Shown: one piece after another, positions 1 through 64,000 of the stretch | How the letters are laid out: each line of letters starts with the position of its first letter | Position numbering within the stretch: the first letter of the stretch is position 1 | NCBI GenBank assembly: GCA_030833665.1 | Contig: JAURGT010000001.1 | Coordinates: 1 to 64,000 of the forward strand | DNA: 64,000 nucleotides | Reading direction: 5' to 3' | Source: Miltoncostaeales bacterium | Lineage (GTDB): Bacteria; Actinomycetota; Thermoleophilia; Miltoncostaeales; Miltoncostaeaceae | Program-made: the position numbers and the translations under genes | The notes under the pieces: generated by a model | Told to the model about the DNA's origin: nothing | Seen by the model: the letters and a program-made list of their open reading frames with translations, nothing else | Databases searched by the model: none

Positions 1-516
1 CAGATAGCGATGTGAAGGAACTTCGGCGGGGGTGGCGGCTGGGGGCTGGCTCTGGCTGCCGAACTGAACGGTATGCCAGGACCCGCGCACCTGCTTGAGC
101 GCGGCCATGAGCGTGTCGCGGGTGACCCCCGCCGACTCCATGGCCTGCCTCGCCGGGCCCGGCTCCTCGACCAGGGCCAGGAGCAGGTGCTCGGTGCTGA
201 TGTACTCGTCGGTGAGGGCCTCGGCCTCCGTGCCGGCCTTCCTCACCACAGCCTTGAAGGCAGGCGAGAACTCCACGGTCACGTTCGCCCCGCTGACGGT
301 GGGGCGAGCCTCGACCGCGGCCTGGGCCGCAGCGCGGAGCGCAGCCGGATTCGCGCCGGCGCGCTCGACGATCGGCTGCACCACGCCCTCCGGCTGGTCG
401 AGCAGGCAGAGCAGCAGGTGCTCGGGCTCGACCAGCTGGTTCCCGCGCGTCTCCGCGAGGGCCTGGGCTGCCCCGAGGGCCTCTGCGGCGCGCTCAGTGG
501 GCTTGTCTACGGGCAT
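1..516 (-). CDS. clpB: ClpB-type ATPase, N-terminal Clp_N domain (3' part runs off the window edge)
   Basis: Open frame from ATG at 516 to the window edge ([39 protein letters not shown]...TEHLLLALVEEPG...), two Clp_N repeats; overlaps hspR stop; heat-shock operon context. Confidence 0.8.
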   Translation of the reverse strand, partial: MPVDKPTERAAEALGAAQALAETRGNQLVEPEHLLLCLLDQPEGVVQPIVERAGANPAALRAAAQAAVEARPTVSGANVTVEFSPAFKAVVRKAGTEAEALTDEYISTEHLLLALVEEPGPARQAMESAGVTRDTLMAALKQVRGSWHTVQFGSQSQPPAATPAEVPSHRYL

Positions 517-989
517 TAACTGGACCTCCTCGGGTCTCGTGGATCTGTGACGCGGGGCACCGGGCGGAGCCCCGCGGGAATTACCGTCTTGATGGGCACG
601 GCGGGCGGACCCGACGTGCGGCGCACGTGCACGATCTCCGTGGACATCGCCCGCCGTGAGGCGTCGATGGCCCGCTCGTGCTCGGCCATGCGGACCTGCA
701 TCTCGCGCTCGAGCTCGCGCACGCGGCGCATGGCCGTGTCGAGCTGCTGCTCGAGCGCGAGCACGCGCTCGATGCCGGCCAGGTTGAGCCCCCTCTCGCC
801 CAACGCCTGGATGCGGCGCAGCCGCGCGAGGTCGGCCTCGGAGTACAGGCGGGTGCGGCCCTTCGTGCGACCGGGCTGAACCAGCCCCCGGCGCTCGTAC
901 ATGCGCAGGGTCTGCGGGTGCATGCCGGCCATCTCGGCGGCGACGCCGATCATGAACACCGGCCGCGTCTCGTCGCGCTCAGGGCTCAT
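516..989 (-). CDS. hspR: MerR-family heat-shock repressor HspR
   Basis: [60 protein letters not shown]: MerR HTH; dnaK-grpE-dnaJ-hspR order. Confidence 0.93.
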
Positions 990-2086
990 CGGAAGAGCTT
1001 CTCCCTCGGGTCGGCGCCGTCGAGCGCCGCGAAGGCCTCGAGGGCCTCCTTCTGCTCGTCGCTGAGCGATGACGGCACGGCGAGCCTGAGCTTCGCGAGG
1101 AGCGATCCGTTGCCTGATCCGTTGAGCTTGGGGGCGCCCTTGCCGGGAACCCGCAGCGTGCGGCCATCCTGGCTGCCCGCAGGCACGGTGATCTTCACCC
1201 GGCCGTCGAGCGTGGGCACCTCGATCTTCGCGCCAAGCGCCGCCTCGCTGAATGTGATGGGCACCTCCACCACGAGGTCGTCGCCCTTGCGGGTGAACAC
1301 CGGGCTCGGCATGACGCGCGTGATCACGTGCAGGTCGCCCGCCGGGCCACCGCGCATGCCGGCGCCGCCCTTGCCCTTGAGCTTGATGCGGGTGCCGTCC
1401 TTCGCTCCGGCCGGGATGCGCACGCGAATGCGCCGCTCGGCCGATCGCACGCCGGATCCGTGGCAGTCGGAGCAGGGGTCCTCGATGATGGTGCCGGCGC
1501 CGCCGCACTCGGGGCAGGTCTCGGGGATCGAGAAGCCGCCGATGTCGCGCCCCACCTGGCCGCGGCCATCGCAGGCAGTGCACAGGCGCGGGCTGGTGCC
1601 CGGCTTCGCGCCGGAGCCTGAGCACGTGGCGCAGGCCTCGGTCTTCTCGAGGGTCACCGGAACCTCGGCGCCGGCCATCGCCTGGTCGAACGACAGCGTC
1701 ACCTCCACCTCGAGGTCCTGGCCGCGCCGGGGCGCGGGCTCGCCGCGTCCACCACGGCGTCCGCCGCCGAACATCGACCCGAAGATGTCGCCGAGGTCGC
1801 CGAAGCCACCCGCCCCGGCGCCACCCGCGCCGCCGCCGTAGCCACCGCCGTAGCCGCCGCCCGTGCGGGCGAACTGGCGCTCGGCGTCGTACTCGCGGCG
1901 CTTCTCGGCGTCGGACAGCACGTCATGCGCGTGCGAGACCTCCTTGAACCGCTCCTCCGCGGATGCGTCATCCGGGTTGGCGTCGGGGTGGTACTTGCGC
2001 GCGAGTGCACGGTAGGCCTTCTTGATGGCCTCGTCGTCCGCGTCCTCGGTAACGCCGAGGACCGCATAGAGATCCTTGTCGTTCAG
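986..2086 (-). CDS. dnaJ: Chaperone DnaJ (type I, four CxxCxGxG zinc motifs)
   Basis: J domain [12 protein letters not shown]...YHPDANPDD and [32 protein letters not shown]; the only start that keeps the J domain is CTG at 2086-2084, overlapping the grpE TGA. Confidence 0.9.
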
Positions 2087-2664
2087 TGGGTGCCCCCTCC
2101 CTGGGACACCACCACGCGCGCGGGCCGGATCACCGCGTCGGACATCCGGTAGCCGCGCTCCACCACCGCCACGACCGTGCCCTCCGGGTGATCCGGAGAG
2201 GGCACGCCCTGGACGGCCTCATGCACGTTGGGGTCGAAGGCCTCCCCGTGGGCGGGGATCTCCTCCACCCCCCTGCCCACGAGCAGGGCGCCCAACTGCT
2301 GCTTGACCATGTCGACGCCCGCGACGATGCCCTGGGCACCCTCGTCGCCCGCGGCCACGAGGGCCTCGAGCGCGCGCTCAAGGTTGTCGAGCACGGGCAG
2401 GAGCTCGCCCACAAGATCGCGCACGCCGGCCTCGGCCAGCATCGGGCGCTCGCGCTCCACGCGCTTGCGGTAGTTGTCGAAGTCGGCCCGGGTGCGCTGC
2501 AGCTGGTCGAGGTACTCGTCCCGCTCGGCGCTCACCCGCGCCAGGTCGTCGCCGGCGCCAGATGGCGCCGGCTGGTCAGCGCCCTCGGGACCCGGGGCAC
2601 CCGCCTCCGTGGCGGGCACCTCGGGCTCCTCGGGAGCGACGTCGTTGTCGGTTCGATCGGTCAA
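2083..2664 (-). CDS. grpE: Nucleotide exchange factor GrpE
   Basis: [16 protein letters not shown]...[12 protein letters not shown]; between dnaK and dnaJ. Confidence 0.93.
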
Positions 2665-2674
2665 CGGGATTCCC

Positions 2675-4570
2675 CTAGGCCTTCTGGGCCGGCTCGTCCT
2701 CGTCGATCACCTCGTAGTCCGCGTCCTCCACCGTCTCCTCGCCGGAGTCGCCCGCGCCCTGCTGCTCGGCGGCAGCGCGCTGGTACACCTGCTCAGACAC
2801 CTTGTGGAGCGCCTGGGTGACCTTCTCGGTGGCGGCCTCGATGGACGCCGCGTCCTCACCCGACTGGCTGGCACGGGCCTCCTGGATCGCCGACTCGAGC
2901 TCCGCCTTCAGGGCCTCGTCGACCTTGTCGCCGTGGTCCTTGAGCTGGCGCTCGGCCTCGTTCACGCGGGCCTCGCTCTGGTTGCGGGCGTCGGCCAGCG
3001 CGCGCAGGCGCTTGTCGTCGTCGGCGTGCGACTCAGCCTCATCGACCATGCGCTTGACCTCGTCGTCACTCAGCCCGGACGAGCTCTTGATCTCGATCTT
3101 CTGCTCATTGCCGGTCCCCCGGTCCTTCGCGGACACGTGCACGATGCCGTTGGCGTCGATGTCGAACGTGACCTCGATCTGCGGAGTGCCGCTCGGCGCG
3201 GCCGGGATGCCGGTCAGGTTGAAGCGACCCAGCGTGCGATTGAACGACGCCATCTCGCGCTCGCCCTGCAGCACGTGGATCTCCACCTGACTCTGGTTGT
3301 CCTCAGCCGTCGAGAAGACCTCGCTCTTCTTGGTCGGGATCGTGGTGTTGCGCTCGATGAGGCGCGTGAACACGCCGCCCTTGGTCTCGATGCCCAGCGA
3401 CAGCGGGGTCACGTCGAGGAGCAGGACGTCCTTCACGTCGCCCGCGAGCACGCCGGCCTGGATGGCGGCGCCGACGGCCACCACCTCGTCCGGGTTCACG
3501 CCCTTGTGCGGGTCCTTGCCCGTCACCTCCTTCACGCGCTCCTGCACCGCGGGCATGCGGGTCATGCCGCCCACGAGCACCACGTGGTCGATGTCGGCAC
3601 CGGTCACGCCGGCGTCCTCGAGCGCCTGCTTCGTCGGCCCCTCGAGGCGCGTGAGCAGGTCGTGCGTGAGCTCCTCGAACTTGGCGCGGTTGAGCGACAG
3701 GTCGAGGTGCTTCGGGCCGGAGGCGTCCGCCGTGATGAACGGCAGGTTGATCTGCGCGCTCGTCGTGGTGGACAGCTCGATCTTCGCCTTCTCGGCCGCC
3801 TCGTAGAGGCGCTGGAGCGCCATGGCGTCCTGGCTCAGGTCGATGCCCTGGCTCGCCTTGAACTCGGCGACCATCCAGTCGACGACCGCCTTGTCGAAGT
3901 TGTCGCCGCCCAGGTGGTTGTCGCCGTTGGTCGACTTCACCTGGAACACGCCGTCGCCGATCTCGAGGATCGACACGTCGAACGTGCCGCCGCCCAGGTC
4001 GAAGACCAGGATCGTCTGCTCGTTCTCCTTGTCGAGCCCGTAGGCCAGCGCGGCCGCGGTGGGCTCGTTGATGATGCGCTTCACCTCGAGGCCGGCGATG
4101 GTGCCGGCATCCTTGGTGGCCTGGCGCTGGGCGTCGTTGAAGTACGCGGGCACGGTGATGACCGCGCCGTCGACCTCCTCGCCCAGGAACGCCTCGGCGT
4201 CCTGCTTGATCTTCTGCAGGATCATCGCGCTGATCTCCTGCGGCGACCACTCCTTGTCGCCCGCCTTCACGCGCACGTCACCGCTGGGGCCGGGGACGAC
4301 CTCGTACGGGACGATGGTCTGCTCCTCCGACACCTCGTTGGTGTCGCGCCCCATGAAGCGCTTGACGCTGAACACGGTGTTCTGCGGGTTGGTCACCGCC
4401 TGCCGGCGCGCGACGGCGCCCACAAGGCGCTCGCCCTGCGGGGTGAACGCGACGACCGACGGGGTCGTGCGACCGCCCTCCGCGTTGGGGATGACCTCGG
4501 GCTCGCCGCCCGTGAGCACGGCCATGGCCGAGTTGGTGGTTCCGAGATCGATGCCGATCGTCTTGCCCAT
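2675..4570 (-). CDS. dnaK: Molecular chaperone DnaK
   Basis: [38 protein letters not shown]..., complete Hsp70. Confidence 0.98.
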
Positions 4571-4652
4571 GAAAGAAATTGCCTCCTGATGCGTTGCGTG
4601 GAAATGGCCCGGTTCGTTCCGGGCCGGTCTGATCACGAGGGGTATCCAACAA

Positions 4653-4673
4653 CATGAGTCGTTCCATATCAAG
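4653..4673 (-). promoter_or_regulatory. HAIR-like operator (HspR-associated inverted repeat) upstream of dnaK
   Basis: Minus strand CTTGATA-N7-ACTCATG versus remembered consensus CTTGAGT-N7-ACTCAAG (11 of 14 half-site positions); ~80 bp upstream of dnaK; hspR in the same operon. Confidence 0.7.
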
Positions 4674-4714
4674 TCATCTGCGTTATGACTCAGTAAGGTC
4701 GAGCGACACGCCGA

Positions 4715-4798
4715 ACCCCGGTGTCAGGCACTTAACCGAACCGCCTGCACCCCGTCGCGGCAGGCAGTCCCCTTCGGTTAAGTGCCTGACACCGGGGT
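4715..4798. repeat. 26-bp perfect inverted repeat with 32-nt spacer (REP/MITE-like palindrome)
   Basis: ACCCCGGTGTCAGGCACTTAACCGAA (4715-4740) and its exact reverse complement at 4773-4798; spacer holds a second GCCTGC/GCAGGC stem. Confidence 0.9.
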
Positions 4799-4804
4799 CT
4801 GGTG

Positions 4805-4847
4805 GCACCAACGCGAAAGGGCCCGCTCGGCAGGCCCTTTCTGGTGC
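4805..4847 (-). terminator. Terminator-like hairpin downstream of bioY
   Basis: GAAAGGGCC-N9-GGCCCTTTC (4815-4841) flanked by GCACCA/TGGTGC. Confidence 0.65.
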
Positions 4848-4883
4848 TACGAGCGCCCCCGGCTCAGGGGCAGGATGCCAGCG

Positions 4884-5540
4884 CTACAGGATTCCGGCGG
4901 GCGGGCCATCCTCTTCACGGTCCTTGCCGAAGCCCGTGCGCTGCAGCAGCGCCCAGCCGGCCGGAAGGATCGCCGCCACGATGGCGAGCTTGAGCAGGTC
5001 GCCCAGGATGAACGGCTGCACGCCGAGCTCGTACGCCTGGGACCAGCCAAGGTTCACGCCGTCGCCGGCCGGCGACCAGTTGGCCAGCCACGGCACGCCG
5101 ATGGCATAGATGAGCACGTTGCCGAGCAGCAGGACGCCGATCATCGACACCACGCGCCGGTCGGCACCGCGCTCGCAGAGCCAGCCCACGACCCCAGCGG
5201 CGAGTATGAAGCCGACGATGTAGCCGCCCGTGGCCCCGGTGATGATGTCCCAGCCCCCGGCCTGCTCGCTGAAGATCGGCGCGCCCAGCGCACCGATGGC
5301 GAAGTACACGGCGAGCGAGAGAGCGCCGCGGAGCGCCCCCAGCATCCCGCCGACAAGAAGGACGGCGAGCGTCTGGCCCGTGAACGGCACTGGATACCAG
5401 GGGATCGAGACCTGGGCCAGCAGCGACACCAGGGCGGTGCCGGCGAGGATGAGCAGGATGTCGCGGGCGAGAGTGCTTGACCGGGTCTGGCCGCGAGGGA
5501 TGACGCGATCGACGATCGCCCCGTAGCGAACTGCATGCAT
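4884..5540 (-). CDS. bioY: Biotin transporter BioY (ECF S-component)
   Basis: IPWYPVPFTGQTLAVLLVGGMLGALRGALSLAVYFAIGALGAPIFSEQAGG...TGGYIVGF. Confidence 0.92.
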   Translation of the reverse strand: MHAVRYGAIVDRVIPRGQTRSSTLARDILLILAGTALVSLLAQVSIPWYPVPFTGQTLAVLLVGGMLGALRGALSLAVYFAIGALGAPIFSEQAGGWDIITGATGGYIVGFILAAGVVGWLCERGADRRVVSMIGVLLLGNVLIYAIGVPWLANWSPAGDGVNLGWSQAYELGVQPFILGDLLKLAIVAAILPAGWALLQRTGFGKDREEDGPPAGIL

Positions 5541-5569
5541 TCGGCGGAACTCCTTGGGAAACGGCGTGT

Positions 5570-5587
5570 CTCGGTGATGTTACCGAG
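5570..5587. promoter_or_regulatory. Palindromic operator-like site in bioY/phoU divergent intergenic region
   Basis: CTCGGT-gatgtt-ACCGAG perfect 6-bp arms. Confidence 0.35.
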
Positions 5588-5633
5588 TGCGTGACAGGCA
5601 GGGACCGGCGCCTCGGTGTCATACACTCGTTGC

Positions 5634-6290
5634 ATGGCAACGGAGCCCGCAAGCGGGATTGGCGGCGGCATCGATCAGCTGCGGGGCGGCATGATCGAGG
5701 TCGCGAGCGTCATCGTGGGCCAGGTGGAGCGCGCCGTGGATGCCTGGGAGAACCAGGACCACGCCGCGGCCTCCGCGGTGATCGCCGGCGACGACGAGGT
5801 GGATGCGCGCTGCAAGGACCTCGAGCGCCTGGCATTCGACCTGGTGCTGCTGCAGGCGCCGAAGGCCCACGACCTGCGCCTCATCCACACGGGGCTCATC
5901 ATCACCGTCGCGCTCGAGCGGGTTGGCGACCTCGCGGTGGCCATCGCCCGCCGCGTGGAGGCCATGGAGCCCTCACGGCCCATTCCCGAGGTCGATGCCC
6001 TGATCAAGCGCATGGAGCCGCGCGCCATCAGCGCCCTCTCGCAGGCCGTCCAGGCGTTCGCCCGCGAGGACACCGGCCTCGCCATCGTGGCCAGGTCGGA
6101 CGCCCGCAGCGTGCAGGACCTCCTCGAGGGCGTGATGCAGGCGGCCTCGCAGCATGCCGCCGACCAGGACAGCGCCCCATGGCTGGCCAGTGCAGTGCTG
6201 CTCGCCCGCCACCTCGAGCGGGTGTCCAACAACGCGGCCGAGATCGCCGGCCGCGTGAGGTTCGTCGCCGAGGGCGGCGACCCGATCTAG
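5634..6290 (+). CDS. phoU: PhoU-domain phosphate signalling protein
   Basis: PhoU-like helical repeats (RDLERLAFDLVLLQAPKAHDLRLIHTGLIITVALERVGDLAVAIAR; LLARHLERVSNNAAEIAGRVRF). Confidence 0.85.
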   Translation: MATEPASGIGGGIDQLRGGMIEVASVIVGQVERAVDAWENQDHAAASAVIAGDDEVDARCKDLERLAFDLVLLQAPKAHDLRLIHTGLIITVALERVGDLAVAIARRVEAMEPSRPIPEVDALIKRMEPRAISALSQAVQAFAREDTGLAIVARSDARSVQDLLEGVMQAASQHAADQDSAPWLASAVLLARHLERVSNNAAEIAGRVRFVAEGGDPI

Positions 6291-6294
6291 CCGG

Positions 6295-6313
6295 GCCGCC
6301 GCCCTCAGGCGGC
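6295..6313. terminator. Short hairpin between convergent phoU and the secreted-protein gene
   Basis: GCCGCC-N7-GGCGGC. Confidence 0.4.
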
Positions 6314-6329
6314 GTCATCCCCTACGCGG

Positions 6330-6968
6330 CTAGCACTGCACCGTGAGGTGGAACGGAATGGCGGTGGCCCCGCCGGTGCTGTCGAAGGTGTTCACCACGA
6401 CCTGCGTGTTCGTGGTGCCGGGCTGCACATTCACCTCGCCAGCGACCACCGCGGCACCGGCTGTCGCCTCGCCGATCGTGGCCTGGTACGAGCACTGGCT
6501 GACGTTGTTGGCGAAGGTCACCGTGTAGGTCGCCGGCGCCGTCGTCAGCGCGGACGTCGTGCCCGCAGTGGCGCGCGCGATCGCCCCGGTGGTGCCGACG
6601 ACCGCGAAGTACGCCGGGTTCGACAACTGCGCAGGCGTGACGGCGCCATTGGCGATCTTCGCCGTGGTGATCGCCTGATTGGCGATCTGCGCCGTGGTCC
6701 AGCCCTGGCCAGCACCTGCGACCCTGCTCAGCGGCGTCACGCCATTCGCGCCGGTGTTGGCGGCGTCGGTGGCCGTGGTGCGGATGGGCGCCAGGTAGTT
6801 CAGCGATGAGTTGGAGCGCTTCACCGCTGCCTGCGAGATGCGCTGGTTGATGAGCAGCTGCTGGCTCGTCGTGTTGGCGTTCTCGCTGGCGGCGGTGCCG
6901 GACCCGACGAGCACGGCAGCAGCGCCAAGGACCGCCACCGATGCGATGGCAAAGGGATACACCTTCAT
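6330..6968 (-). CDS. Secreted hypothetical protein
   Basis: Signal peptide MKVYPFAIASVAVLGAAAVLVGSGTAA; no family recognised. Confidence 0.7.
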   Translation of the reverse strand: MKVYPFAIASVAVLGAAAVLVGSGTAASENANTTSQQLLINQRISQAAVKRSNSSLNYLAPIRTTATDAANTGANGVTPLSRVAGAGQGWTTAQIANQAITTAKIANGAVTPAQLSNPAYFAVVGTTGAIARATAGTTSALTTAPATYTVTFANNVSQCSYQATIGEATAGAAVVAGEVNVQPGTTNTQVVVNTFDSTGGATAIPFHLTVQC

Positions 6969-7122
6969 GAAGAGGCCTCCATGTGTTGGGGATGGGCCGC
7001 CAGACACCCTAGGCCGGGCGGCGGGGGATCCCTAAGGCGATTTACGTAATCCTTGCAAGCGCGTTGCGGAACCGCCTGCTCATGCGGGGATTCCACCGCT
7101 CCGGTGCTAGCCTGCTCCGTCT

Positions 7123-8043
7123 ATGAGCGCACCCACCCGCCTCGAAAGCGCCCTCGCGGACGGCCGTTTTGCCGTCACCAGTGAAATGGGCCCGCCGAAG
7201 AGCGCAGACCCGTCCGTCATTGCCGAGAAGGCCCGCCTGCTGGGGCCTGTGACCGATGCGGTCAACATCACCGACAACCAGACGGCGCAGTCGCGCATGT
7301 GCCCGCTGGCGTCGGGACGCATCGCGCTCGACAACGGCGCCGAGCCCGTGATGCAGATGACGGTGCGCGACCGCAACCGCATGGCGCTCACCAGCGACAT
7401 CCTGGGCGCGTCCGCCCTGGGCATCCACAACACCCTCTGCATGAGCGGCGACCCCATCCACATCGGCAACCACCCCGACGCCGCAGTGGTGAACGACATC
7501 GACACCATGGCGCTCCTGCGCCTGCAGGCGTCGCTGCGCAACGGCCGCTTCATGAACGAGGCCGAGGAGGAGCTCGCCGGCGAGCCGCCGCACCTCGTCA
7601 TCGGTGCCACCGCGCACCCCGCGGCCGACGACCCCGACGTGGAGATCTCGAAGATCCGCGCGAAGATGGAGGCTGGCGCCGACTTCTTCCAGACCCAGCT
7701 GGTGTACGAGCCCGAGCGCGTGTCCGCCTTCATGAGCCGCCTCGAGGCCGCCGACCTGCCCGCCATGCCGAAGCTGCTCATCGGCGTGGGCCCCTTCAAG
7801 CACCTGCGCATGGCCGAGCACATGCGCGACAAGGTGTGGGGCGTCACCGTGCCCGACGCGCTCATCACCCGCATGCAGCAGGCCGATGACGAGGGCGAGA
7901 CCGGCATGGACATCTGCGTGGAGGTCATCCAGGCGCTTCGCGAGATCCCCGGCGTCGCCGGCGTGCACGTGATGGCCATCGCATGGGAGTCGTCGGTGCC
8001 CGAGATCCTCTCGCGCGCCGGGCTCGTGGCCGCCGCGCGCTGA
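7123..8043 (+). CDS. Methylenetetrahydrofolate reductase-family (MetF-like) protein
   Basis: TSEMGPPKSADPS...MQMTVRDRNRMALTSDILGASALGIHNTLCMSGD...GADFFQTQLVYEPERV: MTHFR TIM-barrel motifs. Confidence 0.85.
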   Translation: MSAPTRLESALADGRFAVTSEMGPPKSADPSVIAEKARLLGPVTDAVNITDNQTAQSRMCPLASGRIALDNGAEPVMQMTVRDRNRMALTSDILGASALGIHNTLCMSGDPIHIGNHPDAAVVNDIDTMALLRLQASLRNGRFMNEAEEELAGEPPHLVIGATAHPAADDPDVEISKIRAKMEAGADFFQTQLVYEPERVSAFMSRLEAADLPAMPKLLIGVGPFKHLRMAEHMRDKVWGVTVPDALITRMQQADDEGETGMDICVEVIQALREIPGVAGVHVMAIAWESSVPEILSRAGLVAAAR

Positions 8044-8045
8044 CG

Positions 8046-8504
8046 GTGCGGCGGGCCCTGCCGGCCGTCGCGGCCGTCGCGGCGCTGGGCCTCGCCGTCG
8101 GCACAGGTCCCGCGTCGGCCGCTGCCCCGCCACCCGTATTCACCCGTGCCTCGGCGACCGGCGGGCAGCTGTTCCGCGCATACTCCGACGCCCTCGTCGC
8201 CCGCGACAAAGCGCGGATCCGGGCCATCCTCGGCCCTTCGTTCATGATCCAGCGCGGCAACGGGTCATGGGCAAACCGCGCCACGTACCTGGCCGACCTG
8301 CCCGCCCTGCGCGACTACGCCCTCACGCAGGTGCACCAATCGCGGTCACGCGGGACCCTCACGATGGTGGGCCTGACGACCGCTGACCTCATGGTGGATG
8401 GCGTGCCGTTCCGGACAACTCCCGCGCCCATGATGGCGGTCTTCCGCTGGAGTGGCGGCAGGTGGTGGCTCGTGGCGCAGGGGAACTTCAACACCCCGAA
8501 GTAG
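8046..8504 (+). CDS. Secreted NTF2/SnoaL-like protein
   Basis: GTG start; signal peptide VRRALPAVAAVAALGLAVGTGPASAA; AVFRWSGGRWWLVAQGNFN C-terminus. Confidence 0.6.
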   Translation: MRRALPAVAAVAALGLAVGTGPASAAAPPPVFTRASATGGQLFRAYSDALVARDKARIRAILGPSFMIQRGNGSWANRATYLADLPALRDYALTQVHQSRSRGTLTMVGLTTADLMVDGVPFRTTPAPMMAVFRWSGGRWWLVAQGNFNTPK

Positions 8505-8522
8505 CCCCACCGTTTTCCGGGG

Positions 8523-8640
8523 TCACTCCCCCGAATCGTCGCCGAAGAGGTCCCTGAGGTCTGCGGGGCCCGCGGATCCGTCGGCGAGCGCGATGACGAT
8601 GGCCATCCACACCACGTTGTCCGCCAGGTCCCCCGGCGCC
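8523..8640 (-). pseudogene. Fragment resembling the C-terminus of the 14519-15355 protein
   Basis: DNVVWMAIVIALADGSAGPADLRDLFGDDSGE versus DPLWTAMVIVLAE...DPGLADLGDLLEDDPA. Confidence 0.45.
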
Positions 8641-8646
8641 GGCTCA

Positions 8647-8698
8647 GTCGTCGGTGCCCGATATCCTCTCGCCCGCCGGCCTGCTGCCTGCCGCCCGC
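8647..8698 (+). pseudogene. Fragment duplicating the 3' end of the MetF-like gene
   Basis: 52-nt ungapped match to 7989-8040, about 44/52 identical by hand count; SSVPDILSPAGLLPAAR versus SSVPEILSRAGLVAAAR. Confidence 0.7.
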
Positions 8699-8851
8699 GA
8701 GGGCATCGGTCGTCGCGTAGCGACCCCGCAGCGTGACCACACCCGGCAGATTGTCTACGATTCACCGGCAGGTTCCCCCCGCCACCACGGCGGGATTCCC
8801 ACTTGGCGACATGCACATGCTGAGCGAAGTTCCCCTTACCGCGCTCCGTTC

Positions 8852-11800
8852 ATGACCGGCCCGCTCCGCCATCGACAAGCCGGCGCGGCCACGGCCCGCG
8901 TGCGGGCCATTGTCTCCCTGTTCGCGCTGGCAGCCCTGCTCATGATCGCCGCCTTGCGCCCCGCGGACGCGAGCGCCGCCATGGCGGTGAACACCCCCTC
9001 GGGGAACGGGCTCTCCGGGATCGTCTTCTACCTCTCGAAGAACAGTCCCGCGACCTACAACACCCAGTACGTGGCCGTGAAGGTCACCAACGATGCGTCG
9101 AGCCGGAGCGACATCTGGGTGAAGATCACGGACGTTTCGGGCGGCAACGTGACGCTGGCGACGAACGAGTCCGGCGAGCGACACATCGGCCCGATGGCGG
9201 CGAGCGCGGCGGGGACCGTGTACTTCCTGTTCAAGGCGAGCGCGAAGACGACCGCGGACACGACCTTCAACATCAAGCTGTACAACGGCGCGCCAAGCGC
9301 AGGTGGGTCCCTTATAAGCACGCATGCCGCAACGTTCACCGAGGTCGACGAATCGCAGAACGCGTCGGCCAACAAGGTGACGGGTGGCTACATCAGCCCC
9401 GCCGCGCCAACTCTGGGATCCGAGTTCAAGGTCGTGCTCACAGGCCTGACCGGGACCATCGCGAACAACGGGGTCCTGCTCTTCACCCCCGCATTCGGCG
9501 GCACGTGGGACCCATCCGCCTTCGAGCTCGTGAAGACCGATCTGAGCTTCGACTTCAACCCGTCGGGCAACCGTGCATTCACGAACGTCCTCCGCTTCAC
9601 GGCATCGAACAACGGGTCGAGCACGGCAGGGACACCGGACCTGAAGGAGGCAGGCGGCACCTACACGGCGACGTACACGTTCCGGGCCGTCAACGCCACC
9701 AACGCGTCGGTGAAGCCGACGCCCGTCGGCCACATCAAGAGCGGCGGGCTCATGAAGTACACGAACGCATCGTCGCTCTCGTCCATCTCGCCGATCCAGC
9801 CGGTGACGAACTCCTTCATCATCACAGCGGAGGCCTCGCCGACGCAGAGCCATGACGGCTCGATCACCTACGTGCTCACCCTCAGCAACACGAGCACCAA
9901 GGCCCTTTCCGTGGACCTGGTCAACGACACCCTGCCCGCAGGCGCCACGTACCAGGCGGGCTCCAGCAAGTACCAGGGCGCCGCTATCGCCGATCCCACC
10001 AACTCCGCTGGTGCTCTCACCTGGAGCGGCCCTTTCACGGTCGCAGGCGGCGCGCGGGCGACGCTCACGTACACGGTGGCTGCAACCCCCACCGCGACCG
10101 CGACCGACTACACCAATAGCGCCACCGCCATGGTCGGCACCACGGTCATCGACACCACTCTCAGCACCTCGGACAATGCCCCCGCCCAGGCGACGGCAAC
10201 CGTGGACAGCGACTTCGCGCCGGACACCACGCCACCGTCCATCACCCTCTCGGCGGTGGACGGCGCGAATGCCGCCCTCGCCCACAGTGGATCCACCGCG
10301 TCCACCGGTGCCACGATGACGTTCTCAACAGGCGAGAGCGCCACGTACACGTGCAGCCTCGACGGGGCCGCGCCAACCTCCTGCGCGTCCCCGAAGGCGT
10401 ACTCAGGTCTCGCGACAGGCGGTCACACGTTCTGGGTCTATGCGAAGGACGCCGCCGGGAACATCGGCAGCGCGAGCCTCAACTGGACGATCACGAACAC
10501 GTCCAAGCCTGAGGTGGCGAGTTTCGACCCCAAGGTCGTCGCATCGAACTCCAGCCCCCTCACCTACACCCTCACGTTCACCAAGGACATCGACCCCGCG
10601 AGCCTCACCACCGGCGACCTCAGCGTCGTCACCACCGGCTCCCCCGGCACCTGGACGATCAGCTCCGTCGTGGGGTCCGGGGCCACATACCTCGTGTCAT
10701 TGACCTCAGCCACCCCGGGCACCAGCGGAACCGTTGCCGTGGAGCTGGCCGCGAATGCCGTCATGGACGCTGCGGATGCCTCCCTCACCGGGCCCACCTC
10801 CGACGCGACATCGGGAACGACGTCAATGACCAACACGCTCGGCCTCGCGATCACCAGCGCAAGCCCAGCGTCGGGAGCCACGTCGAACTCCACGACGGCG
10901 ACGTTCTCGTTCGGCCCCGCTGCCGGGAAGTACCCACCGGACCAGTACATGTGCAAGGGCCCCGCTGAGGCCTCGTACAGCGAGTGCGTTTCACCGGTGA
11001 CGTACACGGGGGTCACCGCTGGCTCCAAAACCTTCTACGTGTACGGCAATACGCTGAATGACGACGGCACGGTGAACCTCACCACCAGCGCAAGCCCGGA
11101 GTCCACATCGTGGACCGTGGATCTCACGGCGCCCAGCGTGACCCTCACCACGCCTGCAGCGGCCGCGCTCCTCACTGACAGCACCCCGACGCTCTCCGGC
11201 GCCTGCACGACCGGCGACGGGACCGTCAGCGTCCCGATCTACTCCGGGGCCAGCGCCACCGGGACGCCCGTGCAGACCGCCTCGGCCTCCTGCTCGTCCG
11301 CCACGTGGTCGGTGGACGCCGCGTCCCTGGCCGATGGCGACTACACCGCGAAGGCACTCCAGACCGACGGCGCCGGCAACACGGGTGAGTCGGGGACGCG
11401 GACGTTCACCATCGACACCACCGCCCCCAGCGCCACCGTGACACCCAATGCCGCGAGCACATCCACGAATGCGGCAGCCTTCACGGTGACGTTCAACGAG
11501 TCCGTGAGCGGATTCGCATCCGGCGATCTGGTGGTCGCGGGAACGTCGGCATCGCCCGCCTGGACGGTGAGCAGCATCAGCGGGTCCGGGGCCAGCTACA
11601 CCGTGAACCTCGCGTCGTCGTCGACCCCATCACAGGGCACGCTCACACTGAAGGTCAGCGCGAACACGGTGACCGATGCCGCGGGCAACTCCGGCCCCGC
11701 TGCCGACAGCGCTGTCGGCAGCATGGACGTGGTCGCGAGCGGAGACCTGGTCGATGGCTCGGTCACGGCGAACAATGGGAATGCCTGGGGTGCCTCGAGA

Positions 11801-14515
11801 TCGGTGGGGGTTGCCAAGACGAACTTCAGCGTGTCCGGGGGCGGGAGCGCGACCAACGCCCTCTACCGCCTGGTGGCGTCGTGGAGCGCGGGGGCCTGCG
11901 GCACCTTCGATTCCGGCACGCAGATCGATCTCGGCACGACGTCCGATGACACATCCGCTCTCGGCGACAAGTGCTTCAAGTACGAACTCCGCGGCAACGG
12001 GAACTCGCGGAACGCCACGGCCGAGTCCAACGTCGTCAAGGTCGACCTCACGGCGCCGTCGGTCGGAGACCTGGCCGTTGGGGGCGGAGACGATCAGTTG
12101 ACGCAGAGTGCCGCGCCTGGGATCACAAAGGGCACCAAGTCGGATGCCGCGTCAGGCCTGAAGGCATCTGACGAGAAGCTGACGCGCGCATCGACGACCT
12201 TCACCAGCAACACGTGCGGGGCCTTCGCTGCCTACAACGCCGCCGCGGAGACCGACATCTCGCTCACGGCCACCGCTGACTCGGGCCTCACGAGCGGCTG
12301 CTACCGCTATACGCACCGGGTGGGCGATAACGCAGGGAACCAGACCACGAGACAGAGCACCGTGAAGGTGGACGTGGACACCCCCGCCGACGGCACCATG
12401 ACCGTCAACAGCGGTAACGCCTGGACCAATAGCCAGACCCCGTCACTCGGCGGCACCGCGTTCGCCGATGTCAACTCGGGCATCGCGGCGGGCGGTGCGT
12501 CGATCACGCGCGAGCGGGCCACGCTGAACGGCGCGACCTGCGAGAACGACTGGGCCGTGGACCAGGCGGCGGTGAACGACGCAGGCGGGGCCGAGAACGA
12601 CACCCTCGTGCAGTCGTGCTACCGGTACACGCGCCTGGCCACGGACCGCGCCGGAAACGCCGCCAGCGCCGGACCGGTCACCGTGAAGATCGACCGCACC
12701 AACCCCTCCGGCGGCACCGTGAGCGCCGCGGGCGGGTCGGAGTGGACCAAGGTCGCCAAGCCCGCGCTCTCAGGCAGCAGCTACGCCGATGCCAACTCGG
12801 GCGTCGCCATCTCGAGCCTCACGCGCGCGAGCGCCACGCTGAGCGGATCGACCTGCGGCACCTTCGGCAGCGAGGCGGCGGTCACCATCACCGCCGGTGC
12901 CGATGCCGATGCGCTCACCCAGAACTGCTACCGCTACACCCGGGCGGCAACGGACAACGCGGGCAACGCGACGTCCACCACCACGACGGTGAAGATCGAC
13001 CAGACCGACCCCACCGGTGGCGCGGTCACGGCCAACGGCGGGAACGCCACCTGGACCAAGGACGCCAAGCCCACGCTCAGCCGCTCGGCCTTCGCTGATG
13101 CCAACTCCGGGGTCGACAACGCCACCGACGCGTTCACCCGCGGGTTCGCGGCGTTCAACGGAAGCGGTAACTGCACCGGGGTGACCTACGCCGGCGCCAC
13201 GGCGGTGACCATCGACGGCGCAGGCCGCGATGCGGACGCCGGCACCCTTGCCGAGGGCTGCTACCGCTACCGCTCCACGGCGTCCGACAACGTCGGCAAC
13301 GCCGCCACCAACGACGCCACGGTGTTCATCGACCGCACTGCTCCCGTGGGCGGCGCGCTCAGCGCAGCCAAGACGAGCGGCCCCTGGGCCAACACGCCGA
13401 AGCCGGGGCTCTCGGGCGCGGCCTTCAGCGACGCCAACTCGGGCATCGACGGCTCAGCCTCGGTCACCCGCATCGTGCGCGAGCGCGCGCCGTACGTGTC
13501 GGGCACCGACACCTGCTCAGGCACATGGACGGTCGATGACTCCAACGTGACGATCTCGGGCGGCGAAGACACCGACACGCTCTCCGAGGCCTGCTACCGC
13601 TACTCCCGCGAGGCCGGTGACAATGCCGGCAACACCGCGGCCACCACGCCGGACACCGTCAAGCTCGACCTCACCCCCCCGTCCGGCGGTGCCGTGACCG
13701 CCAACGGCGGCACCGACATCGACATCGAGGCCGGCAACTCACCCGAGTTCGACGTGAATGCCTTCGCCGACCAGCGGTCAGGCCTGCGCGCAGGATCAGA
13801 GACGCTCACGCGCCGCATCGCACCGTGGCTCGGCTCGGTGGCGAGCGTGCAGACGCGTCCGGGTCGCGTTTCGACGCGGTCCGAGTTCGGCGACTACGGC
13901 AGTGCGCAGCCGGTGACGCTCATCGGCGCCGAGGACCCCGTGGCCGTGGACCCGGGTCGGTACTTCTACGAGCACACCGTGATCGACGTCTCGGGCAACG
14001 TCGCCACCACGACCGCGCTCGTGGAGATCCGCCCGCGTGGCTGGGTTCCGCCTGCCGTTCCCGTAGACACTCCGTCGGGATCGGGCGGTAGCGCCGCACC
14101 TGGCACCTCCGGGTCATCGCAGGCTGCGAGCGAGGCGCCCAAGCTCACCGCATCGATCGCCGTGACCAGGCGGCGTGTGCGTTCGGGCCGCGTGCTCCCG
14201 GCCACGATCCGGATCACGAACACGGGCGGGTCGGCTGGACCGGTCGTCGTATCGATCCGGCTCCGCGCCGGCATGGCCATCGCCGAGATGCCGCGCGGGG
14301 GCCGGCTCGAGGACGGCAGGTTACTGCTGCCGCTCGGCGGCCTCGCCGCCGGCACGTCGCATCAGGTGAAGGTGTTCCTGCGCCTCTCGAGCACGCGCAC
14401 GCGCACGATGCTCGTGAGGGGCGCCGTGCATCGCGCGGGCGCGGCCGACCTGGCTGCGATCTCGCCCAAGATCACCGTGGTGGTGCAGCGACGGCGGAGC
14501 GGACTTACCGGCTAG
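8852..14515 (+). CDS. Giant secreted repeat protein with Ig-like/DUF11-like regions and Cys-containing tandem modules
   Basis: Signal peptide ARVRAIVSLFALAALLMIAALRPADASA; ~7 tandem modules with WTxxxxPxLSGxxFADANSGI ... CYRYTRxATDNAGNxxxxxxTVKID; DUF11-like C-terminus. Confidence 0.85.
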   Translation: MTGPLRHRQAGAATARVRAIVSLFALAALLMIAALRPADASAAMAVNTPSGNGLSGIVFYLSKNSPATYNTQYVAVKVTNDASSRSDIWVKITDVSGGNVTLATNESGERHIGPMAASAAGTVYFLFKASAKTTADTTFNIKLYNGAPSAGGSLISTHAATFTEVDESQNASANKVTGGYISPAAPTLGSEFKVVLTGLTGTIANNGVLLFTPAFGGTWDPSAFELVKTDLSFDFNPSGNRAFTNVLRFTASNNGSSTAGTPDLKEAGGTYTATYTFRAVNATNASVKPTPVGHIKSGGLMKYTNASSLSSISPIQPVTNSFIITAEASPTQSHDGSITYVLTLSNTSTKALSVDLVNDTLPAGATYQAGSSKYQGAAIADPTNSAGALTWSGPFTVAGGARATLTYTVAATPTATATDYTNSATAMVGTTVIDTTLSTSDNAPAQATATVDSDFAPDTTPPSITLSAVDGANAALAHSGSTASTGATMTFSTGESATYTCSLDGAAPTSCASPKAYSGLATGGHTFWVYAKDAAGNIGSASLNWTITNTSKPEVASFDPKVVASNSSPLTYTLTFTKDIDPASLTTGDLSVVTTGSPGTWTISSVVGSGATYLVSLTSATPGTSGTVAVELAANAVMDAADASLTGPTSDATSGTTSMTNTLGLAITSASPASGATSNSTTATFSFGPAAGKYPPDQYMCKGPAEASYSECVSPVTYTGVTAGSKTFYVYGNTLNDDGTVNLTTSASPESTSWTVDLTAPSVTLTTPAAAALLTDSTPTLSGACTTGDGTVSVPIYSGASATGTPVQTASASCSSATWSVDAASLADGDYTAKALQTDGAGNTGESGTRTFTIDTTAPSATVTPNAASTSTNAAAFTVTFNESVSGFASGDLVVAGTSASPAWTVSSISGSGASYTVNLASSSTPSQGTLTLKVSANTVTDAAGNSGPAADSAVGSMDVVASGDLVDGSVTANNGNAWGASRSVGVAKTNFSVSGGGSATNALYRLVASWSAGACGTFDSGTQIDLGTTSDDTSALGDKCFKYELRGNGNSRNATAESNVVKVDLTAPSVGDLAVGGGDDQLTQSAAPGITKGTKSDAASGLKASDEKLTRASTTFTSNTCGAFAAYNAAAETDISLTATADSGLTSGCYRYTHRVGDNAGNQTTRQSTVKVDVDTPADGTMTVNSGNAWTNSQTPSLGGTAFADVNSGIAAGGASITRERATLNGATCENDWAVDQAAVNDAGGAENDTLVQSCYRYTRLATDRAGNAASAGPVTVKIDRTNPSGGTVSAAGGSEWTKVAKPALSGSSYADANSGVAISSLTRASATLSGSTCGTFGSEAAVTITAGADADALTQNCYRYTRAATDNAGNATSTTTTVKIDQTDPTGGAVTANGGNATWTKDAKPTLSRSAFADANSGVDNATDAFTRGFAAFNGSGNCTGVTYAGATAVTIDGAGRDADAGTLAEGCYRYRSTASDNVGNAATNDATVFIDRTAPVGGALSAAKTSGPWANTPKPGLSGAAFSDANSGIDGSASVTRIVRERAPYVSGTDTCSGTWTVDDSNVTISGGEDTDTLSEACYRYSREAGDNAGNTAATTPDTVKLDLTPPSGGAVTANGGTDIDIEAGNSPEFDVNAFADQRSGLRAGSETLTRRIAPWLGSVASVQTRPGRVSTRSEFGDYGSAQPVTLIGAEDPVAVDPGRYFYEHTVIDVSGNVATTTALVEIRPRGWVPPAVPVDTPSGSGGSAAPGTSGSSQAASEAPKLTASIAVTRRRVRSGRVLPATIRITNTGGSAGPVVVSIRLRAGMAIAEMPRGGRLEDGRLLLPLGGLAAGTSHQVKVFLRLSSTRTRTMLVRGAVHRAGAADLAAISPKITVVVQRRRSGLTG

Positions 14516-14518
14516 CAG

Positions 14519-15355
14519 CTAAGCGGGGTCGTCCTCCAGTAGGTCACCCAGATCGGCGAGGCCGGGGTCGCCGTCGTCCACACCCGCATCCGCGCCACCC
14601 TCTGCGGTTGCCATGTCGATGGCGTCCTCGGCCAGCACGATCACCATCGCGGTCCACAGCGGGTCGGCGGCGGGATCCTCGGGCACTGGGCCCTTGGCGA
14701 GGCGCTTGATCGATGCCAGGGCCAGCGGCGGGGCGGGCACGTCGAGCGTGGTGAGCGCCTCCCGGGCCCAGGCACGGAGCTCGTCATCTCCCGTGGCGCG
14801 GGCCAGGCGCGATGTGGCGGCCTCAGGCGACGTACCCGCGTCGGCATAGTCGGCGATCTCGGGGCCGAAATCCTCGGGGTCAAGGTCGAGCAGGTCCACC
14901 ACGGTGCGCCCGGCCGTGGTGGCCAGTGCCACCAGCGCTTCCGGCCTGCCGGGGTCGGCGCCCTGGATGCCCGACAGCGCCTCCAACCGGTCGAGCGCGC
15001 GCGCGCGCACCGCCGCGAGGTCGAGCCCCGCGCGCTCGGCGAGCGCAAGCGCAAGCGGGTTCTCGGGATCGGCGTCAGCCGCGAACTGCTCGGCCACCGC
15101 CAGCGAGCGGTCGTCCGCGGCGTCGTCCGGGCGCTCGGCGCGGGCGAGGGCCGCGGCGGTGGGGCCCTGAAGCACAGGCCACTGCGCGGTGGCCACCTTG
15201 CGGATAAGCGCGTCCACCTCGGCACGCTCGGGAGCACCCGCACCAATGGCGATGGCGAGCTCCATGGCCTCGGGACCCAGCAGCCCGCGCGGGAACGACA
15301 GGCCGGTCATCGCGATGACCCGGCGCATGGCCGCCATGTCGCGCTCAGTGCTCAC
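14519..15355 (-). CDS. Hypothetical protein, acidic, Ala-rich
   Basis: 278-aa ORF packed between neighbours; no family recognised. Confidence 0.7.
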   Translation of the reverse strand: MSTERDMAAMRRVIAMTGLSFPRGLLGPEAMELAIAIGAGAPERAEVDALIRKVATAQWPVLQGPTAAALARAERPDDAADDRSLAVAEQFAADADPENPLALALAERAGLDLAAVRARALDRLEALSGIQGADPGRPEALVALATTAGRTVVDLLDLDPEDFGPEIADYADAGTSPEAATSRLARATGDDELRAWAREALTTLDVPAPPLALASIKRLAKGPVPEDPAADPLWTAMVIVLAEDAIDMATAEGGADAGVDDGDPGLADLGDLLEDDPA

Positions 15356-16158
15356 GGCAGCACGATCTCATGCTCGATCGCGCCGAGGCCGTCGATCTCG
15401 ACGCGCACGATGTCACCGGGCTGCAGGAACCGCATGGGGTCCATGCCCACGCCCACACCCTGCGGCGTGCCGGTGCTGATGACATCGCCTGGCTCCAGCG
15501 GGAACACGTGCGATGCGAACGACACCAGCTCGGCCACCGTGAAGATCATGTCCTCGGTCGAGGTGTCCTGGCGCAGTTCGCCGTTCACCCACGTGCGGAT
15601 GCGAAGGTCCTGCGGGTCGCCCACCTCGTCGGCCGAGGTGACCCACGGCCCCATCGGCATGAATCCCCACCCGCTCTTGGCGCGGATCCACTGCGGCTCC
15701 GATTTCTGGCGGTCGCGTGCGCTCACGTCGTCCACGGCCATGTACCCGAACACGTGCTCGAGGGCGCGATCAGGCGATACGCGGTGCGCCCGCGGGCCGA
15801 TCACCACGCCGAGCTCGCCCTCGTAGTCGAGGCGGCGCGTCCAGTCCGGGTGCACCACCGGCCCCGACGGCCGGTTCACCGCTCCGCGCATCTTCGCGAA
15901 CAGCACGGGCTCCTCCGGCGGCTGCTGGCCGGTCTCGGCCGCGTGCGCCCGGTAGTTCAACCCGATGCCGAAGGCGTTGCCCGGAATCACCGGCGCCTCG
16001 AGCACCACCTCAGCCATCGGGATCGGGTCGCCCGCCGCCACCGGTTCGTCTCCGCGGATGATGTCGAGCGCGTCATGCGCGGTCAGCGGCAGCACGCGGT
16101 CGCCCTCCACCAGTCCGGGCTGCCGGCGGGAATCCCGGCTGAACGAGCACAGTCGCAT
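15352..16158 (-). CDS. Fumarylacetoacetate hydrolase-family protein
   Basis: GLNYRAHAAETGQQPPEEPVLFAKMRGAVNRPSGPVVHP...LDYEGELGVVIG...GDVISTGTPQGVGVGM. Confidence 0.92.
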   Translation of the reverse strand: MRLCSFSRDSRRQPGLVEGDRVLPLTAHDALDIIRGDEPVAAGDPIPMAEVVLEAPVIPGNAFGIGLNYRAHAAETGQQPPEEPVLFAKMRGAVNRPSGPVVHPDWTRRLDYEGELGVVIGPRAHRVSPDRALEHVFGYMAVDDVSARDRQKSEPQWIRAKSGWGFMPMGPWVTSADEVGDPQDLRIRTWVNGELRQDTSTEDMIFTVAELVSFASHVFPLEPGDVISTGTPQGVGVGMDPMRFLQPGDIVRVEIDGLGAIEHEIVLP

Positions 16159-16885
16159 GTGCCGCTATCCTACGGACCTCTCGCCGGCCCTCGCGTGGCC
16201 GCCACCCGACCACGGAAGAGGCACCATCTCAACGCGCCCAGACGATCCCCGCTCCGACGGGAACCCTCGCGCGCGGCAGGCCGTCTCCGACGGGGTCCGC
16301 GGATTCGTCGCTCCCGTCGTCAGGTTCCTCGTGCGTGCCGGGGTCACCCCCAATGCCATCACGATCTTCGGATTCGTGCTCAGCGTCGGCACCGCGGTCC
16401 TGGCCGGGTTCCAGCTCTGGATCTGGGCGTTCGCGGTGGGATTCATCGGCGCCTTCAGCGACATGTTCGACGGCTCGGTGGCCCGCCTCAGCGGAAAGTC
16501 ATCGCGCTTCGGGGCGTTCCTCGACTCCAACCTCGACCGCCTCGGCGAAGGGCTCGTGATGGGCGGCATCGGCATCGCCATGGCCTACGACGGCCGCACC
16601 TATGCGGTTGCGATGACGATCCTCGCACTGACCGGCGGCTTCCTGGTGTCGTACACCCGGGCCCGCGCCGAGGGCCTGGGCATCGACTCCAACAAGGGCG
16701 GGCTCTTCAGCCGAACCGAGCGCCTGATCCTCATCGGGTTCGCGCTGCTCCTGGGCGGCTGGGGCATCACCATCGAGGTCGTCATGACCATCCTCGCCGT
16801 GGGGACTCTCGTCACCTTCGCCCAGCGCCTTTTCTACGTACACTCCGTGCTTCGGGACGCCGACGGGCCCCCGGACGCCAGGTAA
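16157..16885 (+). CDS. CDP-alcohol phosphatidyltransferase (PI synthase-like); true start uncertain, perhaps ATC at 16226
   Basis: [28 protein letters not shown] matches D-x2-DG-x2-AR-x8-G-x3-D-x3-D; next to ino1. Confidence 0.88.
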
Positions 16886-16907
16886 GCAACGGGGGAGACC
16901 CGATCTC

Positions 16908-18002
16908 GTGAGCAAGTCGGTCAACGTGGCCATCATCGGCGTGGGCAACTGCGCCTCATCGTTCGTGCAGGGCGTGCAGTACTACAAGGACGCCGGCAAG
17001 GACGACTTCGTCCCGGGCCTCATGCACTCGGTGCTGGGCGGCTACCACGTGAAGGACATCAACTTCGTGGCCGCCATCGACATCGACGCCAACAAGGTGG
17101 GCCTCGACCTGGCCGATGCCATCTTCACCGAGCCCAACAACACGGTCAAGTTCTCGGACGTCCCCGAGACGGGCGTGCATGTGTCGCGTGGCATGACCCA
17201 CGACGGCCTGGGCAAGTACCTCTCGGAGATCATCGAGAAGGCCCCCGGCGAGACCGCCGACATCACCGGGCTGCTCAAGAGCACCAAGACCGACGTGGTG
17301 GTGTCGTACCTGCCGGTGGGATCCGAGCAGGCGACGAAGTGGTACGTCGAGCACATCCTCGCCGCCGGCTGCGGCTTCGTGAACTGCGTGCCTGTCTTCA
17401 TCGGGCGCGAGCACTACTGGCAGGAGCGCTTCCGCGAGGCCGGCGCGCCCATCGTGGGCGACGACATCAAGAGCCAGGTGGGCGCCACCATCGTGCACCG
17501 CCAGCTCACGCGCCTCATGCGCGAGCGCGGCGTCCGCCTGAAGCACACCACGCAACTCAACTTCGGCGGCAACACCGACTTCCTCAACATGCTCGAGCGC
17601 GAGCGCCTCGAGAGCAAGAAGATCAGCAAGACCAACGCGGTCACGTCGATGCTCGACTACGAGATGGACCCGAAGGACATCCACATCGGGCCCAGCGACT
17701 ACGTGCCGTGGCTCACCGACCGGAAGTGGGCGCACATCCGCCTCGAGGGCCAGGCCTTCGGCGACGTGCCGCTCAACATCGAGCTCAAGCTCGAGGTGTG
17801 GGACTCACCCAACTCGGCCGGCGTGGTCATCGACGCCGTCCGCTGCTGCAAGGTGGCCATGGACCGCGGCATCTCGGGCACGCTCGAGGGCCCGTCGTCG
17901 TACTTCATGAAGAGCCCGCCGATCCAGCATCCGGACGACGTCGCGCGCGAGATGACCGAGGAATTCATCAGCGGCGAGAGCGACGCCGCCCTGCCGAGGT
18001 AG
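16908..18002 (+). CDS. ino1: myo-inositol-1-phosphate synthase
   Basis: [24 protein letters not shown]...[12 protein letters not shown]...[34 protein letters not shown]. Confidence 0.95.
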
Positions 18003-18015
18003 GCACGGAGCCGCG

Positions 18016-19833
18016 GTGAGCGACTCACCGCTCAGGATCGCGCTGGTGTCGCCCCACGCGTTCCCCCCGGGGGACGACGTGGGGCACGCCGTGGCGGCGG
18101 AGGCCGATGCCCTCGCCCGCCGCGGCCATGCGGTGACCATCCTCGCCCCGGGCAAGGTGCGTGCTGCGGCGGACGCCGGACGCAGGCGCATCGAGGCGCT
18201 CGAGTCCGGGGACGGCGACGCCGTGGCAGCCGAGCCCGGCGGACCGCCGTTGCTGGTGGCCACCTCGCGGGCCATCCGCAAGAGCACGAAGGGCACCGGG
18301 CGCCGCCTCGGCGGGCCGATCGATTCGGCCTCGGGCCTGGAGATCGCGCTCGGGCTCGGGGGCTTCGACGTGGCGCATCTGCACGAGCCCCTGGCGCCGT
18401 CGCCCGCGCTCGCCGCCCTGCGCCACGCAACCGGCGTCCGCGCCGTCACCTTCCACCGGACCGCGCCCCTCGCCGGGGTGGCCTTCGTGCGCCCGCTCGT
18501 GGACCGGGCCCTGGCCCAGGCCGACCTGCGCATTGCGCTCTCCCCCGCGGCGCGCCACGTGCTCGCAGGCGTGCTGCCCGGCGCGTACGAGGTTGTGCCC
18601 GAAGGCCTCGACGCCTCGATGTTCGGGCCGCCCGCCGAGGACCCGGGCATCGTTGTGGTGGCCCGCGACCGCGACCGCACCGGGCTCCGGTTCGTGCTGC
18701 GCGCGCTGATCGGCACCGACCCGCTCCTGACCGGGCCCATCACGATCATCGGGCCGCCCGATGCTCCCCAGCGCACGCGGGCCGCGGTGCCGAAGGCACT
18801 GCGCGACCGCGTGACCGTGGTGCCCGACGCCGGGGCCGCCACGCGCGCCGATGCCCTGCGTACCGGGCGCATCGCGCTCTTTCCCACCGACGAGGAGGCC
18901 AGCAGCCCCGTGCTGCGCGAAGCCATGGCCACGGGCATGTGCGTGCTGGCGTCCCGCTGTCCCCACGCTGACGACGCGCTCGGAACCGATGCCGGCATCA
19001 CGCTCCCGCCCTTCAACGCCGAGGCCTGGGCCGACGCCGTGGCCTCGTGCCTGGCCAATCCGGCACGCGTGGCGATGTTCGGGGCTGCAGCGGAGGCGAG
19101 CAGCCGCGCGCGCACATGGGATGACGTGGCCGCCGAACTCGAGGGCCTCTACCGCGGGGTGGTTGCGCGCCCGGCCGACGAGGCCGGCGGCACCACCGAG
19201 CCGCCGGTGTTCGCCGACCTGCGCGTGCGCACCGGTCCCGGCCTCGGGCCGCGCGAGATCGTCGCCACCGCCGTGGAGCGCGACATCCGGGTGGTGGCCG
19301 TGGCCGCGCCCGGCGGCATCGAGCCCGCCCTCGAGGTACACCGCGCGGCACCCGACCGCGTGCGGGTGATCGTGGGCCAGGAGATCGACACCCGCGAGGG
19401 CGTGATCGTGGGCCTGTTCCTCACGCAGTCAGTGCCCGACGGCCTCGCGCTCGACGACGCCCTCCGGCGGGTGCGTGACCAGGGAGGGCTCACGGTGATT
19501 CCCCATCCCGATTCAGCCATCGCCCCGCCCGCGGAGTCGCTGCGGGCAGTGCACGACCTCATCGACTGCCACGAGGGACTCACGCCGGCCCGGCCCGCCG
19601 CGCAGGCCACCGATGCCGCGCTGCTGCTGCAGCGCGCGGGCCTGGTGGTGACCGCCGGCAGCGCCGCCGCGGTGCCCGCCGAGATGGGAACGGCCGGAAT
19701 GCTCATGCGCCCCTTCGCCGGTCCCGAGGAGTTCCTCGCCGCCCTCGGGGATGCCCGCCCCGTGCGCAGGCGCCGCGGTCTTCGCGGGCGGAGCGCGCGT
19801 TCCTCGCGCCGCGCGTCGCAGCAGGACGCCTAG
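18016..19833 (+). CDS. GT4-type glycosyltransferase fused to a degenerate PHP-like domain
   Basis: N-half GT-B features (LVSPHAFPPGDDVGHAVAAEADALARRGHAVTILAP; FPTDEEASSPVLREAMATGMCVLASRC); C-half FADLRVRTGPGLGPREIVATAVERDIRVVAVA...GQEIDTREGVIVGLFL...GGLTVIPHP. Confidence 0.75.
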   Translation: MSDSPLRIALVSPHAFPPGDDVGHAVAAEADALARRGHAVTILAPGKVRAAADAGRRRIEALESGDGDAVAAEPGGPPLLVATSRAIRKSTKGTGRRLGGPIDSASGLEIALGLGGFDVAHLHEPLAPSPALAALRHATGVRAVTFHRTAPLAGVAFVRPLVDRALAQADLRIALSPAARHVLAGVLPGAYEVVPEGLDASMFGPPAEDPGIVVVARDRDRTGLRFVLRALIGTDPLLTGPITIIGPPDAPQRTRAAVPKALRDRVTVVPDAGAATRADALRTGRIALFPTDEEASSPVLREAMATGMCVLASRCPHADDALGTDAGITLPPFNAEAWADAVASCLANPARVAMFGAAAEASSRARTWDDVAAELEGLYRGVVARPADEAGGTTEPPVFADLRVRTGPGLGPREIVATAVERDIRVVAVAAPGGIEPALEVHRAAPDRVRVIVGQEIDTREGVIVGLFLTQSVPDGLALDDALRRVRDQGGLTVIPHPDSAIAPPAESLRAVHDLIDCHEGLTPARPAAQATDAALLLQRAGLVVTAGSAAAVPAEMGTAGMLMRPFAGPEEFLAALGDARPVRRRRGLRGRSARSSRRASQQDA

Positions 19834-19899
19834 GTTGCAACGCTCGCTGCGACCTCCGGGGAGGAACCGCATGCGCGCAGGACGAAACGTCATGCGCTG

Positions 19900-20547
19900 A
19901 TGAGTTCCGAGTCACCCGCCACCCCAGAGCCTGCTCCCGATGAGGGACGGTCCGTCCCGCGCATCGAGGATGCCTACCTCGACCGGGCGATCCGCGAGAT
20001 GCACCTCCTCGAGGAGCGAATGGACGGCTGCACGGGCTGCGCCGCAGCGGGCACCTTCCCGGTGAAGGCCTCCGGGTCGCCCACCGCGGACATCATGCTC
20101 ATCAAGTGGCAGTCATCGCTCTCGGAGCGCCAGGAGGGCGTGTCGTTCTACGGCCGCCCCGGCGAGGCCGTGCGTCGCAGCGTTGAGCGCCTGCAGGTGG
20201 ACCCCTCCGCCCTCTACGGCACCCTCGTGCTCAAGTGCCCGCACGCCGACCCGTCGGCACCCATGGGCGATGAGCTCGAATGGCTCGCCGAGGAGATCCG
20301 CATAGTGCGTCCGCGGCTCATCGTGGTGATGGGCGACCGCTCCATCGGCGCCATGGATGCCCTCAAGTTCCCCATGGCCGAGCCGCTGCCCGTGGAGCAG
20401 GGCGTGGTCACCCGCTGGACGCCGTCGATCGAGGCCCTCGTGACGCCCGACATCGACGACTCGCTCGACGAGCAGGACGCCAAGCGCCGGTTCTGGGCCG
20501 CCTTCCGCGCCCTCGGCGACTGGTACGCCGCCGAGCCCCCCTGGTAG
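19900..20547 (+). CDS. Uracil-DNA glycosylase superfamily-like protein (divergent)
   Basis: CTGCAAAGTFPV...ADIMLIKWQSS...GVSFYGRPGEAVRR...LVLKCPHADPS...RPRLIVVMGD: family-4 UDG-like fold order without canonical catalytic motifs. Confidence 0.6.
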   Translation: MSSESPATPEPAPDEGRSVPRIEDAYLDRAIREMHLLEERMDGCTGCAAAGTFPVKASGSPTADIMLIKWQSSLSERQEGVSFYGRPGEAVRRSVERLQVDPSALYGTLVLKCPHADPSAPMGDELEWLAEEIRIVRPRLIVVMGDRSIGAMDALKFPMAEPLPVEQGVVTRWTPSIEALVTPDIDDSLDEQDAKRRFWAAFRALGDWYAAEPPW

Positions 20548-20611
20548 CCGTTCCGGCACGGCAGCCGCCGATTACTGGGCGCAGCGCCCGGGGGTCGGGC
20601 ACAATTAGCGC

Positions 20612-21463
20612 ATGAAAACCTCCCTTCGTCTTTTCGCCGCGGCCTCCGCTGCCGCCCTCGTCATAGCCGTCGCCGGGTGCGGCGGATCCGACTCAGCTTC
20701 CTCACCTGACGCTGCCGCCGAGACCGCGGCCGCCGAGGCCACGGCATCGGCGTCCGGCGCCGAGGGCAACCTGGCCCAGTTCATGAAGGACATCGGCGTG
20801 GAGCTCAATGAGTTCTGGGGCGAGAACTGGGGCGAGGGGTGGAAGGAAGCGGTGGTCAAGGTGCCCGAGGACGCCGCCGACACCGCATGCGGCGCCATCG
20901 ACGCCGCCAACACGGGGCCCGCCTATTGCGGAGCCGACGCCACAATGGTGCTGCCCGTGGCCTTCTTCCGCGACGAGATCGTGGGCGCGGACGACGACCT
21001 CAACAATGACGCCGCCGTGGCCGCCGTGCTGGGGCACGAGTTCGGGCACCACCTGCAGGCGATCGGCGGGCTCGGCGAGGCCGTCAGCCAGGCCCAGGCC
21101 GACAACCCCGAGGCCGCGAACCTGCTGTCGGTGGCCAACGAGCTGCACGCCGACTGCCTGATGGGCCTCTGGATGTCCTCGGTGGACGACGAGAAGCGCC
21201 TCGAGCCCGGCGACCTCGACGAGGTGCTCGTCACCCTCGAGAAGATCGGCGACGACAAGCTGTCGGCGGGCGCCGGCGCGCAGGCCGACCCGGAGACCTT
21301 CGACCACGGCACCGCCGAGCAGCGCCAGACGTGGTTCGGCGTGGGCTTCGAGACGCAGGACCCCGAGGCCTGCAGCAAGGTGTACGACGACCTCGAAGAC
21401 GGCACCCTCGAGCAGGAGCTGCAGGCGGGCGCCGACGCGGCCAACCAGTCGGCCACCAACTGA
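20612..21463 (+). CDS. Lipoprotein, YpfJ-like putative neutral zinc metallopeptidase
   Basis: Lipobox (IAVAGC) and VLGHEFGHHLQAI (HExxH) ... ANELHADCLMGLW. Confidence 0.82.
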   Translation: MKTSLRLFAAASAAALVIAVAGCGGSDSASSPDAAAETAAAEATASASGAEGNLAQFMKDIGVELNEFWGENWGEGWKEAVVKVPEDAADTACGAIDAANTGPAYCGADATMVLPVAFFRDEIVGADDDLNNDAAVAAVLGHEFGHHLQAIGGLGEAVSQAQADNPEAANLLSVANELHADCLMGLWMSSVDDEKRLEPGDLDEVLVTLEKIGDDKLSAGAGAQADPETFDHGTAEQRQTWFGVGFETQDPEACSKVYDDLEDGTLEQELQAGADAANQSATN

Positions 21464-21467
21464 CGTG

Positions 21468-21514
21468 ACTCGCGCATAGGGCCCCCACGGCGGTGCGGGG
21501 CCCTATGCGCGAGT
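21468..21514. terminator. Bidirectional terminator-like hairpin, perfect 18-bp stem
   Basis: ACTCGCGCATAGGGCCCC-N11-GGGGCCCTATGCGCGAGT between convergent genes. Confidence 0.85.
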
Positions 21515-22885
21515 AAAGCGAGCGACCGCCTCGATGTGAGGGGTCTGCGGGAACATGTCAACAGGCTGCACCCACTCGAGCCGGTAACCGCCGTCCACGA
21601 ATCTCTTCGCGTTGTCGGCGAACGTCGCGGGCTGGCATGACACGTACACGAGGGTCCTCGGCGACAGCTCGAGAATCCTCCGGCAGGCGCCCCCCGACAG
21701 CCCCGCGCGCGGCGGGTCGACGATGGCCACGTCGGGTGGGGGCAGGGCCTCGCGGTTCTCGCGCAGAACCACCCGCACGTCCCCGGCCATCGCGGTGTGG
21801 TTGGCGATTCCATTGCGCTCCGCGTTGCCCCGGGCGTCCTCCACGGCCTCGGGCACGAGCTCGATGGCCACCACGTGCTTGCTCAGCGCGCCCAGGGCCA
21901 CGCCGATGCTCCCGACCCCCGCGAACAGGTCGTAGAGCACCTCGCCGCCCGTGAGGCCCGCGGCCTCGGCCGCGCGGCGGTAGAGGTGGCCGGTCATTCG
22001 CGAGTTGGTCTGGAAGAACGACCCGGCGGAGAGTCGCAGGGTCACGGGGCGGCCCGGCTCCACTTCCACGGCCTCCTCGAACCAGTCGCGCCCCCACACG
22101 GTGCGGCTGGGCAGCCCGGCGGTCACCTCCGACATGCCGTCGTTCACCGCATGCACGATGCCGACGAGCCCGGGCACGGCAGCGGGCAGGCGGTCGGCCA
22201 GGCGGTCCACCACCTCGTCCGGACCGGGGGCGGTCACCACGGTCACGAGCAGCTGGCCGGTGAGCACGCCCTCGCGCACCACCACATGGCGCAGGAAACC
22301 ACGGTGCTCACGCTGGTCGTACGGGGCGACGCCCTCGTCCACGGCCCACGCACGCACGGCCTCGCGCGCCACGTTGCCGGCCGGCGTGGCGAGCATGCAC
22401 GCATCGATGTCCACCACCTCGTCCCAGCGGCCACGGCGGTGGAAGCCCAGCCGCAGCTCGCCATCCGGCCCCGGCGCCGCCGAGTACTCCATCTTGTTGC
22501 GGTACCCGAAGTGCTCAACGGCCGGGTCGGCCTCGCGCACGTCCACGCCCTCGAGCCCCCCGATGCGCACGAGGTGCTCAGCCACCTGCCGGCGCTTGGC
22601 ATCGAGCACCACGTCGTAGTCCACCTGCTGCAGGCGGCACCCGCCGCACTCGGGCACGAATGCGCACGGCGGGGTGATGCGTCCCGGACCCGGCGACAGC
22701 ACCTCGACGAGATCGGCCTCACCGAAGCGCCGGCGCACCTTCCGCATGCGTACCCGCGCCAGGTCGCCCGGCGCGGTGTCGGGCGTGAACACCACGAAGC
22801 CATCGGCACGCGACACGCCCCGGCCACCGAAGGCCAGGTCGTCCACGGTCACGTCGATCTCATCGCCCCGCTTGGGTCGCTCCAC
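21503..22885 (-). CDS. TrmA/RlmD-family 23S rRNA/tRNA (uracil-5-)-methyltransferase
   Basis: TRAM-like N-terminus, CAFVPECGGCRLQQVDYD, DLFAGVGSIGVAL, VDPPRAGLSGGACRRI, LVYVSCQPATFADN. Confidence 0.9.
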   Translation of the reverse strand: MERPKRGDEIDVTVDDLAFGGRGVSRADGFVVFTPDTAPGDLARVRMRKVRRRFGEADLVEVLSPGPGRITPPCAFVPECGGCRLQQVDYDVVLDAKRRQVAEHLVRIGGLEGVDVREADPAVEHFGYRNKMEYSAAPGPDGELRLGFHRRGRWDEVVDIDACMLATPAGNVAREAVRAWAVDEGVAPYDQREHRGFLRHVVVREGVLTGQLLVTVVTAPGPDEVVDRLADRLPAAVPGLVGIVHAVNDGMSEVTAGLPSRTVWGRDWFEEAVEVEPGRPVTLRLSAGSFFQTNSRMTGHLYRRAAEAAGLTGGEVLYDLFAGVGSIGVALGALSKHVVAIELVPEAVEDARGNAERNGIANHTAMAGDVRVVLRENREALPPPDVAIVDPPRAGLSGGACRRILELSPRTLVYVSCQPATFADNAKRFVDGGYRLEWVQPVDMFPQTPHIEAVARFTRA

Positions 22886-22896
22886 GGCCGGGGAGC

Positions 22897-23709
22897 CTAG
22901 GGAAGTCGCCGGTGCGACAGCGCGGGCAGGGACGCCCGCAGGCGCTGCTGCGCGGCGAGGTCGAGATCGGCGCATGCGAAGCCCTCGCCCTCAGGCACCT
23001 CGGCCAGCACCACGCCCCATGGATCGACGATCATCGAGTGGCCCCACGCGCCCTCCCCGGTGGCATGCTCGCCGCACTGGCCCGCCGCCAGCACGAAGCA
23101 CTGGTCCTCGATGGCGCGGGCGCGCAGCAGCACCTCCCAGTGGGCAGCACCCGTCGGTGCCGTGAAGTTGGCGGGCACCGCGAGCGCCGTGGCACCGGAC
23201 GCCGCGAGCGACCGGTAGAGCTCGGGGAAGCGCAGGTCGTAGCAGACGCTGAGGCCCACCCTCAGGCCCTCCACATCGCCCAGGGCCAGCGCCTCGCCGG
23301 GCTCCACGGCGTCGGACTCCCGGTATTCATGCCCGTCCACCGTCACGTCGAAGAGGTGCACCTTGCGATACAGCGCGATATCGCGGCCGGCGGGGGCGAT
23401 GAGCACGCTGGTGTTGAACGCGCGCGACCCGTCTCCGATGGCCTCCAGCACGCTCCCCGCCAGCACGAACACCGCGAGCTCGCGCGCCCACGCGCGGGCC
23501 GCGCCGAGCGACGGACCGTCGAGGGCCTCGGCGCCCTCGCGGGTGTGCGACGCCGGCCCCCACCAGTTCCACTTCTCGGGCAACACCACCAGCCGCGCGC
23601 CCGACACCGCTGCGGCCTGCACCAGCTCGCCGGCGCGCGCGATGTTGCGCGCGGCGTCCTCATCGGCCAGCAGTTGCACCACGGCCGCGCGCACGGTGTC
23701 AGGGGGCAC
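22897..23709 (-). CDS. Carbon-nitrogen hydrolase (nitrilase/Nit2-like)
   Basis: Glu-Lys-Cys triad motifs LPEKWN, YRKVHLFD, CYDLRFPE. Confidence 0.92.
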   Translation of the reverse strand: MPPDTVRAAVVQLLADEDAARNIARAGELVQAAAVSGARLVVLPEKWNWWGPASHTREGAEALDGPSLGAARAWARELAVFVLAGSVLEAIGDGSRAFNTSVLIAPAGRDIALYRKVHLFDVTVDGHEYRESDAVEPGEALALGDVEGLRVGLSVCYDLRFPELYRSLAASGATALAVPANFTAPTGAAHWEVLLRARAIEDQCFVLAAGQCGEHATGEGAWGHSMIVDPWGVVLAEVPEGEGFACADLDLAAQQRLRASLPALSHRRLP

Positions 23710-23762
23710 CGACCACCCCCCGCGCTACCATTGCGCCCGTCGCCACGCGAACCGGAGGACTC

Positions 23763-23999
23763 ATGGCAGACGTCGAGACCCTTACCCGCATCGAGGACGT
23801 GCTCGAGCGCATCCGCCCCGCCCTGCACGCGGATGGCGGCGACGTGGAGCTCGTGGACTTCGACGACGAGGGCTTCGTCCACCTCCACATGCTCGGCGCC
23901 TGCGGCGGCTGCCCCATGAGCACCGCCACCCTCACCCTTGGCATCGAGGCGGAACTCCGCCGCGAGTTGCCCGAGGTCGAGGGCGTCGTCACGGTCTAG
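23763..23999 (+). CDS. NifU-like Fe-S scaffold C-terminal domain protein
   Basis: IRPALHADGGDVELVDF...LGACGGCPMSTATLTLGIEAELRRELPEV. Confidence 0.92.
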   Translation: MADVETLTRIEDVLERIRPALHADGGDVELVDFDDEGFVHLHMLGACGGCPMSTATLTLGIEAELRRELPEVEGVVTV

Positions 24000-24427
24000 G
24001 GCAGCAGCGAGGGGCCCACGGCCCCCACGCCCTCATCCCGGTGGACCTGCCGGGTGCAGAGGTCCTCGGCGAAGGCCAAGCCCGCCGACGTGGCGATGTC
24101 ACGGGCCTCGTCGCTCAGGCACCCCGGCTGCAGCCACAGTGAGGTGGCCCCGATGGCCACGGCCTCGCGGGCGATCTCCGGTGCCGCCTCGGACTTCCTG
24201 AACACGTCCACCATGTGGACAGGCTCGTCGATCGCGGCGAGCGAGCCCACCACGGGGATCCCCAGCACGTCGCCCTCGCCGGGCCGCACCGGGATCACCT
24301 TGTAGCCCTGCTCGAGCAGGTAGCGCATCACGCCGTGCGAGGGCTTGTCGGGATCCGGCGATGCCCCGATCATGGCGATCGTGCACGTGCCTGCCAAGAT
24401 CTCCGCAGGAGTGGAATCGGGCCCCAT
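23996..24427 (-). CDS. CoA-binding domain protein
   Basis: IAMIGASPDPDKPSHGVMRYLLEQGYKVIPVRPGEGDVLGIPVVGSLAAIDEPVHMVDVFRKSE. Confidence 0.9.
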   Translation of the reverse strand: MGPDSTPAEILAGTCTIAMIGASPDPDKPSHGVMRYLLEQGYKVIPVRPGEGDVLGIPVVGSLAAIDEPVHMVDVFRKSEAAPEIAREAVAIGATSLWLQPGCLSDEARDIATSAGLAFAEDLCTRQVHRDEGVGAVGPSLLP

Positions 24428-24461
24428 CGCTTCTCCCCTATCGACCGCGGATGCCGCTTCA

Positions 24462-24535
24462 TCGGGGTGCCCGGATTTGAACCGGGGACCTCTCCGTCCC
24501 GAACGGAGCGCGCTACCAAGCTGCGCCACACCCCG
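24462..24535 (-). tRNA. tRNA-Pro, anticodon CGG
   Basis: Cloverleaf on minus strand: CGGGGTG...CTCCG-TTCGGGA-CGGAG...CCCGG-TTCAAAT-CCGGG-CACCCCG; no encoded CCA. Confidence 0.93.
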
Positions 24536-24635
24536 CGATGAAGCGGAGGGCATCCTAGCCCATGGGCCCCGCTTTTCGGCGCTCTGTGCGGACGCGTGCC
24601 CTGCCTGCGTCCGCGCGGCGGCGTATCGTCACCCC

Positions 24636-24665
24636 ATGGACGCGCACGGAGCATCCGGACGTTGA
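24636..24665 (+). other. Possible leaderless 9-codon upstream ORF (MDAHGASGR)
   Basis: TATCGT at 24624-24629, 6 nt before ATG; stop TGA at 24663-24665. Confidence 0.25.
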
Positions 24666-24758
24666 CCCTCCGGCCACACCGCGCGCGCTGACCTGCGACC
24701 CGCATGCCCCATGGCTGCGGGTCGTCGTCGTTCTGGGACGAGACATGGGAGGAATGAG

Positions 24759-24956
24759 ATGGCGAACCACCTGACCCCGGACGAGATGGCGAATGCCATC
24801 GGCATGCGCACCGATCGCCTGGTGCGCTACTGCGTTGAGCAGTCGATCCCCATCTACCACGGGCGGGTGGACAAGACGCTGGTGATCACCAGCCTCCTCG
24901 CGACCGGTCACCGGTTCCCGGACGACACGGACGCTGAGGAGATGCTCGCCGCCTGA
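24759..24956 (+). CDS. Small HTH-like protein, 65 aa
   Basis: GGAGGAATGAG RBS then MANHLTPDEMANAIGMRTDRLVRYCVEQSIPIYHGRVDKTLVITSLLATGHRFPDDTDAEEMLAA. Confidence 0.7.
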   Translation: MANHLTPDEMANAIGMRTDRLVRYCVEQSIPIYHGRVDKTLVITSLLATGHRFPDDTDAEEMLAA

Positions 24957-24963
24957 TGTCGTG

Positions 24964-24998
24964 ACGGCCCCGGCGCTCTGTGCGGGCGCCGGGGCCGT
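24964..24998 (+). terminator. Terminator-like hairpin after the 65-aa gene
   Basis: ACGGCCCCGGCGC-N9-GCGCCGGGGCCGT perfect 13-bp stem. Confidence 0.7.
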
Positions 24999-25017
24999 CG
25001 CTAGCCTGCTCGTCGTC

Positions 25018-26301
25018 GTGAGCGCAAGACATCGCAGGCCCCCGAGGGCCCTCATCGCCCTGGCCACTGCGGGGGCGCTCGCGCTGGCTTCCGGCGCCGC
25101 CACGGGCCAGTCAAACCCTGTGGCGTCCACCGTGGACGCCTTCGCGAAGAAGAACCCCACGATGAGCGTGCTGGTGCAGCGGCTCGACCCATCCGGCCCG
25201 GTAACCGTGGCTGCGTGGAAGCCCGACACCTCGCTTGCGCCCGCCTCGACGATGAAGATCATCACGGCGGCATCCACCCTGCTCACGGTCGGCCCTGAGT
25301 TCCGATTCACCACGCGCCTCGAAGCGGGCCCCGACTCCACCGGCCCCGGGGGCACAGTGAGCGGCCCCGCCTACCTCATCGGGGCCGGCGATCCGATGCT
25401 CGCAACGCGCGCATACTCGCGGGCGAACCTCGACCGCCTCGGAACGCCGCTCGAGGAGCTCGCGCGCAACGTGCGCGATCAGGGCACCACGCGCATCACC
25501 GGCGGCGTTGTGGTGGATGAGACCCTCTTCGACCGCGAGCGCATGGGTCCGATGTGGAAGAGCAGCTATCGGTGGGAGTGCCCGCCGCTCTCGGGGATCG
25601 CCACCAACCAGAACCGCAGCAACAACGGGTCGAACGTGGCGAGCCCGGCCATCGCCGCCGGCCAGCGACTCGTGGCGGCGCTCCGCAAGGCCGGAGTCAG
25701 CGTCTCGGGCCGCGTGCGCGCGGGTCGCGACGCGCCCGGCGGGAAGATCATCGGCCAGGTGCGGTCCGAGCCGGTCGCGCGCATCGTGCGCTTCATGAAC
25801 CTCCACAGCGACAACTTCACCGCCGAGGTGCTCACGAAGGACGTCGGCGTGTACGGCGCCGGCATCGGCGCCACGCGCACTGGCACCGCACGGGCCGAGA
25901 ACCTGCTTCTTGAGCGCGGCATCCTGAAGGCCACCGACAACTTCGTCGATGGCTCGGGGCTGTCGCACAGCAACCGGGTGTCCGCATCAACGCTCGTAGG
26001 GGTGCTGAGGGACGCCCATGCCCACCCCCAGTGGGGACGGGTGCTCATCGACTCCATGCCCCAGGGGGGTGAAGGCACGCTCATCCGTCGCCTCAGGGGA
26101 CCGGCCGTGCGATACCGCGTGCACGCCAAGACCGGTTACATCAATGGCGTGGCATCGCTCGCCGGGACGGTGACCAGCCGGGCCGGCGTGCCCTATGCCT
26201 TCGCGTTCCTCATGAACACGAGCGACGTCAGAGGCGCGCAGACGACGATGGACCGCGCGGTCACGTTGCTGGCCACCGGCAGGGCCGACTCGGCGAGCTG
26301 A
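25018..26301 (+). CDS. D-alanyl-D-alanine carboxypeptidase/endopeptidase (PBP4/DacB family)
   Basis: PASTMK (SxxK), DGSGLSHSNRVS (SxN), HAKTGYINGV (KTG); signal peptide. Confidence 0.9.
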   Translation: MSARHRRPPRALIALATAGALALASGAATGQSNPVASTVDAFAKKNPTMSVLVQRLDPSGPVTVAAWKPDTSLAPASTMKIITAASTLLTVGPEFRFTTRLEAGPDSTGPGGTVSGPAYLIGAGDPMLATRAYSRANLDRLGTPLEELARNVRDQGTTRITGGVVVDETLFDRERMGPMWKSSYRWECPPLSGIATNQNRSNNGSNVASPAIAAGQRLVAALRKAGVSVSGRVRAGRDAPGGKIIGQVRSEPVARIVRFMNLHSDNFTAEVLTKDVGVYGAGIGATRTGTARAENLLLERGILKATDNFVDGSGLSHSNRVSASTLVGVLRDAHAHPQWGRVLIDSMPQGGEGTLIRRLRGPAVRYRVHAKTGYINGVASLAGTVTSRAGVPYAFAFLMNTSDVRGAQTTMDRAVTLLATGRADSAS

Positions 26302-26318
26302 CTGCGCGGCGCGAGGCG

Positions 26319-26350
26319 GGTCGGGCCCCCCGTCCGCGGGAGACCCGACC
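26319..26350. terminator. Hairpin between convergent genes
   Basis: GGTCGGG-N18-CCCGACC. Confidence 0.5.
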
Positions 26351-26366
26351 GTACGGTGCGTCGCAG

Positions 26367-29300
26367 CTAGCGCAGGGTGAGCGTCTGCTTGACGTTGCCG
26401 GTCGCGGCGACGAGTTGCAGCGTGACCTTGCCTGTCGACCGCGGGACGCGGATCTTCAGGTTGACCAGCTCATTCGCGCGCGTGGGACGGAGGGTTGCGG
26501 TGGTCTGCGAGCGCCGGACCACCCGCCGGCCGATGACGGTACCCGGCAGCTGGGTGACCCGAGCGCGGGACCGTGTCGTGCTCCTGACGATGAGACTCGA
26601 CGGCACCGGCTCGAAGAACCGCACGCGCGTGGTGAGCGTGATGTATCCGGCGCTGACCGTCCGACGCACGGGCCGCACCAGGCGCGCGGGCCGTCGGATC
26701 AACACCCCTGCCGCAGTGCCGCTCTCGATGACCCCACCGCGTGGATCGACCACGGAGATGGGGAAGCCTCCCGTTGATCCGGCCGAGGATGGGTTGCGGA
26801 CATTCGTGAGGGTGATGGTCTTGGTGCCGGGACCTGTGGTGGTGCCGCCCCGCCTGGCGATGGTGACCACCTGTCCGCTCGCGGACACGAAGTTCGGTCC
26901 GTCGAATGGAGTCTGGCCACCGTAAGCGGCCGTGGCGCCGACCTGAGACACATTGAATCCCTTCGGGAACGTGATCGCGATGCTGGTGTCGTTCTCGAGG
27001 TTGTTCACGGTCTGGATCGTCACCACCACGTTGCCGCGGCCTGAGGGCGCCAGCGTGGCGAACGCGAGGCCCGCCGTGCGAAGCGATGCCTGCTCCACCG
27101 CAGGGGCCACCGTGAAGGCCGAGGCGATCGATCCCTCGTCGATGGCCGTGCCCCCAGCCGTGGACGATGCGATGCCGAGCGCCCCGGTCGGACCCGGTGT
27201 GCCCGGGTTCGTGACACCGGTCAGAGTGATGCTCTTCACGCCCGTGGTCGCCGTGGATCCACCCACGCGGGTGACCGTGACGGTACGGGCAGCCGCGTTC
27301 GCCGCGACCACGGCGGAGCCATCCATTCCGGACAGCGCGGCGGTGCTGGCCAGACGGGCCAGGTCGAATCCAGCCGGCAGGGAGATGACGATCTGCCCGT
27401 TGCCCGGAATGGGGTTGGCGTTCGTGAAGCCGACCGTGAGCGGCACCGTCGCCCCGGCCGCCGCGCTGGACGGCGTTGCGGAAATCAACCGCATGGCGCC
27501 GGGCGTGACGGTGATGCCATCCGCGAGCGCCACGTCCAGGGTGTCGCCGCCCCGCGTCTCAACGTCTACGAGGAAGTCGCCGGTCACGCCGGAGATCCCC
27601 GGGTTGCGCACGCGGGGAATTGAGATGGACATCGGGGTGTTCGCCGGCACCGCCGCGCCACTCGTGCGGGTGACGAGCACTGCCTGCCCCACGACACTCA
27701 CGGAGTTGGTGCCCGCGAAGCTGGTGGTGGCAGTCGGCCCCACCTGGGAAAGGTCGAATCCGGCGGGAAAGGTCATCCTGATCACGGCGCTGGCGGGGGT
27801 GGACAGCGAGCTCGTGAGGTCTGCCTGCACAGCGGTGCTGTCGCCCGCGATCAGACTGGTCGCCGTGACCGTGGTCCCATCCGAGTCCGCGGGTTCGATC
27901 TGGATCCCCGATGGCGAGGTGCCGAGGTCGATGGCCTGATTCGTCGCCGTCGCCGTGGCGATGGACACCGGCCCGGTGGTGCCCGACCGCGGCGGGTTGC
28001 GCATCCCGAACAGGTACATGGTCTTCGCACCGGCGGGCGTCGGGCCCCCGATGTCATTCCTGGTGAACACGAATGTGCGGCCGCCGATCATCGTGATCGC
28101 GCTCTGCGCGAGCGTCGGATCGTCGAAGTACACCCTGAGGGCGTCGGGATCGGGGAGGCTGAACCCCGCGGGGAGTTCCACGAGGAGCTCTTGGCCCTCC
28201 TCAATCGGGTTGGACGTGGTGAACGCGATCTCGAGTTCCCCAACAGCGCCGGCGATCGGCCACGCGGAGCCCCAGGTGATGTCGCTGATCACATTCGCAG
28301 TGGTGCTGAACGGTGATGCGACGTCACCGACGTCGATCGCGTTGCCGTTCGCGGCACGCGTCACGACCCCGACGGTTCCCACGACGGCGGCGTACGGCTG
28401 GTTGCGGATCCCGGAGAGCGTGATGGACTTCGCGCCGGGTGCAGATGGCGTTGGGGAGCCACCGGAGCGGGTCACGGTGACCGTGTTGGTCGCCGCATCG
28501 AACGACACGTAGGCGTTGCCATCGATGCCGGTCATCGCCACCGGAGAACCGCCGACCTCGCTCACGCCCATCGGCGTGGGGAGGGAGATCTCAACCTCAC
28601 CGTCGGCGGGAAGGGAATTGGAGGTCGTGAAGGACACGACGAAGTTCCCAACTGCCCCGGCGGCAGTGGAGCCGGCAGGCGATGCCGCAGGCCGGGCAGA
28701 GACCAGGCGGAGCACGCTCGGCTCCACGAGCACGCCCTCGGCGCTCACGTTCTCCTCGGCAACCCCGCCGCTCGTCTGCGTCTGAAGCGCAATCGCCGCG
28801 GTGGGACCGGACACAGATGGCATCAGAAGGCGGCGCACCGTGACGGACACCGTGCCGCTGGCCACCGTGCCAGCGGTGCGCGTGATGAGAATGGTCCCAG
28901 CGCCCGCGTTGACGGTGGTGCTGTGAGTGCCGTCGATGCCGCCCAGGGTCACGGTGCCGACCCGCGTCAGATCGAAGCCCGACGGCATGGTGATGAGGAT
29001 CTTGCCGTCGGAATCGATGGTGTTCGCGCCAACCGTCCACGTGTAGGTCATGTCGGAGAGCGATCCGGCGATGTCGCTCGTGAACGCTGCTGCGCCATCG
29101 GTGGTGTCGGCCTCGATCTCAACGGCAGGCGCCGTGCCCGAGTCGATGTCGGGGAACCCGCTCGCGCCTGATTCCGTGCGAATCCCGAACGTGCCGGTCG
29201 TGCCCATGTAGGCGGGGTTGGTGATGCCCGCGATGGTCAGGGCCTTGGCGCCCGCGGCCGCATCGCTGCCGCCGCTTCGGGTGAGGATCACGCTCTGCCC

Positions 29301-31256
29301 GGACGTGGTCACCGCCAGCGTGCCGTCGATGCCCGTGCCCGGCGTGGCACCAGATGCCGCCGCGACGTTGAACCCGGCGGGGAAGGTGACGACGATGCGC
29401 CCATCGGCCGGAATTGCGTTCGCCGTGGTGAAGGTGACGCTCACGTTGCCATTCGCGCCCGTGAGCAGAGATGCAGGGGTCGCCTGACCTGCGGTGATCG
29501 CGCCCGCGGTGATCGTGACCGCCGGCGCGGTACCGGTGTCGATCTGGTCGCCTGCGCGGGTGCTGGTGGCGATGGGGAACGACGCGGTACGGCCCGCGGT
29601 GGGCGGGTTCGCGATGCCGGTGACGACGATGCGCTTGGCGCCCGACGGACTGTCGGTTCCGTCGCCATTCCTGGCGATGACGAGGTCGTTACCGTCCACC
29701 GAAAGGGTGGCTGTCCCGTCGAAGTTCGTTGACGGGTTGGATGGGAACGCCGGGTTCACGCCGGCGCCCGAGAGCACGAACCCGCTCGGCATGGTGATCC
29801 GGATCACACCGTCCGCCGGCACCATGTCGGCGGTGGTGAAGCCCACCGAGAGATCCCCCGCAGCGGACACCGTGGTGCTCGCGGGCGACACCTCCAGGGT
29901 GGTGAGGGACCCCGGGGTCGTGACCGTGGTACTCGTCGTGCCCGATGCGATGAGATCAGACGAGCTGTCGAGGGTCGTGACGACCACCGGCGCAAATAGC
30001 CCCACGTGCCCGGGATTCCGGATTCCGGTGAGGGTGATCGACTTGGCCCCTGCAGCGGTCGCCGTGCCGCCGCTGCGACGGATGGTGATGAGTTGGCCAT
30101 CGCTCGACACGCTGCCGGTTCCCGTGAAGGGCACGGCGCCGCTGAACGCAGCCGTATTGCCGAGGAACGACAGGTTGAAGCCTGGCGGCATGAGGATCCT
30201 GATGGTGGCATTCGCCGGGGTGCTGGACGCCGTCGTGAATGCGAGGGTCATGCTTCCGGTCTCACCGACGATCGGCCGTGCCAGGGTCGCTGACATGCTG
30301 GTGAGCGCCGACGGGGCGATTGCAGGGCCCACGGCGGCGCCCTCATCGATGGTCGCCGATCCGTCGGTGGTCCGCAGCGCGAAGAGGCCTGAGTCCGTCC
30401 GCGCCGTCGCCGGGTTGACCACTCCCGTGAGAGCCACGGTCTTGGCTCCGGCCGCGGTGGTGGCGCCGCCGGTTCGGGTGACGGTGACGGTCTGACCGGA
30501 CACGGAAACCGTGTTGGTGCCATCGAACGGGACAGCGCCGCCGTATGCCGCCGTCGCCCCGACACCCGATACGTCGAAGGCATCGGGGAACACCACCACG
30601 ATCGCGCCGTTGTTCGGCACGGCCTGCTCGGTGTCGAACCCGACGGTGACAGTGGTGGTCGCCGAGGCCTGCGAGCTCCCGAGCATGACGAAGGCATCGG
30701 GGAGGCCCCCGGCGAGGATGGCGGGGCCGTCTACCGTGCCCGTGTCGAGGGCTACCCATGGCGCGGGTGGAGTCGGCTGAATGGGGTTGTAGGTGGTGAT
30801 CGTGAACGATCCCGACGAGGCCGACGATGCGACGGGGTTGGTCACGCCGTTGAAGGTGATGGTCTTCCCCCCGGGTTGAAAATCCGTCGAGGAGTTGTCC
30901 AGCTGCACCTGCACGGTGTTCGTTGCGAGGTCGACCGTCGTGTTGGAGTCCCCTGTGAACGGGACGGCGCCACCGAAGGTGACCTCGTTGCTGCCGGTTA
31001 CCACCGTCGACAGGTCGTACCCCGCCGGGAAAGCCACGGACACATAGCCACCGGGCATCACCGGCTGGGCAGTTGTGAACCCAACCGTCACCGTCCCGAG
31101 CCCCTGCACCAGGTAGTTGCCCTGGGTCACGGACATGCCGGTGAGGGGCGCGGCACCCGCGGCGGACGGCATCAGGATCGCCGCGAGGGCGGCGATCATG
31201 GCTGCCGCGGCCGCACGCATGCGGACACGGGTCGGACGTCGATGAGAGGAAGGCAT
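26367..31256 (-). CDS. Giant secreted protein of ~11 tandem beta-rich modules
   Basis: Signal peptide AAAAAMIAALAAILMPSAAGAAP; repeated (V/L)xVxFTTxxxxPxxGxIxIxxPxGFxLS...VxRxGGxxxxxGAKxITLTGIxNPxxxGxTGxFxIxT. Confidence 0.85.
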   Translation of the reverse strand: MPSSHRRPTRVRMRAAAAAMIAALAAILMPSAAGAAPLTGMSVTQGNYLVQGLGTVTVGFTTAQPVMPGGYVSVAFPAGYDLSTVVTGSNEVTFGGAVPFTGDSNTTVDLATNTVQVQLDNSSTDFQPGGKTITFNGVTNPVASSASSGSFTITTYNPIQPTPPAPWVALDTGTVDGPAILAGGLPDAFVMLGSSQASATTTVTVGFDTEQAVPNNGAIVVVFPDAFDVSGVGATAAYGGAVPFDGTNTVSVSGQTVTVTRTGGATTAAGAKTVALTGVVNPATARTDSGLFALRTTDGSATIDEGAAVGPAIAPSALTSMSATLARPIVGETGSMTLAFTTASSTPANATIRILMPPGFNLSFLGNTAAFSGAVPFTGTGSVSSDGQLITIRRSGGTATAAGAKSITLTGIRNPGHVGLFAPVVVTTLDSSSDLIASGTTSTTVTTPGSLTTLEVSPASTTVSAAGDLSVGFTTADMVPADGVIRITMPSGFVLSGAGVNPAFPSNPSTNFDGTATLSVDGNDLVIARNGDGTDSPSGAKRIVVTGIANPPTAGRTASFPIATSTRAGDQIDTGTAPAVTITAGAITAGQATPASLLTGANGNVSVTFTTANAIPADGRIVVTFPAGFNVAAASGATPGTGIDGTLAVTTSGQSVILTRSGGSDAAAGAKALTIAGITNPAYMGTTGTFGIRTESGASGFPDIDSGTAPAVEIEADTTDGAAAFTSDIAGSLSDMTYTWTVGANTIDSDGKILITMPSGFDLTRVGTVTLGGIDGTHSTTVNAGAGTILITRTAGTVASGTVSVTVRRLLMPSVSGPTAAIALQTQTSGGVAEENVSAEGVLVEPSVLRLVSARPAASPAGSTAAGAVGNFVVSFTTSNSLPADGEVEISLPTPMGVSEVGGSPVAMTGIDGNAYVSFDAATNTVTVTRSGGSPTPSAPGAKSITLSGIRNQPYAAVVGTVGVVTRAANGNAIDVGDVASPFSTTANVISDITWGSAWPIAGAVGELEIAFTTSNPIEEGQELLVELPAGFSLPDPDALRVYFDDPTLAQSAITMIGGRTFVFTRNDIGGPTPAGAKTMYLFGMRNPPRSGTTGPVSIATATATNQAIDLGTSPSGIQIEPADSDGTTVTATSLIAGDSTAVQADLTSSLSTPASAVIRMTFPAGFDLSQVGPTATTSFAGTNSVSVVGQAVLVTRTSGAAVPANTPMSISIPRVRNPGISGVTGDFLVDVETRGGDTLDVALADGITVTPGAMRLISATPSSAAAGATVPLTVGFTNANPIPGNGQIVISLPAGFDLARLASTAALSGMDGSAVVAANAAARTVTVTRVGGSTATTGVKSITLTGVTNPGTPGPTGALGIASSTAGGTAIDEGSIASAFTVAPAVEQASLRTAGLAFATLAPSGRGNVVVTIQTVNNLENDTSIAITFPKGFNVSQVGATAAYGGQTPFDGPNFVSASGQVVTIARRGGTTTGPGTKTITLTNVRNPSSAGSTGGFPISVVDPRGGVIESGTAAGVLIRRPARLVRPVRRTVSAGYITLTTRVRFFEPVPSSLIVRSTTRSRARVTQLPGTVIGRRVVRRSQTTATLRPTRANELVNLKIRVPRSTGKVTLQLVAATGNVKQTLTLR

Positions 31257-31389
31257 AGGCGCGGGATACCCCGGGGCGTGGGAGAGGAAAGTGGTGGCGT
31301 ATTCCACGAAACCCCCAACATTTCCTCCTCGTCTCGAGGACGGTGCGTGCTGTTCCGGAACCCCGATGCCCGCGCCCGGCCGCGGGGCG

Positions 31390-34199
<2,810 letters not shown>

Positions 34200-34203
34200 C
34201 GGA

Positions 34204-35010
34204 CTACGAGACCCCTGCCACCGACTGCAGCAGCGCGTCGAGCTCCCACCGGGCCATGCGGTCCATGCCCTCGAGGTCGGTGAGGTCGAAGTGCAGCGGG
34301 GTGACCGACAGGAAGTTGTCGTCGACGGCCGAGAGGTCGGTGCCGGGCTGCTTGTCGTGGCTCATGGGCTCGCCATAGATGCGGAAGTGCCGCGCCGTCC
34401 CCTGCGTGCCCTCGAGCACCAGGGAGTCGTCGTATACGCGTCGGCCGAGGCGCGTTACCTTCGCCCCTGCAAGTTCCCCGGGTAAGACGCCGGGGCCGTT
34501 GACGTTGAAGATCACATGGCGCGGGAAGCGCTCCTCGCAGGCCAGCGGCACGAGCTTGGCCGCGAAGGCCGCGGAGGCCGAGAAGTCGTACTCGAGCCCG
34601 GGCCCGCTGCCGCCACCCAGGGCGTCCTGGCTCACCGCGATGGCGGGCAGCCCGAGCATCACGCCCTCGAGCGCCGCGGCCACCGTGCCGGAGTACGTGA
34701 CGTCGTCGCCGAGGTTGAGCCCCAAGTTGGCGCCGCTCAGCACCACGTCGGGTGGATCACCGATGAGTCCAAGCGCCCCGAGCCGCACGCAGTCGACGGG
34801 AGTGCCGCTCACCGCGTACGCCGGATGCCCATCGGCCATCTCGACGTCGTCCACCACCAGCGGATCGTGGATCGTGATGCCGCGGGCGATCGCGCTTCGG
34901 TTGGCATCGGGCGCGATCACGAACACATCGCCGAGGTGGTCCACAGCCTGCCGCAGGGCGAGGATGCCCGGCGCCTGCACGCCGTCGTCGTTGGTCACCA
35001 AGATCCTCAC
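34204..35010 (-). CDS. surE: 5'-nucleotidase SurE
   Basis: RILVTNDDGVQAPGI...APDANRSAIARGIT...SGTPVDCVRLG...VLSGANLGLNLGDDVTYSGTVAAALEG; GTG start. Confidence 0.95.
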   Translation of the reverse strand: MRILVTNDDGVQAPGILALRQAVDHLGDVFVIAPDANRSAIARGITIHDPLVVDDVEMADGHPAYAVSGTPVDCVRLGALGLIGDPPDVVLSGANLGLNLGDDVTYSGTVAAALEGVMLGLPAIAVSQDALGGGSGPGLEYDFSASAAFAAKLVPLACEERFPRHVIFNVNGPGVLPGELAGAKVTRLGRRVYDDSLVLEGTQGTARHFRIYGEPMSHDKQPGTDLSAVDDNFLSVTPLHFDLTDLEGMDRMARWELDALLQSVAGVS

Positions 35011-35109
35011 CTGCGGTAAATCGTAGTCCCGCCCCCGGAGTGTCCGGAGTGCGTGTGGACGGCGAGAAGGCGGGGGTTCGCTGCCGCGCCACAGGCCGAC
35101 GACACAGAA

Positions 35110-35218
35110 GAGGCCCGGGGGTGTTCCCGGAGGAAAGACCAGTGCCGCCGTGCCCTCCCGGGCGAAGCCCGGGTCGCATGCGCTGCCCTGGCGAACGAAG
35201 GGAACACCCCCGGGCCTC
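35110..35218. repeat. Intergenic element with 19-bp perfect inverted terminal repeats and a central hairpin
   Basis: GAGGCCCGGGGGTGTTCCC (35110-35128) / exact reverse complement at 35200-35218; inner CCCGGGC-GAA-GCCCGGG at 35157-35173. Confidence 0.85.
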
Positions 35219-35271
35219 GCCACGGCGACGACCGGCTGTGGCGCAGCAACGACCCCGGAACGTCGTCGCGT

Positions 35272-36048
35272 CTACCCGGGGTAGCGCACCGCGACCAGCG
35301 TGAGGGCATGCGGCGGGGCCGTGGGACCGGCCGCCGAGCGCGGGGCGCCATCGAGCAGGGCGACGTAGGAGTCGAGGTCGCGCACCCCGCGGGCGACCTC
35401 GAGCATGGTGCCCACCACCACGCGCACCATATGGCGAAGGAAGGCGTCGGCCTCGATGCGCAGGATGAGTTCGTCGCCGGCGTCCCCTCCCTCGCGCCAG
35501 GCGCACTCCAGCACCGTGCGGTCGAAGAACACGTGCTGGGTCTCGGCGGGCGTGAACGCCGTGAAGTCGTGCTGCCCCGACGTGGCAGAGGCGCAGGCAT
35601 CGAGCGCTCTCCGATCGAGCGGCGGGCCGGTGTGGCGCAGGGTGCGGGCCCGCCGCAGGGGCGATGGCGCACCGATGAGGATGCGGTAGTCGTAGGCGCG
35701 GCTGAGGGCATCGGCGCGCGCGTTGAACCCCTCGGGCGCTGGCGATGCCGTGCGCACCGCGACATCATCGGGCAGCAGGCCGTTGAGGGAGCGCCGCAGG
35801 CGGTCGGGGTCTGCGGCGGCGGCCCGTTGCGGGGCGTCCATGCCCGCGGGCACCTCCAGGCTCACCACCTGCCCGGTGGCGTGCACGCCGGCGTCCGTGC
35901 GGCCGGCCACGCGCACCTCGGGCCTTCGCCCCAGAACGACCTCGAGGGCGTCCCGCAGGACGCCCTCGATCGTTCTCTGGCCAGGCTGCTCTGCCCAACC
36001 CGCGTAGCCCGCGCCGTCGTACTCGATGTCGAGTCGAAGCGCGGGCAT
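35272..36048 (-). CDS. truA: tRNA pseudouridine(38-40) synthase TruA
   Basis: LRLDIEYDGAGYAGWAEQPGQRTIEGVL...VAGRTDAGVHATGQVVS...FLRHMVRVVVGTML. Confidence 0.95.
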   Translation of the reverse strand: MPALRLDIEYDGAGYAGWAEQPGQRTIEGVLRDALEVVLGRRPEVRVAGRTDAGVHATGQVVSLEVPAGMDAPQRAAAADPDRLRRSLNGLLPDDVAVRTASPAPEGFNARADALSRAYDYRILIGAPSPLRRARTLRHTGPPLDRRALDACASATSGQHDFTAFTPAETQHVFFDRTVLECAWREGGDAGDELILRIEADAFLRHMVRVVVGTMLEVARGVRDLDSYVALLDGAPRSAAGPTAPPHALTLVAVRYPG

Positions 36049-36059
36049 GAGCAATGGGC

Positions 36060-36794
36060 CTACTGGAAGGCGCCGGCGGGGGTCAGCCCGAACGAGCTGG
36101 CCCGGAAGCCGTACACGCTGTAGAGGGCGTTGGCCGACCTCAGCACCTGGGCCAAGCCCCACTGGTTGGTCATGTTCAGCGTGGCGTAGGCGCTGCCCGG
36201 CTTGGTCACCGTGGCCCAGCTCCAGCCGTTGGTGGCGCCCAGGCGGCGCTCGGTCACCTTGATGCCGTTGGTCTGCTGGAGGCTCACGTACACGCTGGCC
36301 TGGTTGCTGGTCTTGTTGCGACGCTGTGCCTGCACCACCAGACGGTAGAGGCCGTTGCTCGCCGAGGCGATGGTGGCCTTCGTGCTGGTGGGGGCGCACT
36401 GCGCGCCGCCCGGGAAGAGGTCATTCTCGACGGCCGGCGGGATGCTTGCCGAGTTGTCGCAGAAGTTCACGCCGCCATCCACCACGGTCCAGTTGGCGCC
36501 GGACCCGGTGAGCACGGTCCACTGCGCCGGGATGATGCCGACGTACTTCGCGGTCGGCACGATCTGGGCGCGGGCGAACGCGGGGTTCACCGACGAGATG
36601 GCGATGTTCTGCACCGAGTAGTCGGCGTACGTGTAGCCCTGTGTCTGGCTGGTCCAGGCGTTCACGGCGTTCACGATGCCGGTGATCTGCGCCTGGGTGG
36701 CGGCCATAACGGCCGTGGCCTGTGACGCGCCGAGGGCGATGCCCCCGAGGGAGATCAGGGCGCCGGCGGCGAGGAGGGTGCGGAAACGGTTCAC
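36060..36794 (-). CDS. Secreted hypothetical protein
   Basis: Signal peptide MNRFRTLLAAGALISLGGIALGASQATA; two Cys in mature region. Confidence 0.7.
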   Translation of the reverse strand: MNRFRTLLAAGALISLGGIALGASQATAVMAATQAQITGIVNAVNAWTSQTQGYTYADYSVQNIAISSVNPAFARAQIVPTAKYVGIIPAQWTVLTGSGANWTVVDGGVNFCDNSASIPPAVENDLFPGGAQCAPTSTKATIASASNGLYRLVVQAQRRNKTSNQASVYVSLQQTNGIKVTERRLGATNGWSWATVTKPGSAYATLNMTNQWGLAQVLRSANALYSVYGFRASSFGLTPAGAFQ

Positions 36795-36814
36795 GAGAGG
36801 CTCCTGTGGCGCCG

Positions 36815-37204
36815 CTAGGCGGCGGTCGACGTGCTGGAGGCCGCGGGGACCTCGCGCGAGAGCTCGAGCAGCACCATCGGTGCGGCGTCGCCCTGGCGCG
36901 GGCCCAGCTTGGTCACGCGGGTGTAGCCACCCGGGACGTCCTTGAACACCGGGGCGATGTCGTCGAACAGCCGGTAGGTGATCGGCTTGTTGCGCAGCAG
37001 CGCGATCGCCTGGCGACGGGCGTGCAGGGTGCCCTGCTTGCCGAGGGTGATGGCGCGCTCGGCCGTCTGCCGGGCGAGTCGGGCCTTGGCCTCGGTGGTC
37101 TGGATGCGCCCGTGCTCGAGCAGCGCAACGGCCATGTTGGCCGCCATCGACTTGCGATGTGCACTGTCACGATTGAGCTTGGGGCCGCGCCTGCGGTGTC
37201 GCAT
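36815..37204 (-). CDS. rplQ: 50S ribosomal protein L17
   Basis: MRHRRRGPKLNRDSAHRKSMAANMAVALLEHGRIQTTEAKA; next to rpoA. Confidence 0.97.
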   Translation of the reverse strand: MRHRRRGPKLNRDSAHRKSMAANMAVALLEHGRIQTTEAKARLARQTAERAITLGKQGTLHARRQAIALLRNKPITYRLFDDIAPVFKDVPGGYTRVTKLGPRQGDAAPMVLLELSREVPAASSTSTAA

Positions 37205-37234
37205 TGGTGTCTCCGGTTGGCGGTTCGGTCGTTA

Positions 37235-38170
37235 TCAGTCGTCGCGGAGCGCCAGGCCGTGGCGGGCCAGGTTCTCCTTGACTTCTTCGATGCTCTTCTT
37301 CCCGAAGTTCGGGATGGCCGAGAGGTCATCCTCGCTCTTCGAGATCAGGTCGCCGATGGTCTCGACGCCCACGCGCTTGAGGCAGTTGTAGGAGCGCACG
37401 CCCAGCTCGAGCTCCTCGATGAGGATGTTGGCCATCTCGCCACCGGGCTGCGGCGGCTCGGGCTCCTCCTCGGTGAGCAGGCGGATGTCCTTCGGGTCGG
37501 CGAAGATCGCAAGGCGCTCGATGAGGATCGCCGAGGCCTGGGCCACTGCGGTGCGCGGATCCACCGAGCCGTCGGTCTCGACCTCGAGGGTGAGCTTGTC
37601 GTAGTCGGTGCGCTGGCCCACGCGGGCGGCGCCGACCTCGTAGCGCACGCGGCGCACGGGCGAGAAGTTGCTGTCGACGGGGATGACCCCGATGCTCGAT
37701 CCCGGCCCCTTGTTCTGGTCGGCCGCCACGTAGCCGCGACCGCGGGCGATGGTGAGCACCATGTCCAGCGAGGCGCCGGCCTCGATGTTGGCGATCTCCA
37801 GCTCGGGGTTGAGGATCTCCAGGTCGGACGGGCAGGCGATGTCGCCGGCGGTCACGACGCCCGGGCCCTGGCGGCTGAGCTCGACCTCGATCTCGTCGGC
37901 CTCGCCGACCAGGCGGCACACCAGGCCGCGGAGGTTGAGGATGATGTCCGTGACGTCCTCGCGCACGCCCTTCACCGTGGTGAACTCGTGCTGCACGCCG
38001 TCGATCTTGACCGACGTCACGGCGGCGCCCTCGAGCGACGAGAGCAGCACGCGCCGGAGCGAGTTGCCGAAGGTGTGTCCGAAGCCGCGGTCGAGCGGCT
38101 CGACCTCGATCTGCCCGAAGACGTCGGACTCGGGCTCGTAGGACATGCGCGGGGTCTGGATGTCGAGCAC
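37235..38170 (-). CDS. rpoA: RNA polymerase alpha subunit
   Basis: VEPLDRGFGHTFGNSLRRVLLSSLEGAAV...LGVRSYNCLKRVGVETIGDL. Confidence 0.98.
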   Translation of the reverse strand: MLDIQTPRMSYEPESDVFGQIEVEPLDRGFGHTFGNSLRRVLLSSLEGAAVTSVKIDGVQHEFTTVKGVREDVTDIILNLRGLVCRLVGEADEIEVELSRQGPGVVTAGDIACPSDLEILNPELEIANIEAGASLDMVLTIARGRGYVAADQNKGPGSSIGVIPVDSNFSPVRRVRYEVGAARVGQRTDYDKLTLEVETDGSVDPRTAVAQASAILIERLAIFADPKDIRLLTEEEPEPPQPGGEMANILIEELELGVRSYNCLKRVGVETIGDLISKSEDDLSAIPNFGKKSIEEVKENLARHGLALRDD

Positions 38171-38296
38171 TTGGGTTGCTCCTCCCGGCCCTGTGGCCGG
38201 TTATGTGGTGAACGCGGAACCGGGTCCGACGGCCTCGGCCGAGGCCCCCGCGTCAGGGGCGCCCCGCCATCGCCCGTGTCGGGCCCGGTGCACTGC

Positions 38297-38917
38297 TTAC
38301 TTCGAGTAAAGCTCCACGATGAGCTGCTCGCGCACCGGGGTGTCGATCTCGGTGCGGTCGGGTGCCTTCAGCACCTTGCCGGACAGCGACTCGTGGTCGG
38401 CCTGCAGCCACGGGGCCACCGACGCGCCGATCTCTGTGGCGCCGCGCACGGTCTGCTCGGCACCGGATTCCGGCTTGATGGTGATGATGTCGTCGGGACG
38501 GCACTGGTAGGACGGGATGTCCACGCGCTTGCCGTTGACCATGATGTGGCCGTGGCGCACCAGCTGGCGCCCTTGGCGGCGCGAAGCCGCGAAGCCCAGG
38601 CGGGTGACCACGTTGTCGAGCCGCAGCTCGAGGAGGCGCAGCAGGTTCTCGCCCGTGATACCGGGCTGGCGGCTGGCCTTCTCGTAGTAGCGGCGGAACT
38701 GCTTCTCGAGCACGCCGTAGTAGCGGCGAGCCCGCTGCTTCTCGCGCAGCTGGATCAGGTACTCCGACTGGCGGATACGCCCGCGGCCGTGGTGGCCGGG
38801 CGGGTAGTTGCGGCGCTCGATGGCGCACTTCTCGGTGAGGCAGCGCGAGCCCTTGAGGAAGAGCTTCTCCCCCTCGCGGCGGCACTGCTTGCACTGCGGG
38901 TCACGATCGCGAGCCAC
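38297..38917 (-). CDS. rpsD: 30S ribosomal protein S4 (zinc-binding form)
   Basis: CKQCRREGEKLFLKGSRCLTEKCAIERRNYPPGHHG. Confidence 0.97.
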   Translation of the reverse strand: MARDRDPQCKQCRREGEKLFLKGSRCLTEKCAIERRNYPPGHHGRGRIRQSEYLIQLREKQRARRYYGVLEKQFRRYYEKASRQPGITGENLLRLLELRLDNVVTRLGFAASRRQGRQLVRHGHIMVNGKRVDIPSYQCRPDDIITIKPESGAEQTVRGATEIGASVAPWLQADHESLSGKVLKAPDRTEIDTPVREQLIVELYSK

Positions 38918-38926
38918 GTCGGCCTC

Positions 38927-39325
38927 CTAGACGCGGCGCCGCTTGCGAGGGCGGCAGCCGTTGTGGGGAACGGGACTCACGTCGGTGACGGAGGTGACCT
39001 CGAGGCCGGCGGCCTGCAGCGAGCGGATGGCCGTCTCGCGGCCGGAGCCGGGACCCTTCACGAAGACGTCGACCTTCTGCAGGCCGTGCTCCATGCCCTT
39101 GCGGGCGGCGGCGTCGGCCGTCACCTGGGCGGCGAACGGCGTGCTCTTGCGGGAGCCCTTGAACCCGGCAGAGCCGGCGGTCTCCCACGCGATCACGTTG
39201 CCCGCGCGGTCGGTGAGGGTGACGATCGTGTTGTTGAACGAGGTCTTGATGTGCGCGTGCCCCGCAGCGATGTTCTTGCGGGCCTTGCGGCGGGTACGAC
39301 CTCGGGTGGCCTTCTGGCGTGCCAT
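38927..39325 (-). CDS. rpsK: 30S ribosomal protein S11
   Basis: [44 protein letters not shown]. Confidence 0.98.
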
Positions 39326-39343
39326 GTGCTCCTTACGCTCCGG

Positions 39344-39715
39344 CTACTTCTTGCGCTGCTTGCCGACAGTGCGCTTCGGGCCCTTGCGCGTGCGGGCGTT
39401 GGTCTTGGTGCGCTGGCCGTTCACCGGGAGCCCGCGCCGGTGGCGCAGCCCGCGGTAGCAGCCGATGTCCATGAGGCGCTTGATGTTGTTCGCGCGCTCG
39501 CGGCGGAGGTCGCCCTCCACGATGTAATCGCGCTCGATCACCTCGCGGAGCTGTCCGACCTCTTCCTCGGTCAGGTCACGGACGTAGGTGTCCTTGCTGA
39601 TCCCGACCTTGCCGAGGATCTCGTTGGCCGTGGTGCGGCCGATCCCGTAGACGTAGGTGAGGCCGATCTCCACCCGCTTCTCGCGGGGGATATTGACTCC
39701 GGCGATTCGCGCCAC
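39344..39715 (-). CDS. rpsM: 30S ribosomal protein S13
   Basis: [34 protein letters not shown]. Confidence 0.98.
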
Positions 39716-39718
39716 TGA

Positions 39719-39832
39719 CTACCCCTGGGTCTGCTTGTGTCGAGGGTTGCTGCAGATCACGAGGACCTTGCCGTGCCGCTTGATCACGCGGCACTTCTCG
39801 CACATCGGCTTCACGGACGGACGGACCTTCAC
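39719..39832 (-). CDS. rpmJ: 50S ribosomal protein L36
   Basis: [40 protein letters not shown] start. Confidence 0.96.
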
Positions 39833-39987
39833 GAAATGCTCCTCACTGTGTGACCCGGGGACGACTCGGCGTGGCGCGTGGCCAACTGGGCCGCGACGCC
39901 CCCGCAAAGCGCGTGGTGACGGTGCGGGATCGCAGGGCCGATGAGGCACACGGCGACAACCGCATTCCGTTCCACGCGCGGCCGCGC

Positions 39988-39993
39988 AAGATA
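39988..39993 (-). promoter_or_regulatory. Candidate -10 element (TATCTT) for the rpmJ-rpsM-rpsK-rpsD-rpoA-rplQ operon
   Basis: TATCTT on minus strand ~155 nt upstream of rpmJ. Confidence 0.35.
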
Positions 39994-40054
39994 GCAGGAA
40001 CCGGGGCTCATCGGTATCGATCCGTCATCTGCCGGTGAATGGCCTGATTGGCGC

Positions 40055-40870
40055 TCATGCACCCGCCCGGGTGAGGATCCGCGGCCCGGAGGCCGTTATC
40101 GCCACGGTGTGCTCGAAGTGCGCGGCCAGGCCGCTGTCGCGGGTGGAGACCACCCAGCCATCGCCCCCCAGCACCACCTCGGGGTCGCCCTCCGTGACCA
40201 TGGGCTCGATGGCGATCACCACGCCCTCCTCAAGCAACACGCCGCTCCCCGCCGTGCCGAAGTTCGGCACCTGCGGCTCCTCGTGCATGCTGCGCCCCAC
40301 CCCGTGCCCCACGAGCGTGCGCACCACGTTGAAGCCCGCGCGCTCCACGACCTCCTGCACCGCGGCGCCGATGTCGCCGGTTCGGTTTCCCACGCGCGCC
40401 TGAGTGATGCCGGCGGCGAGCGAACGGCGCGTGGCGTCCATCAGGTCGGTGGCCACCTGACTCACCGCACCCACCGCGATCGTGCGGGCCGAGTCGCTCA
40501 CCCAGCCGTCGAGGGTCACGCCGCAGTCGATCGAGATGATGTCGCCCTCGGCCAGCCCGTAGGGGCCGGGGATCGCATGCACCACCTCCTCGTTGACCGA
40601 GGGGCAGATGGTGCCCGGGAACCCGTGGTAGCCCTTGAACGACGGCACGCCGCCGCGCGAGACGATGAACTCCTCGGCCATCTCGTCGAGGGCAAGGGTC
40701 GTGACGCCGGGTGCGACCGCCGCCTCGAGCATGTCGAGGCACTCGGCCAGCACCGCGCCGCTCGCGGCCATCGCGTCGATCTCGTCCGGCGTCTTGGGAA
40801 TCGGCCCGCTGCGCGGCGGTGCCGGCGCCTCGGCGTCGGGCGAGCCCTTCCTACGCGAGCGCTTCGACAA
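40055..40870 (-). CDS. map: Type I methionine aminopeptidase
   Basis: GYHGFPGTICPSVNEEVVHAIPG...ISIDCGVTLDGWVSDSARTIAVG...GHGVGRSMHEEPQVPN; TTG start at 40870 inferred. Confidence 0.95.
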   Translation of the reverse strand: MSKRSRRKGSPDAEAPAPPRSGPIPKTPDEIDAMAASGAVLAECLDMLEAAVAPGVTTLALDEMAEEFIVSRGGVPSFKGYHGFPGTICPSVNEEVVHAIPGPYGLAEGDIISIDCGVTLDGWVSDSARTIAVGAVSQVATDLMDATRRSLAAGITQARVGNRTGDIGAAVQEVVERAGFNVVRTLVGHGVGRSMHEEPQVPNFGTAGSGVLLEEGVVIAIEPMVTEGDPEVVLGGDGWVVSTRDSGLAAHFEHTVAITASGPRILTRAGA

Positions 40871-41489
40871 CCTGCGCCTGCACCTCGTCGAGCGAGAGGG
40901 CGCCGTCAACACGCCGCAGCAGCCCTCGCGACTCGTAGTACTCGATGAGCGGGGAGGTCTGCGCGTCGTACACGTCGAGGCGGTTGGCCACGGCCTCGGG
41001 GCGGTCGTCGTCGCGCTGGTAGAGGTCGCACTCCGCACCGGTGGACGAGCACGCCGAGCCGTCGTAGGGATTGCTCACCTCGTGGAACGACCGCCCGCAC
41101 CCACGGCAGATCCAGCGCCCGCCCAGGCGGCGCACCAGCTCGTCGCGCGGCACCTCGAACGAGATGACCGCATCGATGGGCGCGCCCACCTCGGCCAGCA
41201 TGGCGTCGAGCGCCTCCGCTTGGCCGATCGTGCGCGGGAAGCCATCGAGCATGAAGTCGTCGGTGCGACCCGTGAGGGCCTCGCGGATCATGCCGATCAC
41301 CACGGCGTCGGGCACCAGGTCGCCCGCGTCCATGTAGGTCTTGGCCTCGAGGCCGAGCGGCGTGCCCTCCTTCACGGCGGCGCGCAGCAGGTCGCCCGTG
41401 GAGAGGTGCAGCAGGCCGCGCTCCTTCAGGAGCTCCGCCTGGGTGCCCTTGCCGGCACCGGGAGGACCGAACAGGACGAGGCGCGCTAT
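40851..41489 (-). CDS. adk: Adenylate kinase
   Basis: (I)ARLVLFGPPGAGKGTQAELLKERGLLHLSTGDLLR...DGFPRT...ICRGCGRSFH; no in-frame ATG/GTG/TTG near the P-loop, only ATA at 41489-41487. Confidence 0.93.
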   Translation of the reverse strand: MARLVLFGPPGAGKGTQAELLKERGLLHLSTGDLLRAAVKEGTPLGLEAKTYMDAGDLVPDAVVIGMIREALTGRTDDFMLDGFPRTIGQAEALDAMLAEVGAPIDAVISFEVPRDELVRRLGGRWICRGCGRSFHEVSNPYDGSACSSTGAECDLYQRDDDRPEAVANRLDVYDAQTSPLIEYYESRGLLRRVDGALSLDEVQAQVVEALA

Positions 41490-42751
41490 TGGAGGAACCC
41501 TTCGTAGGAGCGCATCATCAGCTGGGCCTCCATCTGGCGCATGGTGTCCAGGGCCACGCCGACGACGATCAGGATTGACGTTCCGCCGAACAGCCCGAAG
41601 AAGACGTTCGACTCGGGCAGGTAGCGGAAGATGATGTTGGGGAACTCGGCGATCAGGGCCAGGTAGATAGCGCCCGGCAGCGTGAGGCGGCTGACCACGC
41701 GATCGAGGTAGATCGCGGTGGGGCGCCCGGGCCGCACGCCGGGGATGAACCCGCCGTACTTCTTCAGGTTGTCCGCCTGCTCGGTCGGGTTGAACTGCAC
41801 CGCCGTGTAGAAGTACGTGAAGAGAACGATCAGCAGGCCCTCGAAGAAGATGAACCACCAGGAGCCCGGCGACAGGAAGTCGGCCACGCCCTGGGCCCAG
41901 CCGGAGCCACCTGCGAGCTCGGCGATGGTGGGCGGAAGGATCGTGATCGAGGCCGCGAAGATGACCGGGATCACTCCCGCCATGTTCACGCGGATCGGCA
42001 TGTACGTGGTGCCGCCCGAGGTCATGCGGCGTCCGACCTGTCGCTTGGCGTACTGAATCGGGATGCGCCGCACGCCCTCGTTCACGAAGACGATGCCCAC
42101 CACGAGGGCCAGGGCGATGATTCCGATGATCACCGCGGTGACCGGTGGCAGGCCGAGCCAGCCCCGGATCGCGTCGGGGAGCGCCGCGACGATGGAGCAG
42201 AAGATGAGCAGCGAGATGCCGTTGCCGATGCCGTGCTGCGTGATGAGCTCGCCGATCCACATCACCAGCGTGGTGCCTGCGGTGAGCGTGATGATGATCA
42301 GGAATGTCCGTGACCACCCCACTCCCGGCAGGGCATCCTGCGAACGGAAGTACATGACGTAGGCGAACGACTGCAGGAACGCCAGGCCCACGGTCATGTA
42401 CCGCGTGTACTGCGTGATCTTGGCGTAGCCCGACTCGCCCTCCTTCTGGAGGCGCTCGAGCGACGGGACCACCACGGTGAGGAGCTGCAGGATGATGCTC
42501 GCGGTGATGTACGGCATGATCCCCAGCGCGAACACGGCGAAGCGCGTGAGTGCGCCCCCCGCGAAGAGGTTGAGGAAGTTCAGGATGTTCGTGGTGCCCT
42601 GGCCCTCGAGCGCGGCGGCGAGCTTCTCGGGCTCGACGCCCGGCACGGGCACGTAGGAGCCGAAGCGGAACACCAGCAGCATGGCCGCGGTGAACCAGAG
42701 CTTCTTGCGCAGCTCCGGGGACCGGAGCGAGTTGAGCATGGCCGTGAGCAT
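41486..42751 (-). CDS. secY: Preprotein translocase subunit SecY
   Basis: 421-aa multispanning protein, GSYVPVPGV...GIMPYITASIILQLLT. Confidence 0.97.
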   Translation of the reverse strand: MLTAMLNSLRSPELRKKLWFTAAMLLVFRFGSYVPVPGVEPEKLAAALEGQGTTNILNFLNLFAGGALTRFAVFALGIMPYITASIILQLLTVVVPSLERLQKEGESGYAKITQYTRYMTVGLAFLQSFAYVMYFRSQDALPGVGWSRTFLIIITLTAGTTLVMWIGELITQHGIGNGISLLIFCSIVAALPDAIRGWLGLPPVTAVIIGIIALALVVGIVFVNEGVRRIPIQYAKRQVGRRMTSGGTTYMPIRVNMAGVIPVIFAASITILPPTIAELAGGSGWAQGVADFLSPGSWWFIFFEGLLIVLFTYFYTAVQFNPTEQADNLKKYGGFIPGVRPGRPTAIYLDRVVSRLTLPGAIYLALIAEFPNIIFRYLPESNVFFGLFGGTSILIVVGVALDTMRQMEAQLMMRSYEGFLQ

Positions 42752-42775
42752 CAGCGGGCCTGGCCCCGGGCCCTC

Positions 42776-43318
42776 CTACTCGCTGCCGGCGTTGCCGACG
42801 AGCTCGACGCTGCCTCCGGCTGCCTCGATCTTCGCCACGGCGGCGGCAGATGCCTGGTCCACGCGCACGGTGAGCGCGTGGGTGATCTCGCCGCCGGCGA
42901 GCAGCTTCACGGGGTACGCGCGGTTGGCATTGTTCTTCACCAGGCCGACCTTGGCGAGCGACTCGGCGTCCACCGTGTCACCAGCGGCGAAGGCCGTGGC
43001 CAGCGCACCGACGTTGACGGGCACCGAATGGGTGCGGAACGGGCCGATCGGCATCGACTTCTTGTGGTTCGGGCCGCGCAGCTTGCCCTTCTGCATGTGG
43101 ATCGGGATCGTGCCGCCGCGGTAGCCGGGGCGCGGGCCGGGGCCGGAGCGCGCGCCGGCGCCCTTCATGCCGCGACCGCAGGTCTTGCCCTTGCCCGAAC
43201 CGGGGCCGCGACCAACCCGCTTGCGGCGGTGCTTCGCGCCGGGGTTCGGGCCGAGGCTCTCGAGGCGGACCTCCTCGGGGTCCACGCCGCCCGTCACCTT
43301 GGGCTCATCAGCTGCCAC
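42776..43318 (-). CDS. rplO: 50S ribosomal protein L15
   Basis: KRVGRGPGSGKGKTCGRGMKGAGARSG...GGTIPIHMQKGKLRG. Confidence 0.96.
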   Translation of the reverse strand: MAADEPKVTGGVDPEEVRLESLGPNPGAKHRRKRVGRGPGSGKGKTCGRGMKGAGARSGPGPRPGYRGGTIPIHMQKGKLRGPNHKKSMPIGPFRTHSVPVNVGALATAFAAGDTVDAESLAKVGLVKNNANRAYPVKLLAGGEITHALTVRVDQASAAAVAKIEAAGGSVELVGNAGSE

Positions 43319-43499
43319 TCTGGACCTCCTCTACCTGCACGAGGTTCGCGACCTTGCGGATGGCGCCCTGGAGCGCCGGCGAGTCCTCGTGGATCGCGGT
43401 CTTGCCGATGCGTCCAAGGCCCAGCGCACGGAGCGTGCCGCGGTGGCGCTCGGAGCTCCCGATCTGGGAGCGCACCTGGGTGATCTTCAGGGTGGTCAC
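43308..43499 (-). CDS. rpmD: 50S ribosomal protein L30
   Basis: [47 protein letters not shown]. Confidence 0.95.
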
Positions 43500-44086
43500 G
43501 CGGTGACCTCCTCCGAGGCCTCGGCGGCCTCGACCACGACGTCGTCGGCGGGCTTGGTGGACCCGCCGGAGGTGCCCAGCACCTCGGCGACGGTCTTGCC
43601 GCGCAGCGCGGCCACCTGCTCGGGCGTGCGCAGGCTCTTGAGCCCGGCCACCGTGGCGGCCACGAGGTTGACGGGGTTGGTGGTGCCCAGTGACTTGCTG
43701 AGGATGTCACGCACGCCGGCGAGCTCGAGCACGGCGCGCACCCCGCCACCGGCGATCACGCCGGTACCCGGAGCGGCGGGCTTCAGCAGCACGCGGCCCG
43801 CGCCGTGGTGGCCGATGACCTCATGGGTGATCGTCGAGCCGTAGCGCGGCACGCGGAACATGTTCTTCTTGGCGTCGTCCACGGCCTTCTGGATGGCCAG
43901 GGGCACCTCGTTGGCCTTGCCGTGGCCCACGCCGACGGCGTCGACCTCGTTGCCGACCACCACGAGGGCCGAGAACGAGAAGCGACGGCCGCCCTTCACG
44001 ACCTTGGCCACGCGATTCACCTGCACCACGCGCTCGGAGAGCTCTGCTCCCTCTGCGTGCACCTTGTCGCGACTGCGCTCTGCCAT
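43496..44086 (-). CDS. rpsE: 30S ribosomal protein S5
   Basis: [31 protein letters not shown]...[30 protein letters not shown]. Confidence 0.97.
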
Positions 44087-44105
44087 GTTTCTCTTCCCCG
44101 GTCCT

Positions 44106-44459
44106 CTAGAACTCGAGCCCGCCCTCGCGGGCGCCGTCGGCAAGGGACTTGACCCTGCCGTGGTATAGGTAGCCGCCGCGGTCGAAGACCACGCTGCTCA
44201 CGCCCGCGGCCTTGCCGCGCTCGGCGATGAGCTTCCCCACCTCGGTAGCCGCCGGGCCCTTGGCCAGGCCCTTCAGGGCGGCCTCGTGCGATCCGGCGGC
44301 GGCCACGGTGTGGCCGCGATCATCATCGATGAGCTGCGCATAGATGCGCAGGTTCGACCGCGAGACCGACAGGCGCGGGCGCTCGGCGGTTCCGTGGACC
44401 TTGCCGCGGACGCGGCGGTGGCGACGCGCGCGGGCGTCTCGTGTGCTGATCTTGCCCAT
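44106..44459 (-). CDS. rplR: 50S ribosomal protein L18
   Basis: [34 protein letters not shown]. Confidence 0.96.
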
Positions 44460-44464
44460 CTCTC

Positions 44465-44998
44465 CTAGGCCCTCTTCCCGACCTTGCGCCTCACGACCTC
44501 GCCCTCGTAGCGAATGCCCTTGCCCTTGTAGGGCTCCGGCGGACGCACGCGGCGGATCTCCGAGGCGATCTGGCCGACCTGCTGCTTGTCGATGCCCGAC
44601 ACCACGATTTGCGTGACCTCGGGCACCTCGAACGTGATGCCTTCCGGCGGCTCGAAGGTGACCGGGTGCGAGAAGCCCACGGCCAGTTCGAGGTTCTTGC
44701 CCTTGAGCGCGGCGCGGTAACCAACGCCGACCAACTCGAGACGGCGCTCGAAGCCGGCGGTGACGCCCGTGACCATGTTGGCCACGAGCGTACGCGAGAG
44801 CCCGTGCAGCGCGCGGTGCGGGCCGCGGTCGGTCGGACGGGTGACCACGAGGGTGCCGTCCTCCTGCGCCACGCGGATGGGCTCCACCACCACGTGCTGG
44901 AGCTCGCCCTTGGGGCCCTTGACCGAGACCTTCTGGCCGGAGATGTCCACGGTGACCCCGTCGGGGACCGGGATGGGTGCGCGTCCGATTCTGCTCAC
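44465..44998 (-). CDS. rplF: 50S ribosomal protein L6
   Basis: [19 protein letters not shown]...[22 protein letters not shown]. Confidence 0.97.
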
Positions 44999-45011
44999 GG
45001 TCGCTCCTCCC

Positions 45012-45407
45012 CTACCAGACCGTGCACAGGACCTCGCCGCCGACTCCGCGGCGACGGGCCTCGTGGCCCGTGAGGAGACCCTGGGAGGTCGAGATGATGG
45101 CGACGCCCATGCCACCCAGAACCTTGGGCAGGGAGTCCTTGTCGGCGTAGACGCGACGGCCGGGCTTCGACACGCGGTTGAGGCCGGTGATCACGCGGCG
45201 GCGGTCCTCGTCGTACTTGAGCTTGACGGTGAGCGTGGCGTGGGCACCCTCGCTGCTGGTCTCCCAGCCGGCGATGTAGCCCTGCTCCTCGAGCACGCGG
45301 GCGATGTCCGACTTGAGCCGGCTCGAGGGCATGTCGACGGTGTCATGCAGCGCCATGTTGGCGTTGCGGATGCGCGTGAGCATGTCTGCGATGGGATCGG
45401 TCAGCAT
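45012..45407 (-). CDS. rpsH: 30S ribosomal protein S8
   Basis: [39 protein letters not shown]. Confidence 0.97.
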
Positions 45408-45411
45408 CGGG

Positions 45412-45597
45412 CTACCAGCTTGACTTCGTCATGCCGGGGATGTGGCCGGCGTGGGCCTCGTCGCGCAGGCAGATGCGGCACAGGCCGAACTTGCGGAACA
45501 CCGCGCGCGAGCGACCGCACCGGTGGCACCGGGTGTATGCCTGGGTGCGGTACTTGGGAGGCCGTGAGGCCTTCACCTTGAGGGACGTCTTCGCCAC
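45412..45597 (-). CDS. rpsN: 30S ribosomal protein S14 type Z
   Basis: 61 aa with CHRCGRSR...CRICLRD. Confidence 0.97.
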
Positions 45598-45615
45598 GTG
45601 TTCCTGGACCTTCCT

Positions 45616-46257
45616 CTATCGCTTTCGACCGCGGAACTTGCGCATCTTCTTGCGCCGCCGAGCCGCGCGCTCCTCGGCTGTGTAGCCCTGCTCGCGGAAG
45701 GGCATGCCCAGCTCCTGGAGCAGGGCCTTTGCCTCCTCGTCGGTGCGGGCCGACGTCGTGATTGTGACGTTGAGCCCGCGAACCGCCCCGACCTTGTCGT
45801 AGTCGATCTCCGGGAAGATCGTCTGCTCGCGCAGGCCGAGGTTGTAGTTGCCGCGCCCGTCGAACCCGTCGGGGTTGATGCCGCGGAAGTCGCGGATGCG
45901 CGGGAGCGCGACCGTGTTGAGGCGGTCGAGGAACTCCCACATGCGGGCACCTCGCAGCGTCACCTTGGCGCCGATCGGCATGCCCTCGCGCAGCTTGAAC
46001 TGGGCGATTGACTTGCGAGCGCGGGTGATGGCCGGCCGCTGGCCCGAGATGATCGCCAGCTCCTCGACGGCGTCATCGAGGGCCTTGGAGTTCGCCTTGG
46101 CATCGCCCACGCCCATGTTCAGCGTGATCTTCTCGATGCGCGGGTGCTCCATCGACGACGAGTACCCGAAGCGCTCCTGCAGCTTCGGGCGCACCTCGTC
46201 CTCGTAGCGCTGCTTGAGGCGCGCCGGCGGAATGGCGGTGGCGGTCTCGGTGCTCAA
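45616..46257 (-). CDS. rplE: 50S ribosomal protein L5
   Basis: [19 protein letters not shown]...[17 protein letters not shown] start. Confidence 0.96.
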
Positions 46258-46568
46258 TCCAGGGCCTTCCCGGTGCGGGCGGACACGCGAATGCGCTCTC
46301 CGTCCTTGTCCTCGATGCGAACCCGGCACGGCTTCTTGTCGGTCGGATCGATCGGCATGACGTTCGAGATGTGCATCGGGGCGGGCTTCTCGATGATCCC
46401 GCCCGGGTCGTCCGGCGGACGCGCCTTGGTGTGGCGCTTCACCATGTTGAGGCCTTCCACGAGCACGCGCTCGTCCTTGGGGCTGACCTCGAGCACGGTG
46501 CCGGTGCGGCCCTTGTCCTTTCCGGCGATGCACATGACCTCGTCACCCGTCTTGATGCGCGCAGGCAC
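46254..46568 (-). CDS. rplX: 50S ribosomal protein L24
   Basis: [46 protein letters not shown]. Confidence 0.96.
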
Positions 46569-46936
46569 TACAGCACCTCCGGGGCGAGGGAGACGATCTT
46601 CATGAACTGCTTCTCGCGCAGCTCGCGGGCAACCGGGCCGAAGATGCGAGTGCCGCGAGGGTTCTGGGCGCTGTCGATGATGACGGCCGCGTTCTCGTCG
46701 AAGGCGATGAACGTGCCGTCCTCGCGCGGATGCGCCTTCTTGGTGCGCACAACCACGGCCTTCACGACGTCACCCTTCTTGACGGCGCCGTTCGGCGTGG
46801 CCTGCTTGACGGTGGCGACGATGGTGTCGCCCACGTGCGCGTAGCGGCGCTTGCTGCCCCCGAGGACGCGAATGCACAGGAGTTCCCTGGCACCGGTGTT
46901 GTCCGCGACGCGGAGTCGTGATTCGTTCTGGATCAT
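46568..46936 (-). CDS. rplN: 50S ribosomal protein L14
   Basis: [33 protein letters not shown]. Confidence 0.98.
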
Positions 46937-46945
46937 CGCGTGCTC

Positions 46946-47218
46946 CTAACGGGCCTTCTCGACGATCTCGACGAGGCGCCAGCGCTTCTGCTTCGACGTC
47001 GGGCGGGTCTCGACAACGCGCACCACGTCTCCGATGCCGGCCTCGTTGCGCTCGTCGTGAGCATGCAGCTTGGACGAGCTGCGCACGGTCTTGCCGTAGA
47101 TCGGGTGGCGGCGCGAGGTGTCCACGCGCACGGTGATGGTGCGGTCACGGGCGTCGCTCGTGACGATGCCCTGGCGCACCTTGCGGTTGGCAACACTCTC
47201 CTGGGGCGTCTCAGCCAT
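46946..47218 (-). CDS. rpsQ: 30S ribosomal protein S17
   Basis: [42 protein letters not shown]. Confidence 0.96.
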
Positions 47219-47432
47219 TGGCTGCCTCCTCCTCGGCGATCTCGCGCTCACGGACGACCGTGAGGATCTGGGCGATCTCGCGCTTGCGCACGCCGAGCTC
47301 GCTCGTGCGCTCCAGCGCGCCCGTGGGCAGCTGGAATCGCAGGTTGAAGAGCGCTTGGCGCGACTCCTCGAGCCTCATGGCGAGCTGGTCATCTGACAGC
47401 TCGCGAAGTTCACTGGCCTTCTGCGTCGGCAT
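47211..47432 (-). CDS. rpmC: 50S ribosomal protein L29
   Basis: [36 protein letters not shown]. Confidence 0.96.
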
Positions 47433-47435
47433 TGC

Positions 47436-47849
47436 CTAGGCGTCCTCGCGCGTCACGAACTTGCACTTCACGGGCAGCTTCATCGCCGCGAGGCGCATGG
47501 CCTCGCGCGCGGTCTCCTCCGGCACGCCGGAGAGCTCGAACATCACCTTGCCGGGCTTCACCACGGCCACCCAGGCCTCGGGCGAGCCCTTGCCGGATCC
47601 CATGCGGGTCTCGGCCGGCTTCTTGGTGACGGGAAGGTGCGGGAACAGATTGATCCACACCTTGCCCTGGCGCTTGATGTAGCGGGTCATCGCCACACGG
47701 GCGCTCTCGATCTGGCGGTTGGTGATCCAGGCGTTCTCGAGCGACTTCAGGCCGTACTGGCCGAAGTGGACCTCCTGGTTCCCCTTGGCCTCGCCACGGC
47801 GACGGCCGCGGTGCGCCTTGCGGTACTTGGTGCGCTTGGGCATCAACAT
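47436..47849 (-). CDS. rplP: 50S ribosomal protein L16
   Basis: [19 protein letters not shown]...[26 protein letters not shown]. Confidence 0.97.
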
Positions 47850-47853
47850 GGGG

Positions 47854-48651
47854 CTACCTCGATCCCTCTGACGGAGCGCCGCCCTGGCCGCCACGACCCT
47901 GGCCGCCACGACCCTGGCCGCCGCCCTGGCCGCCCTGCCCGCCACGGCCACGGCCGTCGCGACGCGGGCGCCGCGGAGGCGGGGCGTCGAGCTCGTTACT
48001 GCGACCGCGGGCGTCCACGACGCCCTCAGGCAGCACCTCGCCCTTGTTGATCCACACCTTCACGCCAATGCGGCCGAAGGTGGTCTTGGCCTCGGCGAAG
48101 CCGTAGTCGATGTCTGCGCGCAGCGTGTGCAGCGGCACGCGGCCGTCGGAGTAGTGCTCCGAGCGCGACATCTCCGAGCCGCCGAGGCGCCCGCCGCACT
48201 GCACCTTGACGCCCTGCGCGCCGGAGCGCATGGCCGAGGTGAGCGCGCGCTTCATGGCGCGGCGGAACGACACGCGGTTCTCGAGCTGCTCGGCGATCGA
48301 CTGGGCCACGAGGGCGGCGTCGAGCTCCGGGCGCTTGATCTCGTTGATGTTGATCTGGATCTGCTTCGACGTGATCTGGTTGAGCTCACGGCGAAGGGCG
48401 TCCACCTCGGACCCGCTCTTGCCGATCACGATGCCCGGACGGGCCGTGAAGATGTCGACGGTGAGCTTGGTGGCGTCCTTGCGGATCTGGATGTCCGAGA
48501 GGCCGGCGTGGCTGAGCTTGCGCGTGATGTGGTCGCGCACGGCCCGGTCCTCATCGAGGTACGCGGCGTAGTCACGCTCGGTGTACCAGTTGCTCTTCCA
48601 GCCCTGGAGGATGCCGATGCGGAATCCGGTGGGGTTGACCTTCTGGCCCAT
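47854..48651 (-). CDS. rpsC: 30S ribosomal protein S3 with Gly/Gln/Arg-rich C-terminal tail
   Basis: [23 protein letters not shown]...[10 protein letters not shown] plus tail [24 protein letters not shown]. Confidence 0.97.
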
Positions 48652-49157
48652 CAGGCACGTCCCTCCGCCTCGGAGCCATACTGGCCAAGGCCGATCGTGA
48701 TGTGGCAGGTGCGCTTGTTGATGCGCGATGCCCGGCCCTGCGCACGCGGGCGGAATCGCCGCATCGTAGGGCCCTCGTCGATGGTCACTCGCGTGAGGTA
48801 GAGCTCACGTACGTCGAGGCCCGCGTTGTGGTCGGCGTTGGCCATGGCCGACTCCAGCACCTTGCGCACCGGCTCGGCGGCCGCGCGGGTGGAGAAGGCG
48901 AGGATCGCCTGGGCCTCGGGCACGGACTTGCCGCGAATGAGGTCCGCGACCAGCCGGGCCTTGCGGGCCGACACGCGCACGAACTTGGCCGTGGCCTGCG
49001 GCCGCGCGGGCTTGCGACTCCGCACCTTGTCGGAGCGCGCGGGCTCATTCGTGGTGGCCTCGGGAGCCTCCACGTCGGTGCCCTCGGCATCGGTGGCCTC
49101 CACGTCGGGAGCCTCCACCTCGGCCTCGGTCGCCTCTGCTGTGGTCTCAGTGCTCAC
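48651..49157 (-). CDS. rplV: 50S ribosomal protein L22 with acidic N-terminal extension
   Basis: Core [32 protein letters not shown] preceded by ~55 aa Glu/Ala/Asp-rich extension. Confidence 0.93.
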
Positions 49158-49158
49158 G

Positions 49159-49437
49159 TCAGCGCCTCGAGGTCTGCCGGTCGTCGCCGTGGCCCTTGTA
49201 GGACCGCGTCGGCGCGAACTCGCCCAGCTTGTGGCCCACCATGCTCTCGGAGACGAACACGGGCACGTGCTTGCGACCGTCGTGGACGGCGATCGTGTGG
49301 CCCACCATCTCCGGGAAGATCGTGGAAGACCGCGACCAGGTGCGCAGCATGCGCTTCTCGTTCGAGGTGTTCATCTCCTCGATGCGGGCAATCAACTTGG
49401 GGTCGACGAACGGACCCTTCTTCAGGCTTCTGCTCAT
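49159..49437 (-). CDS. rpsS: 30S ribosomal protein S19
   Basis: [23 protein letters not shown]...[28 protein letters not shown]. Confidence 0.98.
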
Positions 49438-50282
49438 CGGCCTTCCGTGTGCTTTCCGCGCTTGCGACCGCGGACGATCAGCTTCTGGCTCGCCTTCTTC
49501 GGGTCACGCGTGCGGTGACCGTTGGTCGGCTTGCCCCAGGGGGTCACCGGATGGCGACCCGAGTTGCTCTTGCCCTCGCCACCGCCGTGCGGGTGGTCGA
49601 CCGGGTTCATGGCGGAGCCACGGACGGTCGGGCGAACGCCGCGCCAGCGGCTGCGGCCGGCCTTGCCCCCCACCTCGTTGGAGTGCGACGAGTTGCCCAG
49701 CTGCCCCACGGTGGCGCGGCAGTCGATGTGCACCATGCGCATCTCGGTGCTCGGCAGGCGCAGGGTGGCGTAGTCGCCCTCCTTCGCCACGAGCTGGGCG
49801 CCGGTGCCGGCCGAGCGGCACATCTGGCCACCGCGACCGATCTGCAGTTCGATGTTGTGCACGATCGTTCCCGTCGGGATGTCGCGCAGCGCGAGCGCGT
49901 TGCCCGGGCGGATGTCCGCTCCGGGGCCGCTCATCACGGTGTCGCCCACCTCGAGCCGCTGGGGCGCGAGGATGTAGCGCTTCTCGCCGTCCGCGTAGTG
50001 CAGCAGCGCGATGCGAGCGGTGCGGTTCGGGTCGTACTCGATCGAGGCAACGCGAGCGGGAACGCCGTCCTTGGTGCGCTTGAAGTCGATGACCCGGTAG
50101 CGGCGCTTGTGACCGCCACCCTTGTGCCGGGTGGTGATGCGGCCGTTGTTGTTGCGCCCACCGGTCTTGTGGATCGGCTCGAGCAGCGACTTCTCAGGCG
50201 TGCTCGTGGTGACCTCGGCGAAGTCCGAGCTGGCGACGAAACGCCGGCCCGGCGAGGTGGGCTTGTGCTTGCGGATACCCAT
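49434..50282 (-). CDS. rplB: 50S ribosomal protein L2
   Basis: [15 protein letters not shown]...[21 protein letters not shown]. Confidence 0.98.
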
Positions 50283-50593
50283 CAGGCGCCCTCGAAGATG
50301 TCGATCGAATCGCCGGGCACGAGCTCGACGATGGCCTTCTTCCAGCCCGGGCGAGTGCCCATGCTGCGCCCGCGCCGCTTGGGCTTGGGCTGCACCCTGA
50401 CGATGCGCACGTCGGTGACCGTGACGTCGAAGAGCTCCTCGACGGCCTGGCGGATCTCCACCTTGTGGGCATCGTCCAGCACGCGGAAGGTGTACTGGTT
50501 GTGCGCCTGCACGAGCAGGTAGCTCTTCTCGGACACCACCGGGCTCACGATGGCGCGGCGGACATCGCCGCGAAGGTCGTTGCTGGTGCTCAC
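50282..50593 (-). CDS. rplW: 50S ribosomal protein L23
   Basis: [46 protein letters not shown]. Confidence 0.97.
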
Positions 50594-51249
50594 GCGTCAT
50601 CCCCCTCGGCCTCGGCCACGGGAGCGACGGCGCCGTTCCAGCGGTCCCACACATCGCGCTCCACCAGCACCGAGCGGCCGGCCATGATGTCGACGGTCTC
50701 GATGTCGCGGGCCTCGAGCACGCGCACGTCGCGCATGTTGCGGAACGACAGCGCCTCGGGCGACGACGACTCGGTGACCACCACGAGCAGTGGACGGGCC
50801 GCGAGCTCGGCCGGCGCCGTGGCCAGGTACTCGGCGGCACGCTTGGTGCTGGGAGCGTCCCAGCCCGTGGGCTCCATCACGGCGATGGTGCCGCGCTCCA
50901 CGTGGGCCTTGATGGCCGAGCGGAACGCCTGGCGGTACGCCTTGCGGTTGACCTTGCCCCCGTAGTTGCGCGGGTGCGGGCCGAAGGTGATGCCGCCGCC
51001 GGTCCAGATGGGCGAGCGATTCGATCCCGCGCGGGCACGGCCGGTGCCCTTCTGGCGCCACGGCTTCTTGCCACCGCCGCTGACGTCGCTGCGGGTCTTG
51101 GTGCTGTGCGTGCCGGCGCGACGCCAGGCCATCTCGGCCGTGACCACCTCGTGGATGAGGTGCGGCTTGATGTCCTGGGCCTCCATCTCGGCGCCGAGGT
51201 CGGCGGCGCCGGATGCCTTGCCGGTCTTGGTGAGCAGGTGCGCAGCCAT
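50590..51249 (-). CDS. rplD: 50S ribosomal protein L4
   Basis: [37 protein letters not shown]. Confidence 0.97.
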
Positions 51250-51881
51250 CAGTCGGGCCTCACATAGACGATCGAGCCGACGGCGCCAGGCACCGCGCCC
51301 TTGACGAGCAGGATGTTGCGTTCCGGATCTCGGTCGACCACCTGCAGGCCGCGCTGCGTCACCTGGCGCGCACCCATGTGGCCGGCCATCCGGATGCCCT
51401 TGAACACGCGCGCGGGATAGGCGGCGGCGCCGATGGAGCCCGGGCGGCGCACATTGTGCGAGCCGTGGCTCTTGGGGCCGCTGGCGAAGTTGTGGCGCTT
51501 GATCGTGCCGGCAAAGCCCTTGCCCTTCGAGGTGCCGGTGACCTTCACGTACGAGCCCGGGATGAAGCGGTCGACGGTGACCAGCTGGCCCTCGGAAAGC
51601 TCCTCGCCCTCCTCCAGGCCGAGGTCCTCGGGCGAGAACTCGTGCAGGTGGCGCATCAGCGGCGCGCCCGCCTTCTCGAGGTGGCCCTGCTCGGGCTTGT
51701 TGATGTGCTTCGCCTTCGCCGCGCCGAAGCCGAGCTGCACCGCGGCGTAGCCGTCGCGCTCGTCGGTCTTCACCTGCACCACGGGGCAGGGGCCGGCCTC
51801 GATGACGGTGAGGGGAACCCTCGCGCCGTCCTCGGCGAAGATCTGGGTCATTCCGACCTTGCGTCCGATGATCGCAGCCAT
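51249..51881 (-). CDS. rplC: 50S ribosomal protein L3
   Basis: [39 protein letters not shown]...[17 protein letters not shown]. Confidence 0.98.
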
Positions 51882-51883
51882 GG

Positions 51884-52195
51884 TCAGACCTTGATCTCGA
51901 TGTCGACGCCGGCGGGCAGGTCGAGGCGCATGAGGGAGTCGACCGTCTTGGGCGTGGGCGAGAAGATGTCGATGAGGCGCTTGTGGGTGCGCACCTCGAA
52001 GTGCTCCCGCGAGTCCTTGTCCTTGAACGGGCCCTTGATGACGCAGTAGCGGTGGCACTCCGTGGGGAGCGGCACGGGACCGGAGATGGTCGCGCCACTC
52101 CGCTGGGCCGTCTCCACGATGGAGGCCGCGCTCTTGTCGATCAGCTCATGGTCGTAGGCCTTGAGCCTGATTCGGATTTTGTTCTGCGTGATCAA
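51884..52195 (-). CDS. rpsJ: 30S ribosomal protein S10
   Basis: [40 protein letters not shown]. Confidence 0.98.
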
Positions 52196-52244
52196 AGTTC
52201 GGTCTTCTCGTTCTGCGTCGTCGGGTGCTGCTCGGGGAAAGCGA

Positions 52245-52279
52245 GGGCCCCGCCCCCCTGATGCGGGGTGACGGGGCCC
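52245..52279 (-). terminator. Terminator-like hairpin between tuf and rpsJ
   Basis: GGGCCCCG...CGGGGCCC with further GC pairing inside. Confidence 0.6.
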
Positions 52280-52294
52280 GTCCTGCCAGTGCTG

Positions 52295-53482
52295 CTACTC
52301 CAGGATCTGCTCCACGACCCCGGCGCCCACGGTACGGCCGCCCTCGCGAATGGCGAAGCGGAGGCCGTCCTCCATGGCGATCGGGACGATGAGCTCCACC
52401 TCGAGCACGGCGTTGTCGCCCGGCATGATCATCTCGGCCCCGTCGAGGAGCTGGATGACGCCGGTCACGTCGGTCGTGCGGAAGTAGAACTGCGGGCGGT
52501 AGCCGTTGACGAACGGCGTGTGACGGCCGCCCTCCTCCTTGGAGAGCACGTACACCTGCGCCTTGAACTTCGTGTGCGGGGTGATGCTGCCGGGAGCGGC
52601 GAGCACCTGGCCACGCTGGATGTCCTCGCGCTTCACGCCGCGGAGCAGGGCGCCGATGTTGTCGCCGGCCTGGCCCTGGTCGAGGAGCTTGCGGAACATC
52701 TCCACGCCGGTGACGACGGTCTTCTCGATCTCGGTCTGCATGCCGACGACCTCGACCTCGTCGTTCACGTTGATGATGCCGCGCTCCACGCGACCGGTGG
52801 CGACGGTGCCGCGACCGGTGATCGTGAAGACGTCCTCAACGGGCATCAGGAACGGCTTGTCCACGTCGCGCTCCGGGAGCGGCACGTAGTCGTCCACGGC
52901 CTGCATCAGCTCGAGGATCTGCTCCTGGGCTGCGGCGTCGCCGTTGAGGGCGTTCAGTGCCGAGACCTTGACGACGGGGATGTCGTCACCCGGGAACTCG
53001 TACTCGCTGAGCAGCTCACGGACCTCGAGCTCCACGAGCTCGAGCAGCTCCTCGTCGTCCACCATGTCGGCCTTGTTGAGGGCCACCACGATGTACGGCA
53101 CGCCCACCTGGCGGGCGAGCAGGATGTGCTCACGGGTCTGCGGCATCGGGCCGTCAGCGGCCGACACCACGAGGATCGCGCCGTCCATCTGGGCGGCACC
53201 CGTGATCATGTTCTTGATGTAGTCAGCGTGACCCGGGCAGTCGACGTGGGCGTAGTGGCGGCCCTCCGTCTCGTACTCCACGTGCGAGGTCGCGATGGTG
53301 ATGCCGCGCTCGCGCTCCTCGGGGGCGTTGTCGATCTCATCGAAGCTGCGCACCTCGCCGCCGTACTTCTGGCCGAGCGTCTGGGTGATGGCAGCAGTGA
53401 GGGTCGTCTTGCCGTGGTCGACGTGACCGATGGTGCCCACGTTCACGTGGGGCTTCGAGCGGTCGAACTTCTCCTTCGCCAT
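52295..53482 (-). CDS. tuf: Elongation factor Tu
   Basis: [33 protein letters not shown]. Confidence 0.98.
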
Positions 53483-53566
53483 CCCATGCTCCTCATGCGC
53501 GTCCGAGCGGGCGTGCGACCATTCGTGTCGCCACCCGCCTGTGCTTCCGAAAAGGCCCACTCATGC

Positions 53567-53594
53567 AACGCGCGGCCACGTTTGGCCGCGCGTT
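53567..53594 (-). promoter_or_regulatory. Perfect 12-bp hairpin in the tuf 5' leader
   Basis: AACGCGCGGCCA-CGTT-TGGCCGCGCGTT (plus strand), 85-112 nt upstream of tuf ATG. Confidence 0.75.
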
Positions 53595-53623
53595 AGAAGG
53601 CCGTTGCTCCTTCGAGCCGGGGG

Positions 53624-53651
53624 AACATAGCACGCGACGGCTGGCTCGCAA
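53624..53651 (-). promoter_or_regulatory. Candidate tuf promoter TTGCGA-N16-TATGTT
   Basis: Minus strand: -35 TTGCGA (53651-53646), -10 TATGTT (53629-53624). Confidence 0.6.
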
Positions 53652-53690
53652 GAGCGACTTCGGTGAGCGGGCGGGCATAGCATCGGGAGC

Positions 53691-56372
53691 GTGGATAACG
53701 CACATCATGCGCTGCTCGATCTCGCCCGCGGGGCACGCGGCGACGTGCGCGCCGACGCCGCCACGCGGGAGCTCTACGCCGTGGACGCCAGCCTCTACCG
53801 CCGCGTGCCCGTAGGGGCCCTGCTCGCCGGGCACGAAGACGACCTCGCGCTCGCGGTAGACACCTGCGCGCGCCACGACATCCCGCTCACCATGCGGGGT
53901 GCGGGCACGAGCCTCGCCGGGCAGTCGGTGGGCCGCGGTCTGGTGGTCGACTGCTCGCGCCTGCGCGAGATCGAGGTCGATCCCCGGTCGATGACCGCCC
54001 GCGTGGGGCCGGGCGTGGTGCTGGACGACCTCAACCGCGCGGCGTCGGCGCACGGCCTGATGTTCGGCCCCGACGTTGCCACCGGAAGCCGCGCGACCCT
54101 GGGCGGGATGATCGGCAACAACTCCGCGGGCGCCCGCTCGATCGTCTACGGCATGACCGCCGACAACCTCGTGGAGCTCGACGTGCTGCTGGCCGACGGC
54201 ACGCAGGCGTCGCTGGCCAGGGGCGGCCAGGCGCCCCCCGCGCTCGAGGCCGCGCGGCTGCTCGCCACCAACCAGGGCTTCCCCGCGCTCATGCGCAGGG
54301 TGTCCGGCTACGCCCTCGATAGGCTCGTGGGAGACCAGCCCGACTGGCCGGCGTTCCTCTCGGGCAGCGAGGGCACGCTCGCCGTGATGCGCTCGGCCGT
54401 GGTGCGTCTGCTGCCCATCCCGTCCGAGCGCGCGCTGGCCATCGTGCCGTTCACCGATGTCGACTCCGCGCTGGAGGCCGTGCCCGGGCTCATCGCCACG
54501 GAACCCTCGGCCATTGAGCTCATGGACGCTTCGCTGGTGGACCCCGCCAACCGCCAGCCCGCGGAGCGCGCGCTGCTCGGGATCGTGGGCCGCGCGCCCG
54601 CGATGCTGGTGGTCGAGTACTCCGGCGAGGCGGGCGAGGCATCCGCGAAGGCCCGGGCGATCCCCGGCGCCACGGTCATCGACGACCCCGCCGGACAGGC
54701 CGCGGTGTGGACCATCCGGCGCACCGGCATCGCCAGGGCGCTTCGCACCGAGGGAGACGAGAAGCCCATCCCGTTCATCGAGGATCCCGCGGTTCCGCCC
54801 GACGCGCTCGCCCCGTTCGCCCGCGAGGTGCGCCGCGTGCTCGCCGACGAGGGCATGGGCGACGCGGTCTGGTACGGCCACGCGAGCGTGGGCTGCCTCC
54901 ATATCCGCCCGATGGTCGACCTGCGCGCGCCAGGCGCGCCGGCGCAGGTGCGCAGGGTGGCCGAGGCAGTGGCGGACATCGTGGCTGCGCATGGCGGATC
55001 GCTGTCGGGCGAGCATGGAGACGGAAGGCTGCGCGGCGAGCTGCTGCCGCGCATGTACGACGCCGACCTGCTGCAGCGCTTCGACGAGGTGAAGCGCGCC
55101 CTCGACCCCGCGGGCATCCTCAACCCCGGCATCATCACCGACCCCGACCGGCTCGATGAGGGGCTGCGCATCCAGGCCTCCCCCGCGCCGCACCCCATCA
55201 GCACGGCGGTGTCGTTCGATGCCGCGGGCGGCCTGCAGCGCGCGGCCGAGGCCTGCAACGGCAACGGCCAGTGCCGCCGGTCGGACGCCGTGATGTGCCC
55301 GTCGTACCAGGCGCTCCGCGACGAGCGGCACTCCACGCGCGGGCGCGCCGTGCTGCTGCGCGCCGCCATCGAGGGCAAGCTCGACCTGGGCCTGGCCGAC
55401 CCGGGGCTGGCTGAGGCGCTCGACCTCTGCCTCTCATGCCGCGCCTGCGCCACCGAGTGCCCCGCGGGCGTGGACATGTCACGCCTGAAGGTGGAGGCCA
55501 TGGTGCACCGGCACGCCGAGCAACGTCCCTCCCCCGCCGTGCTCGCGGCCGCCCACGCACACGACCTCATGCGGGCGGGGTCGGCCTCGCCGCGACTTGC
55601 CCGGCGGGCCGCACGACTCGCCCGGGGGCGCCTCGGCCGTGACGCCCCGCTGCCGGTGCGCGAGTGGCGCCCGCCCCCTCCCACGGGCCACGGAATGCCG
55701 ATCGGGCTGTTCGCCGATACCTGGACGCGATTCCTGCACCCGCCCATCGGCGACGCCGCCGTGCGCGTGCTGGGCACCGCGGGCGCGCGCGCCGAGGTGC
55801 TCTCGGGCGGCTGCTGCGGTCGCCCCGCGCTCTCGCAGGGAATGCCCGACCTCGCCCGCAAGCAGGGCCTCAGGGTGCTGCGCACGCTCGCGCCGTACGC
55901 CATGGCCGGGCACCCCATCGTGGTGCTCGAGCCCTCGTGCCTGTCGATGCTGGCGTCCGACCTGCCGTGGCTCGTGCCCGAGGATCCACGCGCCCAGTGG
56001 GTGGCCGACGCCGTCATCTCGTTCGAGCAGGCGGTGATGGATATCGGCCTCGAGGTGCCCGGCGTGCGCGACGCCCCGCTGGTGCACCGTCACTGCCATG
56101 CGCGCGCCGACGGCGACACGGCTGCAGTGGCGGCCATGGGGCCCGGGGCACACGCCACCGATGCCGGCTGCTGCGGCATGGCCGGCGCCTTCGGCTACCT
56201 GCACCCCGAGGTGTCGCGGCTCATCGGGGAGGACCGCCTCGCCCCGGAGGTACGCGCATCATCGGCCCCGGTGGTCGCGGCCGGGGTGAGCTGCCGCGAG
56301 CAGATCCGCGACCTCACCGGCCGCGACGCCGATCACCCCGCGGTGCACCTGGACCGCCTGCTGCACGAGTAG
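53691..56372 (+). CDS. FAD-linked oxidase fused to Fe-S/CCG-domain subunit (GlcD-GlcF/YdiJ-type)
   Basis: TMRGAGTSLAGQSVGRGLVVDCSRL...GGMIGNNSAGARSIVYG; CNGNGQCRRSDAVMCPSYQALRDERHSTRGRA; CLSCRACATECPAGVDMS; GGCCGRP, DAGCCGMAG. Confidence 0.93.
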   Translation: MDNAHHALLDLARGARGDVRADAATRELYAVDASLYRRVPVGALLAGHEDDLALAVDTCARHDIPLTMRGAGTSLAGQSVGRGLVVDCSRLREIEVDPRSMTARVGPGVVLDDLNRAASAHGLMFGPDVATGSRATLGGMIGNNSAGARSIVYGMTADNLVELDVLLADGTQASLARGGQAPPALEAARLLATNQGFPALMRRVSGYALDRLVGDQPDWPAFLSGSEGTLAVMRSAVVRLLPIPSERALAIVPFTDVDSALEAVPGLIATEPSAIELMDASLVDPANRQPAERALLGIVGRAPAMLVVEYSGEAGEASAKARAIPGATVIDDPAGQAAVWTIRRTGIARALRTEGDEKPIPFIEDPAVPPDALAPFAREVRRVLADEGMGDAVWYGHASVGCLHIRPMVDLRAPGAPAQVRRVAEAVADIVAAHGGSLSGEHGDGRLRGELLPRMYDADLLQRFDEVKRALDPAGILNPGIITDPDRLDEGLRIQASPAPHPISTAVSFDAAGGLQRAAEACNGNGQCRRSDAVMCPSYQALRDERHSTRGRAVLLRAAIEGKLDLGLADPGLAEALDLCLSCRACATECPAGVDMSRLKVEAMVHRHAEQRPSPAVLAAAHAHDLMRAGSASPRLARRAARLARGRLGRDAPLPVREWRPPPPTGHGMPIGLFADTWTRFLHPPIGDAAVRVLGTAGARAEVLSGGCCGRPALSQGMPDLARKQGLRVLRTLAPYAMAGHPIVVLEPSCLSMLASDLPWLVPEDPRAQWVADAVISFEQAVMDIGLEVPGVRDAPLVHRHCHARADGDTAAVAAMGPGAHATDAGCCGMAGAFGYLHPEVSRLIGEDRLAPEVRASSAPVVAAGVSCREQIRDLTGRDADHPAVHLDRLLHE

Positions 56373-56381
56373 CCGGAACGA

Positions 56382-56409
56382 CGAGGGGCCGCACGATGGC
56401 GGCCCCTCG
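56382..56409. terminator. Bidirectional terminator-like hairpin
   Basis: CGAGGGGCCGC-N6-GCGGCCCCTCG between convergent genes. Confidence 0.75.
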
Positions 56410-56432
56410 CGAACATCATGCGGCCACGGGCG

Positions 56433-58523
<2,091 letters not shown>

Positions 58524-58627
58524 TGAATCTCACCTGTCAGTCAGATGTGGCACGGGGAACCGATTCCCCCGCGACGACTCTTCTATATGCAAGCCCACCC
58601 CGAGCCGATTGGGCCGGGGAACGGGCG

Positions 58628-59098
58628 CTACCAGCGGTAGTGCGCGAAGGCCTTGTTGGCCTGCGCCATCCGGTAGAGGTCGTCCTTGCGCTTGAACGCG
58701 CCGCCCTGCGAGCCGAGCGCGTCCAGCAGCTCGTTCGCCAGGCGCTCGCTCATCTGCTTCTCGCGGCGCTGCCGCGCAAAGAGGACGATCCAGCGGATGG
58801 CCAGCGTGCGACCGCGGCGCGACGGCACCTCGATCGGCACCTGGTAGGTGGCGCCACCAACGCGCCGGCTCTTCACCTCGAGGGCCGGCGTGACGTTGCG
58901 GATGGCCTCCTCCATCACCTGCACGGGATCGCGGCCGGTGCGCTCGCGGATGCGCTCAAGAGCGTCATACACGGTGCGCTCGGCAACGGACTTCTTGCCG
59001 TCCGAGAGGACCTTGTTGATGAGCTGCGTCACGACGACGTTGTCGTAGACGGGGTCCGGGATCAGCGGACGGCGTGTGATGGCTGCGCGGCGGGGCAT
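58628..59098 (-). CDS. rpsG: 30S ribosomal protein S7
   Basis: [47 protein letters not shown]. Confidence 0.98.
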
Positions 59099-59102
59099 CT
59101 TC

Positions 59103-59474
59103 CTACTTCGGGGTCTTGGCGCCGTACTTCGAGCGCGCCTGCTTGCGGTCGGAAACGCCTGCCGTGTCGAGGGCCGCGCGGATGACCTTGTACCGGACAC
59201 CCGGGAGGTCCTTCACGCGGCCGCCACGCACGAGCACCACCGAGTGCTCCTGCAGGTTGTGGCCCTCGCCCGGGATGTAGCTCGTGACCTCCATCCCGTT
59301 GGTGAGCCGCACGCGCGCCACCTTGCGCAGCGCCGAGTTCGGCTTCTTCGGGGTGGTGGTGTAGACCCTCGTGCACACCCCGCGCTTCTGCGGGGCCCCG
59401 CGCAGGGCGGGCGTGGAGGTCTTGGTCGCCTTGGGCTTGCGGCCCTTGCGGACCATCTGGTTGATCGTTGGCAC
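59103..59474 (-). CDS. rpsL: 30S ribosomal protein S12
   Basis: [14 protein letters not shown]...[35 protein letters not shown]. Confidence 0.99.
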
Positions 59475-59549
59475 GAGCCTCTTCCGGACTGTGGGCGTGT
59501 CGGGTCGTTCGCCTCGGCGGGCGAGCGGTCCGGGACCGTATCACGGCGA

Positions 59550-60446
59550 CTAGGGCCGTCCAAGATCGCTCGGCGGCGGTGCGGTGTGCTTCAGCGCGAC
59601 TGCGGACCCGGCCAGCGCCACGAGCGCGCCGGCCGCGAGGGCAACCGACTGCCAGGTGACCACCGGGTCGAGCACCGGATAGAACGCGAAGCCCGTGGCC
59701 CCGGCCACGATGCCCCATACCACCGCGGCCGCGAGCAGCACGGCCAGGAGCAGCGTGAAGCGCTCGCCCGTGTCGCGCGGGCGCTCGGGCAAGCGGGTGC
59801 GTCGGCCCTCGCCGTAGCCCCGCGCGGCCATGGCCTCGGCGGCGTCAAGGCCGCGCTCGAGGGCCGATCCCACCAGGGGAAGCGCGAGGGGGGCGGCGGC
59901 CCGGGCGCGCTGCATGCGGGATCCGGTGGTGAGGGCCACGCCCCGCAGCCGAGCCGTCTCGGCGATCGCTCGCGCGTCGCTTCGCATGGTCGGCACGAGG
60001 CGGGCGGCGAGCGCCGACACCAGTGCGGAGCGCGGCGCCACGCGGCTGAGCCCGGCGAGCATGCGGTCGGGATCGGCCCATGCGAACAGCGCAGCGGTGA
60101 GCGCGATGGTGGCCAGCACCCTCATGGCGGCGACTGCGCTCGCCACGAGCTCCTCGGCCGTGATCTCGCCGCTCAGGGGCGGCGGCACGGGGATGTCGAA
60201 GAGCACCAGGTCACCCTGGCCGGACAGCAGCGGGGTGAGCAAGAACACGCCAAGCGCCGACACAACCGCGGCGACCACCACGATTCGGCCTGGGCTGCCC
60301 GGCGCCAGGCGCAGCAGCACGATGGCACCGACGGCCAGCGCGGCGAGCACGAGCGGCTGGTCGGTGGTGAACGCCAGCACCCCGGCAGCCACCACGAGCA
60401 GCAGGATCGGCAGTGGCGCACGATCGCCCGCGACCGGCGCGCTCAC
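59550..60446 (-). CDS. ECF transporter T-component (CbiQ/EcfT family)
   Basis: Multispanning; SRVAPRSALVSALAARLVPTMRSDARAIAETARLRG and GLDAAEAMAARGYG (ARG motif). Confidence 0.78.
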   Translation of the reverse strand: MSAPVAGDRAPLPILLLVVAAGVLAFTTDQPLVLAALAVGAIVLLRLAPGSPGRIVVVAAVVSALGVFLLTPLLSGQGDLVLFDIPVPPPLSGEITAEELVASAVAAMRVLATIALTAALFAWADPDRMLAGLSRVAPRSALVSALAARLVPTMRSDARAIAETARLRGVALTTGSRMQRARAAAPLALPLVGSALERGLDAAEAMAARGYGEGRRTRLPERPRDTGERFTLLLAVLLAAAVVWGIVAGATGFAFYPVLDPVVTWQSVALAAGALVALAGSAVALKHTAPPPSDLGRP

Positions 60447-61201
60447 GTGGTGGGCACCGGACTCGTGAGGGTGAGGTCGGCGTCGGTGCGCAGCGACGCG
60501 AAACCGTCGAGCTTGGTGCGCATCACCCAGCGCACCGGCATCCTGAGCTCGGGCGACCACCAGATGCGGTCATCGCGAATGCCCGCGATCGGACCGGTCA
60601 CCTTGCCGCGCTTGTCGATCACCAGCACCTGCATGGGCGTGCCGCCCACGTCGACCGTCTCGGCTCCCGTCACGCGGGCCCGGGTCAACACCCGCACCTC
60701 GTCCATTACGTAGCGCTCGGTCCATGTGTCGCCGGGCTCGATCGACGCCGGGTACACCAGCGCGGGCGGCACGAGCTTCTCACGCTCGTCGCGACCGAGG
60801 CCGGTCACCTTCACGCTGGTGACGCGCTCTTCGAGGTATTCGCCTTCAGGGGTCACGCGCAGCCGTGAGGCCTCCACGTGCTCCTCGCTCAACGCGAGGG
60901 TGCTCCAGAAGCCCTTCGGCGCCGGCCGCACCACGATCTGCGCCTCGGTGGGAAGCGGACGGTCGACCGTCACCGGCCCGATCCCCACGGTCTCATCACC
61001 CGTCGCACGGTAGGTCCATACGCCCGATGCCGGCGCCCCTGCAACCGCGGGCCCGCCGGCCGACCCATACTCGCGGCCCGCGTACTCCTCGGATACCGGC
61101 GTGCTGGTGCCAGCCTGCGACCACCACCACGCACCGAGCCCGATGAAGACCAGGGCGATCAGCAGAGGGATGAAGACGATGGGGCGAGCAAGCCGGGACA
61201 C
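60443..61201 (-). CDS. Membrane-anchored hypothetical protein
   Basis: Overlaps the ecfT start by 4 nt; single N-terminal TM helix (IVFIPLLIALVFIGLGAWWW). Confidence 0.65.
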   Translation of the reverse strand: MSRLARPIVFIPLLIALVFIGLGAWWWSQAGTSTPVSEEYAGREYGSAGGPAVAGAPASGVWTYRATGDETVGIGPVTVDRPLPTEAQIVVRPAPKGFWSTLALSEEHVEASRLRVTPEGEYLEERVTSVKVTGLGRDEREKLVPPALVYPASIEPGDTWTERYVMDEVRVLTRARVTGAETVDVGGTPMQVLVIDKRGKVTGPIAGIRDDRIWWSPELRMPVRWVMRTKLDGFASLRTDADLTLTSPVPTT

Positions 61202-61323
61202 GATGCGGCGATCGTAGGGCAGCACCGCGCGCGCAGCAGGAAATCGGTCGCAAGCGTCGACGAGACCAGCCCGAAACGGGCATTTCCCACCGGGTCGTCG
61301 AGCGCACCTAGCGTGGTCTCCCC

Positions 61324-62097
61324 ATGCCCCGGAGCATCCTCAATTCACCCTGCCCATGCGTGGCCTGCCGCCACCGCCGCGAGGCCCGCCACGGTCGGCG
61401 CGGCCGCGCGATGTGGATCGGCCTCGTGGGGCTGCTCGCCTGCTCGGTGCCGCTTGCCGCTGCCCTGCCCGATCGCGATGTGCCGGCGCAGTCCGTGCCC
61501 TCGACTCCCATTGTCATGGCGATCCCCGAGGAGCCGGTGCTGATCCCCAGCACCATCGAGATCACGGGCGAGGATGGCGGGGCCATCATCGACTGGCGCG
61601 AGAGCGTGCCGGATGGCACGCCCAACGGCGGTCGGCTCACGGGCGCCGTGCGGCTTCCGGCATCGGGAACCGGCTACTACACCTATGACCCGCGCACCCA
61701 GAGCGAGCCCGGCGGACTCGGCACCCGATGGGGCACCGCGCGCCTCGTGCGCGAGATCGTCGACCTCGGTCGGTGGTGGGCGAAGGCAAACCCAGGGGCC
61801 GGCCCGTTGGGCATCGGCGACCTCTCGCGGCGCCAGGGCGGCCGCATCGATGGTCACTCCTCGCACCAGAACGGGCTCGACGTGGATATCCGGCTGCCGC
61901 GGCGCGACCGCGCGCGCGGCGCCGCGAACCCCGCGAACTATGACCGGGCGCTCACGCAGCAGGTTGTCGATCGCCTCGTCGCGCAGGGCGCCGACCTCGT
62001 GCTCATCGGGCCGTCGCTCGACCTGCGAGGCCCGGCGGGCGTGGTCGTGCGCTGGCCGAACCACGACGATCACCTGCACGTGCGCTTCCCAGGCTGA
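61324..62097 (+). CDS. Penicillin-insensitive murein endopeptidase family (MepA/M74-like)
   Basis: IDGHSSHQNGLDVDIRLPRRD and NHDDHLHVRFPG zinc-ligand motifs. Confidence 0.88.
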   Translation: MPRSILNSPCPCVACRHRREARHGRRGRAMWIGLVGLLACSVPLAAALPDRDVPAQSVPSTPIVMAIPEEPVLIPSTIEITGEDGGAIIDWRESVPDGTPNGGRLTGAVRLPASGTGYYTYDPRTQSEPGGLGTRWGTARLVREIVDLGRWWAKANPGAGPLGIGDLSRRQGGRIDGHSSHQNGLDVDIRLPRRDRARGAANPANYDRALTQQVVDRLVAQGADLVLIGPSLDLRGPAGVVVRWPNHDDHLHVRFPG

Positions 62098-62126
62098 CCG
62101 ACCGGGCATCGCTAGGGTAGGCGGCA

Positions 62127-62915
62127 ATGGCTCCCCTTATCCTCATGCCCGCCGACTTCTGGTCGGAATCGTTCCCGGTCATCGACGCGTTCCAGGAGCG
62201 CATCCGCGAGACCGGCATCGGCACGGTCCAGATGACGCTGCTGGCATTCCTCGTGACATTCCTGATCACCCGCAGCATCACCTGGTCGATCAAGCACGGC
62301 AAGGGGCCGTTCGGCGACATGTCGGTGGGCGGCACGCACATCCACCACCTCGTGCCCGGCATCTTCCTGCTGCTCATCAGCGGGGTCATCGGCATCGCCA
62401 TCGACTGGCAGCCCAGTGGCGTGGCCGGCCTCATCGTGCCGACGCTCTTCGGCATCGGCGCGGCCCTCACCCTCGATGAGTTCGCCCTCTGGCTGACGCT
62501 CAAGGACGTCTACTGGTCGAAGGAAGGCCGCCGGTCGGTGGATGCCGTGATCGTGCTCGGCGCCGTGCTGGCGATCGCCGCGCTGGGCATCCCGTTCTGG
62601 GTGGAGGTCTGGAACAACGCGGACGTCGCGGGCAGCGGCATCATCGCGACCTGGCACGGCCTCGCCGCCGTGTTCTGCCTGATCACGTTCCTCAAGGGGA
62701 AGTGGATCTTCGCGTTCGTCGGCCTCATCTTCTGGCCGCTCGCCCTCATCGGTGCACTGCGGCTGGCGCGACCCACTTCGCTCTGGGCCCGCAAGGTGTA
62801 CGGCGTGAGGAAGGAGACCCGCTCACGCGCGCGGTACCCCGAGGACCGGCACTCGCCCATGTGGTTCTGGCAGCGCCATCGCGAGAAGAAGGAGCAGGCC
62901 GCCGCCGGAACGTGA
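62127..62915 (+). CDS. Multispanning membrane protein of unknown function
   Basis: Several hydrophobic segments; GGTHIHHLVPGIFLLLISGVIGIAI. Confidence 0.75.
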   Translation: MAPLILMPADFWSESFPVIDAFQERIRETGIGTVQMTLLAFLVTFLITRSITWSIKHGKGPFGDMSVGGTHIHHLVPGIFLLLISGVIGIAIDWQPSGVAGLIVPTLFGIGAALTLDEFALWLTLKDVYWSKEGRRSVDAVIVLGAVLAIAALGIPFWVEVWNNADVAGSGIIATWHGLAAVFCLITFLKGKWIFAFVGLIFWPLALIGALRLARPTSLWARKVYGVRKETRSRARYPEDRHSPMWFWQRHREKKEQAAAGT

Positions 62916-62928
62916 TCCCGGCGGCGGC
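62898..62928. terminator. Terminator-like hairpin between convergent membrane gene and rpoC
   Basis: GCCGCCGCCGG-N9-CCGGCGGCGGC. Confidence 0.6.
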
Positions 62929-62948
62929 GCGCACCCCGCGTGCTGCTG

Positions 62949-64000
<1,052 letters not shown>

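What the first reader, a model, noticed from the sequence alone, without database searches (positions are those of the whole stretch)
18016..19833. GT4-type glycosyltransferase fused to a PHP-like domain that has lost metal ligands
The C-terminal half aligns by motif order to PHP (DLHxH..., TDH, GxE, HP) but reads DLRVRT instead of DLHVHT and AVAAP instead of the TDH motif, while GQEIDTREG and IPHP are kept. This looks like a pseudoenzyme fused to a transferase, directly after PI synthase-like and ino1 genes, suggesting an inositol-lipid glycosylation step with a binding or regulatory domain.
Basis: partly seen in the sequence, partly recalled or inferred. Interest (0 to 1): 0.6.

Follow-up and report, generated by a model that had tools for sequence, protein, structure and literature searches.

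The report
Glycosyltransferase fused to dead phosphatase domain
This actinobacterium carries a sugar-transfer enzyme joined to a phosphatase-fold domain whose metal-binding site has been lost but whose fold is still preserved by selection; sister families keep the phosphatase site intact beside inositol-lipid genes, which makes the gene a testable candidate for a phosphatase long missing from actinobacterial inositol-lipid synthesis.

Summary
Confirmed and extended. The 605-aa ORF at 18016-19833 is a PimA-like GT4 glycosyltransferase fused to a PHP-fold domain that has no metal centre, just after a phosphatidylinositol-phosphate (PIP) synthase and ino1. The C-terminal half hits no Pfam PHP model, but profile comparison (E 5e-41) and AlphaFold2 (pLDDT 92.9; all 12 PDB matches at E<0.001 are PHP-type proteins) show the fold. 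The fusion is conserved at this locus across the class Thermoleophilia. Outside the window's family (Miltoncostaeaceae) all 87 non-redundant homologues keep the PHP ligand histidines. Inside it none of 33 does: HxH became RxR, TDH became AAP or similar, GSDxH was lost; Glu456, His497 and Glu520 mostly persist. The loss happened once. In the genus the dead half is under purifying selection like the GT half (dN/dS 0.19 vs 0.16). Two family members lack the PHP half, two more lack the gene. Several sister families show the reverse: PHP intact, GT EX7E lost. Most likely the dead domain is a structural or ligand-binding module, as in E. coli Pol III alpha. That the intact version is the unidentified actinobacterial PIP phosphatase is a bolder, testable reading.

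The parts
18016..19833 (+). GT4-PHP fusion gene, 605 aa, GTG start
   Evidence: orthologues in 59 of 61 related genomes
18028..19170 (+). PimA-like GT4 domain, about aa 5-385
   Evidence: Pfam GT4 domains; PimA 3e-14; PimA is the top fold match
18454..18456 (+). His147, equivalent of PimA H118
   Evidence: alignment; role of the residue from PMC9883506
18664..18681 (+). Donor-phosphate loop: R217 (PimA R196) kept, T222 in place of PimA K202
18895..18921 (+). EX7E motif, E294 and E302 (PimA E274, E282), kept
19192..19800 (+). PHP-fold domain without metal centre, about aa 393-595
   Evidence: hhalign E 5.4e-41 to intact PHP halves; AF2 pLDDT 92.9; Foldseek to PHP proteins
19216..19233 (+). DLRVRT, aa 401-406, in place of DLHxHT
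19303..19311 (+). AAP, aa 430-432, in place of TDH
19381..19383 (+). Glu456, retained ligand position (GxE)
19504..19506 (+). His497, retained ligand position (HP)
19573..19575 (+). Glu520, position of the conserved Glu of intact homologues, retained
19657..19671 (+). GSAAA, aa 548-552, in place of GSDxH
16250..16885 (+). PIP synthase-like CDP-alcohol phosphotransferase (ORF begins at 15965; true start not determined)
   Evidence: Pfam PF01066; RsPIPS and MtPgsA1 hits; NCBIfam PIPSynth 8.6e-40, below its cut-off
16908..18002 (+). ino1, inositol-3-phosphate synthase
   Evidence: Pfam PF01658; TIGR03450 7e-162, below its cut-off
19900..20547 (+). Uracil-DNA glycosylase superfamily gene, conserved downstream neighbour
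   Evidence: synteny

Best explanation
The gene is the local form of a class-wide (Thermoleophilia) fusion of a PimA-like GT4 glycosyltransferase with a PHP phosphoesterase domain, encoded at the PIP synthase-ino1 locus. On the stem of the window's family (Miltoncostaeaceae) the PHP domain lost its metal centre once; it is now a non-catalytic module that selection holds in most members and that a few have discarded. Shown: homology, fold, ligand loss, single origin, purifying selection, synteny. Inferred: the dead domain works as the dead PHP domain of E. coli Pol III alpha does, packing against and stabilising its partner, perhaps with an anion-binding or salt-bridged pocket (two Arg in place of the HxH pair beside retained Glu456, His497 and Glu520). 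Also inferred: the GT half glycosylates an inositol lipid made by the neighbouring genes. The pseudo-PHP part alone I hold at about 0.93; the stated confidence is for the whole, functional part included.
For: Profile and fold match to PHP. 0 of 33 family sequences but 87 of 87 others keep the ligand His residues. Family monophyletic, outgroup PHPs all intact, so one loss. dN/dS of the dead half 0.11-0.19 in the genus, equal to the GT half. Arg at both HxH positions in 31 and 32 of 33 family sequences. Synteny PIPS-ino1-fusion-UDG. GT half closest to PimA and keeps H118, R196, E274, E282 equivalents. Precedent: PMC3666897.
Against: PimA K202 is Thr here, and the matching Lys-to-Ala change inactivates the related ManT, so the GT half may be weak or dead. 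No substrate, binding or stability data. Two family members do without the PHP half and two without the gene, so its role is not essential throughout the family. AF2 alignments include intact PHP sequences.
Confidence: 0.55

Rival explanations
1. The intact fused PHP of the sister families is the missing actinobacterial PIP phosphatase (PIP to PI), with the PimA-like half as lipid-binding scaffold or next enzyme; the Miltoncostaeaceae form is a derived relic whose phosphatase role was taken over by another enzyme.
For: PIPS within 4.5 kb upstream in 56/62 and ino1 in 55/62 sister-family loci. Neighbouring PIPS has the two inositol-phosphate-binding Arg positions by spacing. All PHP ligands intact and PHP half the slower-evolving half. 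The phosphatase was described as unidentified (PMC4634129, PMC6506517). No PgpA-type enzyme in 61 genomes.
Against: Family genomes keep PIPS and ino1 with the PHP dead or the gene missing. Standalone orthologues in other classes are not at PIPS/ino1 loci; their genomes have ino1 in 13/14 cases, but about two thirds of the other genomes have it too. Nearest characterised PHPs act on nucleotides or RNA.
Confidence: 0.3
2. The pseudo-PHP site became an Arg-lined sensor that binds inositol phosphate, PIP or another anion and regulates the GT half.
For: Both HxH His are Arg in 31 and 32 of 33 family sequences, with Glu456, His497 and Glu520 kept; purifying selection.
Against: The Arg may simply pair with the retained Glu residues as a metal substitute; no ligand data; two subclade sequences (L071, L072) keep the first His.
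Confidence: 0.2
3. The C-terminal half is a decaying relic with no function.
For: Ligands lost; PHP half absent in L053 and L054; gene missing from the locus in G027 and G029.
Against: Open frames through the genus, dN/dS 0.11-0.19 in this half, near-invariant new residues.
Confidence: 0.07
4. The fusion is an MshA-MshA2 enzyme of mycothiol synthesis (GlcNAc transfer to inositol phosphate, then dephosphorylation).
For: GT4 plus phosphatase next to ino1; weak similarity to MshA.
Against: GT half is far closer to PimA (5e-43 vs 9e-17 for L032); MshC above its cut-off in 0 of 61 genomes.
Confidence: 0.03

Closest known systems
Degenerate PHP domain of E. coli DNA polymerase III alpha (Barros et al. 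2013, PMC3666897)
   Same: PHP fold kept after losing metal ligands, inside a multi-domain enzyme whose relatives have the intact site; loss goes with another enzyme doing the job
   Different: Partner is a GT4 glycosyltransferase, not a polymerase; more ligands are lost here, with Arg at both HxH positions; the partner's own activity is unproven
PimA, phosphatidylinositol mannosyltransferase (PDB 2gej, 4n9w)
   Same: Best sequence and fold match of the GT half; H118, R196, E274, E282 equivalents present; gene next to PIP synthase
   Different: PimA has no PHP domain; Lys202 is Thr here
PHP phosphoesterases BAD_1165 (3e0f/3o0f), RNase AM (7ug9, 9etk), 2yb1 nucleotide phosphatase, TM0559 (2anu)
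   Same: Fold, and in the sister-family homologues all ligand positions
   Different: Standalone enzymes; in the window protein the HxH, TDH and GSDxH ligands are gone
Bacteroides PIP phosphatase BT_1525 (PMC9246714)
   Same: Performs the pathway step proposed for the intact fusion, encoded in an inositol-lipid gene cluster
   Different: PgpA family, unrelated to PHP; PgpA was not found in 61 Thermoleophilia genomes

Membership tests
PHP fold superfamily | Overall homology and fold | tested here: met
   hhalign probability 100, E 5.4e-41 to intact PHP halves; Foldseek hits to PHP proteins only below 1e-3
Catalytic PHP phosphoesterase | HxH, TDH and GSDxH metal ligands | tested here: not met
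   RxR, AAP and GSAAA in the window protein; absent in all 33 family sequences
Catalytic PHP phosphoesterase | Bound metals and phosphatase activity | not testable with these tools
   needs purified protein
GT4 / PimA | GT-B fold and closest relative PimA | tested here: met
GT4 / PimA | Donor-site residues H118, R196, K202, E274, E282 | tested here: inconclusive
   four kept; K202 is Thr222 (residues)
GT4 / PimA | Mannosyl transfer from GDP-mannose to PI | not testable with these tools
   needs an assay
PIP phosphatase (intact homologues only) | Encoded beside PIP synthase | tested here: met
   56/62 sister-family loci
PIP phosphatase (intact homologues only) | Hydrolyses PIP | not testable with these tools
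   needs an assay
Mycothiol MshA/MshA2 | MshC in the genome | tested here: not met
   0/61 above the curated cut-off

The most novel reading that the evidence does not exclude
The class-wide PimA-like/PHP fusion is a see-saw enzyme. Its intact PHP half is the unidentified PIP phosphatase of this actinobacterial class, with the GT half reduced to a lipid-binding scaffold in several families; in Miltoncostaeaceae the reverse happened, the PHP site turning into an Arg-lined inositol-phosphate-binding pocket while the GT stayed closer to catalytic.
Probability: 0.2. Interest if true: 0.8.

Novelty: new variant of a known kind. Interest (0 to 1): 0.58.

Why it matters
The actinobacterial phosphatase that turns PIP into PI, the precursor of phosphatidylinositol mannosides, was reported as unidentified (PMC4634129, PMC6506517). 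A phosphatase-fold domain fused to a PimA-like enzyme at the PIP synthase-ino1 locus of a whole bacterial class is a concrete candidate, and the window's family offers natural site-dead, domain-less and gene-less versions for the test. It is also a clean further case, after DNA polymerase III, of a PHP domain kept after losing its metals, with opposite decay of the two active sites of one fused protein in sister lineages.

Tried and rejected
Mycothiol route (MshA-MshA2): rejected on PimA versus MshA scores and absence of MshC. PgpA-type PIP phosphatase as replacement: none in 61 genomes. Inositol monophosphatase as replacement: found in 59/61 genomes, strong in the family but also in three sister families with intact PHP, so uninformative. 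Context of standalone PHP orthologues in other actinobacterial classes: no link to ino1 or PIPS. Viral contigs: no homologue. dN/dS outside the genus rests on near-saturated dS and is used only to compare dN. A first ligand table had a three-residue offset and was replaced. The equivalence of PimA R196 in sister families depends on the alignment, because the loop is a residue shorter; the claim of GT decay there rests on loss of EX7E. Papers on Thermoleophilia inositol mannosides or Miltoncostaea lipids: none held.

Full report
Observation. The ORF at 18016-19833 (+) encodes 605 aa. Pfam finds only GT4 domains in the window protein; PHP and PHP_C are found in the intact homologues.

Fold of the C-terminal half. 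A profile of the family's C-terminal halves against a profile of intact PHP halves gives probability 100% and E 5.4e-41 over 194 columns. AlphaFold2 gives pLDDT 87.5 for the whole protein and 92.9, pTM 0.90, for the half alone. All 12 PDB matches of the half below 1e-3 are PHP-type proteins (RNase AM, TM0559, BAD_1165, 2yb1, PsfC; PsfC is called PHP-type from my own knowledge). The AF2 alignments include intact homologues, so the models show agreement with the fold rather than wholly independent proof.

Ligand loss. Homologues are present in 59 of 61 related genomes, and at least 581 stretches of a bacterial genome collection encode relatives; among the 80 kept, the records named below phylum level are mostly Thermoleophilia. 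Over 125 non-redundant sequences, both HxH His, the TDH His, the GxE Glu, the HP His and the later Glu are present in 87/87 sequences outside the window's family (82 fusions and 5 standalone PHPs), and GSDxH in all 85 with data. Inside the family none of 33 with data is intact: the first His is Arg in 31 and His in 2; the second is Arg in 32 and Cys in 1; the TDH His is Pro in 32 of 34; the GSDxH Asp is never Asp. Glu456, His497 and Glu520 persist in nearly all. A four-residue deletion also removes the SxD of the first motif. The 'family' is group f1 of the genome tool. The contig of one member (G023, 4974 bases) equals in length the record titled Miltoncostaeaceae (L076), so the name is an inference.

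History. The family is one clade, 100/100 in the full-length tree and 100/99 in the PHP tree, on a long stem; all 15 standalone PHPs from other actinobacterial groups keep the ligands, so the change is most simply a single loss. L053 (from a one-contig genome) and L054 carry the GT without a PHP half. In G029 and G027 PIPS, ino1 and UDG are there but the fusion gene is not at the locus; G029 has about 115 bases between the ino1 and UDG frames, and G027 has an unrelated ORF between them.

Selection. Within the genus median dN/dS is 0.159 for the GT half and 0.193 for the PHP half; among close relatives 0.120 and 0.106. The dead half is maintained, not drifting.

The other half. The GT half is PimA-like: 3e-14 for the window protein, 5e-43 for L032 against 9e-17 for MshA, with PimA the top fold match. 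From PMC9883506 and PMC4506291 the donor-site residues of PimA are G16, H118, R196, K202, E274 and E282. The window protein has H147, R217, E294 and E302, but T222 for K202. In several sister families with intact PHP the EX7E motif is lost (f3, f5, f6, f7, f8), while f2 and f4 keep it. The two active sites have thus decayed in opposite directions in different lineages. Whether any of these GT halves is active is not known.

Locus. PIPS lies within 4.5 kb upstream on the same strand in 12/12 family and 56/62 sister-family loci with enough flank, ino1 in 8/12 and 55/62, UDG within 1.5 kb downstream in 29/29 and 36/73. The PIPS hits RsPIPS and MtPgsA1. By spacing along that alignment its SRTER and AQR arginines match R153/R191 of RsPIPS (R155/R195 of the M. 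tuberculosis enzyme), proposed to bind inositol phosphate; this mapping is my inference. It matches the NCBIfam PIP synthase model at 8.6e-40 but below the curated cut-off, so its exact substrate is not proven.

Interpretation. The closest described case is E. coli Pol III alpha, whose PHP domain lost metal ligands, kept its fold and stabilises the enzyme, in lineages with a separate exonuclease (PMC3666897). By analogy the window's domain is most likely a non-catalytic structural or ligand-binding module. The near-invariant Arg pair could neutralise the retained Glu residues or bind a phosphate; this is inference. The wider hypothesis is that the intact domain is the PIP phosphatase described as unidentified (PMC4634129, PMC6506517). 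It is favoured by synteny, by the strong conservation of the PHP half and by the absence of the PgpA-type enzyme. It is weakened by family members that keep PIPS with a dead or missing gene, by unlinked standalone orthologues and by only weak co-occurrence with ino1.

Noticed in passing
window 8654-14515 (+): A 1953-aa ORF with many repeated Ser/Thr/Ala/Gly-rich segments of the 'DxTxPS/GG' type, looking like a large repetitive surface or secreted protein; not analysed.
   Followed up: no
L047 (G038): about 1467-3219 and 4028-4658: A second, partial ino1 copy (C-terminal part, 210-codon frame) lies between the complete ino1 and the fusion gene in this sister-family genome.
   Followed up: no
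L176 and L177 (G029, G027): Two family genomes have PIPS, ino1 and UDG but no fusion gene at the locus; in G029 ino1 and UDG frames are about 115 bases apart.
   Followed up: partly
L154-L168: Close standalone orthologues of the intact PHP domain occur in other actinobacterial families, in varied gene contexts (TldD/PmbA, pirin, LytR-CpsA-Psr neighbours), often with further paralogues in the same genome; function unknown.
   Followed up: partly
L038:3156-4046: In one sister-family genome a frame that looks like a PAP2-type membrane phosphatase sits directly before PIPS; judged by eye only, another possible lipid phosphatase at the locus.
   Followed up: no
G011/L063 and similar: Several public MAG records of this lineage bear titles of other taxa (Bifidobacterium breve, Acidobacteria), apparently misnamed.
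   Followed up: no
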